A DNA stretch of 64,000 nucleotides, from positions 403,501 through 467,500 of the forward strand of contig NZ_AP026867.1 of the NCBI RefSeq assembly GCF_026000115.1, given 5' to 3'. The translations under genes and the position numbers were made by a program. The stretch is from Aureispira anguillae. Its GTDB lineage: Bacteria; Bacteroidota; Bacteroidia; Chitinophagales; Saprospiraceae. The notes under the pieces are model-generated. The model did no database searches, was not told the origin of the DNA, and worked only from the letters and a program-made list of their open reading frames with translations. Numbering within the stretch: the stretch's first letter is position 1; every line of letters begins with the position of its first letter. Below, in pieces: positions 1-64,000 of the stretch.

Positions 1-2
1 TG

Positions 3-86
3 TCTAAAAATGGTTTTAAAACCAAAAAAGAAGCAATGGTAAATAATGCAGCAAGAACATTAAATAGAATGTTTAATATCGCATAG
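3..86 (+). CDS. C-terminal fragment of an unidentified protein (gene begins upstream of window)
   Basis: One forward frame is open from the window edge to a TAG at 84-86 and gives 27 residues ending in NRMFNIA. The stretch is Lys/Asn/Ala-rich and looks like an amphipathic C-terminal helix, but it is too short for a family call. It could be chance, because an open stretch this short is common in AT-rich DNA. It would converge on the TrpF-like gene that ends at 191. Confidence 0.3.
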   Translation, partial: SKNGFKTKKEAMVNNAARTLNRMFNIA

Positions 87-190
87 GATTTATAATATTT
101 TAAATATTGTATTGTTTTCCAAAAATGCTGCATTAAGGTACAATTGATGGTTGAAAAAAGAAGGGAAATCAAATTGGATTACAGGCTGTA

Positions 191-841
191 TTAGAAACCA
201 ATAAGATCCAATTCTTCTAAGGTTTCAAAGATTTCATCTAAGTCATCAAATGATTTAACACCTACCTTCTCTTCTTCGCCCCCTTGCAAACTAATTCCAT
301 AAGGTTGAACTGTATCCAAAAAAGATTTTAACTCAGCAGGAGGACAACTGATACTAATTAAGATAGCGTATTCTTGACAAAGATCTTGCAGTTTTTTTAG
401 CGCAGTAGGGTTGTTTTTTAGTTGATTCCAATCAATGCCATTTTTTTCTAAATCTAGATAAAAATAATCAACCTGTTCTGCTAAGTCTTTACATTTTGTG
501 GCAAAGTCGTCTAACTTAGATAGCTCCTCCAAAACCCATTCTTTGATCAAAACAACTTGTTTTAGCTGTAGAGCGATTTGATCGTCTGTAAACATGCCCA
601 ATTGTACCGCATCTAAGTTGAGTAATTCTATAGAAGCTTGAATTTCATCCAGCGATTGTGCCATCCCAAATTCTCCAACAATTTTAGGACCAACCAACCA
701 ATCTTTAATTTCTTTTACATCTTGTGGGCGAGTATAGTTTGCGTGTCCAATTTCGAGCGAAAAACCTAACCATTCCACATTCCAAGCAGCAAAATAACGA
801 GCATCAGTTAAGTTATTAATACTAGTTGCCTTTATTTTCAT
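191..841 (-). CDS. Degenerate phosphoribosylanthranilate isomerase (TrpF)-like protein
   Basis: The product resembles the TrpF (beta/alpha)8 barrel that isomerises phosphoribosylanthranilate in tryptophan synthesis. The N-terminus (KIKATSINNLTDARYFAAW) aligns with the TrpF opening K-x-C-G-x-x...DA, WLGF matches the following strand, LDAVQLG matches the central D-x-V-Q-L-H-G block, and the end (GGEEEKVGVKSFDDL) matches the SGVE...GvKd phosphate-binding end. The catalytic Cys of the KxCG motif is Thr here and the following Gly is Ser. The region where the catalytic Asp is expected is also not recognisable. I chose the internal ATG at 841 because the motif begins there; an in-frame ATG at 889 would add 16 residues without family resemblance. 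It stands alone, away from any trp gene. It is probably not an active isomerase, and its role is unknown. Confidence 0.6.
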   Translation of the reverse strand: MKIKATSINNLTDARYFAAWNVEWLGFSLEIGHANYTRPQDVKEIKDWLVGPKIVGEFGMAQSLDEIQASIELLNLDAVQLGMFTDDQIALQLKQVVLIKEWVLEELSKLDDFATKCKDLAEQVDYFYLDLEKNGIDWNQLKNNPTALKKLQDLCQEYAILISISCPPAELKSFLDTVQPYGISLQGGEEEKVGVKSFDDLDEIFETLEELDLIGF

Positions 842-985
842 TTGAGATATTTTTTTTAGTGCAGGATATTTGTTCCAAAGCAAAGGCAAAGATAATAATT
901 TATTTTGAGCTTATAGTAGTCTGTTATTTTTTATCATACCCAATAGATGAGCATGCCAAATCTTTTGGAGCTGGGGTATAATGTT

Positions 986-2713
986 TTAATAGATGGTTGT
1001 TTTTTTCCATTTAAATAAAATGGCTTCCAGTGCTTTTACATTGATCGGTTTGGCTAAAAAATCGTCCATCCCAGCCTCTTCGCATAAGCGTTGATCTTCG
1101 ATCATAGCATTGGCTGTCATTGCAATAATGATAGGTTGTTTATCCAATTCTTGGCGTATGATTCTAGTTGCTTCTAGCCCATCCATAACAGGCATTTGAA
1201 CATCCATTAATACAAAGTTGAATTGCCCTTCTTTGAGTGCATTGATTGCTTCTTGTCCATTGGTAACGGAATGAACAGTATAGCCCATTTTTTCTAACAA
1301 CCGTATGGCGAGCATACGATTAATTTTATCGTCTTCAACAAGTAAAATACTTAGGTTATTAGGAACAGTGGTTCGAGGTGTAATAATAGCAGTATCAATG
1401 GGGGAGGGCAGTTTAGATTGATTGGGAAGGACATCAAATTTGGCAGTGAAATAGAACGTTGACCCTTCCTTTTCTGTACTTTCAACCCAGATATTGCCTT
1501 GCATTAATTCTACAAAACGTTTGGAAATAGCTAGACCTAAGCCTGTTCCACTATTGGTTCTAGTTCTAGAGTCGTCTACTTGTGTAAATGCATCAAATAG
1601 CTTGGATAAACTATCTTGAGGAATGCCAATTCCAGTATCTTTGATGCTAAACTCTAGGGTTATTTTTTGATCCACTTTATTAATTCGCTGGATGTATAAA
1701 TGTATGTTTCCTTGGTGGGTGAATTTGATCGCATTACCCAATAAATTAATTAATATTTGCTGTAATTTGCCCCCATCTCCAGATAAAATATTGGGGATGT
1801 TTCGTTCAATATGATAATTCAACGAGAGTTCTTTTTCTAAGGCTTTAGGGTGGTTGATATTAATGGCATCTTCAACACATTGAATTAAAGAAAAAGGATC
1901 AATTCTCAATTCTGTTTTGCCCGCCTCTGCTTTGGAATAATCTAATATTTCATTGATAATTTTTAAAAGTCGATTGCTACTGATTTTTATGGTTTGAACA
2001 TATTCTTTTTGTTCGGTAGTTGGGTTAGAGTTTTCTAACAAAGCAGCCATTCCCATTACGCCATTAAGGGGGGTACGAATTTCATGGCTAATATTTGCTA
2101 AAAATCGAGAACGTGCATTATTAGCAGCAATTAAATATTGCTTTTTTTCTTGAACATTTTGGCGTTCTTTTTCATATTCAACCTTGACCAATAAAAGTCC
2201 TATAGCCGTAACAATAAGACTGACCAATAAATTTGAAATAGAACAAAAGAGTAGATGTTGTTCGGATAAATCTTGATGTATGACGTTAGGCCAATAAAAT
2301 TCTATAAAGAATAAAAGAATAACGTTGATAAAAATCAAGAAAAGGAAATGTAAGTAATATTTAGAGGGAGAAGCAATCGCATAAAAACCAATTAGCAATA
2401 GATAAAGGTAACCTGTCCCCCCGTCTATCCCATTGGTGAAAACCCAGTTGAAACTAAGTGCAATAAGGCAGTAGAAGGTAAAAAACATACGAATGAAAGG
2501 ATGCTTTTTTTTGTCTTCGGAGGTTAAAAATAAAATAAAAAAGATAATGAAACTGATAAATGAATTGATGGGAGCCCCTAAATTGGGTTTGATGATAAAA
2601 CCATATAGAATGAAACAGTAAAAGGAAATAACAGTGACAGCCAATAGGGACTGTTTGAGGATCCGTTCACTTAATGTTAAGTTAGGGTCATATAAATAAA
2701 TATATTGTTTCAT
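986..2713 (-). CDS. Hybrid sensor histidine kinase with C-terminal receiver domain
   Basis: This is a membrane signalling kinase. Residues 20-175 hold about six hydrophobic segments with short loops and no large extracellular sensor, so the membrane part probably does the sensing. A short coiled linker leads to a HisKA domain with the H-box FLANISHEIRTP (His210). The HATPase domain follows, with N-box LINLLGNAIKFT near 321-332, G1 box DTGIGIP near 359 and G2 box GTGLGLAIS near 389. A receiver domain fills 455-570, with acidic pair DD461-462, phosphoacceptor Asp504 in LMDVQMP and Lys555 in LAKPI. All catalytic residues are present. No separate response regulator or HPt gene is adjacent, so the downstream partner is unknown. 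A -7-like TATATTTG lies about 260 bases upstream. Confidence 0.93.
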   Translation of the reverse strand: MKQYIYLYDPNLTLSERILKQSLLAVTVISFYCFILYGFIIKPNLGAPINSFISFIIFFILFLTSEDKKKHPFIRMFFTFYCLIALSFNWVFTNGIDGGTGYLYLLLIGFYAIASPSKYYLHFLFLIFINVILLFFIEFYWPNVIHQDLSEQHLLFCSISNLLVSLIVTAIGLLLVKVEYEKERQNVQEKKQYLIAANNARSRFLANISHEIRTPLNGVMGMAALLENSNPTTEQKEYVQTIKISSNRLLKIINEILDYSKAEAGKTELRIDPFSLIQCVEDAININHPKALEKELSLNYHIERNIPNILSGDGGKLQQILINLLGNAIKFTHQGNIHLYIQRINKVDQKITLEFSIKDTGIGIPQDSLSKLFDAFTQVDDSRTRTNSGTGLGLAISKRFVELMQGNIWVESTEKEGSTFYFTAKFDVLPNQSKLPSPIDTAIITPRTTVPNNLSILLVEDDKINRMLAIRLLEKMGYTVHSVTNGQEAINALKEGQFNFVLMDVQMPVMDGLEATRIIRQELDKQPIIIAMTANAMIEDQRLCEEAGMDDFLAKPINVKALEAILFKWKKTTIY

Positions 2714-3042
2714 CTTAAGTTGTCAATAGTAATCATCGCTCAATTTCGCTACGAGTTGGCCGTTTGTTGCGCTTATGAGTCGTATATCATTTTGTGTTAG
2801 AATACATTTTTTTGTTATTAGGCATTTAATGGAGTGTTGTGAAGTGAGGCTTATAGGACGATTTCATTAGCCTTTCTAGATTAATGAAATAAACAATTTT
2901 CTGAATTTGAAAAGAGGGCGTAAAAAAAACCTCAATAGTATAATATAAGTAATACTATTGGAAAGGGGGGGCAAATATACACAAAAAAATAAGATTTTTT
3001 TGCTAAAAGCTATAAAAAGCACAAGTTTTAACAACTTATAAC
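2714..3042. other. Intergenic region, no gene seen
   Basis: This 329-base gap separates the kinase start from the upstream small gene. It contains a small inverted repeat (CAATAGTA at 2933-2940 with TACTATTG at 2953-2960), a G7 run at 2965-2971 and the candidate minus-strand -7 box. I see no coding potential, tRNA or riboswitch. Confidence 0.5.
2972..2979 (-). promoter_or_regulatory. Candidate Bacteroidota -7 box TATATTTG for the hybrid kinase
   Basis: On the minus strand the sequence reads TATATTTG, an exact match to the TAnnTTTG -7 consensus of Bacteroidota primary sigma factors. No clear TTG is seen at the expected -33 spacing, so this is a half-site call. Confidence 0.28.
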
Positions 3043-3486
3043 TTAATTAGTTGAGAGCATTTTGAATTCTTTGGTTAATATGCTTAAAAAAGATTGAGCA
3101 TGATAACTTAGGGAGTCTAGCATTTGTACAATTTCTTGTCTGCGCATATCATCCAAATAATAGGTAGCACTGAGTATTAACCAACGATTGGAAAGGCTAA
3201 AGGATTCAGCAATTAATTGGTGGTTGGATTTTAAAATAAAGTCGTAGAGATCTGCTAGTTGCTCAAAGTTTTCTGGAATTTGCAAAATAGGCGACATCGT
3301 AGCAATAGTGGGTACCTTATCGTCCAAATGAGTGGTTGATTCTTGTGCTACAATGATAATTTGAGCTGTGCCACGATGTAATTTCCACAAATTAGGGTTA
3401 TTATCTTGTTGACAAACCTTAGGTTGAATGCCTAAACTTAGGATGGCATCGTTGATTAGCTGTCTATGTGATTCTAAAACTGGCAT
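3043..3486 (-). CDS. Small cytosolic protein, possibly YbjN / secretion-chaperone-like fold
   Basis: The 147-residue product has no signal peptide or membrane segment. Its layout resembles the YbjN/CesT-like superfamily: an N-terminal helix, then strands with a WKLHRGTAQIIIVAQ segment, a central ILQIPENFEQLADLYDFIL block, RWLILSATYYLDDMRRQEI, and a long C-terminal helix. I rely on overall pattern, not on a diagnostic motif, so function is unassigned. It is flanked by intergenic spacers of about 330 and 365 bases and looks monocistronic. The ATG at 3486 is preceded by AT-rich sequence without a Shine-Dalgarno, which is usual in this phylum. Confidence 0.6.
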   Translation of the reverse strand: MPVLESHRQLINDAILSLGIQPKVCQQDNNPNLWKLHRGTAQIIIVAQESTTHLDDKVPTIATMSPILQIPENFEQLADLYDFILKSNHQLIAESFSLSNRWLILSATYYLDDMRRQEIVQMLDSLSYHAQSFLSILTKEFKMLSTN

Positions 3487-3562
3487 ATGTATGTATTATA
3501 ATTTGACAGGCTATGGTTAATTGATCGTTTTGGGATGATTTTAAACGGTAATTGGCTTAAAT

Positions 3563-3822
3563 TTAAAATCTTAGTTTTCAATAATAGAAGTTGTTTAAAA
3601 ATGGAATTACTTTGTGAGTGCTTCGCAGTTTTGTTGATAATGAGTACTAATTTTTAGATAAACAAGGCAAAAATTAGCTTCGCTGCTACTTCGTGGTTTC
3701 TTCATAGCAGCGCTATGGAGCAAATTTTTAACGCAGAGTAGCTAGAAATTAGCTTTCATTAGCGATGTAAGGCTATTCTTAAACAACTTCATAATTAATA
3801 ATATAGAAAACTAAGATTTTTA
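3563..3822. repeat. MITE-like element with long imperfect inverted repeats
   Basis: The arms are about 3564-3600 and 3781-3821. Each contains AAATCTTAGTTTTC, an AT-rich spacer and GAAGTTGTTTAA in mirror orientation, and about 180 bases separate them. The interior holds AATTAGCTTCGCTGCTACT at 3672-3690, within a 27-base segment that recurs at 59394-59420, and the palindrome ATAGCAGCGCTAT. There is no coding capacity. Terminal inverted repeats, small size, an intergenic position and a second copy of the core elsewhere fit a non-autonomous mobile element or a dispersed palindromic repeat. No target-site duplication was identified. Confidence 0.45.
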
Positions 3823-3851
3823 ATTTAAAGAAAGGGCAAAAATAAAAAATG

Positions 3852-5990
<2,139 letters not shown>

Positions 5991-6185
5991 TTATCGATTA
6001 AAAATGTGTTGGTTAAGATTTTTAGCAATTATAAATGGGGAAAAAGGGGAGTTGCTTATTTTTTAGGTAAAGGAATAACGATGCAGTAGCTTGACGATCA
6101 GCTTTTATTGCTGTTGTCACTATTGAGGAGAATTCCACTAAAATATTGGGTTATGTTTAGTGGTTCGTTGTTATTTTAGCAATTG

Positions 6186-6605
6186 TTATTTATACTCAAA
6201 GGCATTCGCCAATTTTTTAGGACATTTTTTGATTACTGCTTGTTGAAATTCTACCAAGAGTTTCTTTTTTTCGTCCTTGTTATAACCTTCGCTATACAAT
6301 CTAAATTCTTCGGCAAAACATCCTGTTAAATTACTGTTGTAACCAAAACCATCCTTACTATAATTGTAATAAACATTTTCTGTTTTATCGGTACAATTAC
6401 AAAACTTTTCTGCAAAATCCTCCATGCTTGTTGGATTTAAAAAAGCATTATAAACCACAACCAATAGGATTATAACAATAAAAATAGTTGTTCCAACGAT
6501 GAGAGGAATTGTGTTTTGATTGACAAAATCCAAAAATTTATCTTTGGTGGATAAGTTCTGAGCGGTAGTATTAGTCTCGTTGGTATCCGTGTTATCGTTT
6601 GACAT
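6186..6605 (-). CDS. Small single-pass membrane protein of unknown function
   Basis: The 139-residue product begins with about 30 polar residues rich in Thr, Asn and Asp, then one hydrophobic helix at roughly 34-52 (IPLIVGTTIFIVIILLVVV). A soluble C-terminal domain follows with four Cys (CNC, GC and KKC contexts). With the N-terminus inside, the Cys-bearing domain would face the periplasm, where two disulfides are possible. I do not recognise a family. It lies next to ligA on the same strand with about 200 bases between and is probably a separate unit. Confidence 0.6.
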   Translation of the reverse strand: MSNDNTDTNETNTTAQNLSTKDKFLDFVNQNTIPLIVGTTIFIVIILLVVVYNAFLNPTSMEDFAEKFCNCTDKTENVYYNYSKDGFGYNSNLTGCFAEEFRLYSEGYNKDEKKKLLVEFQQAVIKKCPKKLANAFEYK

Positions 6606-7201
6606 AATTTAATTAAGGCGTTGTTTTTGGCAAAAAAATAGGGCTCTTTAACAGGTTTTGTAATAAGATTTTAACAACTACGATCTATATAATTTATACC
6701 CCACTCACTACTTCAAAAGGTAATTTTTTTCGTATTCCACAAAACTCGTTATTAAGCCAGAAATATCAGCTATGACACTGTCTTAACATTACTCCACTAG
6801 GAAATTGATACAAGATGCTTTTTTATTAACTGTCTCATGAGCATAGCGAACTAAAAAAGCAGCGGAGTATTAGTCTTAAGTAACTAAACAGTAAATTTAA
6901 GCAACCTTTTTGCAACGCTATTAGGTGCAAAAATCTTGGTAAATTTAACGCATAATCAATTCTGCATAGTTACTTATCCTAGATATTGAATGTATAAATA
7001 TAGGGCAAAGATTTTCTAGTCAATAAGAATCTGATGTCTTTTTTTTATTTTTGCAAGACAAGGCTTTTTATTTTTGCTTTTAAAGTAAATTACGAATTCT
7101 ATAATAAATAAAGTTGTTGGTTATAAAGGTTTGTAAATCAGTTTTGTGTTATTTGAAAGGGACGACTTTAGTTCTGGTACTATTAATGATAATATCCAAT
7201 T
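6606..7201. other. Intergenic region with inverted repeat and possible -7 boxes
   Basis: This 596-base divergent gap contains an inverted repeat (TAAGTAACTA at 6877-6886 with TAGTTACTTA at 6967-6976). It also has two TATTTTTG sites (7046-7053, 7069-7076) that match the -7 consensus in the direction of the CHAT gene, although such T-rich matches can be chance. No gene or structured RNA was recognised. Confidence 0.4.
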
Positions 7202-10200
7202 ATGCGGACACACCATTTCATTTTATTAATGCTTGTATTGGGCTTTTGCTCAATTATTTTTTTGTTTAGTAGTTTTCAAGTACCACAGAATAAGACCGTA
7301 ATTCAGGATCGAATGGCATGGTTTAAAAGCCAACAGATGTTTGATAGTTTAATGCATTACGAGAGCTTGTTGGTAGATAGATTAACAAAAGAAGAAGATC
7401 AAGCTTCCTTAGTGGAGAATGGTAAATGGTTTATAGGGACAATGTTAAATTCTCAGCAGGTCTCTATGGCTCAAAAATGGGCTTTATTACAAAACACCTC
7501 CGTCTCTAAAGCTTGGGAATATGCTTATAGTAGCCAATTGTATTGGGAAAGTGAAAAGCAAGATTCAGCATATATTTACTTGGATTTGTTGGAGCAATTA
7601 ACAGAAAAAAAAGAAGCATTGATTTATGCCTATGGCTTTTTTGCCAAAGAGTTCGCCACAAAAAAAAATACCTTACAAAAAGCGTTTGAATATCTAAATC
7701 AAGCAGAACAGTTACTCCAAACAACCTCTGATTCAATCCTTTTATATGCTAATCAAGCAACCGTGTATACTGCTATTGGCTATTTTAAAGAAGCGCTAAG
7801 AGCAGGGCGGGCTGTTGTTTATCACCAACTCCAAAATAAGTACATAGATTCTGTATCCTTGGCTTTTGCTTATGATCGACTGGCGGAGATTTATTGGGCT
7901 CAATCCAATTACGAACAAGCAAAACGATACGCAGGCGAAGCAATTAATTATATGGCAGATCGTTCTGGTTATGCTTATCAGACTGCTAGTATGTGGTACC
8001 GTTGGGCTAGCTGTTATTTTAATTTGGAAAACAAACCTTTAGAAACAATCTTGTATTTGCGAAAGGTATTTTCTTTATTGCCCAAAGAGGAACAATTGCC
8101 TTCGTTTGGAAAAATGTACATCGATGCCTGCGCTATGATGGCACTTCAGTTTTTGGAAGTAAAACAATTGGACAGTACTCAAATTTATCTTGACGCAGCA
8201 CAAAAACTTCAAAAAAAATTAGCTTATAAAATTGGAGAAACTGAAGCGATCCAAGCCAAATTGTATTTTGAAAAGGGGGAATTGACCTTGGCAGAGCGAG
8301 CTTTTAAAGAAGCAGTTGCCGCAACTAAAAAAGAACATGGAAGCAAAAGCTTATTGACTGCAATTCGAGGGTTAGAATTGGGGAATTATTATAAAACACA
8401 AAAAAAATACAAACTAGCCAATAGCGTTTTGGAAGAGGCATTTTGGGCTTTAAGCACCGTTTCTAAATTCAAAACGTTTCCAGCAATGCATACGATTTGT
8501 TCTAGGTCAAATGCGATTCAAATCCTTCGTTCAAAAATAGAGACGATGCTGATTTTGTATGAAAAATCTAAGTATAATGTCTCTCTTAAAGACATTTATA
8601 GCTCGGCTTTATACAATCTAGATTTGTTGCGAAAGGTAAGCAATACTGCTACCTCCAATACCGATTTTTTAACCTTTAGTGTTTCTGTTTATGAACAGGC
8701 AATTGAAGCTTGTGAGTTGTTGTTTCATCATAACCAAGAGCAGCACTATTTGCACGAAGCTTTTCAGTTGGCAGAAGAGTCCAAGGTTGTTTTGTTGCAA
8801 AAAATGATGGAAGAACCTAAGGCGCAAAAATTCGGGGGAGTATCTCCTAAATTGATCCAAGCAGAGCTGGAATTGCAAGGTCGTATGGTTTGGTATCAGC
8901 AGCGCTATTGGGAAGCAGTACTAAATAAGGATTCTTTGCAAATGAATTGGTATCAGGAACAAATGGCAAGTTTTGATGCTGATTTGGAGGGGCTTAAAGA
9001 AGAGTTGAAAATAACAGAGCCGAAATATTATCAGTTTAAATACCAAAACTCAATTGCTAGTTTAGATAGCATTCAACAGACGCTTAGTGATTCTACTATT
9101 TTGGTGCAATACTTAGAGGGGAGTCGTTCTATTTATCAATTTATAATTTGCAAAGATACACTTGCTGTTCGCAAGATCTTTTGGAGGACTTACAAACCAA
9201 CGATCTTAAAATATTACAAGCATTTTACCCACCCCAAATTAAAACAACATAGCCAGTCGGGAGGTTTCAAAGATTTTTGTATCACTTCCTATGAGTTGTA
9301 TCACAAACTGATGCACCACGAATTGTTGTCCAGCGGCAAACGGCTTGTGATTATTCCTGATGGTTTATTAAATTATATTCCTTTTGGCACCTTATTGACG
9401 GACATTCCGCTAGATAATGTTCATAAAATTAACTTTCCCCAATTGGCTTACTTGCTAAAAGAAAAGCAAATTGCATACAATTATTCTAGTAGTTTGTGGC
9501 TGCGTGAAATGAATCATCTAAAAGCACCAATTAATCATGAAATATTGGGAATGGCAGCAACTTACACGGATGAAAAAATTGCAGGATTTAGAGCAAAAAA
9601 ATGGCAAAAGATAAGAAGCCAGTTGACCCAACATGAAGGTAGAGACGCTGAAATGGATTCTTTGTCTAATAATTATGCAGGCGATTTTTATACGGATAGA
9701 TATGCAACCGAATATTATTTAAAAGATTATGCGGCAGATTATGGCATTTTGCATCTTGCGATTTATGGAATAATTGACCCTGAGTTTCCCGAATATTCTA
9801 GTTTGATCTTTGCGGAAGATGCTTATGAAAAAGAGGATAATTTTTTGACCATAAATGAAATAAAACAATTGAATTTGAACACAGATATGGTCGTGTTGAG
9901 TAATTGCCAAACGGGGTATGGTCCTTATCAAAGAGGTGAAGGGCTCATTAGTTTGGGGCGGAGTTTTATGTATGCTGGCAGCCCTGCTGTGGTCTTGTCT
10001 TTATGGGAGCAAAATGATGAAAGTACTCCAATTTTGATGGATTATTTTTATGAAAATCTAAAACATAAAATCGACAAAGACGAAGCGTTGCGCCAAGCAA
10101 AATTACGTTACCTAAAATCGACAAAGGGGCTAAAAGCACACCCTGTTTATTGGGCTGGATTTATTACAGTTGGAAACTATCAAGCAATAGAGGTTGAAGA

Positions 10201-10294
10201 GCCTGTTGTTTACATCTGGTGGTTTATTATTCCTATTGCTTTCTTAGGATTTTTAGGCTGGTGGAGCATGCAAGCTTTGAGGCAACGAAGATAG
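7202..10294 (+). CDS. Membrane-anchored TPR-CHAT protein with substituted catalytic His
   Basis: CHAT domains are caspase/separase-like cysteine protease folds, often joined to TPR scaffolds. This 1030-residue protein has an N-terminal signal anchor (residues 6-28), a long region of TPR-like helical pairs from about 40 to 600, and a C-terminal CHAT domain at about 690-1000. A transmembrane helix follows (VYIWWFIIPIAFLGFLGWW), then a basic end. The CHAT Cys is present: SNCQTG, Cys902. The His motif, usually HLATHG, reads HLAIYG, so Tyr855 sits where the catalytic His belongs. The downstream GEGLISLGRSFMYAGSPAVV and HPVYWAGFI blocks are intact. It is probably a non-catalytic scaffold, or a protease with an altered dyad. 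The next gene converges 14 bases after its stop. Confidence 0.88.
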   Translation: MRTHHFILLMLVLGFCSIIFLFSSFQVPQNKTVIQDRMAWFKSQQMFDSLMHYESLLVDRLTKEEDQASLVENGKWFIGTMLNSQQVSMAQKWALLQNTSVSKAWEYAYSSQLYWESEKQDSAYIYLDLLEQLTEKKEALIYAYGFFAKEFATKKNTLQKAFEYLNQAEQLLQTTSDSILLYANQATVYTAIGYFKEALRAGRAVVYHQLQNKYIDSVSLAFAYDRLAEIYWAQSNYEQAKRYAGEAINYMADRSGYAYQTASMWYRWASCYFNLENKPLETILYLRKVFSLLPKEEQLPSFGKMYIDACAMMALQFLEVKQLDSTQIYLDAAQKLQKKLAYKIGETEAIQAKLYFEKGELTLAERAFKEAVAATKKEHGSKSLLTAIRGLELGNYYKTQKKYKLANSVLEEAFWALSTVSKFKTFPAMHTICSRSNAIQILRSKIETMLILYEKSKYNVSLKDIYSSALYNLDLLRKVSNTATSNTDFLTFSVSVYEQAIEACELLFHHNQEQHYLHEAFQLAEESKVVLLQKMMEEPKAQKFGGVSPKLIQAELELQGRMVWYQQRYWEAVLNKDSLQMNWYQEQMASFDADLEGLKEELKITEPKYYQFKYQNSIASLDSIQQTLSDSTILVQYLEGSRSIYQFIICKDTLAVRKIFWRTYKPTILKYYKHFTHPKLKQHSQSGGFKDFCITSYELYHKLMHHELLSSGKRLVIIPDGLLNYIPFGTLLTDIPLDNVHKINFPQLAYLLKEKQIAYNYSSSLWLREMNHLKAPINHEILGMAATYTDEKIAGFRAKKWQKIRSQLTQHEGRDAEMDSLSNNYAGDFYTDRYATEYYLKDYAADYGILHLAIYGIIDPEFPEYSSLIFAEDAYEKEDNFLTINEIKQLNLNTDMVVLSNCQTGYGPYQRGEGLISLGRSFMYAGSPAVVLSLWEQNDESTPILMDYFYENLKHKIDKDEALRQAKLRYLKSTKGLKAHPVYWAGFITVGNYQAIEVEEPVVYIWWFIIPIAFLGFLGWWSMQALRQRR

Positions 10295-10308
10295 TAGAAA
10301 TGATATTT

Positions 10309-11136
10309 TTAGTGATGAGAAGGGGCAAAAAATCCCATCTTCCAAGGTTTGTACTTGGCAGGAACAAGCTTAAAATGTTGTTTTACCTGTTGTTCGGTTC
10401 GCAAGAAAACCAATCCCATAAAAAACAAGTCAATACTTAAGGTAACCTGAGAATGCGCTTTGATTTTTTCCCATGCTGTTTCCATTTCTGCTGACCAATG
10501 AATGTCATCAAAAACAAAGACCGTATTGGGATGACTATAAGGCAAGCAGGTTTCAAAATAGGAGAGGGTTGGAGCCATTTGATGATTGCCATCAATAAAA
10601 ACATAATCCAATTCTTGCATATCTTCTAAGACCTTGGGCAGGGTATCCTTAAAATCGCCAACATATTGATGAATTTGTTCTGCTTTGAGTTTCTTAAAAT
10701 TAGCAGCGGCTACTTTTGCAATATTTGGACAACCCTCTAAGGTATAAAAAGGAGCATTTCTCAAAGGGATGTATTGATACAAAGAACTTAGGCCCAAAGA
10801 AGTCCCCAATTCTAACCGATTTTGAGGTTGTAAATAATGGATAAGCCGAAATAAAAATTCGCATTGCCATTGCGGAGAAACCGCTGTTTTGGCGATGCTA
10901 GAAATGCTTCTAGAAGGAGAATTATTGACTCTAGATCCTGCTCCCAAATCGGTTACCGATAACATAGAAGGATCTTTTTCTAAGGTCATTCGCAAACGTT
11001 CTAAGGCTCCAAAATCATAATAAATACGATCATCCTCTATGACTTCTTCTATCAAGGAAAAAACAAAGGGAGAATGAATGGTGTATTTGGTTTGTGCTTG
11101 GCTATAAAACTTAAAAAAACGTTTAATGATGCTCAA
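10309..11136 (-). CDS. Class I SAM-dependent methyltransferase, O-methyltransferase-like
   Basis: The 275-residue product has a Rossmann-type methyltransferase core. LELGTSLGLSSLYQY is motif I (SAM binding), FYTLEGCPN is the acidic end of strand 2, and YVFIDGNHQMAPTLSYF is the D-G-x-H block typical of Methyltransf_24 and class-I O-methyltransferases. FVFDDIHWSAEM follows. There is no signal peptide. The N-terminal 80 residues (FFKFYSQAQTKYTIHSPF) are a helical extension seen in Bacteroidota homologues. The substrate cannot be told. It converges on the CHAT gene, and the TonB-dependent receptor lies upstream on the same strand, separated by a hairpin. Confidence 0.85.
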   Translation of the reverse strand: MSIIKRFFKFYSQAQTKYTIHSPFVFSLIEEVIEDDRIYYDFGALERLRMTLEKDPSMLSVTDLGAGSRVNNSPSRSISSIAKTAVSPQWQCEFLFRLIHYLQPQNRLELGTSLGLSSLYQYIPLRNAPFYTLEGCPNIAKVAAANFKKLKAEQIHQYVGDFKDTLPKVLEDMQELDYVFIDGNHQMAPTLSYFETCLPYSHPNTVFVFDDIHWSAEMETAWEKIKAHSQVTLSIDLFFMGLVFLRTEQQVKQHFKLVPAKYKPWKMGFFAPSHH

Positions 11137-11207
11137 ATTTCAACGGTTATAGATAGGTGAACGTTAGTTGTTGTTAGAATGATATTGAGCGTTAAATATA
11201 GGATATA

Positions 11208-11282
11208 ATTTGAAGATGTAAAAATTTGAAAATAACCGATGTTGTTACAGTATCAAATTTTCAAATTTTTACATTATCAAAT
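11208..11282. repeat. Long hairpin between receptor and methyltransferase genes
   Basis: Arms 11208-11233 and 11257-11282 are complementary over about 26 bases with two mismatches (TGTAAAAATTTGAAAAT against ATTTTCAAATTTTTACA) around a 23-base loop. It lies just after the TonB receptor stop and probably ends that transcript, although no U-tract follows the stem. Confidence 0.6.
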
Positions 11283-11299
11283 CAAAGAACCACAACCAA

Positions 11300-13708
11300 C
11301 TAAAAAGTAAAATCAGCTCGCAGGGTAAAGTTTCTAGGCGCTTCTAACTTACCTGGTTGGATCGCATATTCATCATTCAGAACATTGTTCATCAAGAGCG
11401 AAAGCTTTACCAGTTTGGCTATTTTGTACGCAACACGGGCATTTAAGACATAAGAACCTGTATTGTTTGCTGCTCTAAAGTCATGAATTTTGGTAAGTGG
11501 ATTTAAAGGAGTTCCTGCTCCATCCAAAAATTTATCAATTGCTTCCATAAAGGATAAATATTGGAAGGTAAAGCCCAAAGAAATATTTTGGTAAGTCGCT
11601 TGCCCATCAAATTTAACCGTATGTCTATTTCTATATTTTAAGATGTTGCTCGTAGAAGTAGAATATTCCTTAATATCAGCTTGAACAATGCTGTCTTCAA
11701 AGTTTTTATATTGAGGATTAAGAAGCGTGTATCCTGCCATCAATTGAATATCAACAGGACCAATATTTCCTTCTCCCATTAGAGATACATCTACCCCTGT
11801 AACTCGTGTATTCCCAATGTTTTGAACTTGAAATGCAATCGGCAAATTAAAAAATTGAGCGTTGATTTCACGAGAGGCTTGGAATTCCATCATGTCTTCA
11901 TATTCAGACCAAAATCCTGCAATGTCTAAGAACCCTTGCCATTTCCCAATTTTAAATCCTTGTTTAACGCCGATTTCTGCACTCCATCCTTTTTCTGATT
12001 TTAGACCAGGATTAGGCGCAACGGTGATACCACCTGTACTGGTAGAAATAAATTTCTCCAAAACAGTAGGAAAACGATAACCTTGTCCCCAAGAAGCTCT
12101 GAAAAAAGTAGCTTTTCCAAGTTGATAACTGGCTCCTACTCGAAAAACAGGTTGGTGCTCTACGGTATCTTTTAATTCTATGTGTTGTTCGCCAAGTGAT
12201 TGACCATTAAAAGAGAGGGTATAATGTATAGAATCAGGATATGTTGTGGTGTTGATTTCGTAACGAGCTCCTATCGATATATTTAATCGTTTGAAAAACT
12301 TTTTGTCTACTTGCAAGTAAGCAGCAAAATTATTGTGATTATAACTAGCACCAGAATAAACTTCAGCAGTTGAAAGAATGCTACTCCCCACTAAGCCAGC
12401 CGCTACTTCTAAGCCTCCCAATTGTTCAAATTGACGCAAGTATTGATATTCTCCATAGAACATGCTAGAAGAATTACTTTGTTGAGCATCATTGTTGTTA
12501 TCAATATAATAATAACGAAACTGTGCACGGTGACGATTAGAAAATTTGTCGTAATAAGTCACGGCAGGATCAATGGTCATGCGGAAATTTTGACCTCTTG
12601 GAGCTGGGTCAAAGTCCGTTTCGTAAAGCCCTAAATTGGGGTCAACTCTGGCGTGGAATAAGAACACGTTTTGGCTCCCCATATTGACGTTCGTATTTAG
12701 GCTGAAAATAAGATTTTCGCTATGGCGATAACGCAAATTAGCTGTTACTCTAGCCTTGTGGTCATAGCCTACGGTAGAGTCAATTTCATTGTTGATTACT
12801 CTATAGCCACGCATATAAGATTGATTGTAAAATAGGTTAGAACCTAAAACGACATCAAACTTTCCAATTTTGCGTCTGTGAGCGATTTGAAGCCCCGTTT
12901 CAAAGGGCATATTTTTGCCTGTCCACCACTTGTTTTTAGCATCTTTAGGATCTCCATACATAGTACCAAAAAGACTCACTTTGGTAAATGGCTTTTTAGT
13001 GGGTTGAGCCGTACGTATATTGATGACCCCATTCATGGCAGATGAACCATACAAAGCAGAAGCAGAGCCTTTTAATACTTCCATTTGTGCAATGTTTTCA
13101 GTAGGCAAATCTTTCCAGTTGGGAAGCCCTGCATCAGCTTGCATAGCAGGCATGTCATCCATCAAAATAAGCACTCGGCTACCAGTACCTTGTGCAAATC
13201 CAGCCCCTCCACGAATGGTTACTTGATCTCCCATCGTATTGACACCAGGAACTTTGTCCAAGACTTGATTCACGGCATTAGCATTGGTGTTTTCAATCAA
13301 ATCGGGCGATACAATTGCCAAGGATACGGTAACTTCTCCAAGCGGTTTTTTGAATTTAGAACTGGTTACAGTAGCCTGTGTAAGAATGGTAGCTTCTTCG
13401 CTCATTTCAATGTTCATGACCACCGTTTTGCCTGCTTCAATTGTAACCGTTTTGGATTGAGGAGCATAGCCCAAATAACTAAAATTGATGATGTGCTCGC
13501 CAGCTTCTAGTTCTAAGGTGTATTTACCATCTATATAGTCACTTGTACTTGCGATAGAACCTGTCCTTACATTTACGCCTAATAAGGATTCTTTGGTCAA
13601 GGAATCTGCGATGATTCCTGTAATAATACCTGTTTGTTGGGCTTGTACCCAAATAGGTGCTCCTAAGATCAAAATCAGGAGAAAAATAAGAGTAGTAAAA
13701 CCTTTCAT
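11300..13708 (-). CDS. TonB-dependent outer-membrane receptor with CarboxypepD_reg-like domain
   Basis: This is an active outer-membrane importer driven by TonB/ExbBD. A signal peptide (about 1-23, cleavage after VQA) precedes a CarboxypepD_reg-like beta-sandwich (26-110; GIITGIIADSLTKESLLGVNV), the usual Bacteroidota N-terminal extension. The plug domain runs from about 125 to 235 (VTIRGGAGFA, VLILMDDMP, MEVLKGSASALYGSSAMNG, VINIRT). A 22-strand barrel follows to the C-terminus, which ends in aromatic Phe (LRADFTF) as expected for BAM recognition. It has no SusD partner, so glycan uptake is less likely than a siderophore, cofactor or metal, but the substrate cannot be read from sequence. Upstream is a good TACCTTTG -7 box. 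I found no cobalamin riboswitch. Confidence 0.93.
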   Translation of the reverse strand: MKGFTTLIFLLILILGAPIWVQAQQTGIITGIIADSLTKESLLGVNVRTGSIASTSDYIDGKYTLELEAGEHIINFSYLGYAPQSKTVTIEAGKTVVMNIEMSEEATILTQATVTSSKFKKPLGEVTVSLAIVSPDLIENTNANAVNQVLDKVPGVNTMGDQVTIRGGAGFAQGTGSRVLILMDDMPAMQADAGLPNWKDLPTENIAQMEVLKGSASALYGSSAMNGVINIRTAQPTKKPFTKVSLFGTMYGDPKDAKNKWWTGKNMPFETGLQIAHRRKIGKFDVVLGSNLFYNQSYMRGYRVINNEIDSTVGYDHKARVTANLRYRHSENLIFSLNTNVNMGSQNVFLFHARVDPNLGLYETDFDPAPRGQNFRMTIDPAVTYYDKFSNRHRAQFRYYYIDNNNDAQQSNSSSMFYGEYQYLRQFEQLGGLEVAAGLVGSSILSTAEVYSGASYNHNNFAAYLQVDKKFFKRLNISIGARYEINTTTYPDSIHYTLSFNGQSLGEQHIELKDTVEHQPVFRVGASYQLGKATFFRASWGQGYRFPTVLEKFISTSTGGITVAPNPGLKSEKGWSAEIGVKQGFKIGKWQGFLDIAGFWSEYEDMMEFQASREINAQFFNLPIAFQVQNIGNTRVTGVDVSLMGEGNIGPVDIQLMAGYTLLNPQYKNFEDSIVQADIKEYSTSTSNILKYRNRHTVKFDGQATYQNISLGFTFQYLSFMEAIDKFLDGAGTPLNPLTKIHDFRAANNTGSYVLNARVAYKIAKLVKLSLLMNNVLNDEYAIQPGKLEAPRNFTLRADFTF

Positions 13709-14236
13709 AGCCTTTACTTTTGTTATTATTATTTTACCCCTTTGTTTAAAAAGAAGTAAAATATTATGTTATAAAATTCTTTTAATAAGAAGTGTTTTAT
13801 GAGAAAAAACAAATGTGGGATTCATTCTGGGAGGCGCTGCAAAGGTACGTATTTCTTTTTAAGAAAAAGTTTTTGATTCGCTTTTTTAGGGAAGCGATGT
13901 CTTTGTAAGCTTTATAATGGTAGGGGATTCAGTTGCTTAGTGCTTTTGTTTGTCTATGAGGAAAATAAGGAAGACAATTCTTAAAAAGCCACCTAAATGC
14001 CAAATTTGATAATAAAGCGCAAATATTGTAATTTTACTTTATAATCCATTGTCAATAGCAACAAAAAATAATCGAAACAAATGAGCAAGGAATGGTGTTG
14101 AAATAATAATGCTTGAACATTCTACTTAAAATTATCGTTAAACTAAGCAAGTTAAGTTTGCTTGCATTTCGTAAAAAGGATTTTAACATAGTTTTTATTT
14201 AAGTTAATTTTTAGTTGCAAAGTAAAGTCGTTTAGT
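13709..14236. other. Divergent intergenic region
   Basis: This 528-base gap separates the receptor gene (minus) from the 255-residue protein (plus). It contains the TACCTTTG -7 box on the minus strand and a local hairpin (TTTCTTTTT AAGAAAAAG near 13851-13868). No ORF of note, tRNA or riboswitch was found. Confidence 0.45.
13840..13847 (-). promoter_or_regulatory. Candidate -7 box TACCTTTG for the TonB-dependent receptor
   Basis: The minus strand reads TACCTTTG, an exact TAnnTTTG match and the most typical form in the phylum. Transcription would start near 13833 and leave an untranslated leader of about 125 bases. No TTG is seen at ideal -33 spacing. Confidence 0.42.
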
Positions 14237-15004
14237 ATGATAAATTATATGTATTTACTTTTGTTGTTTTTAGTGACTACATCAAGTTGGGCACAAAAAG
14301 AAACACAGGATAAATTTCTAAGTGAAAAACTTCCTGTTCGAAATGAATTCTATGTGGGGGGAGGCATTCACACAAGGGGTTTTCAGGTTAGAGCTGCTTA
14401 TAGTTTGGTCAAAAATACAACAAGAACCATGACTTTTTTTGCTGAATTTGGCGAAGTTAAACACCCTAAAGAACGCAGGCAAACCTACGAGGGCATATCC
14501 TTTGTTGGAGGAGGTCCTAAATCGTTTATTTATGGCAAGCAAAATAACTTGTTTTTTACAAGAATTGGCTATGGGGAGAAATACTATCTTTCTGCCAAAA
14601 ACAGACGGCTAGTTTCGCTTGGATTTACCTATGGTGCAGGGTTTTCGTTAGGAATGGTACGCCCTTATTATTTGGATTTAATTTATAGGGATAATGGAGG
14701 CCGATCGAATTTTGTAGCTGAAAAATTTAATGAATCCAATATGCTCAAATTCTTGAACCCACAAGAAGTAGATGGCCCTTCAGGAATTGCTTATGGTTGG
14801 GATGAACTAACCTTAAATCCTGGCTTTTTTTTGAAAGCTGGTTTGTTGATTGATTGGGGAGCTTTTGATGGTATCCTCAAAGATATAGAGATCGGGGTTG
14901 CTGCTGATTTTTATTTTGAAGAAATTCCTATTATGATTTTTGAAAAAAATACACCAGTATTCGTAAATTTGTACATCAATGTTCATTTAGGACATAGATG
15001 GTAA
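14237..15004 (+). CDS. Exported protein of unknown function, probable outer-membrane barrel
   Basis: The 255-residue product has a clear signal peptide (residues 1-19, cleavage after SWA in TTSSWAQKE). The mature part alternates polar and aromatic residues (FYVGGGIHTRGFQVRAAYSL, YLSAKNRRLVSLGFTYGAGF, FLKAGLLIDWGAFDGIL) and ends VNLYINVHLGHRW, with an aromatic C-terminal residue. This is the pattern of a small outer-membrane beta-barrel. I do not recognise a named family. It is followed by lipA 122 bases later on the same strand, but a hairpin-like GTTTGTTGTTT...AACAACAACAC stretch and a -7-like box between them suggest separate transcription. Confidence 0.7.
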   Translation: MINYMYLLLLFLVTTSSWAQKETQDKFLSEKLPVRNEFYVGGGIHTRGFQVRAAYSLVKNTTRTMTFFAEFGEVKHPKERRQTYEGISFVGGGPKSFIYGKQNNLFFTRIGYGEKYYLSAKNRRLVSLGFTYGAGFSLGMVRPYYLDLIYRDNGGRSNFVAEKFNESNMLKFLNPQEVDGPSGIAYGWDELTLNPGFFLKAGLLIDWGAFDGILKDIEIGVAADFYFEEIPIMIFEKNTPVFVNLYINVHLGHRW

Positions 15005-15081
15005 TAATCAATATTCTACTAGCTGTTTGTTGTTTCTGTTTTTTGATGGCAACAACAACACATTTATAAAGTAGGAAACAA

Positions 15082-15089
15082 TAGTTTTG
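15082..15089 (+). promoter_or_regulatory. Candidate -7 box TAGTTTTG for lipA
   Basis: This is an exact TAnnTTTG match 37 bases before the lipA ATG. No TTG lies at the usual -33 distance, so support is partial. Confidence 0.3.
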
Positions 15090-15126
15090 TTGTCACTACA
15101 ACAAGCCTAATAACTAAATAAAAATT

Positions 15127-16017
15127 ATGTTAATAGAACTTCCGATCGTTCAACCAAAAGCAGAACGCAAGAAAAAACCTAATTGGCTTAGAGTAAAATT
15201 ACCAATGGGGGAGAACTATAAACGGGTTCGAAAATTGGTAGACGAATACAAGTTGCATACAATTTGTCAGAGTGGTCATTGTCCTAACATGGGAGAATGT
15301 TGGGGAGAAGGAACGGCAACCTTTATGATTTTGGGAAATGTGTGTACTCGTTCTTGTTCTTTTTGTGCAGTAGCAACAGGGCGTCCTCCTGAATTGGATA
15401 CTGACGAGCCTGAACGTGTAGCAGAAGCCATTCAATTGATGGGAGTGAAACATGCTGTTATTACTTCTGTGAATAGAGATGAACTAAAAGATAAAGGTGC
15501 TCAAATTTGGTTTGATACCGTTCGATTAGTCAAGGAGTATTCTCCGTCTACTACCATCGAAACTTTGATTCCTGATGTTCGTGGCAAATGGAATGCTTTA
15601 GAGTTGATGATTAGCGCAGGGCAGGAGGTAGTTTCGCACAATATGGAAACCGTAGCGAGTTTGTACCGAAAAGTTCGCCCACAGGCTAAGTACCAGCGTA
15701 GTTTAGATCAAATCAAAAGAACCAAGGAGTTTGGAAAAAGAACCAAATCTGGAGTTATGGTTGGTCTAGGAGAAACAAAGGATGAAATGCTAAAAACAAT
15801 GGATGATTTGGTAGCGCATGGTTGTGATGTATTGACAATCGGGCAATACCTACAACCCACCAAACGTCATATTGATATCGCAGAATATGTGCATCCAGAT
15901 GTATTTGAAGAATATAAAGAATTTGGTTTAGCGAGGGGCTTTGATTATGTAGAGTCAGGACCAATGGTTCGTTCTTCTTATCATGCTGAACGACATGTTT
16001 ATCCAAATCGATCTTAA
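15127..16017 (+). CDS. lipA: Lipoyl synthase
   Basis: LipA is a radical-SAM enzyme that inserts two sulfur atoms into octanoyl groups on lipoyl domains of 2-oxoacid dehydrogenases and the glycine cleavage system. Both iron-sulfur sites are visible: the auxiliary cluster C47-x4-C52-x5-C58 ([12 protein letters not shown]) and the radical-SAM CX3CX2C at C73, C77 and C80 (CTRSCSFC). The C-terminal RSSY motif (VRSSYHAE), which also ligates the auxiliary cluster, is present. The length of 296 residues is normal. No lipB is adjacent. Confidence 0.98.
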
Positions 16018-16028
16018 AAAAAATAAGC

Positions 16029-16085
16029 CAATTGGAAGCGTTAAAAATGTGGTGTTTTATGACCCATTCTAATCGCTTCCAATTG
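16029..16085. terminator. Hairpin between convergent lipA and hisS
   Basis: A perfect 12-base inverted repeat (CAATTGGAAGCG at 16029-16040, CGCTTCCAATTG at 16074-16085) encloses a 33-base loop between two convergent genes. Position suggests a shared bidirectional transcript end, although neither side has a strong T-tract. Confidence 0.45.
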
Positions 16086-16148
16086 ACTCGTTAATTGCTC
16101 TTTTGGGGGATGCAAAACACCCACTCAAAATAGAACCATTTTTATCGT

Positions 16149-17546
16149 TTATTCGCTCTTAAGCTGTTCTATAATTGCTTCAATATTTAAGGATTGTTGT
16201 TCTCCTGTTGTCATATTTTTAAAGCCCAACGCCCCACTTTCCATTTCTTTACTACCAATAATAACCACATAAGGCACCTTTACCTTATCGGCATATTTCA
16301 TTAGTTTTTGAAATTTCCACGCTTTGGGATAAATCGTAGAGGAAATACCTGCTGCACGAACTTTTTGCAAGGCTTTAAATCCATATTTTAAGGCAGCTTC
16401 ATCCATTGCCAAAAATAAAACATTGCTGCTGCTTACAGGGATTTGTTCAAATAGATTTAGCTCCTCCATGACATCATAAATACGAGCAGCTCCAAAGGAA
16501 ACCCCTACACCAGACGTGTCCTTTAGCCCAAAAATACCCGTCAAATCTGCATAACGACCACCGCCACCAATGCTACCCATCTTAATATCTTTTTGGCTTT
16601 CGATCGAGGTGTCTACTTCTACTTCATAGATACAACCAGTATAATAACTCAAACCACGAGCTAGAGAGAAGTCAATTTTTAGCGTGTTTTTAAATGCATA
16701 ACCCTCTAAAAATGCTTGAACTGTTTCTAATTCCTCAATCCCTTTTAGGCCAACCTCTATACCTGCGAAGATCGTTTTAAGCGTAGGAATATCAGGAGCA
16801 TTGATGACCGCTTTTACTTTTTCAAATCCAAGCTCATCTATTCCTAGACGTTCCAATTCTTTTTGCACACCATCCCAACCAATTTTATCTAATTTATCAA
16901 TAGCAACAGTGATTTGGGTAAACAAATTGGGATAACCTGCATATTGTGCGAGCCCATCTAGGATTTTTCGATTGTTCAAACGAATCACCACTCCCAAATT
17001 AAGTTTAGCAAAAGCTTCATCATAAATTTGGCACAATTCCGCTTCATACAATAAGGATTCAGAACCAATAACGTCTACATCACATTGATAGAACTCTCTG
17101 TAACGCCCCTTCTGAGGTTTATCTGCTCTCCAAACAGGTTGAATTTGATACCGCTTAAAAGGAAAGGCAATATCATTTCTATTCAGGACAACATAACGAG
17201 CGAAGGGAACAGTCAAATCATAACGCAATGCTCTTTGGGAAATAGAAGCGGTTAATTGGCTAGAGTTTTTATTGTTTAGTGCCGTTTCATTAGCTTTTGC
17301 CAAATAATCGCCATTGTTCAATATCTTAAACAACAACTGATCCCCCTCGTCACCATACTTACCTGTTAGTGTACTCAATTCCTCCATCGCTGGAGTCTCT
17401 AAAGGATTAAAACCATACTTTACAAAAACACTTCTTAGAGTGTCAAAAATATAGTTTCTTTTGTTGACTACTGCTGGCGAAAAATCCCTTGTCCCACGAA
17501 CTAACTTTGGTTTCATTGTTTTATCCTTATTGTGATCCTTTGACAA
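16149..17546 (-). CDS. hisS: Histidyl-tRNA synthetase
   Basis: This class II synthetase charges tRNA-His. The core motifs are visible: LVRGTRDFSP at the start, motif 2 RYDLTVPFARYV plus GRYREFYQCDVDVIG, the His-binding RGLSYYTGCIYEV, and motif 3-like GSIGGGGRYADLTGIFG. A C-terminal anticodon-binding domain follows (VLFLAMDEAALKYGF to the end). The length of 465 is in the normal range. Translation could begin at 17546 or at the in-frame ATG at 17516 (MKPKLVRGTRDF), which sits closer to the conserved start. The 5' leader has no T-box-like element. Confidence 0.97.
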   Translation of the reverse strand: MSKDHNKDKTMKPKLVRGTRDFSPAVVNKRNYIFDTLRSVFVKYGFNPLETPAMEELSTLTGKYGDEGDQLLFKILNNGDYLAKANETALNNKNSSQLTASISQRALRYDLTVPFARYVVLNRNDIAFPFKRYQIQPVWRADKPQKGRYREFYQCDVDVIGSESLLYEAELCQIYDEAFAKLNLGVVIRLNNRKILDGLAQYAGYPNLFTQITVAIDKLDKIGWDGVQKELERLGIDELGFEKVKAVINAPDIPTLKTIFAGIEVGLKGIEELETVQAFLEGYAFKNTLKIDFSLARGLSYYTGCIYEVEVDTSIESQKDIKMGSIGGGGRYADLTGIFGLKDTSGVGVSFGAARIYDVMEELNLFEQIPVSSSNVLFLAMDEAALKYGFKALQKVRAAGISSTIYPKAWKFQKLMKYADKVKVPYVVIIGSKEMESGALGFKNMTTGEQQSLNIEAIIEQLKSE

Positions 17547-17860
17547 AAAGATGGAAATTATATAATAACAGGCAATTGCAAAAGCTAAACTAGCCTAGCA
17601 AAAGAATGCATTAAAAGTCCCATACAATTGAATCAAAGAACGATTATTATTTATATTGTAATCTTTTCTTCTCTAACTCCTATACTATATAATTAGTACT
17701 ATCCTTAAAATAGAGATAGTGTTTAGTGCCCTCAAAAGTACATTACATAAAACTATATCCAAAATAACTAAGATAGAAAAAACAAAAACTTTATTTTCTC
17801 AATACTAAACCTTACTTTTGCAAGGATATACAAACTACTTATTAAACAATCTATATAATT
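17547..17860. other. Divergent intergenic region between hisS and a small gene
   Basis: This 314-base stretch is very AT-rich. It contains the candidate plus-strand -7 box at 17813-17820. No other element was recognised. Confidence 0.4.
17813..17820 (+). promoter_or_regulatory. Candidate -7 box TACTTTTG
   Basis: This is an exact TAnnTTTG match 40 bases before the GTG start of the 116-residue gene, with no clear -33 TTG. Confidence 0.33.
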
Positions 17861-18211
17861 GTGAAAACGTTGGAGCAAGATTCAGAAATATTAGGAGCAC
17901 TAGAAGTAGCAATCAAAAAAAACCAAAAATGGTTCCTCCAAACCGTTAAAACTATTCAAGACGAGAATGTCTCAAACTATCCAATCTTGGTAGCCTTCCC
18001 TTCTTTTACCAATGTAGATATAGGGCTTCCAATCAAGGAAGATGGAAAACTTTCTTTTAATGCAACTACTTTGGAAGAGTTAGCGATGAAAAAAATTGTA
18101 GATTTGGGAAAGATTGACGAGTTTCGTAAGCTATATAAAGAAAAGAAAGATAGTTTTTGTATATTTCTGCTCGAAAAACCAGCACCTCAATTTATTTTTA
18201 TTCCCATATAG
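17861..18211 (+). CDS. Small cytosolic protein of unknown function
   Basis: The 116-residue product starts with GTG; there is no upstream in-frame ATG near the candidate promoter. It has no signal peptide or membrane helix. An N-terminal helix (DSEILGALEVAIKKNQKWF) is followed by strands (YPILVAFPSFTNVD), a helix (LEELAMKKIVDLGKIDEFRK) and a hydrophobic end (PAPQFIFIPI). The layout recalls SseB-type N-terminal domains, in which a protein reads out values such as YPILVAF, but no diagnostic motif is present. Treat as hypothetical. Confidence 0.6.
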   Translation: MKTLEQDSEILGALEVAIKKNQKWFLQTVKTIQDENVSNYPILVAFPSFTNVDIGLPIKEDGKLSFNATTLEELAMKKIVDLGKIDEFRKLYKEKKDSFCIFLLEKPAPQFIFIPI

Positions 18212-18526
18212 TTTTTGTCTAAAACAGATACAAACATTATCTTAACATTTAGTATTAATAGATTGTTAAGACTTTTGATAGAAAAAAAATAGATTCTTGA
18301 TGACCCATAAAATGGGCCTTATCTATCTAAGGCTGATTTTTATAAGGTAAAAGCAAAAAAAAACAAGTTTCTATAAACCCAAAGGCAACAAATCATTTTT
18401 TAGGTGCGTTATCTTTATATTTAGATTATACCATGTCTAGTAGTTAAACTTTTGTAAAAACTATCTATCCAACCTTCATGCAAAGTATTACTTTGGTAAG
18501 GTAATTCACAGAATAGAAAAGTAAAT
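18212..18526. other. Intergenic region upstream of the giant surface-protein gene
   Basis: These 315 bases contain two weak hairpins: CTTAACA...TGTTAAG at about 18240-18270, and CCCAT AAA ATGGG near 18303-18315. The latter may end the preceding transcript. No exact TAnnTTTG box was seen, although TATCTTTA near 18410 comes close. No coding potential was found. Confidence 0.4.
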
Positions 18527-21500
18527 ATGTTAAAAATTTTATACTTACACGCAAAACAGTCATACCCTATGTTACGTTGTAAACAATTCATTGTCCCGAT
18601 GTTTAACATCTTTCTGATGTTAGGCATTTTCTTGTTAGGGACACAAAACGCAAATGCGACCCATGCACTGGGCTCTGATTTGACCTATCTTTGTGTAGGA
18701 CCAAATCAATACGCAATGACGCTGAATGTCTATCGAGATTGTAATGGTATTAATTTACCCAATAGACAAGTCATCAGTTGGACAGGAAGTTGTGGGGCAG
18801 GAAATGTTACTGCTAATCGTACTATCTTGCAAGATATTACACCTGTTTGTTCAGCTCAACAATCTTCTTGTGGTGGTGGTAATGGTACTTTTGGTGTAGA
18901 GCAACATACTTACACTGCTATTATTACACTTCCTCCAGGATGTACCAATGTTACCTTTTCTTGGCGCCTGTGTTGTCGTAATAATGCGATTACTACATTG
19001 GTAGGAAGCCCTGCCATGTATATTGAATCAAGGCTTATAGATAATAACTTGGTGCCTTGCAATAACTCGCCAGTATTTTTAAATCCGCCAGCGGCATTTA
19101 CCTGTGTCGGAAATCAAGTGTTCTATAATCATGGAGCAATTGACTACGACGGTGATTCGTTGAGGTTCTCTTTAACACCTTGTTTATCCGCTGCTGGTAA
19201 TAACGTTAATTACCAAGGTGGTTTTTCAGGAACAGCACCTTTTGGAACTGATCCTGTAACCATTGATCCAGCAACAGGAGCGATTACTTTTACACCTACT
19301 CAATTACACGTAGGTGTTTTGTGCGTTTTGGTGGAAGAGTATAGAAATGGTGTATTGATTGGTTCTGTGATGCGTGATATTCAATTCCGTGTATTAAACT
19401 GTAACAATGCCAACCCAATCCTTTCGGGGGTCAATGGTTCTGGGCAAGGAAGTGTTAATTTTATTACTTCTACTTGTTTTGGTACACAACTGTGTTTTGA
19501 TATTGTTGGATCGGATCCCCCAAATCCGGGAGATGTTTTGTCAATGACTTACGATGGTGCTATTCCTAATAGTACTTTTACGGTTTCAGGTCCAGGTGTA
19601 CCCTCTGGGAATCAGATAACAGGAACATTCTGTTGGACACCTACAGCTTTTGATGTCGGAACACATCGTTTTACCGTGACCATACAGGATGATGCTTGTC
19701 CATTGGTAGGTTCAAATACCTTTACTTATATTGTTAATGTAACAACCAATCCGAATGATCCTGTAGATGCAGGTCCGGATGTAAGTATCTGTATGGGAGA
19801 TACGACAACGTTATCTGCTACGACCACATCGCCAAATGCGGCGACGTATACTTGGTCGCCAGCACCTGGTTTGTCCAATCCCAATATACCTAACCCGCAA
19901 GCATTCCCTCCATCGACTACTACTTATACCGTTACGTTACTATATAATGATGGATGTACTTCAACAGATCAGGTGACAGTTGTTGTAGAGGATGATCCTC
20001 CATTGGCTGTTGCACCAAACAATATAAATGCCTGTGGTAATGCACCGTTAGTATTGACTGCTACGACGAATGCTCCAGGTATGAATTTTACCTTTACAGA
20101 ATTGCTGCCCTTAGGAACAGCTGTTGTACCTAATACAGTAACAGGGGCAACAGCAACCGCTCCGATTACCATGCCATCTGCGCCTGGTACTTACCAATGG
20201 AGTGTAGTAGTAACCAATCCTTTTACGGGCTGTACTTCATCAGATATTATTACACTAACAGTAGGCGTTGTACCGCCAGAACCAGCATGTCGTAATATCT
20301 ATGCATCAACAACAGGTGCCGCAAGTGCATCGGGATCACAATTTGATCCTGTAACGATTCAAGAAGCCTTAAGACGTGCTGCTTGTAATAATTCTGTGAT
20401 TAAGTTAGCAACAGGTACCTATAATATAGATACTGCTCTAAATATAACCGACAACTTAACCGTTGAAGGAGGATTTTTAGAAAATCAAGCATGGTTAAAA
20501 ACTTCAGAAGTTGGAGCGACTACCATTAATAGAACTACGAATAATGCAGGTGGGGTCTTAAATGTAGATCGACACTTGACAGCAGTAGAGATATTTGGTT
20601 CAAGTAATTTCCGCTTACAAGATTTAACAATTACTACTGCTGATGCAATTGTTCCAGGTACTTCTACCTATGGTATCTTTATGAACAATGCATCTAATTA
20701 TAATATTACAAGGATAAACGTTGAACCAGGAAATGCAACCAATGGAGCCGATGGGGTTACTGGTTGTAGTGGTACTACTGGAACAGATGGTAGTATAGGA
20801 ATGGACGGTTTACCCAATGGAACGAATTCTAACATCCAAGGTGGAAATGGTGGCTTTGGTGGAAATAGTTGCGGATCTGCTGCTGTCCTTTTTGGTGGTG
20901 GCGGTGGTCGTAACGCTGATTTAGGAAATGGAATAGGAGTAGGTGCCGATGGTACTAGTGCTTCTGCTGGTATCGTTGATGGCGGCGGTGGTGGCGGTGG
21001 CGGCCGTGGTGGTAATGCTGCTGATGGTAATGATGGAGGGTCTTCAGGTCGTGGGGGTACTCCGCTTAGCCCACCTTTTTCTGGTTGTTCTGCTACGGCT
21101 TCAGGACTAGGCTCGAATGTAGCTGGTGGTCTTGGTGGAGGAAGAAATACGTTAGGCGATGGTTTGCCTACCAATAATGGTGCTCCTAATATAGGGCAAC
21201 CTGGTACACCTGGTATTAATGGTGTAGCTGGTTGTGCTGGTGCAGATGGAGCAGCAGGAGCGCCAACAGGTTGTCTTCGTTATCAAATTGGTTCGCAAGG
21301 AGCTACTGGTATGTCTGGATCGGGTGGATCTGGCGGCGGTGGCGGCGGCGGTGGCGGTGGCCAAGGCGGTGCTTGTGGATGTGTGAATGGTACTGGCGCC
21401 GGTGGTGGCGGTGGTGGCGGCGGTGGTGCCGCTGGATTAGGTGGAACTGGTGGTTTTGGTGGTGGTGCTTCTTTTGGTATCTACCTATGTTCTAATGGAG

Positions 21501-24500
21501 CCAATGGTTTTATTGAACACTGTCATGTTTCTGCGGGTACTAGAGGACTAGGTGGATCTGGTGGAGCTGGCGGTGCTGGTGGAGCTGGTGGAGCCGGTGG
21601 AGCTGGTGGTAGTGGCACTGCTACTGAAGTTCAAGATGGTGGAGCTGGTGGAGCTGGTGGAACTGGTGGTGTTGGTGGTGTTGGTGGTAATGGCCAACCT
21701 GGTATTGCAGTTAACATCTATTGGAGTGGTACAGGAACGGTTCCTGTTGCACAAGATTCTACCTACGAATTATACAATCAACAAATTATTTTTGTAGAAA
21801 ATACAAACTGTACCAATGCAGATGTAATGTTTTGGGATTCTTCAACAGTTGCTAGTCATCCTTTAACAACAGCAACTCCTCAAGCTATTGCTATTGGTGG
21901 AGCGAATACAACAGTTACCAATTGGACCTATGATGCGATTGGTTTAACTTCTACTCCTCCAACAGGTACATTTAATGCAGATACAACAGAGTATGGAAAT
22001 ATAGGTCGATACAGTATTATACACAATACTTGTAATGGATGTCCAGCTGCGGGTGGTCCTGCAGGAACTGCATTAGAAGAGTATAGAGGTTTTCATAATA
22101 TTGCATTTGACAAAGCATTTAAACCAGATATTACTAGTGATGCAAATGTAATTGGTGTAGATACCTTCCAATTGTGTGTTGGTGATTTCGCAACCTTTGC
22201 TAGTTCTATTTATGGAGATACAACTAGATGGGAGTTTAATGGAGCTATTACAAATCCTGGAAATATTCAGACTGTACCTAGCACTCAATTTAATACCCCA
22301 GGTTTTTATGCTATTGAGCTATTTTTAATTACAGACTGTTGTGGAGATACACCTACTGATACAGCTTATCTTTATGTAGATCCTATTCCAGCTGTTACGG
22401 GAAGTGGCAATCAGACAATCTGTTTTGGTGATTCTGCCATGTTAACCATTGCAGGTTTATCAGCAAATGATACTGTTATTTGGACTCCAACATCAAACTT
22501 GGCGTTCATTTCAGAAGATTCTGTCTATGTTAACCCAACAGCAACCACAACATACAATGCTTCTGTTTATTCAGTAGTAACAGATGGTGGACAAACGAGA
22601 TTGACTTGCCCTGTATCGCTTAGCTATACAGTTACAGTTAACCAATTGCCTTATCCAACAATGACTTCTACGGATGTAGTTTGTAACAATGATGGAACGG
22701 CAACTGCAACACCAGCAGCAGGAATTTACAACTTTACTTGGTCAGACGGAACCATAGATAATGGAGTAGCTACTAGTACTATTATTAGTTTGGCACCTGG
22801 CACTTACTGTGTAACAGTAACAGATGTAGCGACGGGTTGTGTGGATACAGGTTGTGTTTTTGTTGCTCCAGCAGCAGTAGTGCCAACTGTATTTGCCAAT
22901 AACATTACAGCTGTAACTTGTGCAGGTGCAAACGATGGTTCGGTTACCATTGGTACTCTTAATGGTACGGCACCATATACTTATGTATGGGATACTTTAG
23001 TACCTGGTATTGTTAGTCCAACTTCTGTTGATTATACTGTTACAGGTTTAGCACCTAGAGACTACACTGTTACAGCCACCGATAATTCAGGTTGTATTTC
23101 TGTAGTAACATTTAATATTCCAACGCCAGATCCTTTGACAATTGCTATTTTGGATACAACACATCCTGTTTGTCAAAATGATACAGGTAGAATAGAAGTA
23201 GAGGGACAAGGAGGAACTGGCTTGATGACTTATATTTGGTCAAATGGAACTACGACTACCTCTGGAATATTATCAGGAATTGATACAGGATTCTATTGTG
23301 TAACTGTAGTTGATGATAATAGTTGTACGAATACTTTCTGTATTAATTTAGATGCTCAACAAGTATTAACAACTGCTATTAATGTGGCTTCACCAATTCT
23401 ATGTAATGGAGGAACGGCTTGTATTGGCGTAAATGCAGCAGGTGGTTCAGGAGCTTATTCTTATAGCTGGTCTGGTCCTGGTATTGTAGCATTTACGACA
23501 GGTACAGATACAGCATGTAATTTCCCTGCTTCAGCAGGATTATATACGGTTTTGGTAACGGACAGTACTTATGGTTGTACAACAACTGCTAGTATATCAA
23601 TTACAGAACCGAGTTTATTGACTTCTACTATATCTTCACAAAGCAATGTTAATTGTAATGGAGATGCAACAGGAATCGCAACAGTAGGAGCCACAGGGGG
23701 AACCGCTCCTTATAGTTATTTATGGGATGCTGCTGCTGCTGGACAAACAACTCCTGCTGCAACGGGTCTAGCTGCGGGAGCATATTGTGTTACCGTGACA
23801 GATACATTAGGCTGTACAAGTTCTTCTTGTGTAACAATTACACAACCTGCTACAGGAGTAGATGTGAATGCATCAATTACTTCTGCTATAAGTTGTTTTG
23901 CTGGAACAGATGGGGAAGCAACAGCAGTAGGATCAAATGGTTCTCCAGGATATACTTATCTTTGGAACATTGGTGGACAAACTACTGCAACAGCAACAGG
24001 TTTATCCGTAGCTGGTAATCCATATCAAGTAATTGTTACGGATTCTTTGAATTGTCAAGATAGTGTAACCATTAATATTACAGAACCAACAGCTGTTACA
24101 GCAAGTATTGCAAGCAGTGTTAGTGTGACTTGTTTTGGTGATTCAACTGGACAAGCAACTGCAGCTGGTTCTGGTGGAGCTGGTGGTGCGTATAATTTCC
24201 AATGGAGTTTGAATACAGGAAATCAAACTACGGCTACAGCTACAGGCTTAAATACAGCAACCAATCCATATAGTGTAACAGTTTCAGATAATAACGGTTG
24301 TACAGATAGTATTACTTTCTCAATTAATCAACCAGTTTCAGCTTTAACTTCTGGTGTTACGATTATTGAACATGCGAACTGCTTTGGGGCATCTGACGGT
24401 ATTGCTTTTGCTGCTGGATCAGGTGGAACAGGCGCATTAACTTATATCTGGGCTGGCGGAACGGCAACTGGTGCTACAACAGATACCATTAGAGGCTTGG

Positions 24501-27500
24501 CAGCAGGTGTTTACTGCGTAACAGTATCTGATGCGAATAGCTGTAGCAATACACATTGTATAACAATTACAGAGCCTAGTGCAGTAACTGCTACTATTAC
24601 TGGTTTTACCAATGTTTCTTGTAATGCTGGGGCAGATGGAACGGCTACCGCACTTGGAACGGGAGGAAACCCTGCAACTTCATATACTTATTTGTGGTCT
24701 GCAGGAGCGCAAGCAACGGCAACAGCTACAGGTTTGGCAGCAGGTATATATACTGTTACTGTTTCAGATGATAGCTCATGTATAGGAACAGCTTCAGTAA
24801 CAATAACTGAACCGACTTTATTAACAGCTTCAGCTTCAGTTACAAGTAACCATAATGGTTCACAAGTAAGCTGTCCTACTGCTACAGATGGTAGTGTAGC
24901 GGCAACAGGAGCAGGCGGTACAGGATCTTATGCTTTTGCATGGAGCCCCGCAGGTGTAGGAGCTACACTTACTGGTTTGGATACAGGAATGTATATTGTT
25001 ACAATTACAGATTCTCTAGGATGTACAGCAGTAGATACTGCAACTATAGTACCTCCTGCACCTGTAGTTGCGACTATTACTTCTACTTCTAATGTTTCTT
25101 GTAACGGTGATTCTACAGGTAGTGCTGTAGCACTTGGTACAGGGGGATCAGGTGGACCTTACACTTATTTGTGGACAGATAATTCTACAGGAGCAACTAA
25201 CTCCAACCTTCCAGCAGGAGCACATTGTGTTACTGTGGCAGATGTTAATTCTTGTCCAGCAACCATTTGTACAACAATTAGTCAACCATCTTCTGTTGTT
25301 TCGGGTGTTATTAACATCGATACAATCGTAGGTTGTTTTAATGCAACCAATGGTGATATTCATGTTGTTGGAAATGGAGGAACACCATATACTGTAAACC
25401 AAGCAAACGGTACAGGTTATACTTATACTTGGACAAATGGTTCTACAGACACTTCTTCTATGAATCTGGGAGCAGGACAACACTGTGTAACAATTACAGA
25501 TTCTCTAGGATGTAGTGCTGTTGTTTGTATAACATTGACTGAGCCAACAGCTGTAACTGCTACCATCACTGCTACTCAAGATATTTCTTGTACAGGTGAT
25601 TCTACAGGAACAGCTACAGCAATGGGATCAGGAGGTACACCTGCTAGTCCAGCACCAGCTTATACTTTTGTATGGAGCGATGGCCAAACGACAGCAATGG
25701 CAACAGGTCTAGCAGCTAACACTTCTTATTCTGTTACCGTATTGGATGATTATCTTTGTCCTGCAGTAACTAATGTTACGCTAAGTCAACCAACAAATCC
25801 AGTATCTGTAGGAGCAACAGTAATTGTTAATCCAGCTTATAATGGACAAGACATAAGTTGTAACGGTGCAACAGATGGAGCTGCTTTCGCAACAGGAAGT
25901 GGAGGAACGCCAAATACTGTTGGAGCACCTTATAGCTATGATTGGGGATTAAGTACAAACGATACTTTGTCTAATATCGGAGCTGGAACATATATGGTAA
26001 CGGTAACAGACTCTTTAGGTTGCCAAGATACAGTTTCTGTAACCTTAGTAGCACCACCAGCAATCACAGCAACAATCACAGCGCAAAGCGATGTGTTGTG
26101 TAAAGATGATTCAACAGGAACCGCAACGGTAACTGCAGGAGGTGGAACAGGTGCTTATACTTATTTATGGGCAGATGGAACAGCAACAGCAACAAATAAT
26201 AATCTTCCAGATGGATCTCATACCGTAACGGTATCAGATGCAAACGGCTGTACAACAACAGCAACGGTGATTATTAATGAGCCAGCTCTACCACTTACAT
26301 TTGCAAACATCACAATAGATTCTACCGTGAAGTGTAACGGCGGAAATGATGGAGGAATTACAGCAAATGGTGCAGGTGGAACAGGAGCGTATAACTTTGT
26401 TTGGAGCAATACTGCTACAACAGCGACCATAACAGGTTTGACAGCAGGTCAATATTGTGTAACAATAACAGATGCCAATGGATGTTTGGATACATCTTGT
26501 GTTACCATGACCGAGCCATCAGCTGTTACAGCAACAATTGCTGGCTTTACCAATGTATCTTGTTTTGGAGATTCAACGGGAACAGCAACAGCAGTTGGTG
26601 CAGGTGGAACAGAGTTAGGAGCTTATGACTTTGTGTGGAACGATGGTCAAACAACACCATTGGCAACAGGTCTAGCAGCTAATACGTTATACCAAGTAAC
26701 AGTAACCGATGATAACGGTTGTACTGCTATTAATAATATTACTTTATCTCAACCAACAAGTCCAGTATCTGTAGGAGCAACAGTAATTGTTAATCCAGCT
26801 TATAATGGACAAGACATAAGTTGTAATGGTGCAACAGATGGAGCTGCCTTCGCAACAGGAAGTGGAGGAACACCAAATACTGTTGGAGCACCTTATAGCT
26901 ATGATTGGGGATTAAGTACAAACGATACTTTGTCTAATATCGGAGCTGGAACATATATGGTAACGGTAACGGACTCTTTAGGTTGCCAAGATACAGTTTC
27001 TGTAACCTTAGTAGCACCACCAGCAATCACAGCAACAATCACAGCGCAAAGCGATGTATTGTGTAAAGATGATTCAACAGGAACCGCAACGGTAACTGCA
27101 GGAGGTGGAACAGGTGCTTATACTTATTTATGGGCAGATGGAACAGCAACAGCAACAAATAATAATCTTCCAGATGGATCTCATACCGTAACAGTATCAG
27201 ATGCAAACGGCTGTACAACAACAGCAACGGTGATTATTAATGAGCCAGCTCTACCACTTACATTTGCAAACATCACAATAGATTCTACCGTGAAGTGTAA
27301 CGGCGGAAATGATGGAGGAATTACAGCAAATGGTGCAGGTGGAACAGGAGCGTATAATTTTGTTTGGAGCAATACTGCTACAACAGCGACCATAACAGGT
27401 TTGACAGCAGGTCAATATTGTGTAACAATAACAGATGCCAATGGATGTTTGGATACATCTTGTGTTACCATGACCGAGCCATCAGCTGTTACAGCAACAA

Positions 27501-30500
27501 TTGCTGGCTTTACCAATGTATCTTGTTTTGGAGATTCAACGGGAACAGCAACAGCAGTTGGTGCAGGTGGAACAGAGTTGGGAGCTTATGACTTCGTGTG
27601 GAACGATGGTCAAGCAACAGCAATGGCAACAGGACTAGCAGCTAACACGTTATACCAAGTAACAGTAACCGATGATAACGGTTGTACTGCTATTAATAAT
27701 ATTACTTTATCTCAACCAACAGCAGCTGTTACAGCAGCAATTACCATTAATACAAATTATAATGGACAAAATGTTAGTTGTAATGGTGCAGTTGATGGTG
27801 AAATTAGTGTAGGAGGTTCAGGAGGAACAGCATTTACTGTAGGTGATGCTTATACTTATAACTGGAGTACTGCTGCTACTAATGATACATTGACAGTAGG
27901 TGCAGGAAACTATACTGTTACCGTTACCGATTCATTAGGTTGTGCAACTACAGCAACAGTGACAGTAAATGAACCAACATTACTAACTGCAGCAATAGCA
28001 GCTGGGCAAATCAATGTAAATTGTTTTGGTGATTCAACAGGACAAGCTACGGTTATGCCAACAGGAGGTACCGTAATTACTACTTATACTTATTTGTGGG
28101 ACAATGGTACGACACTTGTTACCAATTCAAACTTACCAGCAGGTGCTCAATGTGTAACAGTAACGGATGCGAATGGATGTTTGGCAACTACTTGTGCTAC
28201 AATCACTCAACCATCAGATGCTGTACAAGTAGCAAACATTACAATCAATTCTAATGTATCTTGTAATGGCGGTAATGATGGAGAAGCAACTGTTATTCCT
28301 TCTGGTGGTACACCAGGGGTAGCAGGGTATAATTTTACTTGGTCTGGAACTACTCAGACTACAGGAAATATTACAGGCTTAACAGCGGGAACTTATTGTG
28401 TAACAATTACCGATTCGTTAGGTTGTGCTCTTGATACTTGTTTAATTATATCAGAACCAACCGCTGTAACTGCAACAATTGGTTCTATTAATAATGTAAA
28501 TTGTTTTGGTACTGCTACAGGTTCTGCAACAGCAGCTGGAAATGGTGGTACTGTACTTGGAGCGTACACCTTCCAGTGGGATGCTAACGCTGGTAATCAA
28601 ACAACGCCAACGGCAACAGGGCTTTCTGCGAATATATTGTATTGTGTGACAATTACAGATGATAATAATTGTACCGCTACAACTTGTGTTACGCTAAGCC
28701 AGCCAACTGCTGCTTTAAATGCAGGTGCAACTACATTAACTCCATATAATGGTGCAGAAGTAAGTTGTGTTGGTGCTACAGACGGAATGGTTGCTGCTTC
28801 AACTAGTGGAGGATCTGGTAATCCAGCAAACTTTACATACGATTGGGGAGGAGCTGGTCCTAACAACGATACTTTGTCGGGAGTAGGTGCAGGTGTATAC
28901 TGTGTGACAATTACAGATTCTTTAGGTTGTGTTGCTACAGCATGTGCTACGGTAACAGATCCTTCTGTAGTAACTGCAACAATAGATCCTTTAACAGTAA
29001 CTCATGTAAACTGTTTTGGAGACTCTACAGGAACAGCTACGGTTACTCCTAATGGAGGAACAATTACAACAGGTTATACTTTCTTGTGGGACAATGGTCA
29101 AACAAATGCTATTGTTGTTGGATTACCACAAGGAAATCACTGTGTAACAGTAACCGATGCAAATGGTTGTACGGCTGTAACCTGTGTTAATATAACAGAG
29201 CCTGCTGCTGCTATTGTTGTTGCAGGAATGAGTGTTGATTCAAATACTTCTTGCTTCGGAACAGCAGATGGTGGTGCTACGGTTACTGCATCTGGTGGAG
29301 TTCCTGCAGTGAGTGGATATACCTATACTTGGAGTGCAAGTGTTCCTGGTGGTCAAGCAACAGCTACTGTTACTGGCTTAGGAGCTGGAATGCACTATGT
29401 AACGGTGACCGATTCTTTAGGTTGTGCAGCGTTTGATTCTGTTCTTATTACTTCACCAACAGCGGTAACAGCAACGATTACTTCGACTGTTAATGTAAAT
29501 TGTTTTGGTGATTCTACAGGAACGGCAACAGCAACTGGATCTGGTGGTACGGCACTTTCTGGATATAATTTCTTATGGGATGCCAATGCTGGAAACCAAA
29601 CTACTGCAACTGCAACAGGGTTGAAAGCTAATATTGCATACTGCGTAACAATAACGGATGACAATGGCTGTGTTTCTAATACAGCATGTGTAACACTAAC
29701 ACAACCTACAAGTGCTTTGGCATTAACAGCTAGTGAACTTACTTCTGTAAGTTGTGCTGGAGGAAATGATGGAGCTGTTCAAACTGCTGGAACTGGCGGA
29801 TCTGGAACAATTAATTATGTTTGGGATGCTGCAGCTGGTAGTGCTATTACTACTACTGTTACTGGTTTAGCAGCAGGAACGTATTGTGTAACGGCTACTG
29901 ACTCTTTAGGATGTGTTGCTACAGCATGTGCAACCGTAACAGAGCCTTCTGCATTAACGATAACAGCAACTTCTGTTGTTAATGTGATTTGTAGAGGCGA
30001 TTCTACAGGTGAAATTACAGTAGGCGTAACAGGTGGTACACCAGGATATACTTATCAATGGGATGCTGCGGCTGGAAGCAGAACTACTGCTGTAGTTGCT
30101 GGCTTAACAGCAGGAAATTATTGCGTTGTAGTTACTGATGCTTCAGGATGTCAAGATTCTCTATGCATCTTATTGACGCAACCTGCAACAGCTGTAGATG
30201 TTACAGCAAGTGTAATTTCAGATTATAATGGTTCTCAAATACAATGTTTTGGTGATTCTTCAGGAGTTGCAATGGCTACTACTACAGGTGGTACTGTTGC
30301 CGTAGATTATCAATATGCTTGGAGCATTACTAGCCAAACTACAGATACAGCAGTTGGTCTTCCTGATGGAACGTTCTGCGTAACAGTAACGGATGACTTT
30401 GGTTGTACAGATACAGCTTGTGTGACTATTACAGAACCTACTCCTGTAACAGCAACAATTGCTTCTTCTGTAAATGTATCTTGTGTTGGCGATTGTTCAG

Positions 30501-33500
30501 GTTCTGCAACTGTAACAGGAGCAGGTGGAACTGGTATCGCATACACTTATCAGTGGGATGCTGCTGCTGGAAATCAAATTACGGCAACGGCAACAGGATT
30601 GTGTACGGGACTTTATGGCGTTACAGTCGCTGATGCCAACGGATGTGTTGGTGTTGCAACTGTATCGATTTCTGAACCAAATTCTGCTATTCAAGCAAAT
30701 GTTGTTGTTTCTTCTAACTATAGCGGTCAACATGTAAGTTGTAACAATGCCTTTGACGGTATGGCAACTGCTTCAGCTGTAGGAGGTACTCCAGGATACA
30801 CTTTCCAATGGAATGGTGCTGCTTCTGGTCAAACAACAGCCGTTGCTAATAATTTAGGTGCTAATATTCAATACTGTGTAACAATTACGGATGCACTAGG
30901 ATGTATGGACTCTGCTTGTATAACTTTAACAGAGCCAGCAGCTATTACACCTAATATTGATACTACTATTAATGTAAGTTGTTTTGGTGACTCAACAGGT
31001 GCTGCTACAATTTCAGCTACTGGTGGCATTGCTCCTTACGATTATCAATGGGAGGCTGCTGCGGATAGCCAAACTACGGCAACGGCAACAGGTTTAAGTG
31101 CAGGTTCTTATACCGTAACGGTAACGGATGCCAACGGATGTTCTGGTGCTGCTGTAGTGGTTGTAACTCAACCTGCGGGACCATTGGATGTAGATGCTGT
31201 TACAACCTCTCTATATGCAGGAGGAACAGCAATACAATGTTTTGGTGATTCTTCAGGAGCTGCTTTAGCAACAATATCTGGTGGAACAGGACCTTATACT
31301 CAAATTTGGGGACATGGACCAACTACTTTAGGAATTAATAATTTATCTAATGGTACTTACTGTATTACAGTAACGGATTCATTAGGATGTATAGATACAG
31401 CTTGTGTAACGTTGACACAACCAACACAAGTAACTGTAAACTTAGTTTCTTCTACAATTACTTCTTGTAATGGAGGATGTGACGGTTCTGCAACAGTTGC
31501 TGCATCTGGTGGCATACCAGGATATACTTATCTATGGGATGCTGCTGCTGGTAGCCAAGTAACGGCAACAGCAACAGGATTGTGTGCAGGAGTTTATGGT
31601 GTAACTGCAACCGATGCGAATGGTTGTATAACAGGATTTAGTGTTACTATATCTGAACCTGCAACAAGTGTTGTTGCAAGTGCTGTGGTAACTTCTAACT
31701 ATAATGGAGCACAAGTATCTTGTGTTGGAGCAAGTAATGGTCAAGCTGTTGCTAGCGCAACTGGTGGTACAACAGCAGTGCCTGGTGCTTATAGCTATGT
31801 ATGGACAACGGGTGCTTTAAGCGATACCTTAGACGCTGTTACTGCAGGAGTTTATTGTGTATCTGTTTCGGATGATAATGGATGTATTGATGTGGCTTGT
31901 GTAACGATTACAGAGCCTACTCAAGTAACAGCAACGATTACTACAACAAACAATGTAGCTTGTCAAGGAGACAGCACAGGTAGTGCTACTGTAACTGCGA
32001 CGGGTGGAACAAGTGGATATAGTTACTTGTGGGAAGCTTCTGCAGGAGGGCAAACAACGCCAACTGCAACAGGTTTAGCTGCGGGTTCTTATATTGTTAC
32101 TGTAACGGATGCAAATGGTTGTACATCACAAGCAATTGCTGTAATTGGTCAGCCTACTGCTGCATTAGTAGCAGGAGCAACAATTACTACTCCAGTATTG
32201 TGTGCAGGTGATTCTTCAGGAGCTGCGCAAGTAACAATAATTGGCGGTACAACTCCATATAGTATTATTTGGACTCATGGACCAACTACTGCTGCTATAG
32301 CAGGTTTGCCTGATGGAACATACTGTGTGACCGTAACCGATTCTTTAGGTTGTGTGGATACAGCTTGTGTAACATTAGTAGACCCAATTGCTGTAACAGC
32401 AAGCGTAACTACTACAGATGCAGATTGTAGAGGTGCAGCAACAGGAACGGCTACCGTTACTGGAGCAGGTGGTCGCCCAGGATATACGTATTTATGGGAT
32501 GCTAATGCAGGAGGACAAACAACGCCAACCGCAACAGGTTTAGCTGCTGCTACAAGTCCTTATCAAGTAACGGTAACGGATGCAAACGGTTGTTCTACTA
32601 CAGCTGCTGCGATTATTGGCGAGCCTGCAACGAATATTAATGCTGCATTGGTTGTATTGTCTAACTATAATGGAGCAAATGTAAGTTGTAATGGTGCTAC
32701 TGACGCAATAGTTGGTGTTTCTGTATCAGGAGGAAGTATTCCTTATAGCTACTTATGGTCTAATGGATCAATTAATGATACACTTACAGGTGTTGGCGCT
32801 GGTCAACATTGTGTGACGGTAACCGATAACAACGGTTGTTCTGATATTGCTTGCATTACAATTACTGAGCCTACTCAGGTAACAGCAACAATTGCAACAA
32901 CAAGTAACGTAGCATGTTTTGGAGAATGTACAGGTACAGCAACTGTAGCTGGTACTGGTGGAACAGCAGTGAGTGCTTATAGTGTTCTATGGGATGCTGC
33001 CGCTGGTAACCAAACTACAGCAACTGCGATTAATTTATGTGCAGGTTCTTATAATGTAACGATTACAGATGATAACGGTTGTCAAGCTGTAACAACAGTA
33101 ATTATTACAGAGCCATCTAATGGATTAGCTACAACAATTACAGCGACATCTAATTATAATGGTCAACAAATATCTTGTGCAGGTGCAGCGGATGGTGAAT
33201 TGACGGCTGTAGTTACAGGTGGAACAGGAGCAGGTACTTATACTTTTGCTTGGAATTCTAATCCATCGGTAACCAATGTAGCTACTGGTTTAGCTGCTGC
33301 TGGTAACCCACACTGTGTTTTTGTAACCGATGCAAATGGATGTAGAGATACAGCTTGTTTCAACTTAGTTGAACCACCTGTATTGACTGCTACTATTGAT
33401 ACACAAACGAATGTAAGTTGTAATGGTGGTGCAAATGGTACTGCTTCTGTACTTCCAAATGGAGGAACAGGAATCTACACTTACTTATGGGATGCTGCTG

Positions 33501-36500
33501 CTGGCAACCAAACAACTCCAACGGCAACAGGTTTAGTTGCTGGTCCTTATTGTGTGACTGTAACGGATGTGAATGGATGTCAAGTAACAGCTTGTCTAAA
33601 TATTACAGAGCCTACTATTTTAACAACAACGGCGGCAATTGCTTCTAACTATAATGGTGAAGATGTAAGTTGTGCAGGTGCCAATGATGGTATTGTAGTA
33701 GCTACTCCTACAGGAGGAACTTTACCATACACTTACGCTTGGTCTACAGCAGGAGCTGGTATCACAGATACCATGACAAATGCTAGTGTAGGAGCAGTTA
33801 ATGTAACCGTAACCGATGGAAATGGTTGTACTGCTACTGCTTCGGTAACGTTAACAGAACCATCTGCTGTGACAGCAACAATTACAGCGTCAAATAATGC
33901 AACTTGTAATGGTCAATGCGATGGTGATGCTACTGTAACGGCTACAGGCGGAACGGTAACAACTGGTTACTCTTTCTTGTGGAGTGCTTCAGCTAATAAT
34001 CAAGCTACAGCAACTGCTACTGGATTGTGTGCTGGTACACATACTGTAACCGTAACGGATAACAATGGTTGTACAAATGTAACTAGTGTAACAATTACAC
34101 AGCCTCTATTGGGCGTATCTGCAATGGCAACGGTAACATCTAACTATAACGGACAAGATGTAAGTTGTAATGGTTCTTGTGATGGAGAGGCAACAGCTGC
34201 TGGCTCTGGTGGAACGGTAACAACTGGATACACTTTTGTATGGGATGCTGGTGCAGGTAGTCAAACAACACCTGTTGCTACTGGATTGTGTGCTGGTGTT
34301 TATACAGTAACGATAAGTGACAATGGTGGTTGTTCTAATACTGCTATCGTAACTATAACAGAACCTGTTTCTGTAACCGCAACAATTGCTTCTACTGTAA
34401 CTGTAAGTTGTGGTGGTGGTGCTGATGGGCAAGCAACTGTAGCTGGAACAGGTGGAACTACTTCAATTGGAGGTTATACTTACCTATGGGATGCTACAGC
34501 AGGTAACCAAACAACGGCTACTGCTACTGGTTTACCTGGAGGAGTAGGTATTAACGTGACAGTAACGGATAACAATGGTTGTACAGATGTTGCTACCGTA
34601 ACAATCACTCAGCCATCGAATATATTACTGGTTGACCCAGTCGTAACTTCAGATTACAATGGACAAGATATTTCTTGTGCTACAGTATGTGATGGGGCAG
34701 TTAAAGTACAAGTAAGTGGTGGTATCCCTGGATACAATATTACTTGGTCTACTGGTGCAACAATTGATTCTCTTTCTGGTCTATGCGCAGGAACTTATGT
34801 AGTAACTGTGACAGATAATGGAGGTTGTACGGTTGTAGATTCTGTGGTAGTAGCAGATCCTATCGTATTAACGGCTTCAATCGTTACACAAAACAATGTC
34901 TCTTGTACTGGAGGCGCTGATGCTTGTGTAGATGTAACAGGAGCAGGTGGTACACCTGGATATACTTATGCAATTCAATCAGGAGTTACTCAGGCAAATA
35001 ATGGCTTGTTCTGCAACTTAGCAGCAGGTACTTATACTGTAACAGTTACGGACTTGAATTTCTGTTCAACTACAATTGGAGTAACAATTACTGAACCTTC
35101 AGCATTGCCAAGTGTAACAGCAGCAGTAACATCAAACTACAACGGACAAGATGTAAGTTGTTTTGGAGCTTGTGATGGTATCTTAACCGCAACGGCAACA
35201 GGAGGAACTGCTCCTTATACCTACAGTTGGTCAGGAACAACACAAACTACAGCAACTGTAACAGGTATGTGTGCAGGAACTTACTCTGTCTTGATTACGG
35301 ACTCTTTGGGTTGTACCATTTCTGATGTAGTAACAATTACAGATCCAGCTCAATTGGTTGGTTCATTAACGGGTACTACTGATGCGCTTTGTTTTGGAGA
35401 TTCTACAGGAACAGCAAGCTTTACTGTAACGGGAGGAACTGCTCCTTACACTTATAGTGCTGGTGGAAATTCTGTAACAACGGTAAGCACATCTGCAACA
35501 GTAACTGGCATCGTAGCTGGAGGTTATAATGCAACGATAACAGATGCGAATGGATGTATTGTTACTGTACCATTTGTGATTATCTCTCCACCACAATTAA
35601 CAAATACCACAACGGTAACATCTTCTTATGCAAATGGAACGATGATTAGTTGTGCTGGTGCTTGTGATGGTGCAGCAACTGCTGTTGGTGCAGGTGGTAA
35701 TCCTGGAAGTACTTATAACTTCTTATGGAGTACAAGTGCAGGAAGCCAAACTTCATTTACTGCTACTGGTCTATGTGCTGGTACGCATACCGTAACAATT
35801 ACAGATCAAAATAGCTGTACTGCTGTTGATACAGTAATCTTGATAGAACCTCAACAATTGGCTGCGACAACTACGCAAGTAAATATTGATTGTTTTGGAG
35901 ATTCTACAGGATCAATTCAAATTGCAGCAACAGTAGGTACAGGTACACCTAGCTACAAATATGTATTAGGTACAGATACTAGTTTAACAGGATTGTTTAC
36001 TGGCTTAACTGCTGGAACTTACTGTATAACTATAATTGATGCCAACGATTGTAGCCATATAGAATGTGTTACCTTAACACAAAATACACAACTACAAACT
36101 GCTACCTTTGTTACTTCAAACTTTAATGGTGCTCAAACAAGCTGCTATAGCAGTAATGATGGAGTTGCTATTGTTAATGTAACAGGAGGTCAAGCAACTT
36201 ATAATTATCAATGGTCTACAAACCCAGTTCAAAATACGAATACAGCAACTGGATTGTCTAGAGGAACTTACTTTGTAACGGTAACGGACAACTTAGGTTG
36301 TATTGCTATCGACAGTGTAGTAGTAACTCCAGCAGATAGTTTAGTATTGGATGTGATTGACACAACGCATGTAGCATGTTTTGGTCAACCAACAGGATCC
36401 TTTACCGTAGCTGCAACAGGTGGTGTAGGACCTTACTTATACTCATTTGATGGAGGTCTTACCTTCACCAATACAGTACAATACACGAACTTACCAGCAA

Positions 36501-39500
36501 ATATGCTTGGTGCTGGATACTGTGTTATTGTAAGAGATGCCAATGGATGTGAAACAACAACTTGTATCCGTATCAATGAGCCTGCTCAATTACAAGGATT
36601 AGCAGATAGCTTGATTATGGTAAGTTGTTTCAATGGAGCAGACGGTCTTATTGCTGTTCATGGAGTAGGAGGAACACCTCCATACTTGTACAGCTTTAAT
36701 GGTGGATCTTATGATACAACTAGAATTTTCACTGGCTTAGCTGCTGGAAACTATACAATAAATGTTCAAGATTCTGCGGGATGTATTTTTGTAATGAGCA
36801 ACCAAATCATTACACAACCACCTGCTTTGATCTTAACAATTGATACCTTCCGCAATCCTACTTGTACTGGAGTATGTGATGGTGTTATTGAATTGAGTGC
36901 TGCTGATGGTACTCCTGGTTATGAGTTCTCTATTGATGGTACAAACTATCAAGTATCGGGTATCTTCTCTAACTTATGTGATGGAAGTTACACCGTATAT
37001 GTAAGAGATGCTCAAGGCTGTATTACAAGTACTACAATTACAATTACGCAACCTACGCCTGTTATTGCAAATGCTGCGGTAACATCGAACTACAACGGAT
37101 ACGGTGTATCTTGTAATGGAACATGTGACGGAACGGCTACGGCTACACCAACAGGAGGTACTCCAAGTTTAGCTGGTACCTATACTTACCAATGGTCAGT
37201 GGGTGGCGCAACTACTCAGTCTGTAACAGGCTTATGTGCAAATACAGTATATACTGTAACTGTAACAGATGAAAATGGATGTACTGCTGTAGATGCTGTA
37301 CAATTAACAGAACCTACTCCTTTAGCGGGTGTCTTTACTCAAGTAACGAACGAAACTTGTGCAAATGATGACGATGGTGTTATTGCTGTAACAGCGACTT
37401 CTGGAACAGGAGTTGGACCATATACTTATGATATTGGAGATGGTAATGGCCCCGTTCTAAGTGGTGTATTCACTAACTTGACAGGTAGCCTAACAGGAAC
37501 CAATTATTCAGTAACCATTACGGATGCGAATGGTTGTCAAGAGGTCTTAGATACTTTAATTTACGAGCCAGCATCAGTTGATATTACTGGAGCAAGTGTG
37601 GTGTCAAACCACAATGGATTTGATGTTTCTTGCTTTGGTGCATCTGATGGATCGGCTACGGTTACACATACTGGAGGAACAGGAACTATTTCTTACCTAT
37701 GGGATGTGAATACAGGAGCTCAAACTAGTGCAATTGCAACAGGATTGAGTGCTGGAACATATTGTGTGACGGTTACAGATGGAAATGGTTGTGCAGCTGA
37801 TACCTGCATTACTTTGACAGAACCTACTCCATTAACCATGACTGCAACTACAGATTCTGCAGGATGTAATGGTGCAAATGGTGGTGGCATTGCTGCTATC
37901 CCTTCTGGTGGAACAGGTACTTATACTTATGCAATTGATAGTACTGGTGCTGGTGTACCTGGTGCCTTTGGATCAGATAGTACTTGGTCTAACTTAACGC
38001 AAGGTACTTATGTAATTTATGTAAATGATGCAAACGGTTGTGGTCCTGTACAACAAACAGTGACGGTTGGACAAGATAATCCAATTGTAGGAACTGTAAA
38101 TGTCTTAACACCATACAACGGACAGCAAATTAGCTGTAATGGTGCATCTGATGCAACGGCAACTGTAACCGCAACAGGTGGTGCTGTTGGTGGCTTATTC
38201 TTTACTTATCAGTGGGATGCTGCGGCAGGTAGCCAAACTGGTGGAACTGCTACCAACTTAGGTGCTGGAGTTTACTTTGTAACAATTACAGATACAGTAT
38301 CGAACTGTACCGAGATTGTTTCAGTAACAGTGGTTGAGCCTTCGGCTATTGTCTTAGCTGTCGATACGGTTATCAATGCAGGATGTAATGGAACAGCGAC
38401 AGGTGCTGTACAAGTAAGTGCAACAGGTGGTACACCAGCTTACACTTATGACATCAGCGCTCCTGGTCAAACATCTAATGCAACAGGTATCTTTACTACA
38501 TTGCCTGCTGGTAGCTATACAGTAACCGTAACGGATGCGAATGGATGTACATCAACAGTGCCTGTGGTACTTACAGATGGAAGCCCAATCGTAATGGATC
38601 TTGATTCTGTAAATATTTCTTGTTCTGGTTTAGCTGATGGACAAGTGATGGCAACAGTAACAGGTGGTATTCCATCTACAGTTGGCTTTGGTTATACTGT
38701 ATCTTGGACTGGACCAAATGGACCAATAACAGGTGTTGATACCTTGATTAATTTAGTAGCGGGTACTTATACCATGACAGTTCTAGATTCTGTCGGTTGT
38801 ACGGCAACTGCTTCTACAGTTGTTCTTGAACCTGCTCCAATTACAGTATCTATTACTTCTTCTACGCCTGCAACTTGTAGCGATAGTAACGGAGTAGTTG
38901 TTCTAACGGCAACGGGTGGACCTTCTGCTATAAATGGTATTTTGGATGCTTATGAATTCTCAATTGACGGAGGTACGACCTTTATTAGAGGAACGAATCC
39001 AATTACCTTTAGCAACTTGGCGAGTGGTTTCTACGACATCGTTGTTAGAGATACCAACTATACCCACTGTCTTGGTGTAAATGCGATTGATTTGGGTAGT
39101 AACAGTGACATTACTGGGTTTACTACTACTACAGATGAGTCTTGTTTCAGAGAGGCAGATGGTACAGCAACAGCAAATGCTACTAGTCCTAATGGTGGAT
39201 TTAATTATGAATGGTTCTCAGATCAAAATGGTGTTATCTTTAACACGAACCAAACGGCAACAGGTTTGACAGGGAACGTATATGATGTAGATGGAAACGG
39301 AACAATTGATACTGCATTCACTTATTATGTGATTGTAACGGATATTGTTGGATGTACAGATACTTTCCCAGCTTACTTAGATCGTCCAGATACCTTGACG
39401 GTTACAGCAAGTCTTATTCAAGATGTAAGTTGTTATAATTATAACGACGGAGCTGTATCATCAGTTATTAATGGTAGAGATTCTAACTTAGTAAGCTTCT

Positions 39501-40456
39501 TGTGGAGCAATGGTGCAACCGATAGCTACGCAATGGGTCTTAGTTCAATAAATGCAGATTCTACACCATACATTGTGGTTATTACAGATACCGTAGGATG
39601 TACAGCAAGCGATACTATTTATGTACACCAGCCTTCTCAACCTGTAACAGGTGCTTATACTGGTAACACGATTAGTTGTGCTGATAGTACGAATGGAATT
39701 ATAACAATAGATTCGGTAGTAGGTGGAACGCCTCCATACTTGTACTCTTTTGCTTCTACTGGTCCTTATGGCTCGGATGCAATACTAGGACAAGGATTGG
39801 CAGCTGGTATCTATACGGTGTACACACAAGATGCAAACGGTTGTTTGGATTCCACAGAGAACGTTGTCATCCGTGATACGATTGATTACATTGTAACGGC
39901 ATTCATGGATCAAACCATTAATATGGGCGAAACAGTAGATCTATACGGAACGATTAACAATACAGGAATTGATAGTTCTTTGGTTTCTTGGTCACAACTA
40001 GATCCTAATACAGGAATCATGACCTTATTGATGACGGGTACTTCTGCATTAGAAGGATTCACACCTGATACTTTCTACACAGATATGCAGTTTGTATTAT
40101 CATTAAACAATGGTTGTGGTGATAGCTCAGTTGTAACAATTGAAGTAAACCAAGAGCAAACGGTATTCGTACCAAATGCCTTCTCACCAAACGGTGATGG
40201 AACCAACGATATCTTTACGGTTTATGGTTCTAGTGATGTGAGCAGAGTTAAATCGTTCATGGTATTTGATAGATGGGGTGAGTTAGTTCATATTGGAGAA
40301 GACTTCGCACCAAATAGTATTGATCCTACCAATGGATGGGACGGTAACTTTAATGGAAAACCAATGAATCCAGCAGTATTTGTTTACTTTGCTGAAATTG
40401 AGTTGACCAATGGAGAAACTGTTATTCGCAAAGGTGATGTAACCTTAATCAAATAA
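18527..40456 (+). CDS. Giant SprB-repeat cell-surface protein with T9SS type-B C-terminal domain
   Basis: This 7309-residue exported protein is related in architecture to the SprB gliding adhesin. The signal peptide ends near residue 44 (GTQNANA, THALGS); starts at 18527 or the ATG at 18569 are both possible, and the latter gives a more usual signal length. Domains: an N-terminal Cys-containing THALGSDLTY domain with cadherin-like segments (45-400), two PKD/Ig-like domains (about 405-585), a parallel beta-helix-like region (586-735), a Gly-rich linker (738-1061), more PKD-like sequence, about 70 SprB repeats (1374-7120), a final Ig-like domain, and the gliding-motility-associated C-terminal domain (7213-7309, beginning VFVPNAFSPNGDGTND). 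That last domain directs type IX export and attachment. The porP/sprF-like gene follows, as sprF follows sprB in known gliders. Repeats carry two to four Cys each, so many disulfides are possible. An adhesin or gliding role is inferred. Confidence 0.95.
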   Translation: MLKILYLHAKQSYPMLRCKQFIVPMFNIFLMLGIFLLGTQNANATHALGSDLTYLCVGPNQYAMTLNVYRDCNGINLPNRQVISWTGSCGAGNVTANRTILQDITPVCSAQQSSCGGGNGTFGVEQHTYTAIITLPPGCTNVTFSWRLCCRNNAITTLVGSPAMYIESRLIDNNLVPCNNSPVFLNPPAAFTCVGNQVFYNHGAIDYDGDSLRFSLTPCLSAAGNNVNYQGGFSGTAPFGTDPVTIDPATGAITFTPTQLHVGVLCVLVEEYRNGVLIGSVMRDIQFRVLNCNNANPILSGVNGSGQGSVNFITSTCFGTQLCFDIVGSDPPNPGDVLSMTYDGAIPNSTFTVSGPGVPSGNQITGTFCWTPTAFDVGTHRFTVTIQDDACPLVGSNTFTYIVNVTTNPNDPVDAGPDVSICMGDTTTLSATTTSPNAATYTWSPAPGLSNPNIPNPQAFPPSTTTYTVTLLYNDGCTSTDQVTVVVEDDPPLAVAPNNINACGNAPLVLTATTNAPGMNFTFTELLPLGTAVVPNTVTGATATAPITMPSAPGTYQWSVVVTNPFTGCTSSDIITLTVGVVPPEPACRNIYASTTGAASASGSQFDPVTIQEALRRAACNNSVIKLATGTYNIDTALNITDNLTVEGGFLENQAWLKTSEVGATTINRTTNNAGGVLNVDRHLTAVEIFGSSNFRLQDLTITTADAIVPGTSTYGIFMNNASNYNITRINVEPGNATNGADGVTGCSGTTGTDGSIGMDGLPNGTNSNIQGGNGGFGGNSCGSAAVLFGGGGGRNADLGNGIGVGADGTSASAGIVDGGGGGGGGRGGNAADGNDGGSSGRGGTPLSPPFSGCSATASGLGSNVAGGLGGGRNTLGDGLPTNNGAPNIGQPGTPGINGVAGCAGADGAAGAPTGCLRYQIGSQGATGMSGSGGSGGGGGGGGGGQGGACGCVNGTGAGGGGGGGGGAAGLGGTGGFGGGASFGIYLCSNGANGFIEHCHVSAGTRGLGGSGGAGGAGGAGGAGGAGGSGTATEVQDGGAGGAGGTGGVGGVGGNGQPGIAVNIYWSGTGTVPVAQDSTYELYNQQIIFVENTNCTNADVMFWDSSTVASHPLTTATPQAIAIGGANTTVTNWTYDAIGLTSTPPTGTFNADTTEYGNIGRYSIIHNTCNGCPAAGGPAGTALEEYRGFHNIAFDKAFKPDITSDANVIGVDTFQLCVGDFATFASSIYGDTTRWEFNGAITNPGNIQTVPSTQFNTPGFYAIELFLITDCCGDTPTDTAYLYVDPIPAVTGSGNQTICFGDSAMLTIAGLSANDTVIWTPTSNLAFISEDSVYVNPTATTTYNASVYSVVTDGGQTRLTCPVSLSYTVTVNQLPYPTMTSTDVVCNNDGTATATPAAGIYNFTWSDGTIDNGVATSTIISLAPGTYCVTVTDVATGCVDTGCVFVAPAAVVPTVFANNITAVTCAGANDGSVTIGTLNGTAPYTYVWDTLVPGIVSPTSVDYTVTGLAPRDYTVTATDNSGCISVVTFNIPTPDPLTIAILDTTHPVCQNDTGRIEVEGQGGTGLMTYIWSNGTTTTSGILSGIDTGFYCVTVVDDNSCTNTFCINLDAQQVLTTAINVASPILCNGGTACIGVNAAGGSGAYSYSWSGPGIVAFTTGTDTACNFPASAGLYTVLVTDSTYGCTTTASISITEPSLLTSTISSQSNVNCNGDATGIATVGATGGTAPYSYLWDAAAAGQTTPAATGLAAGAYCVTVTDTLGCTSSSCVTITQPATGVDVNASITSAISCFAGTDGEATAVGSNGSPGYTYLWNIGGQTTATATGLSVAGNPYQVIVTDSLNCQDSVTINITEPTAVTASIASSVSVTCFGDSTGQATAAGSGGAGGAYNFQWSLNTGNQTTATATGLNTATNPYSVTVSDNNGCTDSITFSINQPVSALTSGVTIIEHANCFGASDGIAFAAGSGGTGALTYIWAGGTATGATTDTIRGLAAGVYCVTVSDANSCSNTHCITITEPSAVTATITGFTNVSCNAGADGTATALGTGGNPATSYTYLWSAGAQATATATGLAAGIYTVTVSDDSSCIGTASVTITEPTLLTASASVTSNHNGSQVSCPTATDGSVAATGAGGTGSYAFAWSPAGVGATLTGLDTGMYIVTITDSLGCTAVDTATIVPPAPVVATITSTSNVSCNGDSTGSAVALGTGGSGGPYTYLWTDNSTGATNSNLPAGAHCVTVADVNSCPATICTTISQPSSVVSGVINIDTIVGCFNATNGDIHVVGNGGTPYTVNQANGTGYTYTWTNGSTDTSSMNLGAGQHCVTITDSLGCSAVVCITLTEPTAVTATITATQDISCTGDSTGTATAMGSGGTPASPAPAYTFVWSDGQTTAMATGLAANTSYSVTVLDDYLCPAVTNVTLSQPTNPVSVGATVIVNPAYNGQDISCNGATDGAAFATGSGGTPNTVGAPYSYDWGLSTNDTLSNIGAGTYMVTVTDSLGCQDTVSVTLVAPPAITATITAQSDVLCKDDSTGTATVTAGGGTGAYTYLWADGTATATNNNLPDGSHTVTVSDANGCTTTATVIINEPALPLTFANITIDSTVKCNGGNDGGITANGAGGTGAYNFVWSNTATTATITGLTAGQYCVTITDANGCLDTSCVTMTEPSAVTATIAGFTNVSCFGDSTGTATAVGAGGTELGAYDFVWNDGQTTPLATGLAANTLYQVTVTDDNGCTAINNITLSQPTSPVSVGATVIVNPAYNGQDISCNGATDGAAFATGSGGTPNTVGAPYSYDWGLSTNDTLSNIGAGTYMVTVTDSLGCQDTVSVTLVAPPAITATITAQSDVLCKDDSTGTATVTAGGGTGAYTYLWADGTATATNNNLPDGSHTVTVSDANGCTTTATVIINEPALPLTFANITIDSTVKCNGGNDGGITANGAGGTGAYNFVWSNTATTATITGLTAGQYCVTITDANGCLDTSCVTMTEPSAVTATIAGFTNVSCFGDSTGTATAVGAGGTELGAYDFVWNDGQATAMATGLAANTLYQVTVTDDNGCTAINNITLSQPTAAVTAAITINTNYNGQNVSCNGAVDGEISVGGSGGTAFTVGDAYTYNWSTAATNDTLTVGAGNYTVTVTDSLGCATTATVTVNEPTLLTAAIAAGQINVNCFGDSTGQATVMPTGGTVITTYTYLWDNGTTLVTNSNLPAGAQCVTVTDANGCLATTCATITQPSDAVQVANITINSNVSCNGGNDGEATVIPSGGTPGVAGYNFTWSGTTQTTGNITGLTAGTYCVTITDSLGCALDTCLIISEPTAVTATIGSINNVNCFGTATGSATAAGNGGTVLGAYTFQWDANAGNQTTPTATGLSANILYCVTITDDNNCTATTCVTLSQPTAALNAGATTLTPYNGAEVSCVGATDGMVAASTSGGSGNPANFTYDWGGAGPNNDTLSGVGAGVYCVTITDSLGCVATACATVTDPSVVTATIDPLTVTHVNCFGDSTGTATVTPNGGTITTGYTFLWDNGQTNAIVVGLPQGNHCVTVTDANGCTAVTCVNITEPAAAIVVAGMSVDSNTSCFGTADGGATVTASGGVPAVSGYTYTWSASVPGGQATATVTGLGAGMHYVTVTDSLGCAAFDSVLITSPTAVTATITSTVNVNCFGDSTGTATATGSGGTALSGYNFLWDANAGNQTTATATGLKANIAYCVTITDDNGCVSNTACVTLTQPTSALALTASELTSVSCAGGNDGAVQTAGTGGSGTINYVWDAAAGSAITTTVTGLAAGTYCVTATDSLGCVATACATVTEPSALTITATSVVNVICRGDSTGEITVGVTGGTPGYTYQWDAAAGSRTTAVVAGLTAGNYCVVVTDASGCQDSLCILLTQPATAVDVTASVISDYNGSQIQCFGDSSGVAMATTTGGTVAVDYQYAWSITSQTTDTAVGLPDGTFCVTVTDDFGCTDTACVTITEPTPVTATIASSVNVSCVGDCSGSATVTGAGGTGIAYTYQWDAAAGNQITATATGLCTGLYGVTVADANGCVGVATVSISEPNSAIQANVVVSSNYSGQHVSCNNAFDGMATASAVGGTPGYTFQWNGAASGQTTAVANNLGANIQYCVTITDALGCMDSACITLTEPAAITPNIDTTINVSCFGDSTGAATISATGGIAPYDYQWEAAADSQTTATATGLSAGSYTVTVTDANGCSGAAVVVVTQPAGPLDVDAVTTSLYAGGTAIQCFGDSSGAALATISGGTGPYTQIWGHGPTTLGINNLSNGTYCITVTDSLGCIDTACVTLTQPTQVTVNLVSSTITSCNGGCDGSATVAASGGIPGYTYLWDAAAGSQVTATATGLCAGVYGVTATDANGCITGFSVTISEPATSVVASAVVTSNYNGAQVSCVGASNGQAVASATGGTTAVPGAYSYVWTTGALSDTLDAVTAGVYCVSVSDDNGCIDVACVTITEPTQVTATITTTNNVACQGDSTGSATVTATGGTSGYSYLWEASAGGQTTPTATGLAAGSYIVTVTDANGCTSQAIAVIGQPTAALVAGATITTPVLCAGDSSGAAQVTIIGGTTPYSIIWTHGPTTAAIAGLPDGTYCVTVTDSLGCVDTACVTLVDPIAVTASVTTTDADCRGAATGTATVTGAGGRPGYTYLWDANAGGQTTPTATGLAAATSPYQVTVTDANGCSTTAAAIIGEPATNINAALVVLSNYNGANVSCNGATDAIVGVSVSGGSIPYSYLWSNGSINDTLTGVGAGQHCVTVTDNNGCSDIACITITEPTQVTATIATTSNVACFGECTGTATVAGTGGTAVSAYSVLWDAAAGNQTTATAINLCAGSYNVTITDDNGCQAVTTVIITEPSNGLATTITATSNYNGQQISCAGAADGELTAVVTGGTGAGTYTFAWNSNPSVTNVATGLAAAGNPHCVFVTDANGCRDTACFNLVEPPVLTATIDTQTNVSCNGGANGTASVLPNGGTGIYTYLWDAAAGNQTTPTATGLVAGPYCVTVTDVNGCQVTACLNITEPTILTTTAAIASNYNGEDVSCAGANDGIVVATPTGGTLPYTYAWSTAGAGITDTMTNASVGAVNVTVTDGNGCTATASVTLTEPSAVTATITASNNATCNGQCDGDATVTATGGTVTTGYSFLWSASANNQATATATGLCAGTHTVTVTDNNGCTNVTSVTITQPLLGVSAMATVTSNYNGQDVSCNGSCDGEATAAGSGGTVTTGYTFVWDAGAGSQTTPVATGLCAGVYTVTISDNGGCSNTAIVTITEPVSVTATIASTVTVSCGGGADGQATVAGTGGTTSIGGYTYLWDATAGNQTTATATGLPGGVGINVTVTDNNGCTDVATVTITQPSNILLVDPVVTSDYNGQDISCATVCDGAVKVQVSGGIPGYNITWSTGATIDSLSGLCAGTYVVTVTDNGGCTVVDSVVVADPIVLTASIVTQNNVSCTGGADACVDVTGAGGTPGYTYAIQSGVTQANNGLFCNLAAGTYTVTVTDLNFCSTTIGVTITEPSALPSVTAAVTSNYNGQDVSCFGACDGILTATATGGTAPYTYSWSGTTQTTATVTGMCAGTYSVLITDSLGCTISDVVTITDPAQLVGSLTGTTDALCFGDSTGTASFTVTGGTAPYTYSAGGNSVTTVSTSATVTGIVAGGYNATITDANGCIVTVPFVIISPPQLTNTTTVTSSYANGTMISCAGACDGAATAVGAGGNPGSTYNFLWSTSAGSQTSFTATGLCAGTHTVTITDQNSCTAVDTVILIEPQQLAATTTQVNIDCFGDSTGSIQIAATVGTGTPSYKYVLGTDTSLTGLFTGLTAGTYCITIIDANDCSHIECVTLTQNTQLQTATFVTSNFNGAQTSCYSSNDGVAIVNVTGGQATYNYQWSTNPVQNTNTATGLSRGTYFVTVTDNLGCIAIDSVVVTPADSLVLDVIDTTHVACFGQPTGSFTVAATGGVGPYLYSFDGGLTFTNTVQYTNLPANMLGAGYCVIVRDANGCETTTCIRINEPAQLQGLADSLIMVSCFNGADGLIAVHGVGGTPPYLYSFNGGSYDTTRIFTGLAAGNYTINVQDSAGCIFVMSNQIITQPPALILTIDTFRNPTCTGVCDGVIELSAADGTPGYEFSIDGTNYQVSGIFSNLCDGSYTVYVRDAQGCITSTTITITQPTPVIANAAVTSNYNGYGVSCNGTCDGTATATPTGGTPSLAGTYTYQWSVGGATTQSVTGLCANTVYTVTVTDENGCTAVDAVQLTEPTPLAGVFTQVTNETCANDDDGVIAVTATSGTGVGPYTYDIGDGNGPVLSGVFTNLTGSLTGTNYSVTITDANGCQEVLDTLIYEPASVDITGASVVSNHNGFDVSCFGASDGSATVTHTGGTGTISYLWDVNTGAQTSAIATGLSAGTYCVTVTDGNGCAADTCITLTEPTPLTMTATTDSAGCNGANGGGIAAIPSGGTGTYTYAIDSTGAGVPGAFGSDSTWSNLTQGTYVIYVNDANGCGPVQQTVTVGQDNPIVGTVNVLTPYNGQQISCNGASDATATVTATGGAVGGLFFTYQWDAAAGSQTGGTATNLGAGVYFVTITDTVSNCTEIVSVTVVEPSAIVLAVDTVINAGCNGTATGAVQVSATGGTPAYTYDISAPGQTSNATGIFTTLPAGSYTVTVTDANGCTSTVPVVLTDGSPIVMDLDSVNISCSGLADGQVMATVTGGIPSTVGFGYTVSWTGPNGPITGVDTLINLVAGTYTMTVLDSVGCTATASTVVLEPAPITVSITSSTPATCSDSNGVVVLTATGGPSAINGILDAYEFSIDGGTTFIRGTNPITFSNLASGFYDIVVRDTNYTHCLGVNAIDLGSNSDITGFTTTTDESCFREADGTATANATSPNGGFNYEWFSDQNGVIFNTNQTATGLTGNVYDVDGNGTIDTAFTYYVIVTDIVGCTDTFPAYLDRPDTLTVTASLIQDVSCYNYNDGAVSSVINGRDSNLVSFLWSNGATDSYAMGLSSINADSTPYIVVITDTVGCTASDTIYVHQPSQPVTGAYTGNTISCADSTNGIITIDSVVGGTPPYLYSFASTGPYGSDAILGQGLAAGIYTVYTQDANGCLDSTENVVIRDTIDYIVTAFMDQTINMGETVDLYGTINNTGIDSSLVSWSQLDPNTGIMTLLMTGTSALEGFTPDTFYTDMQFVLSLNNGCGDSSVVTIEVNQEQTVFVPNAFSPNGDGTNDIFTVYGSSDVSRVKSFMVFDRWGELVHIGEDFAPNSIDPTNGWDGNFNGKPMNPAVFVYFAEIELTNGETVIRKGDVTLIK
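20740..21709 (+). repeat. Gly-rich low-complexity segment of the giant gene
   Basis: This segment encodes about 320 residues dominated by Gly with Ala, Asn, Asp and Cys in GG-x-GG and GGAGGAGG patterns. The coding strand is a run of GGT, GGC and GGA codons, markedly more G-rich than the rest of the gene, so reverse-strand frames stay open by composition only. It probably forms a flexible or polyglycine-II-like collar between the beta-helix and the repeat stalk. Confidence 0.85.
24821..29713 (+). repeat. Higher-order repeat: five copies of a four-unit block
   Basis: Repeats 10 to 29 (residues 2099-3729) cycle through four subtypes. First is a unit with an inserted N-Y-N-G before the first Cys, second a unit with NLPxGxxCVTV, third an ITIDS/INSNVSC unit, and fourth a unit with GLxANxxYxVTxTDD. 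The order holds through five quartets averaging about 326 residues, which indicates growth by block duplication of four units. Confidence 0.75.
25786..27711 (+). repeat. 963-bp near-identical tandem duplication (two copies)
   Basis: Copies 25786-26748 and 26749-27711 are offset by exactly 963 bases (321 codons, four SprB units). They differ at about fifteen bases, roughly 98% identity, mostly synonymous, with four amino-acid changes. The duplication is in frame and recent compared with the rest of the array. Confidence 0.93.
40163..40456 (+). other. T9SS type-B / gliding-motility-associated C-terminal domain
   Basis: The last 97 residues match the conserved C-terminal domain of SprB-like proteins (CHU_C, TIGR04131 type): VFVPNAFSPNGDGTNDIF, FMVFDRWGELV, GWDGNFNGKPMNPAVFVYF and a Lys end. 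Export through the type IX system with a PorP/SprF partner is known for this class. Confidence 0.93.
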
Positions 40457-40466
40457 TAAATAAAAT

Positions 40467-40503
40467 AGGAGCTGTCAAAACGGTGGCAGCTCCTTATTTT
40501 TAT
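40467..40503 (+). terminator. Intrinsic terminator after the giant gene
   Basis: The stem AGGAGCTGTC / GGCAGCTCCT (10 pairs with one G-U) has an 8-base loop and is followed by TTATTTTTAT. It lies 10 bases after the TAA, so the downstream sprF-like gene probably uses its own promoter or readthrough. Confidence 0.85.
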
Positions 40504-40584
40504 ACAATAAAGATTGAGCGAATTAAGTTATATTAAAGTAAAACTCAGTGAACTGCTGGGGACTAAGTAAATTAAAATAAATAG

Positions 40585-40592
40585 TAGGTTTG
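40585..40592 (+). promoter_or_regulatory. Candidate -7 box TAGGTTTG for the sprF-like gene
   Basis: This is an exact TAnnTTTG match 44 bases before the ATG and downstream of the terminator, consistent with a separate promoter. The -33 TTG is not evident. Confidence 0.4.
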
Positions 40593-40636
40593 TTTAGCAC
40601 AATCTACCTTCCCAAAAGGATAAAAATCAAGAGATT

Positions 40637-41722
40637 ATGAAATTAGGGAAATTCTTTACATTTATTATTATAGCTGTTATAGCTAACCTTAATCCCGTAC
40701 AGGGACAGGACGTACACTTTTCACAGTTCTATGTGTCCAATTTGACCTTAAACCCTGCAACAACAGGGGTAATGAGTTGTCAGATGAGAGTGTCAGCTAT
40801 TTATAGAAATCAGTGGGCAAGTGCTGCTGGGCAATATGCTTTTAATACATTTGGACTAGGAGCCGAAGGGAAATTTAATGCTGGCAAACACGATTATGTA
40901 GGTGCTGGTTTATCTGTTTGGGTCGATAGAGCAGGAGCTTCTGCATTTACTTCTATACAGGCTAGTTTATCTGGTTCTTATATGAAAAAAATAGGTGGAA
41001 GACGTTCTAATGAGCATTATCTAGTTGCTGGTGGGCAGTTTGGTTTTGTACAACGCAGCATCCGTATTGATCAATTGCGTTGGGGATCTAATTGGGATGG
41101 AACAAATTTTAATGGTTCTTTGCCAGATAATGAATCTGTTTACAATAGCAGTTTAGCAGTAGCCGATCTAAGTGCTGGGTTGTTGTGGTTTAGTGCTTTA
41201 GATAAAGACAATAAAAGCAATGTTTATGCAGGGATTGGTTTCCAACATTTAACAAAGGCGAACTTATCATTTATGAATCCTGGTTCAGAGCCTTTGTTTA
41301 CTCGATTTACAATTCATGGTGGTGCTGAGGCTCGTTTGGCCAGACGCTTGGCAATTGTACCTAATTTTGCAGTGATGGTTCAAGGACCTTCTACGCAATT
41401 AAATGTAGGTACTGGGCTAAAATTTGATTTTAGCAAAAGAGCTCAGTCTAACCAAGCTTTTACTATTGGAGCTTATGTTCGTGGAGCAAATCATGCGCAA
41501 GTAAATACGGGTACGAATACAAATACCAATGCAACTTTTGGCGTTGATGCAATTATTGCTTTGTTGCGTTTGCGTTTTGGTAGCTCTAGTATTGGTCTTA
41601 GCTATGATATAAATGTATCTCAATTGGCTGCTGCAACAAATGGAAATGGAGCATTTGAGTTGTCTTATGTATGGACACTTTGCCAAAAAAGAGGTCGCCG
41701 TTTAGGCTGTCCAACGTTCTAA
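40637..41722 (+). CDS. PorP/SprF-family type IX secretion outer-membrane protein
   Basis: The 361-residue product has a signal peptide (residues 1-23, ending VQGQ). The family signature follows: DVHFSQFYVSNLTLNPATTGV, then YRNQWASAAGQYAFNTFGLGAEGKF. The rest is amphipathic strands typical of the 14-stranded PorP/SprF barrel (KHDYVGAGLSVW, NVYAGIGFQHLTKANLSF, GTGLKFDF, SSIGLSYDINVSQL). In Flavobacterium, SprF is required for delivery of SprB to the surface, and family members bind type-B C-terminal domains. Its place directly after the giant gene makes it the likely dedicated partner. The C-terminus (CQKRGRRLGCPTF) is unusually basic with two Cys after the barrel. Confidence 0.93.
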   Translation: MKLGKFFTFIIIAVIANLNPVQGQDVHFSQFYVSNLTLNPATTGVMSCQMRVSAIYRNQWASAAGQYAFNTFGLGAEGKFNAGKHDYVGAGLSVWVDRAGASAFTSIQASLSGSYMKKIGGRRSNEHYLVAGGQFGFVQRSIRIDQLRWGSNWDGTNFNGSLPDNESVYNSSLAVADLSAGLLWFSALDKDNKSNVYAGIGFQHLTKANLSFMNPGSEPLFTRFTIHGGAEARLARRLAIVPNFAVMVQGPSTQLNVGTGLKFDFSKRAQSNQAFTIGAYVRGANHAQVNTGTNTNTNATFGVDAIIALLRLRFGSSSIGLSYDINVSQLAAATNGNGAFELSYVWTLCQKRGRRLGCPTF

Positions 41723-41744
41723 TTATTAGTTCGTGCAAAAAATG

Positions 41745-41787
41745 AGAGGCTGTCGGAAATTTATTCCGACAGCCTCTTCTTTTTTTA
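41745..41787. terminator. Strong bidirectional terminator
   Basis: A perfect 14-bp stem (AGAGGCTGTCGGAA / TTCCGACAGCCTCT) with a 5-base loop is followed by TCTTTTTTT. On the other strand an A/T-rich run precedes it. It sits between the sprF-like gene and the convergent rluA-type gene and can serve both. Confidence 0.9.
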
Positions 41788-41813
41788 TGATAGGAACAAG
41801 CTCCAAGGAGCTG

Positions 41814-42530
41814 CTACAATTCTTCAACAATATGAGCATACATTTGCCATACCTGATCTTTTTCTGGGAGAGGAGCTTCAATAGTGACAGGCTCATTCTT
41901 TACAGGGTGGATAAAAGATAGTCGGTTAGCATGCAAATGAATGGTTCCTGGATCAGTATTGAATTTGGAAGCGCCATATTTTTTATCGCCACGAATATTG
42001 CAACCAATTCTAGCCAATTGAACTCGTATTTGGTGAGAACGACCTGTAATAGGCAGGATACGTAACAAATGATGATCGGCTAGTCCTCCTAAATATTGAT
42101 AGGACAATTCTGAACGTTTAGCACTTTTGTATTTCTGTTTGTTAAATGCATTGGTAACGTTACGATTTTTGTCCTTCGATAGATAGTGAACCAAGGTGTC
42201 CTCTAATTCTACTGGACGATGCTCAACTACGGCAACATATTCTTTTTGAACTTGTCGATCTTGAAATAATTTATTCATTCTTGCCAAACCCTTGCTGGTT
42301 CTAGCATAAACAACGACTCCACTTACAGGTCTATCTAAACGGTGAATAACTCCTAAAAATACATCTCCTGGTTTGTTGTAACGTCGTTTAATATAATCCT
42401 TAACAAATTCGGTTAGTGGCAAATCACCTGTTTCATCACCTTGTACCAACCAACCCGCAGGTTTATTAATAGCAATTAAATGGTTATCTTCATATATAAC
42501 CTGAATGCTATGCTTTTTAAAAATATTCAT
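41814..42530 (-). CDS. RluA-family pseudouridine synthase
   Basis: This enzyme converts uridine to pseudouridine in rRNA or tRNA. The catalytic motif HRLDRPVSGVVVYA (Asp66) and the early NKPAGWLVQGD segment are clear, as are ITGRSHQIRVQL and GDKKYGA in the second half. The length of 238 lacks an S4 domain, so it is closest to the short RluA/TruC-like group. The exact target cannot be assigned. Transcription is convergent with the sprF-like gene. Confidence 0.92.
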   Translation of the reverse strand: MNIFKKHSIQVIYEDNHLIAINKPAGWLVQGDETGDLPLTEFVKDYIKRRYNKPGDVFLGVIHRLDRPVSGVVVYARTSKGLARMNKLFQDRQVQKEYVAVVEHRPVELEDTLVHYLSKDKNRNVTNAFNKQKYKSAKRSELSYQYLGGLADHHLLRILPITGRSHQIRVQLARIGCNIRGDKKYGASKFNTDPGTIHLHANRLSFIHPVKNEPVTIEAPLPEKDQVWQMYAHIVEEL

Positions 42531-42828
42531 AAGTTAATTATCGTCATTGTTTAATATAACTGTAGGATCTTTTACAGTTATTAGTATGTATTTCGTAATT
42601 TTAGAGTAGTATAAGCTTAAGTACTGTCCAATTTTTATAAAAGATATCTCAAGCTGCACAAATTTAGCAATAAAATTAAACAATTGTGTAGAAGCTGGAG
42701 GCCATTTATAGATGTTAGTACTTCCCCTTAAATAATCTAGGTGTTTTATGGAAAAAAAATGCCCTTTATTTAATGCTAACAACTTAAGGTAAATACTATA
42801 ATTAAATTTTAAAACCCAAAACCAATGA

Positions 42829-44130
42829 ATGATGATGGACAGTAGACGATCTTTCTTCAAAAAAATGATAGCAGGCAGTACTTTTTGTTCTTTACAGGGG
42901 CTTAGTCAGCAAGTCTTTGCCGAAGAAATTACCGAAAGTATTGATCAACTGCATACTATGGATCTAGGTGAAGCCACCAAAAATGAAGAACTTTGGAAAC
43001 GAGTACAGGCTGCTTATACCGTTTCTAAAGGTTATATTAATCTCAATAATGGTGGTGTTTCTCCCCAGCCTGAGATTGTTCAGCAGGCTGAAAAAAAATA
43101 TTTAGGACTTATTAATGAAATGCCTTCTCGCTACATTGGGCGTGTTTTCCCAAGAAATAGATCAATTCTGAGAGCAAAGTTGGCAAAGTTGGGAGGCTGT
43201 CAACCTGAAGAGGTTGCGATGATGTATAATACAACAGAGGCAATTAATACAGTTATTTTGGGGATAGATTGGAAAGCAGGAGATGAAATTGTGTTGTCTA
43301 AGCATGATTATTCTACTGTTAAAGTGGGCTGGGAACAACTGGCAAGACGTTATCAGTTGAAGCTAGTTTGGGTGACCTTGCCAGCTCCTATAGAGAACCA
43401 AGAGGAAATTATACATAGATATATCTCCAAATTTACTTCAAAAACTCGATTGGTACATTTAACACATATTATCAATTGGACAGGACAGATTATACCAACA
43501 GCTGCTATTGCCAAAATTTGTACAAAGGCTAGAAATCAAGGCATTTTTAGTTTGGTTGATGGAGCACACTCATTGGCACATATTAATTTTCGTATTGAAG
43601 ACTTAAATTGTGATGCCTATGCAACCTCTTTGCATAAGTGGCTTTGCGCTCCTATTGGTACAGGGATGCTATATCTTCGTCGAGATCAGATTTCAAAAAT
43701 TTGGTCTATGTTTCCATCTGATGTAAAACAAACATCAAGTATAGAAAAATTTGAACACAAAGGAACCATTTCTATTGCTAAGGAAGAGGCTATTCATACT
43801 GCCATCGAATTTCATCAGCATATAGGAATAGAACTGAAAGAGGCTCGGTTGAGGTTTCTCAAAAATTATTGGGCAGAGCAATTGAGGGAAGATGAACGAA
43901 TTCAATTCTATACCTCATTTGATCCACAATACGCAGGAGCAATTGCTTTGTTTGATATAAAAGAGGGGGATAGCTTTAAGTTTTCTCATCGATTGGAGCA
44001 TAACTATAGAATACATCACACCCGCAGCGAAGTAGAAGGGGCAAAGGGCGTCCGCATTTCGCCTAATATTTATACCTCTTTGGATGATTTGGATCATTTG
44101 GTGGAATCTATTCGCACCTTGTTAAAATAG
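42829..44130 (+). CDS. Class V aminotransferase-fold PLP enzyme with Tat-like signal
   Basis: The core is a fold-type I PLP enzyme of the class V family: GYINLNNGGVSPQP, NTTEAIN, LVDGAHSLAHINF (Asp244 binding the pyridine nitrogen) and Lys270 in SLHKWLCAP, which forms the Schiff base. GTGMLYLRR follows. It resembles isopenicillin-N epimerase-like and cysteine-desulfurase-like members, and the substrate is unknown. The N-terminus MMMDSRRSFFKKMIAG with a hydrophobic stretch and Ala at 31 (QQVFAEE) looks like a twin-arginine export signal, which suits a folded cofactor-bearing enzyme. The upstream 298-base gap holds nothing else that I can support. A hairpin follows the gene. Confidence 0.85.
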   Translation: MMMDSRRSFFKKMIAGSTFCSLQGLSQQVFAEEITESIDQLHTMDLGEATKNEELWKRVQAAYTVSKGYINLNNGGVSPQPEIVQQAEKKYLGLINEMPSRYIGRVFPRNRSILRAKLAKLGGCQPEEVAMMYNTTEAINTVILGIDWKAGDEIVLSKHDYSTVKVGWEQLARRYQLKLVWVTLPAPIENQEEIIHRYISKFTSKTRLVHLTHIINWTGQIIPTAAIAKICTKARNQGIFSLVDGAHSLAHINFRIEDLNCDAYATSLHKWLCAPIGTGMLYLRRDQISKIWSMFPSDVKQTSSIEKFEHKGTISIAKEEAIHTAIEFHQHIGIELKEARLRFLKNYWAEQLREDERIQFYTSFDPQYAGAIALFDIKEGDSFKFSHRLEHNYRIHHTRSEVEGAKGVRISPNIYTSLDDLDHLVESIRTLLK

Positions 44131-44144
44131 AAGCGATGACCGTA

Positions 44145-44189
44145 AGTTTTAGGCAGTATGCTCTACAAATGTAAGGTACTGCCTAAACT
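44145..44189 (+). terminator. Hairpin after the PLP-enzyme gene
   Basis: AGTTTTAGGCAGTA pairs with TACTGCCTAAACT (one bulged T) around a loop of about 18 bases, shortly after the stop. There is no T-tract, so this is a terminator-like or RNA-end structure. Confidence 0.45.
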
Positions 44190-44276
44190 AAACTTAGCTG
44201 CTAAGTAAGCAAGTCATTCTAAAATCTTATTTTTATTGCTAACTTAGAGATTCAAATTAATTTTTATACATATAGA

Positions 44277-45077
44277 ATGGATAGCAAGTACTACAAGGAG
44301 GTAAAAGCATATTATGATATAGATTCTGAAAACTTTGAATCGAGGTATTGGGAAAATATTACCCTGCAACGAATTAGAAACTCTTTTCGAGAAGAATCGA
44401 ATAACTATAAATTTCAGTCGGTACTTGAAATTGGTTATGGTCCAGGTTTAGATGTCATTTATTTTGCCGAAAAAAATCCAGATGCAGAAGTATTTGGTAT
44501 TGATATTTCGGAGGGAATGCACGATTGGGCAAAAAAACAAGTCGCCCTAAAGAATATTCAAAATGTTCAGCTTGCAGTAGGATCTGTTGAGGACATAGCC
44601 CAAGCTTTTGACGATAAAAAGTTCGATCATATTTACGTTTACTTTGGAGCATTAAATACCGTAGAGCAAATAGCAGAAGTACAGGGCTTGCTTAAAAAGT
44701 CGTTGAAGCCAGATGGAAAAATGGTGCTTACCTTTGTCAATAAATGGTATTTAATGGCTATTCTAAAGCCTTTACTAAAACTAAGATTTAAAACCAGCGT
44801 ACAACGTTTGAGGAAAACATGGGGGGGGTATTCTCCTAGTAAATTTTTAGCGAGTAAGTGCTATTCGTATTCAGAAATAAAACGATATTTTAACGAATTT
44901 GAAATCGTCAAAAAAAGAGGGTATAGTATTTTCTTTCCTGCTTGGTACGAGAATCGAATTAATGTAAAGTATCCAAAGCTTTGTAATTTTTTGTGGAAAG
45001 TAGATCAATTACTCCAAAAAACACCATTTTGGAACCTAGGTGAATATTCTTTATATGTTTTTAAGAATAAGCCCTAA
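44277..45077 (+). CDS. Class I SAM-dependent methyltransferase
   Basis: The 266-residue cytosolic protein has SAM motif I VLEIGYGPGLDVIYFAE, motif II VFGIDISEGM, then FDHIYVYFGALNTV and LKPDGKMVLTFVNKW. This is the layout of small-molecule or ubiE-like methyltransferases. The substrate is unknown. Its last 27 bases overlap the end of the convergent nucleotidyltransferase-SDR gene, so the two transcripts share antisense 3' ends. Confidence 0.85.
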   Translation: MDSKYYKEVKAYYDIDSENFESRYWENITLQRIRNSFREESNNYKFQSVLEIGYGPGLDVIYFAEKNPDAEVFGIDISEGMHDWAKKQVALKNIQNVQLAVGSVEDIAQAFDDKKFDHIYVYFGALNTVEQIAEVQGLLKKSLKPDGKMVLTFVNKWYLMAILKPLLKLRFKTSVQRLRKTWGGYSPSKFLASKCYSYSEIKRYFNEFEIVKKRGYSIFFPAWYENRINVKYPKLCNFLWKVDQLLQKTPFWNLGEYSLYVFKNKP

Positions 45078-46847
45078 TTCTTGTTCTAAGACTACTTCTA
45101 GTTGCTGTTGTTTTAGAATGGGGTCAAAGTCGGTGTAATTACTACTCAGGTTGATATTGCATTCAAAAGCTTCTACAATAGCTCGTTCAAATGATTTTTC
45201 TAAAGGAATTTGGTCAATCGGCAGATTTACTTTTTGAGCAATTAGTTGTACAAAGTCGCTTTGGGTAAGTGGGGTAGCGTAGGATAGATTAATGGTGTCT
45301 TTATAAGGGTGATGAATGAGGTTAAGCAGACAGGCAACCAAATCGTTGACAGTGATAAAAGACATGATGTTTTGCCCATTACCGTATTGTGGTACTTGTC
45401 GATGTTTGGCAATGTGTTGTTTAAAGAAGGCACTAAACCAAGAGCCATTACCTAAGACCCAAGGCACTCTTACAAGTGTTATTTTTAAATTGTTGACTTC
45501 TTTTTGAGCTTCTAAAAAAGGCATTTCAGCAGCAATATATTCCTTGGCAAAACTAATAGGATTTAACCCTGTGCTTTCTGTGATGGGGGCGAGATGATTG
45601 CCATACATTAAGCTACCTGACAAATAAATCACTTGAACGGCTCCTTTTTTCGATTTTAAGAACTTTAATAATCTATTGTTGGCTTTTTTTCCATTGCGAG
45701 CGGCTAGTTTTCGACCCCATTTTCCTGCTGAAGAGTTGAGTCTAGCAAAATGGAAAACGTAATCGGGAAAATGGTGGAGTTTGTTCCAATTGAATGTCTT
45801 TAGATCACCATAATATACAGTAGTGTGGGCTGGGTAGTTTGCTACCTTTGTTTGATCACGAATTAATAAGTGGATATGAAACTGCTTAGGGTCAAAGTAA
45901 CTTAATTGTTGACAAAAGTGGCTGCCAATGAACCCCGTTCCTCCAAGAACTAAAATATGTTTTTTGTTCTTCTTGTTGGCATATTGTTCCAATATAGTTT
46001 TTTGGTTGTTGGAGGGGTGATTCTTAGAAACATAGAGGTTGGTTTTAAAGGCCAATTGATAGTTTTCGGTACTAATTCCTCTTTTTGCCCATTTTTTTTG
46101 CCATTTTTTGTCGGTAAAATGCATGAAAAAGTGATTCAATCGCTGGGATTGCAATATTTTTTCGAATAGCCATTTTATCCCTGTAGAATTGGCAAGGGGA
46201 ACCTCTTGAGGATTAATGACAGCATTGGGCAAGTAACTTTTTGTCCATGTATTAGCAGCTAATAATTGGTTGTAATAATGAAAACCAACTAGGGGAATTA
46301 GGGTATTGAGTTCTATTGCTGTAAAATAATTCTGCTCCTCAATTTCTAAATGCTGGTCGGCGATAAAATAATTCATACAAAAACTATGTTGCATATTCAC
46401 CAAGAAGGTAAATTTTTTGAAGATATGCAATAGACTTCTACAGGTCCATAGGTTTTGTGCACTTGTAATGATAAAAAAATCGATGTCTGAATGCTCATCG
46501 GCATAACCTTTAGAAAGAGAGCCAGAGATAGAAACCATTCGTACAAAGGGGAAATAGCTAATTATTTTAGCAATCTTTTGGGCTTTTTTTAACTCTTTAT
46601 TGGCTCTTTGATACCCTTGTTTTTTTCGATCGACCAATTCTTTGGAGTCATGGAGGGCATAGCAGTCTTGAATTAAAAAAACCGCTTTTTTTTCCAAGAG
46701 TTCTTTTAATGAATTTTCGATTTGATCCATCGTGCATTCAACAGAAATAAAGGCGTGAATTTCGTGAATTGTTAGTGGGAAACTAAACAAATCGAAATAA
46801 TGGAGTACCTTCTGTATCGCTTGTTCTACGTCTGCTTTTATTTTCAA
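45051..46847 (-). CDS. Fusion of a nucleotidyltransferase-like domain and an NAD-dependent epimerase/SDR
   Basis: The N-terminal half (about 1-270) begins with a winged-helix-like segment and carries a minimal nucleotidyltransferase signature, SISGSLSKGYADEHSDIDFF (residues 106-125; GS...SDxD). The C-terminal half starts at about 297 with the dinucleotide-binding HILVLGGTGFIGSHF and ends as an extended SDR. The usual YxxxK catalytic pair is not recognisable; FAKEYIAAE stands where YxxSKxxxE is expected. The start codon is TTG, placed immediately after the TAA of the preceding gene and in the same frame; the next ATG (residue 40) would shorten the N-terminal domain. It is the last gene of the polysaccharide operon, so a nucleotide-sugar role is likely but unproven. 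Confidence 0.78.
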   Translation of the reverse strand: MKIKADVEQAIQKVLHYFDLFSFPLTIHEIHAFISVECTMDQIENSLKELLEKKAVFLIQDCYALHDSKELVDRKKQGYQRANKELKKAQKIAKIISYFPFVRMVSISGSLSKGYADEHSDIDFFIITSAQNLWTCRSLLHIFKKFTFLVNMQHSFCMNYFIADQHLEIEEQNYFTAIELNTLIPLVGFHYYNQLLAANTWTKSYLPNAVINPQEVPLANSTGIKWLFEKILQSQRLNHFFMHFTDKKWQKKWAKRGISTENYQLAFKTNLYVSKNHPSNNQKTILEQYANKKNKKHILVLGGTGFIGSHFCQQLSYFDPKQFHIHLLIRDQTKVANYPAHTTVYYGDLKTFNWNKLHHFPDYVFHFARLNSSAGKWGRKLAARNGKKANNRLLKFLKSKKGAVQVIYLSGSLMYGNHLAPITESTGLNPISFAKEYIAAEMPFLEAQKEVNNLKITLVRVPWVLGNGSWFSAFFKQHIAKHRQVPQYGNGQNIMSFITVNDLVACLLNLIHHPYKDTINLSYATPLTQSDFVQLIAQKVNLPIDQIPLEKSFERAIVEAFECNINLSSNYTDFDPILKQQQLEVVLEQELGLILKNI

Positions 46848-48659
46848 TTATTTTTGTTTTAAGAGGTACATCAATGTTTTAAGAATGATTTTAATATCAA
46901 TCCAAAGGCTGTGATTTTTAACATATAATAAGTCTAATTTGTAGCGTAGACGAATATCAAATATAGTGTTGACTAAGCCTTTGTACCCATGCGCCTGAGC
47001 TAACCCTGTGATGCCTGGTTTTACACTTAATCTAGAGGAAAAATGAGGAATAACTTTGCTGAATTTTTCCTCTTCGTAAACCATTAATGGTCTTGGCCCA
47101 ACGATACTCATATCGCCTAATAGTACATTAAAAAATTGAGGCAACTCATCCAAGCCATATTTTCTCAGGTATTTTCCCAAAGGAGTAATGCGTTTATCAT
47201 TAACTTGAGCAGCTAAATGATCTGAGTTTTTATTGTTTATCATGGTTTTTAGCTTAAAACAGATAAATTTTTTGCCATTTAAGCCAACTCTTTGTTGTCT
47301 AAAAATAGGAAAAGAACGACTCTGCACAACGATTAGCAAGCATAGAATAGGCAGCAACCAAGATAGAACAAGAACAAAAACAGTGAGCGAAAATAAGAGG
47401 TCAAAAATACGTTTTAACTTAAGACCTAGTTTTTCCTTTTCCTCAATTACAAAAAGGGCGTTAAAACCTACAAATGCAACAATTCCAATCTGGCGACTCA
47501 GCAAACTTTCTGTTAGAAAAGAAGCCATAAATATCAGATTGATCAACAACAATTTTTTATCCTTGTTTTTAAGACCGAGTTGAATCAAATAAATTAATAC
47601 TAGAATTAGTATAACAAAACCAAGCAGCCCAACTTCCACAAGGGTTTGCACATATTGGTTGTGAAAGTTATAATTTAGAAAACCTGTATCCTCTGTTCCT
47701 TTTTCGCCGATATACATATTGTTGCTCCGAATTTTTTCATTCAGTTGGTCTTGTGCATCTCCAGGCCCAATGCCCAATAAAAATGTATTTGTATTTTGCA
47801 GGCTAAGTTCCATGCCCATTCTCCACAGCTCTTTGCGTAGGCTAAATCCATCAAAATGCGTAGCTGGGCTGATGTCAGGCTGCCTGAACGTCCACAAGCG
47901 CTCTATATTTACATTGGCATATCGTTTCGTAATATTTTCAGTATTAATCAAAAATTGGACACCAATAGCAAGTATGCTTATGGTGATTAGGAGTAGCCTG
48001 TTTTTGGGAGACAGCAAAAAATAATAGAAATACAGCAAAACCATTATAAAAACAAATAGCTTGGACGATAGCAGTATAATTAGAATGGTATTAAATGCCG
48101 TTAAGGGCAAGATCCAGCGATTAGGCTGCTTGCCATAAGCTTCAAATAAACTAATCAAGGAGATGGTAAACAATAAAGAATAGTAAATGGCATTGCCATC
48201 TAAAATGGCTACCAAATTGTGATAATAAAATGAATTAAAATCACCAGTTTGTAGAAACGCTAATCCTGCAAAAAGCAATAAAAAAGCACCTATGATGTTC
48301 ATGCCATAGCTAAACAATAAAAAGACTCGGTCTCTATATTGAGCAATGTTTTTGATTGCCAAATTCATCCACAAGACAGGGAGAAAAAGAAAGGGTAACT
48401 TACGTTCTAACTCATAACTTAGTGTTGGAAGGTTAAAATCTATCCCATAGTGCAATAAATGAGATAAAAAAAACGATAGGCACAAAACAGAAAACTCATG
48501 ATAATATTGAAATTTTCGTTTTGCCACAATTTGATACAGGCTATACAACCCAAGACTGTATAGCGTGATGACATTAAGTGGGGAAGATAAAGAGAGGGTA
48601 ATAAATACTAATGCAGAACCTATTGTTACAGCCCATTCTCTATTTATTTTTTTTAGCAA
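46848..48659 (-). CDS. Fusion of Wzy/O-antigen-ligase-like membrane protein and initiating sugar-phosphate transferase
   Basis: Residues 1-410 form a polytopic membrane protein with the O-antigen ligase/polymerase signature in its large loop (LLGIGPGDAQDQL, then HNQYVQTLVEVGLLGFV). From residue 416 the sequence is a complete bacterial sugar transferase of the WbaP/PglC type. It begins with the membrane re-entrant KRIFDLLFSL, then RVGLNGKKFICFKLKTM, catalytic Asp504-Glu505 in YGLDELPQFFNVLLGDMS, VGPRPL and KPGITGLAQ. Such transferases put the first sugar phosphate on undecaprenyl phosphate; ligases and polymerases act at the end of the pathway. A TTG start at 48659 is used; no ATG occurs before residue 97. 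It overlaps the preceding gene by 20 bases. Confidence 0.85.
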   Translation of the reverse strand: MLKKINREWAVTIGSALVFITLSLSSPLNVITLYSLGLYSLYQIVAKRKFQYYHEFSVLCLSFFLSHLLHYGIDFNLPTLSYELERKLPFLFLPVLWMNLAIKNIAQYRDRVFLLFSYGMNIIGAFLLLFAGLAFLQTGDFNSFYYHNLVAILDGNAIYYSLLFTISLISLFEAYGKQPNRWILPLTAFNTILIILLSSKLFVFIMVLLYFYYFLLSPKNRLLLITISILAIGVQFLINTENITKRYANVNIERLWTFRQPDISPATHFDGFSLRKELWRMGMELSLQNTNTFLLGIGPGDAQDQLNEKIRSNNMYIGEKGTEDTGFLNYNFHNQYVQTLVEVGLLGFVILILVLIYLIQLGLKNKDKKLLLINLIFMASFLTESLLSRQIGIVAFVGFNALFVIEEKEKLGLKLKRIFDLLFSLTVFVLVLSWLLPILCLLIVVQSRSFPIFRQQRVGLNGKKFICFKLKTMINNKNSDHLAAQVNDKRITPLGKYLRKYGLDELPQFFNVLLGDMSIVGPRPLMVYEEEKFSKVIPHFSSRLSVKPGITGLAQAHGYKGLVNTIFDIRLRYKLDLLYVKNHSLWIDIKIILKTLMYLLKQK

Positions 48660-49725
48660 CTTTTTTAATCAAATTTTTTAATTGTTGGTGTATAAGTTCG
48701 TAACTATATACAGATTCTATTTTATGCAGATTGTTGGTTATTTTGGTTTGTTCTGTTTGGCGATTCAGCCCCAAAAGGGCTTGAATATCCATTTCTGATG
48801 TAAAATAATAAGCATTTTGTGCTAATACCGCTCGATTAAAAGGATTGTCATGGGCTATAATTAAACAACTACAAGCCATTGCTTCTAACAGAGAGGGGTT
48901 GGTACCTCCAACAGAATGCCCATGAAAATACAAATTAGAATAATAACGCAAGTTATTCAATTGGTTAATATCATAGATAGCACCCAAGAAAATTACTTTT
49001 TGATTATATTTCTTGACCAAAGATAAGCCATATTTGTTGTTAAAATTCCCAATAATACAAAGCGGAGTACTATTTTTATCAAGATGCCCCTTAATGATTG
49101 TTTCAACGTTATTCTCAGGAACAAGCCTTGCAATGACTAAATTATAACTAAAAGGTTTTAAGGAATAATTTGCCAAAACAGCTTTATTGTGATCCTCAAA
49201 AACAGTAGCTCCATAAGGAATGTAAACCGACTCGGCTTGGTACTTTTGTTTTAGGTAAGTTTGGATACCAATAGAGTCAGCGATTAAGCAATCACTTTGT
49301 TTCACAGCCCATTTTTCAGCTGTTTTTAAGAACGCCTGCACCCATTTATTGTACTTGGTGCGTTTCCACTCAAGACCATCCATATTGGTAATGATCCGAG
49401 CTTTTTTGGGGAACAACCAGCCCCAAATAGAACTGCTTGTATAACCCAGTTGAAAAATTACATCATAGTGCTTTTTTCGGCTGTTTAAGATGGATAAGAA
49501 GTCATAAACAAATTGACCAAATGTCCCTATATGACGTTCTGGATCAAAGATGGGTTGGATCGTAACCCCTCGCCATGAATTGGCTTGATAGGGATGATCG
49601 GAAGAATTGTAAACCGTTACTTCAAAGCCTTCTTGCACCAAATATTCGGCAAAGTACATGGCAAATTGCTCAAAACCACCGTATTTATTTGGAATTCCTC
49701 TCGTTCCTATAATTCCAATTTTCAT
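48640..49725 (-). CDS. Family 4 glycosyltransferase, rhamnosyltransferase-like (DUF1972 type)
   Basis: The product begins MKIGIIGTRGIPNKYGGFEQ, the signature of the DUF1972/Cps2T group of family 4 glycosyltransferases, which includes the beta-1,4-rhamnosyltransferase of streptococcal capsules. NMDGLEWKRTKYNKW and YIPYGA follow, and a GT-B second domain has HGHSVGGTNPSLLEAMAC, the acidic donor-binding region. I start it at 49725 because its ATG overlaps the upstream TGA as ATGA; a 20-residue longer frame to 49785 lacks family similarity. It acts at the cytosolic membrane face. The sugar donor is inferred only. Confidence 0.9.
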   Translation of the reverse strand: MKIGIIGTRGIPNKYGGFEQFAMYFAEYLVQEGFEVTVYNSSDHPYQANSWRGVTIQPIFDPERHIGTFGQFVYDFLSILNSRKKHYDVIFQLGYTSSSIWGWLFPKKARIITNMDGLEWKRTKYNKWVQAFLKTAEKWAVKQSDCLIADSIGIQTYLKQKYQAESVYIPYGATVFEDHNKAVLANYSLKPFSYNLVIARLVPENNVETIIKGHLDKNSTPLCIIGNFNNKYGLSLVKKYNQKVIFLGAIYDINQLNNLRYYSNLYFHGHSVGGTNPSLLEAMACSCLIIAHDNPFNRAVLAQNAYYFTSEMDIQALLGLNRQTEQTKITNNLHKIESVYSYELIHQQLKNLIKKVAKKNK

Positions 49726-50807
49726 CCCTTTGTGTTTAATATGTTTGAATAAGCGGTATAAGTTAGCTTTGCCGCATTTTGCCAATTATACTCTTTTATA
49801 ATTAAATTTCTTAAAAGGGGGCTATAGGCAGCTTCTACAGCTTGATCGATTGCCGCTCTAATTGATTCGGGGGAATCGGGTTGGCAATAATAAGCATAGT
49901 CTTTAAAATAATCTTTGGTATCACCTTTTGGGCTAATAACGACTTTGCACCCCAAATAAGCTGCTTCTAAAGAAACTAAGCCTGTTGTTTCAAACCAACT
50001 AGGAAGAATATGTACCTCTGCTGTTAAATAATGAGCAACCAATTCTTCTTGAGGAATTCTAGCAATGAATTCTACATTTTCACCTGCTGTTTTTTTGCAT
50101 TCTTGATAGTAATTGTTGTGATTAGGCGCAGAGTCTCCAATGATTTTAAGCTGGTAATCTGATCCTTGAATTGCTTTAATTAAATTCAATTGGTTTTTCA
50201 TTGGCTCAATTCTCGCTACACAAATTAATTGTTTTTTTTGTCGAATGGGCTTAGCTGTTGTCTTAAATTTATTGAGATCGACCCCATTGGGAATAACCGT
50301 AAAGGGACGTTCTACTTGGTAACTAGCCTGTAATCTAGCATTTTCACTTAATGAATTGGGCAAAAGACAAGCTGCATTTTTTAATATTTTTTGGATGCTT
50401 TTTTTTTGACCTAACCAAAGATAAGGGATATATGGAATTTTTTCATCTTTAAAAAGATGTTTGGCAATTGTTTTTAAATATTCAATCCCATCTGAACCAA
50501 ACATTCTAGTCAAAAAACAGAAAAGTTTCTTTTGGTTCAAATGCCGATAGAAGCCATAATCTACAAAAATAGGAGATAAAATATAGGGTTTTGAACTGGC
50601 TCTAATGCTATCTAATATAACAGCAGGGCGTGTTATATTAAAATAATGAACCAAATCATACTCTTCGTACTGAGGCGTTAAAGAATCCGATAAAATGTCC
50701 ACTTCTACGCCTAGTTGACGTAGATATTTAGCTGTAAATTGCATTTGAATGGTATCTCCACCTGGAATAGAAAAAATAGTGGGTCTACTTACAAATAATA
50801 CCTTCAT
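49722..50807 (-). CDS. Family 4 glycosyltransferase
   Basis: This GT-B enzyme has N-terminal MKVLFVSRPTIFSIPGGDTI, ending its first glycine loop. The second domain has VIPNGVDLNKF, ICVARIEPMKNQLNLIKAI and the E-x7-E donor motif FETTGLVSLEA. The start at 50807 is set by an ATGA overlap with the Wzy gene upstream, which shows translational coupling; the longer frame to 50867 would run through that gene. It is one of two glycosyltransferases in the operon, so the repeat unit made here may be short or other enzymes may lie elsewhere. Confidence 0.92.
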   Translation of the reverse strand: MKVLFVSRPTIFSIPGGDTIQMQFTAKYLRQLGVEVDILSDSLTPQYEEYDLVHYFNITRPAVILDSIRASSKPYILSPIFVDYGFYRHLNQKKLFCFLTRMFGSDGIEYLKTIAKHLFKDEKIPYIPYLWLGQKKSIQKILKNAACLLPNSLSENARLQASYQVERPFTVIPNGVDLNKFKTTAKPIRQKKQLICVARIEPMKNQLNLIKAIQGSDYQLKIIGDSAPNHNNYYQECKKTAGENVEFIARIPQEELVAHYLTAEVHILPSWFETTGLVSLEAAYLGCKVVISPKGDTKDYFKDYAYYCQPDSPESIRAAIDQAVEAAYSPLLRNLIIKEYNWQNAAKLTYTAYSNILNTKG

Positions 50808-51973
50808 GATTTGAAATAATGTGCGCAATGAAATGAACTGAATTTTGGGTAGATCGCCATTACCCAAATGATGTATTCCATGCTGTTGAATAGATAACTT
50901 CCAGTAAATTGATAAATAAAAATGCCTAGAAAAAGAGACAATTGATAGATGTTATTGTAGACCTTGAATTTAAGGAACAAAAAGCATTGGAACAATAGTT
51001 TTAGTGCAAACCCAATTCCTCCATATACAACTAGGGTTTCTGCCATGCAATTGGGCAATCTCGCTACTTGTGGCGTTCCCGAAAATTGATAATAGTAGAT
51101 TAAAATTTCACGACCTATGATCTTAAATTGTCCCAAGCCAATCCCAAAATACGGATTATTGACCTGAAGTACTTGCCATCCAATTTCAAAGGCTTCATAG
51201 GTTCGCCCTCGTCCTGAGGTGTCTGCTCCACTCAAAATATTATGAATTCTAAATAGGAGAGGATTGTCGGGAAAAAGAATAAACAACAAGAATAACCCTA
51301 GCCCAGCGATTAGGATCAGTCCACCTAATTTATTTCTAGTTGCCTTAAAACGTATAAAACGCAGGGCATGGATTAATAAAACTAAGCTAATGGAGAGTAC
51401 CACAACCGCAATAACTCCCAAAGAAAAAGAAAGCGTCAAGCTTAAGGCAAGCGATAAAAACAATAGAACATTAGTCCGATCTAATTTTTTTAAAACCAAC
51501 CAAAAATAATAAAAGAACAGCGGCAGAAGCATTAGTGAATAATGAGAAGCCTCTAGTTCAAATAATTTCAACCTAGGGATAACTTGATAACCTGCTGTAA
51601 AGGGCACTAAATACCAAAAAATACCAACAAATTGATTGCTAATAAGAGAGAGTAAGGCTAGTAAGGTAAATCCAAAGTTGAGTTGCGTCAATTTTTTGAT
51701 GATGGCATCAACGTAGATGGATGATTTGTAATATTGGAAAAAGGTAGCAACGTATATAATTAGGCTGACCATGATCGTAGTAGAGATCATGAAATCTTTG
51801 ATGACCACTCCTATACAAAGGTGAATTAGGGAATAAATTCCAAGCAAGATAAAGGGCAAACGAAGCTTGTTAAGCCCGTCTTTTTGGTGTAGGTAGTAAA
51901 TAAAAAAAGGGGTCAATAAAATAGAATATTGCAGCCCAAAAGGGAGCAGTACTTTATTGAAAAAGAAAATCAA
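50804..51973 (-). CDS. Wzy-like O-antigen/capsule polymerase
   Basis: The 389-residue protein has about ten hydrophobic helices and a large loop with SGRGRTYEAFEIGWQVLQ and NPYFGIGLGQF, the pattern of O-antigen ligase/polymerase superfamily proteins. LKLFELEASHYSLMLLPL in the middle resembles the region that precedes the periplasmic loop. It would polymerise lipid-linked repeat units in the periplasm. The first supportable start is TTG at 51973, 35 bases after the flippase stop. Because the fusion protein downstream also has this fold, one is probably the polymerase and the other a ligase. Confidence 0.82.
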   Translation of the reverse strand: MIFFFNKVLLPFGLQYSILLTPFFIYYLHQKDGLNKLRLPFILLGIYSLIHLCIGVVIKDFMISTTIMVSLIIYVATFFQYYKSSIYVDAIIKKLTQLNFGFTLLALLSLISNQFVGIFWYLVPFTAGYQVIPRLKLFELEASHYSLMLLPLFFYYFWLVLKKLDRTNVLLFLSLALSLTLSFSLGVIAVVVLSISLVLLIHALRFIRFKATRNKLGGLILIAGLGLFLLFILFPDNPLLFRIHNILSGADTSGRGRTYEAFEIGWQVLQVNNPYFGIGLGQFKIIGREILIYYYQFSGTPQVARLPNCMAETLVVYGGIGFALKLLFQCFLFLKFKVYNNIYQLSLFLGIFIYQFTGSYLFNSMEYIIWVMAIYPKFSSFHCAHYFKS

Positions 51974-52008
51974 AACGATGATTCGAAACGATATTTTTAG
52001 TGCTGGAT

Positions 52009-53481
52009 TTATTGTAGTAATAATTTAAAATTAGTAAGTGGATTGCGAATAAATACAAAATAAAGGCTAATAAGACAGAGGGCAAAGGCTAATAATTGCA
52101 AATACAATACATCAAAAAAGGCGGTTCCACTGCCCAAAAGGGAAGGGGTGAACAACAACAATAATTTTAATTGTCGTTGTTGCTTGGACGAATCAAATTG
52201 GATGACAATATTCAGATGGTACCAATACATACCTACAATAGTTGTTACTACTAAGCCAACTAACATGGCAATAGTGGTTTGGTAAAAGAAAAAACCTAGC
52301 AAAATACCCATCATATTTAATCCTGTAAATGAGAGCACCATTTTCAAACTAAATTTCTCATTCCCTGAAGCATTTAAAAAATAATTGGGGATGATCGTGA
52401 AAATAAAGAAAAATTCAAAGATAGAAAACCATCTCAAATAGTCTTTTATCTGCATATAATGTTCTGTTCCTAACCAAATTGTAAATAGAGGTTTGGAAAG
52501 TAGGCAGAATAGACAAAGTAGTACAATAGAAAGAACGGCGGTAATGTTTCTAGAGTTGATGTAAATATCAAAAATTAACTGCTTGTTGTTTTGATTTTTT
52601 GCAATTTGAGGAAAAATCCATGCTGTAATGGCTGCAAATGCCATGTGAATATGGTTGTAAATGGTAGACACAATAGCATAATAGGACAAAACACTTAGGC
52701 TAAAACCATAGGAAACCAACAAACGATCGCCTTGATAGGTCAAGATGATGGCAATGGATTGTAGCCAAATATAGAGCGAATAGTTGATCTCATGTTTAAC
52801 CAATGATTTGGATAGTATAAACTGGTAGCGATAATTGGGAATGAATTGGTGTAAAATTCTATAGTTGATCAACAGGCCTAAACTAGCGGTGATGGCGGTA
52901 AAACAAAGAATGTAAATAATATTTTGAAAAAATATAGCAAGTGCAATATTACCAAGGACGGTTATTATTTTGATGGCAACACTAATGACCGTTACATACT
53001 TAAAGTTTTCATAAGCTCGATAGACATTGTATAGAATTTGTTCTGCTAATTTCGTGAATAAAATTACTGCCCCAATTAGAAGACAGAGTATCAGCCGTTT
53101 TTTGGTGGTGTTAGGATCGACAAACCAATCTAAATAATAGATAGAAAGAGACAGTAGGCTACAAAAAAATAACCCCACAAAAAAGATGACTACGGTGAGC
53201 GAAAGATTGGTATTTAGGGTATCGTAAATTTGCTGTTGTGCCTTGTTGCTAATGGAAGTGGAAACATGCTTATAGGTAGAATAGTTTAACCCCAAATTAA
53301 AGGCTTGCATGACAACAATAACGGTATTGACAAACATCCAAATCCCATACTCTTGTGCCCCTAGTTGTTCTAAAAAAATGGGAATTGATATAAATAAAAT
53401 TAGGGGAGAAAGCAGGACTTCTATGATGTTCCAAATCGAATTTTGTAAGTTTTTGGAAGACTTTAATAACTTAAAATTCAT
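52009..53481 (-). CDS. Wzx-type polysaccharide flippase (MOP superfamily)
   Basis: The 490-residue protein has about 12-14 hydrophobic segments with the layout of PST/Wzx exporters. The N-terminal block NIIEVLLSPLILFISIPIFLEQLGAQEYGIWMF has the family's typical G-x-x-x-(Y/F)G-x-(W/Y) turn, followed by NTVIVVMQAFNLGLNYST. It would flip undecaprenyl-linked oligosaccharide to the periplasm. Its ATG lies 11 bases inside the upstream Wzz-like gene, which supports co-translation. Confidence 0.9.
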   Translation of the reverse strand: MNFKLLKSSKNLQNSIWNIIEVLLSPLILFISIPIFLEQLGAQEYGIWMFVNTVIVVMQAFNLGLNYSTYKHVSTSISNKAQQQIYDTLNTNLSLTVVIFFVGLFFCSLLSLSIYYLDWFVDPNTTKKRLILCLLIGAVILFTKLAEQILYNVYRAYENFKYVTVISVAIKIITVLGNIALAIFFQNIIYILCFTAITASLGLLINYRILHQFIPNYRYQFILSKSLVKHEINYSLYIWLQSIAIILTYQGDRLLVSYGFSLSVLSYYAIVSTIYNHIHMAFAAITAWIFPQIAKNQNNKQLIFDIYINSRNITAVLSIVLLCLFCLLSKPLFTIWLGTEHYMQIKDYLRWFSIFEFFFIFTIIPNYFLNASGNEKFSLKMVLSFTGLNMMGILLGFFFYQTTIAMLVGLVVTTIVGMYWYHLNIVIQFDSSKQQRQLKLLLLFTPSLLGSGTAFFDVLYLQLLAFALCLISLYFVFIRNPLTNFKLLLQ

Positions 53482-54334
53482 GACTTGTTTGTTTGTACCA
53501 ATAGAAGACAGTTGTTAAAGACAAGGATAGGAATAGATAAATAATACTATATTTTAGCGCTGCTTTGGTGAGCAGGCCAGCCCTAGCATGTTTAATGGCT
53601 TGAAACGGTTTTAGCAGACTAACGACCTCCTTTTGTATGAGTTGTTCTTCGAGCGTTGTTTTTAGATTTACCTTAGTATGATGCAAGTCTAATAAGGGAG
53701 CGATTTTTTCCATGTTTTCTTGGCTCAACGTTAACTTGACCGTATCTAAGAGTTGAACTTTTATAGAATCTAAAAACTGAATTTCATTGTTAACAAGCGC
53801 CAGTCTTTTTTTTAAATCTTGGTGCTTTTTTTGAACACTTTTGATAGAAAATGGGGAGGTAACCAAATAGTTGGTTATGGCTTTTTGAATAACAGGGAGG
53901 GATTCCTTATGCTTAATTGTTACCCAAATATAAAAAGGAACTTTTCGTTCTGTAAAATCTTCATGGAGTGGGCTGTTTACAATATTTTTCGCTTGAAAAG
54001 TTAAGATGGATTGGGCAGCAGGGAGAGGAATATCTAAGACGGTAGAGAGCGTTTGATATTCTTTATTCGAACAGAGTAATTCAATATCATACAATAAGTC
54101 TCCAAAAACTTTTTTGTGAAGAAAATTAAAGGTATAGCTTGTTTTTGCTGTATAATAAGTTTCGATTTTTGATAACTTATAATAAGACAAAACACCAACC
54201 ATTACAAGAAGTAACAAGCTATATTTCCAGTAATATTGTAAGCCATTTTTGACCAATTTCAACCCGTCAAAATAAAACTTAATGGTATCTCTGATGAATA
54301 ATTTAAGCGAAAAGTTATCACTAATGTTTTCCAT
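53471..54334 (-). CDS. Wzz-like chain-length / polysaccharide co-polymerase membrane protein
   Basis: The 287-residue product has two membrane helices, at about 37-54 (YSLLLLVMVGVLSYYKL) and 260-280 (YSIIYLFLSLSLTTVFYWY). They enclose a periplasmic domain with coiled-coil-like helices (QKKHQDLKKRLALVNNEIQF). This is the topology of Wzz/PCP proteins that set polymer length. The usual proline-rich segment before the second helix is not obvious and there is no tyrosine-kinase domain. It is the first gene of the operon, so the call rests on topology and neighbours. Confidence 0.7.
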   Translation of the reverse strand: MENISDNFSLKLFIRDTIKFYFDGLKLVKNGLQYYWKYSLLLLVMVGVLSYYKLSKIETYYTAKTSYTFNFLHKKVFGDLLYDIELLCSNKEYQTLSTVLDIPLPAAQSILTFQAKNIVNSPLHEDFTERKVPFYIWVTIKHKESLPVIQKAITNYLVTSPFSIKSVQKKHQDLKKRLALVNNEIQFLDSIKVQLLDTVKLTLSQENMEKIAPLLDLHHTKVNLKTTLEEQLIQKEVVSLLKPFQAIKHARAGLLTKAALKYSIIYLFLSLSLTTVFYWYKQTSHEF

Positions 54335-54493
54335 GTCTTTTTTTGTTACAAAGCAGATCTTCTTCCATAAAATTTAAGAAGGAGAAATGGTGGTATAAAA
54401 TGAAACAACTGTGTTGAATACATTAATGATTGGTTAACAAGTAAAGACAAGCTTGGAGCAATACCAAGCTATAATTATATAGGAGGATAATAA

Positions 54494-54501
54494 CAAACCT
54501 A
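54494..54501 (-). promoter_or_regulatory. Candidate -7 box TAGGTTTG for the polysaccharide operon
   Basis: The minus strand reads TAGGTTTG, an exact -7 consensus about 160 bases upstream of the Wzz-like ATG and downstream of the BFN gene. Small hairpins lie beside it (AGCTTGG/CCAAGCT and TTTTAGG/CCTAAAA). No -33 TTG is seen at ideal spacing. Confidence 0.35.
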
Positions 54502-54558
54502 AACAACTGCTAGACCATTTTAGGTTATCCTAAAAGCAGGACAACCTGAAAGCAATCA

Positions 54559-55152
54559 TTAAGAATTATTTCGTTTGTTTAACTCATCTCTAATTTTTGC
54601 TGCTTTTTCATAATCCTCAGATTCCAATGCATTCTGTAGTAATTTACTGAGTTCATCTACGGATTGTTCGTCCAACGTTTTTGTTTTAGGTTGACGATCT
54701 GTACGTCTATTTTTGGCACGTTGCACCTCTTTTTCGGTTTCTTCTTCAAGAATAATTCCTGCTTGTTCTAGAATAAACTCAAAGGTATAAATAGGACAAC
54801 CAAAACGAACAGCTAGGGCTAAAGCATCTGATGTTCTAGAATCTACCTCTGTTTGTTTCCCATCTAGAATACAGATTAGATTAGCATAAAAAATGCCATC
54901 TACTAAGTTGTTAATGACAACTTCTTTTATTTCTATATTAAAGCCCGTCAAGGCATTTTTAAATAAATCATGTGTCATAGGGCGACTGGGGGCCATTCCT
55001 TCCATCGCAACTGCAATTGCCTGTGCTTCAAACTCGCCAATAACAATAGGTAGCCTTCTTGCTCCTTCTTGCTCTCCTAATACAATAGCATAATTTTGCG
55101 TTTGTGCTAAACTATGAGACAGAGCAACTATTTCCAGTTCTATTTTTTTCAT
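54559..55152 (-). CDS. Bifunctional nuclease (BFN, DUF151) domain protein with UvrB/C motif
   Basis: Residues 1-130 match the BFN/DUF151 domain: YAIVLGEQEGARRLPIVIGEFEAQAIAVAMEG, PMTHDLFKN and VDSRTSDALALAVRFGCPIYT. The C-terminal 35 residues (LSKLLQNALESEDYEKAAKIRDELNKR) are a UVR motif, a helical hairpin that mediates contacts in UvrB/UvrC and ClpC/McsA proteins. This pairing is common in Bacteroidota. In vitro nuclease activity is reported for some BFN proteins, but the cellular role in bacteria is unclear. The region between the domains is rich in charged residues. Confidence 0.92.
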   Translation of the reverse strand: MKKIELEIVALSHSLAQTQNYAIVLGEQEGARRLPIVIGEFEAQAIAVAMEGMAPSRPMTHDLFKNALTGFNIEIKEVVINNLVDGIFYANLICILDGKQTEVDSRTSDALALAVRFGCPIYTFEFILEQAGIILEEETEKEVQRAKNRRTDRQPKTKTLDEQSVDELSKLLQNALESEDYEKAAKIRDELNKRNNS

Positions 55153-55493
55153 TAAAAAGTGTTCTTTAGGGAAAAAAGTTAGTTTTTATAAATAATAAAT
55201 TAACTTATAATACCCCATTTCTAAAGTTCAGATAAGTGCTTCGATATAATTTTTTGTATTCAATCAAAATTATTGGGGCATTATTTGATTGGTCTATAAA
55301 TCAAGTAGATACCCTTTGTTTTGATGACCAATTGAAGCTTGGAATATCCAAAAAGTAATAATTTTTAGGGCAAAAAAAGCCTACAATTAACTTACTTTAC
55401 TATTTTCAAGTGCAAAAAATACGGCTTTTTTTTCTAAGAAAAAATTATTAGCAATAAATAAAAGAAAGGGATCGGAGTTTTGTTGAGCGCACA

Positions 55494-55522
55494 AAAAAAA
55501 ATCGTACCTTTCAAAGGTACGA
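55494..55522 (-). terminator. Intrinsic terminator on the minus strand
   Basis: Read on the minus strand, ATCGTACC-TTTGAAA-GGTACGAT is followed by a run of eight or more T. No minus-strand gene ends just upstream, so it may end a small RNA made from about 55530-55900. The stem also contains TACCTTTG, a -7-like sequence, as an alternative reading. Confidence 0.7.
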
Positions 55523-55591
55523 TTTGAACTTAGATTGTCTTGTTTTATTTGTTCGGGATATTTTAAGACAATTGTTTCATGGAGAAGTGTA

Positions 55592-55663
55592 GGTGTTAGT
55601 CCCATGGAGTTTTTAGGTGTTAGTTCCACGGAGTTTTTAGGTATTAGCTCATGAAAGTTTTGG
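55592..55663. repeat. Three degenerate 24-bp tandem repeats
   Basis: Units start at 55592, 55616 and 55640 with the form GGTGTTAGTCCCATGGAGTT plus TTTA. The first two differ at two bases; the third is more diverged. The 24-base period is a multiple of three, but no accepted gene covers it. Confidence 0.7.
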
Positions 55664-55920
55664 TTATTAGTTTTATCTACTGTGTTTAGTGTTTAGGTTT
55701 TTAGTAATGGCTTTTTAAGACCATTCATGTTTTAGTTTGCGTTTACCTTATGTTGTTTGGTTTGTTGTTTAATGCAGTTGTAAATGGAAATGTTACCGTT
55801 TAATTTAAAATAAGAATACTTTTTTTTTGCTAAATTAATTTTGCTAAATATTTTTTATTTATAATATTTTGATTGGCAGAGAATTGTGTTTTATGTGGCG
55901 TTGAAAAAAAATAAAATAAA

Positions 55921-56532
55921 ATGTTGAAAGTAGGAATAACAGGAGGAATAGGCAGTGGAAAATCAACCGTTTGCCGCTTATTTGAAAAGTTTGGAGTACC
56001 TGTTTATTATGCGGATGATCGTGCTAAATGGCTCATGAATTATCAAGAAGACCTAAAAACAAAAATCCAAAAGGAATTTGGTGTAGGAGTCTATGATGAG
56101 GACGGGCGTTTAAATAGAGAATATTTGGCAGGAATTGTTTTTAATAATAAAGCAAAATTAGAAACCTTAAATGCTATTGTCCATCCTGCGGTTTTTGACG
56201 ATGGAAAAAATTGGCAAGAGGAGCAGGAGGCTTTGGGGGTAAATTATTCTCTAAAAGAGGCTGCTCTGTTGTTCGAAACTGGTTCTTATGCTTCACTGGA
56301 TAAAATTATTGTTGTTACCGCCCCTGAAGATATGCGCATTAAGCGAGTAATGGAACGAGACAATACGACAGAAGAGGCGGTACGAGCGAGAATGAGCAAG
56401 CAAATGCCACAAGAAGAAAAAGTAAAAAAAGCAAATTATGTAATTGATAATACGGCATGGGAGAGTTTAAGGGCTCAGGTTTCTAAGATTCATGAAGATT
56501 TACTCTATTATGCCAAACGACCCAATCGATAA
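55921..56532 (+). CDS. coaE: Dephospho-CoA kinase
   Basis: CoaE phosphorylates the ribose 3'-hydroxyl of dephospho-CoA, the last step of CoA synthesis. The P-loop GITGGIGSGKST (residues 5-16) and YADDRAKWLM, the dephospho-CoA-contacting segment, are clear. Also visible are LNREYLAGIVFNN, NAIVHPAVF, AALLFETG, and the lid RVMERDNTTEEAVRARMSKQM. The length of 203 is normal. It converges on the FAD oxidoreductase gene with six bases between their stops. Confidence 0.97.
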   Translation: MLKVGITGGIGSGKSTVCRLFEKFGVPVYYADDRAKWLMNYQEDLKTKIQKEFGVGVYDEDGRLNREYLAGIVFNNKAKLETLNAIVHPAVFDDGKNWQEEQEALGVNYSLKEAALLFETGSYASLDKIIVVTAPEDMRIKRVMERDNTTEEAVRARMSKQMPQEEKVKKANYVIDNTAWESLRAQVSKIHEDLLYYAKRPNR

Positions 56533-56538
56533 ATTGTA

Positions 56539-57600
56539 TCATTGCTCAAAATAGTTGGCATAACGATTAATGTTAATCTCAGCATCCAAGGCTTGATGGT
56601 CTTCTAAATAGGCAACAAATTCAGCAGCAAAAAAAGGACTTAAATAGGAGCCTTTTGCTCCCATCCCATTAAATAAATAGAGCATTGGAAATAAAGGGTG
56701 TTGACCAATAAAAGGACGGCGATCTCGAACGGTTGGACGGACAGCCGCAAGGTGTTGAACCACTTCAAAAGGGAGCTTAAGAATTCGTCGCAAACGTTCT
56801 TCTAGGCTTTTTTGAGCTTTGGGAAGTGGGGCAGTTGTTTTATAATCTCTATTGTAAGTGCTTCCAATCCAATAAAGGTCTTTTTCTAAATGAATGATAA
56901 AAACACCATGTTTAACGAGTTTGTTGGGTGCAGGATAGTTGGGGATTTTTACAATTAAAATATCGCCTTTGGCAGGAGCAAAGGGAAGGTAATTAAAATA
57001 TGGGTTATGAATAGCTTGAAATCCTTCCGCAAAAATAATTCGTCGAGCAACAAGCCCTTTGTAGGCGACACAATTGTCTCTAATTTCCAATTGGCTATAA
57101 TCAAATTGCTCTGTTAAATAGGTTTGTGTTTTTTCCAATTGTTGTTGATAAGCTAAGACCAATGCTTTAAGATGGACACGCCCCGCTTGCTGAAATTCTA
57201 CCCCATTTTGCAATTCGGCTAAAAAATCAGTATAAAAACTAAGATCAAAAGTAGGAGCAATATAATTGGTCAGGTCTGGGTTGCCCGAACGAACTAACCA
57301 ATCGTTTTCTGTTTTGATAGAACCAAATAACATGGCTACAGAACGAAGCGATAAAATAGGAATGTCTAGTTCTTGTTCTAATTCACGATAGGTTTGTATG
57401 GCAAATGGAATCAATTCATCTATTCGCCAGCTTTTAACAAAGTTACGCCCTGTTATGGGATTGATTAGGCCTGCTGCAACCATAGAGGAGGCTTGATGGT
57501 GTTTGTGGTCAATAACGACTAGCGTTTGTTGCTTTTTTTGCAAAAAATGAGCGACTAAGGTTCCTGCGATTCCTTGACCTACTATGATATAATCGTGCAT
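56539..57600 (-). CDS. FAD-dependent oxidoreductase (DAO family)
   Basis: The 353-residue protein starts with the FAD-binding MHDYIIVGQGIAGTLVAHFL (GxGxxG at residues 8-13) and VVIDHKHHQASSMVAAGLINPITGR. The end has AVRPTVRDRRPFIGQHP and LFNGMGAKGSYLSPFFA, as in the D-amino-acid oxidase/glycine oxidase/MnmC-C family. It lacks a methyltransferase domain. The substrate is unknown; the N-PITG block is shared with the Bacteroidota branch of the family. It is probably cytosolic and monocistronic. Confidence 0.88.
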   Translation of the reverse strand: MHDYIIVGQGIAGTLVAHFLQKKQQTLVVIDHKHHQASSMVAAGLINPITGRNFVKSWRIDELIPFAIQTYRELEQELDIPILSLRSVAMLFGSIKTENDWLVRSGNPDLTNYIAPTFDLSFYTDFLAELQNGVEFQQAGRVHLKALVLAYQQQLEKTQTYLTEQFDYSQLEIRDNCVAYKGLVARRIIFAEGFQAIHNPYFNYLPFAPAKGDILIVKIPNYPAPNKLVKHGVFIIHLEKDLYWIGSTYNRDYKTTAPLPKAQKSLEERLRRILKLPFEVVQHLAAVRPTVRDRRPFIGQHPLFPMLYLFNGMGAKGSYLSPFFAAEFVAYLEDHQALDAEININRYANYFEQ

Positions 57601-57684
57601 ATAGATGTACTAGTGAAAATGAAATTTGTAAAAATATTGGTTAAATTAGCAATTATCTTTAGAAAGCAGTAAAAGACGTATAAA

Positions 57685-59262
57685 ATGATACAAGTAGTTT
57701 TCTTGTTGTTCGTGGTCATGACAAGTACTTATGCTCAAAAAAATCCGCATAAGAACATTACCATTGGAACATCTTATGAGCCCAATGAACCAACAATTGC
57801 CATTCACCCTAAAGATCCTAATATTTTGTTAGGAGGTTCCAATATTTTTAATCTTTATCGTTCTGAAGATGGGGGCAAATCTTGGGAGGAAAAAACGCTA
57901 CGTTCTACTTATGGGGTTTGGGGAGATCCAGTTATTATAGCGGATACCGCTGGAAATTTTTACTTTTTTCATTTGTCTAATCCTGAAGACGGCAATTGGA
58001 TTGATCGTATTGTTTGCCAAAAAACAGAGGACAATGGTAAAAGTTGGACCAATGGTTCTTATATGGGGCTAAATGGTACCAAGGCACAAGACAAACATTG
58101 GGCAGTCGTTGATCCTAGAACCAATTATATTTATGTAACGTGGACGCAATTTGACAAATATGGCAGTACGAACCCCAACGATAAAAGTTCTATTATGTTT
58201 TCTATGTCCAAAGATGAGGCAAAAACATGGACAACTGCCAAAAAAATTAATGAGGTGGATGGAGATTGTATAGATAGTGATAATACAACAGAGGGAGCCG
58301 TGCCTGCAATTGGCCCTAATGGTGAACTTTATGTGGCTTGGGCAGGTCCTCAAGGCTTGGTTTTTGATCGTTCTTTGGATGGTGGAAAAACTTGGTTGGA
58401 CAAGGATGTCTTGGTTGATCCAATGCCTAGTGGTTGGGATTATGCTGTTCCTGGAATTTACCGCTGCAACGGGTTACCAATAACTGCTTGTGATATTAGT
58501 GGAGGGGCACACAATGGAACAGTTTATATTAATTGGACGGATCAACGGAATGGGGCAGACGACACAGATGTTTGGTTGGCTAAGTCTGAAGATCAAGGGA
58601 AAACGTGGTCAAAACCTATTCGGGTGAACAATGATAAGCCTGGTAATCAGCAATTTTTTACATGGATGACGGTTGACCAGACCACAGGTTATTTATACTT
58701 TGTTTTTTATGATCGTCGGGGACTTAAAGGAGAACAGACAAATGTGTACATGGCACGTTCTATCGATGGTGGTCAAACTTTTGTTAATTTTAAGATCAAT
58801 GACAAACCATTTTATCCCAATAAGGGCATCTTTTTTGGCGATTACAACAACATTGCTGTACAAGGCGATGTCATTCGACCAATTTGGACACGTTTAGATG
58901 ATATGCAGTTGAGTATCAAAACGGCTATTGTTGACATAACAGCAATCCCTGATAAAAACAGCCAAGTTGCTAATGTTACGACTCCAGAATTGGAAGATAC
59001 CACAAAAACAGCTGTTTCACCATTAGATCCCAATACGTTATTTATTTCTTTCAAAATTCCTAAGAAAAGCAAATTGACCTTGCATCTTTATAATGAAAAG
59101 GGCAGACGATTAAAACCCATTTTTAGATGCAAAAGCTTTGAATTTGGTAAACACATCGAAAAATTGAACATTCCAGACCTAAAGCTTAAAAAAGGTAACT
59201 ATACTTATCAATTAAAACACAAAAGAAAGATACTAAAAGAACGAAAGTTTGAAGTCTTATAA
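57685..59262 (+). CDS. Secreted BNR/Asp-box repeat protein (sialidase-like propeller), probable T9SS cargo
   Basis: A signal peptide (residues 1-18, STYAQ) precedes a beta-propeller with at least six Asp-box motifs of the S-x-D-x-G-x-(T/S)-W type: SEDGGKSW, TEDNGKSW, SKDEAKTW, SLDGGKTW, SEDQGKTW and SIDGGQTF. The last 75 residues (LTLHLYNEKGRRL through GNYTYQLKHKRKILKERKFEVL) have the strand pattern and basic tail of a type-A T9SS sorting domain. Catalytic sialidase residues (arginine triad, nucleophilic Tyr) cannot be assigned by eye, so it may be a binding protein rather than a glycosidase. Confidence 0.82.
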   Translation: MIQVVFLLFVVMTSTYAQKNPHKNITIGTSYEPNEPTIAIHPKDPNILLGGSNIFNLYRSEDGGKSWEEKTLRSTYGVWGDPVIIADTAGNFYFFHLSNPEDGNWIDRIVCQKTEDNGKSWTNGSYMGLNGTKAQDKHWAVVDPRTNYIYVTWTQFDKYGSTNPNDKSSIMFSMSKDEAKTWTTAKKINEVDGDCIDSDNTTEGAVPAIGPNGELYVAWAGPQGLVFDRSLDGGKTWLDKDVLVDPMPSGWDYAVPGIYRCNGLPITACDISGGAHNGTVYINWTDQRNGADDTDVWLAKSEDQGKTWSKPIRVNNDKPGNQQFFTWMTVDQTTGYLYFVFYDRRGLKGEQTNVYMARSIDGGQTFVNFKINDKPFYPNKGIFFGDYNNIAVQGDVIRPIWTRLDDMQLSIKTAIVDITAIPDKNSQVANVTTPELEDTTKTAVSPLDPNTLFISFKIPKKSKLTLHLYNEKGRRLKPIFRCKSFEFGKHIEKLNIPDLKLKKGNYTYQLKHKRKILKERKFEVL

Positions 59263-59393
59263 ATTATAGAGCTATAGAACAATAAGTAGGTTGGATTGTT
59301 ATGCTAATGTCTAATTAATAAAAAATATTCTTTGACAACAATTGTGTGATAATCGTTAGTAATAGAGAGGAAAGATAGTTTTCTATTCCACAC

Positions 59394-59420
59394 AATTAGC
59401 TTCGCTGCTACTACGTGGTT
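59394..59420 (+). repeat. Second copy of a 27-bp dispersed repeat core
   Basis: AATTAGCTTCGCTGCTACTA followed by CGTGGTT matches 3672-3698 at 26 of 27 positions. It lies in the gap before the SDR gene, beside a small inverted repeat (AATTGTGTG / CACACAATT). Confidence 0.6.
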
Positions 59421-59462
59421 ACTGCGTAAGCCTACGGATGCCAAAGAACCATAAAAAATACT

Positions 59463-60518
59463 ATGATTGATAAAAATACACCTGTATTAGTGACTGGAGG
59501 AAGTGGTTATATTGCTTCTTGGGTCGTCAAAAAATTACTCGAACAAGGTTATCTTGTTAATGCGACTGTTCGCAACAAATCAAAAATTGAAAAAGTTGAC
59601 CATCTGCTAAAATTGCAAACGGAGTTTCCTCAACGATTAAAATTATATGAAGCCGACTTATTAAAAAAGGGCTCTTTTGAAAAAGCAATGGAAGGCTGTG
59701 AATTGGTCATTCATATGGCCTCTCCTTTTAAAATTAATGTAAAAGATGCTCAAAAGGAATTGGTCGATCCTGCTTTGGAGGGAACCCGCAATATTCTCAA
59801 TCAGGTGAATGCTACGCCAAGTGTCAAACGGGTTGTATTAACGTCTAGTGTGGTCGCTATTTATGGTGATGCAGCAGATGCAGTTCTTACCAAAAATGGC
59901 ATTTTTACAGAGGAATATTGGAATACCTCTAGTTCTTTAAAACATCAGCCTTATAGTTATTCAAAAACATTGGCGGAACAAGAAGCTTGGAAGTTACAAA
60001 AGGCACAACAGCGTTGGGATTTAGTCGTCATTAATCCTTCTTTTGTGATGGGACCTTCTCTGAGCAATAGAAAGGATGGAGAGAGTACGGATTTTATGAT
60101 TCAAATGCTTTCAGGAAATTTCAAAACGGGAGTGCCTAATATGACTTTTGGCTTGGTGGATGTTCGAGATGTTGCAGAAGCCCATATTTTGGCGGGGACT
60201 AAAGCCTCGGCTTCGGGGCGTCATATCACTTGCAATCGTTCCCATACTATGTTGGAAATAGCGAAAATTCTTAAACAAGAATTTGGCACTAAATTTAAGT
60301 TGCCATCTAGTGAATTGCCTAAGTTTTTGCTCTATATCGTTGGTCCTTTAATGGGAGGTTTGTCTTGGAAGTTTATTAGTGGAAACGTTGGTTTTCCTTT
60401 AAATTTTGATAACAGTTATAGCCAAAAAGATCTAGGGCTTACGTACAGAAAGATTGCAGAAACCCTGAAAGATCATGCAGATCAATTGATAGAAAGTGGA
60501 CACGTTAAGCTGACTTAA
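59463..60518 (+). CDS. Extended SDR, dihydroflavonol-reductase-like NAD(P)-dependent reductase
   Basis: The 351-residue protein has the nucleotide-binding VLVTGGSGYIASWVVKKLL, an NADPH-type basic VRNKSK after strand 2, and VIHMASPF. The catalytic Tyr-Lys pair is in YSYSKTLAE, preceded by VVLTSSVVAIYG, and FVMGPS follows. This matches the DFR/cinnamoyl-CoA-reductase-like branch that reduces aldehydes or ketones. The substrate is unknown. It ends about 120 bases before the promoter of the aromatic operon. Confidence 0.9.
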   Translation: MIDKNTPVLVTGGSGYIASWVVKKLLEQGYLVNATVRNKSKIEKVDHLLKLQTEFPQRLKLYEADLLKKGSFEKAMEGCELVIHMASPFKINVKDAQKELVDPALEGTRNILNQVNATPSVKRVVLTSSVVAIYGDAADAVLTKNGIFTEEYWNTSSSLKHQPYSYSKTLAEQEAWKLQKAQQRWDLVVINPSFVMGPSLSNRKDGESTDFMIQMLSGNFKTGVPNMTFGLVDVRDVAEAHILAGTKASASGRHITCNRSHTMLEIAKILKQEFGTKFKLPSSELPKFLLYIVGPLMGGLSWKFISGNVGFPLNFDNSYSQKDLGLTYRKIAETLKDHADQLIESGHVKLT

Positions 60519-60642
60519 AAAATTAACGGAGTATTACTGAAAAATAATCAATACCATAAAAGAGGTTCATTTTCAGTGAATAAGGAAATCAGAACGGGCG
60601 TTCGTTGCAAGAAAAAAAAATAAAAAAAAATACAGCGTAGTA

Positions 60643-60673
60643 TTGCATCTTTCAAAATCTTTATTTAAACTTG
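60643..60673 (+). promoter_or_regulatory. Candidate promoter of the aromatic amino-acid operon
   Basis: TTG (60643-60645), a 20-base spacer, and TAAACTTG (60666-60673; one mismatch to TAnnTTTG) fit the Bacteroidota -33/-7 layout. Transcription would start near 60680, just ahead of the first leader peptide at 60703. Confidence 0.5.
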
Positions 60674-60702
60674 TAAAACAAAGACGGAATAAAAACAACA
60701 TC

Positions 60703-60771
60703 ATGACACTAATTAATAATACATTTTATAATAATAATTTTTACTTTTTTAACCAAAAAGGTAAGAGCTAA
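60703..60771 (+). CDS. Leader peptide 1, Phe/Tyr-rich (attenuator)
   Basis: This 22-codon ORF encodes MTLINNTFYNNNFYFFNQKG plus KS and ends with TAA at 60769-60771. Six of 22 residues are aromatic (F8, Y9, F13, Y14, F15, F16), clustered as FY and FYFF. It is followed by an intrinsic terminator at 60801-60835. The stop-codon region AAGAGCTAA contains GAGCT (60765-60769), which can pair with AGCTC (60803-60807) in the 5' arm of that terminator. Ribosome stalling at the Phe/Tyr codons would leave GAGCT free to form this antiterminator, whereas translation to the stop would cover it. It is too short for standard gene finders. The assignment is inferred from composition, position and RNA structure. 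Confidence 0.78.
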   Translation: MTLINNTFYNNNFYFFNQKGKS

Positions 60772-60800
60772 TGAAGTGTATTATATCCTAATATATTTAA

Positions 60801-60835
60801 AGAGCTCGAACTTAAATTCGGGCTCTTTTTTTTTT
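60801..60835 (+). terminator. Attenuator terminator 1
   Basis: AGAGCTCGAA pairs with TTCGGGCTCT (10 pairs including one G-U) around the loop CTTAAA, followed by a run of ten T. It stands 29 bases after the stop of leader peptide 1 and before any structural gene, so it is placed to cut transcription early. Confidence 0.9.
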
Positions 60836-60907
60836 GCTTATTTTTTAATACAACTTATTGTTCAATTCTCTTCTTAAACAACTTCGACATTAAAATCTAA
60901 AATAACA

Positions 60908-60976
60908 ATGCAACTTTCCTATTCAATTTATAATAATAATAATTTTTTCTTTTACAGCAGGTTTATGCCGAGCTAA
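60908..60976 (+). CDS. Leader peptide 2, Phe/Tyr-rich (attenuator)
   Basis: A second 22-codon ORF encodes MQLSYSIYNNNNFFFYSRFM plus PS and ends with TAA at 60974-60976. Seven of 22 residues are aromatic (Y5, Y8, F13, F14, F15, Y16, F19), with FFFY as a continuous run. It has the same length as leader 1 and the same YNNN(N)F core, so the two probably arose by duplication. The stop region contains CCGAGCT (60968-60974), which is perfectly complementary to AGCTCGG (61005-61011) in the 5' arm of the next terminator. This gives a 7-bp antiterminator that a ribosome at the stop codon would block. Confidence 0.85.
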   Translation: MQLSYSIYNNNNFFFYSRFMPS

Positions 60977-61011
60977 TAGGGAAGATATACCTATAACTTT
61001 TTGAAGCTCGG
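60968..61011 (+). promoter_or_regulatory. Antiterminator pairing of attenuator 2
   Basis: CCGAGCT at 60968-60974 overlaps the last codons and stop of leader 2. It pairs base for base with AGCTCGG at 61005-61011, in competition with terminator 2. The arrangement needs only two mutually exclusive hairpins instead of the classic three-stem leader. Confidence 0.75.
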
Positions 61012-61033
61012 ATTTTATCCGAGCTTTTTTTTT
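61004..61033 (+). terminator. Attenuator terminator 2
   Basis: AAGCTCGGAT and ATCCGAGCTT form a perfect 10-bp stem with a TTT loop, followed by nine T. It ends 22 bases before the ATG of the prephenate dehydratase gene, so readthrough is needed for operon expression. Confidence 0.95.
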
Positions 61034-61055
61034 GCCATCAACTATTTAAAATCGA

Positions 61056-61922
61056 ATGAAACACAACTATTATCAGAACAGCAAAGCCTCTGCCATCAAA
61101 AAAGTAGCCATACAAGGTATAAGAGGAGCATTTCACGAAGAAGCTGCAAGGCAGTGGTTTGAATCGGAGGCGATTGAAATTGTTCCAACTTTGTTGTTTA
61201 AGGACATGGTTAAGGCGGTAGCAGCAAAAGAAATTGAGCATGCAGTAATTGCCATAGAAAACACCATTTCAGGAACCATCCACCAAAATCTTCGTCTATT
61301 GTCCAGTTATCCTGTAGAAATTTGCGGTGAAATTAGCTTGCGAATTAGGCAAAATTTGGGCGTGTTACCAGGCACAAGCCTAAAAGATCTAACAGAAGTG
61401 CGCTCGCATTATATGGCTATTAATCAGTGCCGAAGATATTTTAAGGAACATCCTCAAATCAAGTTGGTGGAGGATATTGATACTGCACTTAGTGCTAAAA
61501 CCATTGCTCAACAACAATTAAAAACAGTTGGAGCGATAGGGAGTTTACAAGCAATGGATTTTTATGGTTTGGAAGTTATTGGAAGAAGTATAGAGACCGA
61601 TAAACACAATTATACACGTTTTTTTGTATTGGCGCCTAAGTCCGAAAAAAGACCTACAGAGGGATATAACAAAGTGACGATTAGTGCTGTTTTGCCACAT
61701 AAAGCAGGGAGCCTAAATCGGTTGTTGACCTTTTTCCAATTAGAGGCTATCAACCTTAGCAAGTTAGAATCTATCACCATTGTTGGGCAGCCGTATCGAT
61801 ATCGATTTATTATGGATTTGGAATTTGAGCGTGGTTACAATTTTGAAAATCAATTGGAACAACTACAAAAGCTCACTTGCAGTTATAAAATATTAGGATA
61901 TTATAATAGTAACAATCAATAG
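61056..61922 (+). CDS. pheA: Prephenate dehydratase
   Basis: This enzyme converts prephenate to phenylpyruvate, the committed step to phenylalanine. The catalytic domain starts KVAIQGIRGAFHEEAA and contains AVIAIENTISGTIHQN and GAIGSLQAMDFYGLEV. The TRF motif NYTRFFVLA has catalytic Thr187. A C-terminal ACT domain from about 205 has PHKAGSLNRLL (GALV-like region) and KLESITIV, where classical Phe-binding domains have ESRP, so feedback sensing may be altered. The enzyme is monofunctional, with no chorismate mutase domain; that activity is probably on the DAHP synthase two genes on. Two leader-peptide attenuators precede it, and the aminotransferase follows after three bases. Confidence 0.95.
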   Translation: MKHNYYQNSKASAIKKVAIQGIRGAFHEEAARQWFESEAIEIVPTLLFKDMVKAVAAKEIEHAVIAIENTISGTIHQNLRLLSSYPVEICGEISLRIRQNLGVLPGTSLKDLTEVRSHYMAINQCRRYFKEHPQIKLVEDIDTALSAKTIAQQQLKTVGAIGSLQAMDFYGLEVIGRSIETDKHNYTRFFVLAPKSEKRPTEGYNKVTISAVLPHKAGSLNRLLTFFQLEAINLSKLESITIVGQPYRYRFIMDLEFERGYNFENQLEQLQKLTCSYKILGYYNSNNQ

Positions 61923-61925
61923 ATT

Positions 61926-63098
61926 ATGAAAGTTGCATCAAGGGTTTTATCAATAGAAGCTTACTTTTTTGCTAAAAAATTAGCAGAAATAAAGGAATTA
62001 AAAACAAAGGGAAAACCAATTATCAATTTGGGGATTGGGAGCCCTGATTTAGAGCCACACCAAAAAGTACGTCAAGCACTTCAAGTAGCGACAGAAAAAA
62101 AAGGAAGTTATCAATACCAATCGTATCGAGGAATTGATGATCTGAGAATAGCGATCGCCAAGTGGTATCAAAAGATATACAAGGTTAAGTTGGATGAAAA
62201 GCATGAAGTCTTGCCTTTGATGGGATCTAAAGAAGGGATTAACTACATTTCTTTGGCTTATCTGGAAGCAGGGGATAAGGTATTGGTGCCCAATCCTGGA
62301 TATCCAGCTTATGCTGCTGCTGCTAGGATAGCTGGGGCAAAGGCGGTTTATTATGATTTAAAAGCGGATAAAAACTGGTATCCTGATTTTGAGCAATTGG
62401 AGCAGTTGGTGGATGAAGATTGTAAGATGATTTGGGTCAATTATCCTAATATGCCAACGACCCAAGCGGCTTCTATGGACGTTTTTGAGCAGTTATTAAA
62501 TTTTGCCAAAAAACACCAATTACTATTGTGTAATGACAATCCTTATAGTCTCATTTCATCTAGTTCTCCTAAGAGCTTGTTGAGTTTGCCAAATGCCAAA
62601 GACGTTGCGGTCGAACTTAATTCATTGAGCAAATCTCATAATATGGCAGGAGCTCGATTGGGGATGCTAGTAGGGCGACAAACGATTATAAGTGACATTT
62701 TTAAGGTCTATAGTAATTTTAGTTCAGGTATGTTTTTACCCATTCAAAAAGCAGCCATAGAGGCATTGGAATTGGATGCCTCTTGGTACAAAATGCTCAA
62801 TAAATTTTATATGGAACGCAGGCAGCTAGCACAAGCTATTTTAGCGGATTTGGGTTGCCAGTATAACCCTAGGGGAGCGGGACTATTTGTTTGGGGCAAA
62901 ATCCCTTCAGCATTTAGCGATTGCCATGAGCTCTCGGATCAGTTGCTTTATAAGGCCAATGTATTTGTTACACCAGGAAGCATTTTTGGTAGCAATGGCA
63001 GTCAGTATATCCGTATTTCTTTATGTGCTTCTTTAGAAGAATTAACAGAGGCAAAACAACGAATTAAACAACATCTTAACCTACCATTAGTTCGGTGA
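61926..63098 (+). CDS. Class I/II aminotransferase, probably aromatic/prephenate-type
   Basis: This is a fold-type I PLP aminotransferase: NLGIGSPDLEPH, YQYQSYRGIDDLR, GSKEGINYISLAYLEAGD, NPGYPAY, NYPNMPTTQAA, DNPYSLI, and Lys236 in LNSLSKSHNMAGARLG as Schiff-base lysine. YIRISLCAS near the end holds the carboxylate-binding Arg. Context in an operon with prephenate dehydratase and DAHP synthase suggests transamination of phenylpyruvate or hydroxyphenylpyruvate, or of prephenate. Sequence alone also fits LL-diaminopimelate-aminotransferase-like members. It is coupled to pheA (three-base gap). Confidence 0.9.
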   Translation: MKVASRVLSIEAYFFAKKLAEIKELKTKGKPIINLGIGSPDLEPHQKVRQALQVATEKKGSYQYQSYRGIDDLRIAIAKWYQKIYKVKLDEKHEVLPLMGSKEGINYISLAYLEAGDKVLVPNPGYPAYAAAARIAGAKAVYYDLKADKNWYPDFEQLEQLVDEDCKMIWVNYPNMPTTQAASMDVFEQLLNFAKKHQLLLCNDNPYSLISSSSPKSLLSLPNAKDVAVELNSLSKSHNMAGARLGMLVGRQTIISDIFKVYSNFSSGMFLPIQKAAIEALELDASWYKMLNKFYMERRQLAQAILADLGCQYNPRGAGLFVWGKIPSAFSDCHELSDQLLYKANVFVTPGSIFGSNGSQYIRISLCASLEELTEAKQRIKQHLNLPLVR

Positions 63099-63224
63099 AA
63101 AACCTTATTAGGTTGATTTTTAGGCGTTTTTCGTAAAAATTTATAAATCAATCGAATAAAATGGTGCTTTTTTGATTTTTGTTAAAAAAATTATCGAACT
63201 ATTACCTACAAAATACCAATTAAA

Positions 63225-64000
63225 ATGAAAATTACAACTTGGAAAAAAAATGATCTAAATAAGCCAATGCTGATTGCAGGTCCTTGCAGTGCAGAAAGCC
63301 GAATGCAGGTATTAGAAACTGCAAAAAAATTAAAAGAACAAAATCTGGCTTATTTTAGAGCAGGAATCTGGAAGCCTCGAACTCGACCAGGAGCATTTGA
63401 AGGAGTAGGAACAATAGGCTTGAGTTGGTTACAAGAAGCTAAAAAATTATATCAATTGCCAATTTGTACAGAAGTTGCCAATGTAAAACATGTCTATGAA
63501 GCCCTAAAAGCAGGAATGGATATGTTGTGGATTGGAGCCAGAACAAGTACCAATCCTTTTGCGGTTCAGGAAATTGCAGAAGCGTTGAGAGGAGTAGATA
63601 TTCCTATCATGGTAAAAAATCCAATCAATCCAGACTTAAAACTATGGATTGGCGCAATTGAACGTTTTGAAAAATGTGGCATTCAGAATATTGCAGCGAT
63701 TCATCGAGGGTTTTCTATCTATGAAAAAATTGACTACAGGAATCAACCTAAATGGCAAATAGCGGTGGACTTGCAACGGGAGTATCCCGATATGTTGATG
63801 ATTTGTGATCCAAGTCATATTGGAGGGAAAAGGGCACACATTCTGAAAATTTCTCAAAAAGCATTGGATTTAAATTTTGATGGTTTAATGATTGAAACAC
63901 ACCATCAACCCCAAGAAGCTTGGACAGATGCTGCCCAGCAAATTACTCCTAAACAATTGATGGAGACATTGGAGCAATTAATTATTCGGGATAAAGAGCC
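63225..64000 (+). CDS. DAHP synthase, likely fused to chorismate mutase (3' end beyond window)
   Basis: This ORF is cut by the window end. The 258 visible residues start MKITTWKKNDLNKPMLIAGP, with AGPCSAES, WKPRTRPGAFEGVG, EVANVKHVYEALKAGMDMLWIGAR, MVKNPINPD, CDPSHIGGKR and ETHHQPQEAWTDAAQQITP. These are the phosphoenolpyruvate/erythrose-4-phosphate and metal-binding blocks of the type I-beta DAHP synthase/KdsA family. The H-x-x-P-x-x-A-x-(S/T)DA-Q-Q-(L/I)-TP end is shared with the Bacteroidota bifunctional DAHP synthase-chorismate mutase, and the sequence continues in frame with KQLMETLEQLIIRD, as expected for a linker to an AroQ-type mutase. It lies 126 bases after the aminotransferase. It catalyses the first step of the shikimate pathway. 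Confidence 0.93.
   Translation, partial: MKITTWKKNDLNKPMLIAGPCSAESRMQVLETAKKLKEQNLAYFRAGIWKPRTRPGAFEGVGTIGLSWLQEAKKLYQLPICTEVANVKHVYEALKAGMDMLWIGARTSTNPFAVQEIAEALRGVDIPIMVKNPINPDLKLWIGAIERFEKCGIQNIAAIHRGFSIYEKIDYRNQPKWQIAVDLQREYPDMLMICDPSHIGGKRAHILKISQKALDLNFDGLMIETHHQPQEAWTDAAQQITPKQLMETLEQLIIRDKE

Follow-up and report, generated by a model that had tools for sequence, protein, structure and literature searches.

Two leader-peptide attenuators predicted in series before the pheA operon of Aureispira anguillae

The pheA–aminotransferase–DAHP synthase-like operon of Aureispira anguillae is preceded by two complete leader units, each consisting of a short reading frame with a cluster of Phe/Tyr codons, an antiterminator strand and an intrinsic terminator. 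We consider it probable, at roughly three chances in four, that these units are two ribosome-mediated attenuators that answer to the same signal and act one behind the other on a single transcript. For attenuation by ribosome position, the support is close to the most that comparing sequences can provide, and serial gating, for which the evidence is the arrangement of the units, is likely. Coordinates are given in Table 1 and refer to the window, that is, the whole 64,000-nucleotide stretch of DNA analysed.

The earlier note on this DNA described the downstream unit (unit 2). Its 22-codon leader frame is present as stated, and CCGAGCT at the end of the leader is an exact complement of AGCTCGG in the 5′ arm of the terminator; compared with 200 shuffled spacers, this helix has p = 0.02. 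The leader carries FFFY and three further aromatic codons (Y5, Y8, F19) rather than the four reported, and the terminator with its nine T is in place, although its stem folds with one base pair more than the 10 bp given. The single-unit picture has to be abandoned: a complete second unit (unit 1) at 60703–60835 had gone unnoticed. The antiterminator of unit 1 is weaker than that of unit 2, with 5 bp, a helix score of 13 and p = 0.04 against shuffled spacers. Shuffled spacers sequester the terminator arm equally well in 33/300 cases for unit 1 and 1/300 for unit 2. The end of the unit 1 terminator stem lies 79 nt from the ATG of leader 2. The pheA gene scores 176.7 bits with PRK11898.1, under the curated cut-off of 219 for that model, and the third gene is presumably DAHP synthase-like, an assignment made from its N-terminal sequence alone.

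Table 1 Features of the pheA operon and its two predicted leader units in the window.
Feature	Position	Strand	Description
Putative −7 promoter box TAAACTTG	60666..60673	+	TAnnTTTG with 5/6 matches, −33 TTTG with 3/4; predicted start for both units
Leader peptide 1 MTLINNTFYNNNFYFFNQKGKS	60703..60771	+	ORF translation; not in the list of the earlier note
Unit 1 1:2-type helix, 5′ strand	60716..60729	+	Partner 60771–60784; coordinates derived from motif positions
Unit 1 antiterminator 5′ strand GAGCT	60765..60769	+	14 nt after last Phe codon F16; pairs with 60803–60807
Unit 1 intrinsic terminator	60799..60835	+	12-bp stem, −15.3 kcal/mol, ten T
Second promoter-like box TATTTTTT, between units	60839..60846	+	5/6 bases, same score as 60666–60673
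Leader peptide 2 MQLSYSIYNNNNFFFYSRFMPS	60908..60976	+	ATG 60908 to TAA 60976; 22 codons
Unit 2 1:2-type helix, 5′ strand	60914..60923	+	Partner 60975–60984
Unit 2 antiterminator 5′ strand CCGAGCT	60968..60974	+	Starts 12 nt after Y16; pairs with 61005–61011
Unit 2 intrinsic terminator	61003..61033	+	11-bp stem, 3-nt loop, −15.0 kcal/mol, nine T; from sequence and folding
pheA, prephenate dehydratase, first structural gene	61056..61922	+	Best NCBIfam match PRK11898.1, E 5.3e-52
Aminotransferase, LL-diaminopimelate/aspartate aminotransferase type, operon gene 2	61926..63098	+	Subfamily matches under curated cut-offs
DAHP-synthase-like gene, third gene, 356 aa	63225..64000, continues beyond window end	+	L032: 2726–3796

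For comparison, 110 pheA loci were gathered, 30 from related whole genomes and 80 from a named genome collection. Sixty related genomes were searched and 31 gave a pheA match, one of which is a fragment without a locus; those taken from the collection are its best 80 of 582 confirmed stretches, with a bias towards near relatives. All loci were oriented by tblastn; four with less than 200 nt upstream (L025, L036, L079, L086) were dropped, leaving 106. We counted as a unit any terminator-like hairpin preceded within 110 nt by the end of a leader frame that has 8–50 codons and contains at least four Phe/Tyr within six codons. In this set, which includes the best 80 of 582 collection stretches, at least one unit is present at 84/106 usable loci and two units, by the raw criteria, at 22/106. 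Dinucleotide shuffles yielded one or more units in 4/848 cases and two in 0/848, and the reverse complements in 1/106 and 0/106. The remaining 22/106 loci have no unit by this definition; at least one of them, L009, has a visible Phe/Tyr leader and a hairpin without a T run. Of 103 pheA leaders, 99 start with ATG and four with GTG, and a Shine-Dalgarno-like tetramer lies within 20 nt upstream of four of the starts and is absent from 99. Phe/Tyr leaders with terminators also stand before pheA in two records outside Bacteroidota, titled candidate division KSB1 (L070) and Chlorobi bacterium (L063).

Deduplication reduced 103 units to 95 for the helix tests, which score the best helix without gaps that the terminator 5′ arm can form with the sequence following the last aromatic codon. 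The mean score is 17.93 with the unit's own arm, 10.25 with the arms of other units and 9.37 for shuffled spacers, and the highest mean among 5000 random re-pairings is 12.14. Individually, 58/95 units have an antiterminator at p ≤ 0.05. Scoring by energy, on an earlier set of 93 units, gave the same picture, with −11.16 kcal/mol for own and −7.55 kcal/mol for swapped pairs. The covariation test found 57 distinct 6-nt cores among 85 units, each keeping its own match. Covariation of the antiterminator strand with the terminator arm across relatives, which the earlier note had proposed, is borne out by the difference between own and swapped pairs, and these comparisons point to an antiterminator that is mutually exclusive with the terminator and evolutionarily coupled to it.

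Comparison of the loci shows, beside this anatomy of leader, terminator and antiterminator and its coupled change, a fixed distance between the aromatic codons and the antiterminator. Among the 85 units with a helix score of at least 14, the antiterminator starts 6–17 nt after the last aromatic codon in 83, with a median of 12 nt and an sd of 2.9; in shuffled spacers, 25.7% of 1850 such helices fall within that range and the sd is 14.7. Relative to the stop codon the position is loose (sd 10.7, −31 to +5), which argues that the aromatic codons, and not the stop, place the antiterminator. About 12 nt is similar to the span between the A site of a ribosome and its leading edge. Unit 1 of the window scores below 14 and is therefore outside the 85 units of this ruler. 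Unit 2 is an exception when measured from F19 (3 nt), which suggests that F19 of leader 2 is not a regulatory codon.

The effect of ribosome position was modelled on RNA that extends to the end of the terminator 5′ arm, with the ribosome footprint blocked. The modelled antiterminator probability is 0.98–0.99 for stalls at F13–Y16 in unit 2 and 0.99–1.00 for stalls at F13–F16 in unit 1, and it drops to 0.00 once the stop codon of either leader occupies the A site, and for a stall at F19 of unit 2. In the model, a ribosome on the regulatory codons frees the antiterminator strand, while a ribosome further on hides it. On this model, the proposal that a stall on Phe or Tyr codons exposes CCGAGCT holds for F13–Y16 and finds no support for F19. 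When the full terminator is present, its probability is 0.95–1.00 in every state; the terminator wins at folding equilibrium, and the switch must therefore be kinetic, with the antiterminator forming first. In the model without a ribosome, the antiterminator is present while the arm emerges with a probability of 0.68 in unit 2 and 0.79–0.86 in unit 1. Since it forms fairly well under these conditions, read-through may conceivably occur without leader translation.

The unit had been described as having only two competing hairpins, but both units of the window contain a third helix, in which codons ahead of the aromatic cluster pair with a stretch behind the leader. This helix resembles the 1:2 (pause or protector) hairpin of classical attenuators. 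None of 100 shuffles was as good as the helix of unit 2, which can compete and lies upstream of a ribosome stalled at F13–Y16. Over the 95 units, the 1:2 helix scores 14.62 with its own partner and 13.08 with swapped partners, the highest of 5000 permutations being 14.38; it reaches p ≤ 0.05 in just 18/95 units.

Two credible units are present at 19 loci, the window included (17 without near-copies), in the set that includes the best 80 of 582 collection stretches; these loci include Chitinophaga filiformis, Phaeodactylibacter xiamenensis and an Ancylomarina strain. L045, L088 and L093 were rejected as tandem loci, as their first units have no credible antiterminator and those of L088 and L093 overlap the next unit. 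On a pheA tree of 103 of the 106 loci, the tandem label changes 12 times by parsimony, with at least five changes forced by well supported branches. Shuffled labels require 17.8 changes on average, and 0/500 shuffles were as low as 12. On this reconstruction the tandem state is clustered, yet repeatedly gained or lost. By raw count among relatives, two units occur at 11/29 pheA, 1/29 trpE and 2/27 hisG loci (Fisher p for pheA 0.002 against trpE and 0.010 against hisG), with the caveats that one his case counts one leader twice, that the trp case is doubtful and that L021 and L022, both counted for pheA, are near-copies.

Between terminator stem 1 and ATG 2, 17/19 tandem loci have a spacer of 7–45 nt, which leaves too little room for a promoter at its normal position, so that in most tandem loci unit 2 must be transcribed via read-through of unit 1. 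In the window the spacer exceeds that of every other credible tandem locus but one (17 of 18; the exception is L071 with 119 nt), and it holds a promoter-like box equal in score to the one before unit 1, judged by the Bacteroidota consensus of TTTG and TAnnTTTG quoted in PMC7366714. This box at 60839 may or may not be a promoter. It lends some weight to an alternative that we regard as unlikely: that unit 2 works alone and unit 1 is decaying or spare, or that the two units are transcribed from separate promoters; either way, this genome would lack a serial gate. The weaker antiterminator of unit 1 and the frequent changes of the tandem state on the pheA tree fit the same alternative. However, the first ATG most often lies some 18–21 nt after the −7 box (71/81 box-bearing loci), and in the window this interval is 61 nt for the box at 60839 as against 29 nt for that at 60666. 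Promoter-like boxes lie before the first unit in 16/19 tandem and 50/62 single loci, compared with 269/840 shuffles, and all six fixed −7 bases are matched before unit 1 in 13/19 tandem loci and between units in none. The window itself is the one tandem locus of 19 with a box between its units; such boxes are rare yet not depleted as such, because shuffled intervals contain them in 119/950 cases. The 1:2 helix, moreover, is strongest in the first units of tandem pairs (own 17.3, swapped 12.7; 17 units), which also weighs against the alternative, and terminator 1 would end transcripts started upstream unless it were relieved. We therefore prefer two gates in series, with unit 2 of the window likely reached by read-through of unit 1.

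For the serial arrangement we infer leader translation, stalling, termination, a single promoter and multiplication of the gates. RNA polymerase would start near 60680, and a ribosome would load on leader 1. If Phe-tRNA or Tyr-tRNA were scarce, the ribosome would stall on the aromatic cluster with its front edge just before the antiterminator strand; the strand, thus freed, would pair with the emerging terminator 5′ arm, and transcription would continue. With ample charged tRNA, the ribosome would advance and cover the antiterminator strand, and the terminator would form. A polymerase that has passed the first gate would encounter a second of like kind, so that read-through would approximate the product of the two gates, giving a low leak and a steeper response. 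If this is correct, the first ribosome must have loaded and be following close behind RNA polymerase by the time about 100 nt have been transcribed from the start site.

Other means of reading the signal fare less well. T-boxes, riboswitches and systems with an RNA-binding protein also typically have terminators with alternative structures, but it is very improbable that one of these, instead of a stalled ribosome, acts on the terminators here. None of the 28 Rfam matches listed for 60400–61200 reaches its gathering score; Phe_leader (RF01859) gives 18.1 bits at the window pheA leader against a gathering score of 55, and at the pheA leader locus L002 no family, T-boxes and known riboswitches included, reaches gathering score. 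What is held across loci is the distance from codon to antiterminator and not the paired sequence, as the 57 cores in 85 units attest. Further, F/Y ranks first of 190 residue pairs (84 loci), ahead of FS (67), and the best pair without F or Y is IL (29). A role for the leader peptide as such, through stalling of its nascent chain or in trans as reported for peTrpL (PMC7298713), is more improbable still, given that the peptides vary widely among loci outside the aromatic cluster and that the antiterminator position follows the codons. On the leader peptides, pN/pS is 0.67 over 12 non-independent pairs, indicating weak purifying selection. Chance, in the form of low-complexity AT-rich DNA that encodes Phe/Tyr beside ordinary terminators, can be set aside almost entirely: TTT-rich DNA easily encodes Phe, and shuffles that keep the real terminators give at least one unit in 68/824 cases, but they give two in 2/824 (earlier 103-locus set), against 84/106 and 22/106 at the real loci.

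Leaders of this type also precede other operons of the genome. A His-run leader (MLLSNAHTHHHFHHLLHG...) with a terminator lies before hisG (L119, minus strand) and a WWW leader with a terminator before trpE (L120, plus strand); among relatives, own genome included, such leaders occur in 28/29 trpE and 20/27 hisG usable upstream stretches. A clear antiterminator is found in 10/25 trp units (median distance 20.5 nt) and 12/18 his units (median 16.5 nt), and the distance from codon to antiterminator is less tight in both than in the phe leaders. A second tandem pair is located before ilvE–ilvD (L121, C1:3138000–3148000, minus strand), where the Ile/Val leaders MSLNKSNIIIIINVVSLKLF and MQNRILSVQQIIVVIIILFVQTG are each followed by their own terminator. 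The ilvE leader was found in 3/27 usable upstream stretches, most ilvE matches being distant homologues, and is tandem in two of the three, the own genome and the same-genus L126. The own pheA, hisG, trpE and ilvE leaders match no Rfam family at gathering level; this includes the trpE leader, which is below the gathering score of the Bacteroid-trp RNA (RF01692), which we take to be a Trp leader. A SAM riboswitch (RF00162, 87.8 bits) precedes a homoserine-dehydrogenase gene of the same genome (L122:3122–3232, plus strand).

No pheA match was found in 29/60 related genomes, including six of eight same-genus relatives (G001, G002, G004–G007), which are 88–99% complete, and a loss of Phe synthesis in these pheA-less relatives is possible. 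The window pheA groups with L033, L034, L035 and L037 (support 100/100), which are three Bacteroidales-type records and one Flavobacteriales MAG, and not with the same-genus L021 and L022. The gene order pheA–aminotransferase–DAHP synthase-like is common to the window and L034, and L021 is without the intervening aminotransferase. A horizontal replacement of pheA in one of the two lines, that of the window or that of L021 and L022, is possible.

Beyond this operon, we lean towards the view that serial leader-peptide attenuators for the same signal are a recurrent design in Bacteroidota, found at pheA in several lineages and at ilvE in this genus, in which gates would be multiplied for low leak and steep response and leaders start without Shine-Dalgarno sequences. 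If so, they would represent a widespread amino-acid control system of the phylum that is matched by no Rfam family here. They would also provide a clean test of whether ribosomes closely trail RNA polymerase in a phylum that initiates without Shine-Dalgarno pairing, and the doubled form would be a natural experiment in sharpening a leaky terminator switch. The distance from codon to antiterminator could be used as an easy criterion for recognizing such leaders in genomes without annotation.

The classical pheA, trp and his attenuators of E. coli, whose sensitivity is the subject of PMC1183508, are leader-peptide systems in which the ribosome mediates the response. They share with the units described here a short leader with codons for the end product, an antiterminator that competes with a terminator, and a switch governed by ribosome position, which is predicted here. 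In contrast to them, two units for one signal precede one operon here, and 99/103 leader starts are without a Shine-Dalgarno-like tetramer. In Bacteroidetes/Chlorobi, some attenuators were reportedly predicted in a comparative study of 2004 by Vitreschak and colleagues.

Within the phylum, clues for leader-peptide attenuation have been given for amino-acid operons of Flavobacterium psychrophilum, together with a structured pheA 5′ element that is conserved in other genera and has no Rfam match (PMC9723704). The mechanism is thus an established one, and others have already suggested that the phylum uses it. Ribosome-mediated Phe/Tyr attenuation, as put forward in the earlier note, draws strong support from its recurrence, the swap tests and the codon ruler, agrees with the state model, and is not new to the phylum. 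The Flavobacteriaceae elements, of which those of pheA and hisG are conserved, concern the same phylum and the same genes; tandem units, a codon ruler and a phylum-wide spread, as found here, are not described in the part of PMC9723704 available to us. In Bacteroides, some long 5′ UTRs contain short ORFs that have been called reminiscent of leader peptides (PMC7366714), and the Bacteroid-trp RNA is listed among cis-regulatory motifs of Bacteroidetes in PMC2864571, whose accessible text mentions neither pheA nor tandem units.

Outside the phylum, upstream ORFs that contain Phe and Tyr codons have been presented as candidates before shikimate-pathway genes in five other bacterial genomes (PMC6429828). 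These resemble the present leaders in being Phe/Tyr-rich and preceding aromatic-pathway genes, but the sections at hand name no Bacteroidota and no tandem form. As of 2010, leader-peptide systems were described as unknown beyond Proteobacteria and Actinobacteria before the Firmicutes case of PMC2965389, the atypical ermC aside. In the literature searched, which was a limited open-access selection without supplements, we found no description of serial attenuators for the same signal or of the codon ruler.

The closest parallels each share part of this architecture. The tandem metE riboswitches of B. clausii (cited in PMC3641672) and the tandem terminators of the rimP leader (PMC2965389) place serial terminators on one leader, as do the units described here, although the excerpts consulted do not describe a leader-peptide sensor for either. 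The mgtCBR leader of Salmonella contains two short ORFs, each of which alters transcription (PMC3641672), as the two leaders are proposed to do here. It senses ATP and proline and, according to the same excerpt, has no counterpart of the two intrinsic terminators found in the tandem metE riboswitch, whereas in A. anguillae both leaders bear Phe/Tyr clusters, each with its own terminator and each predicted to sense the same signal.
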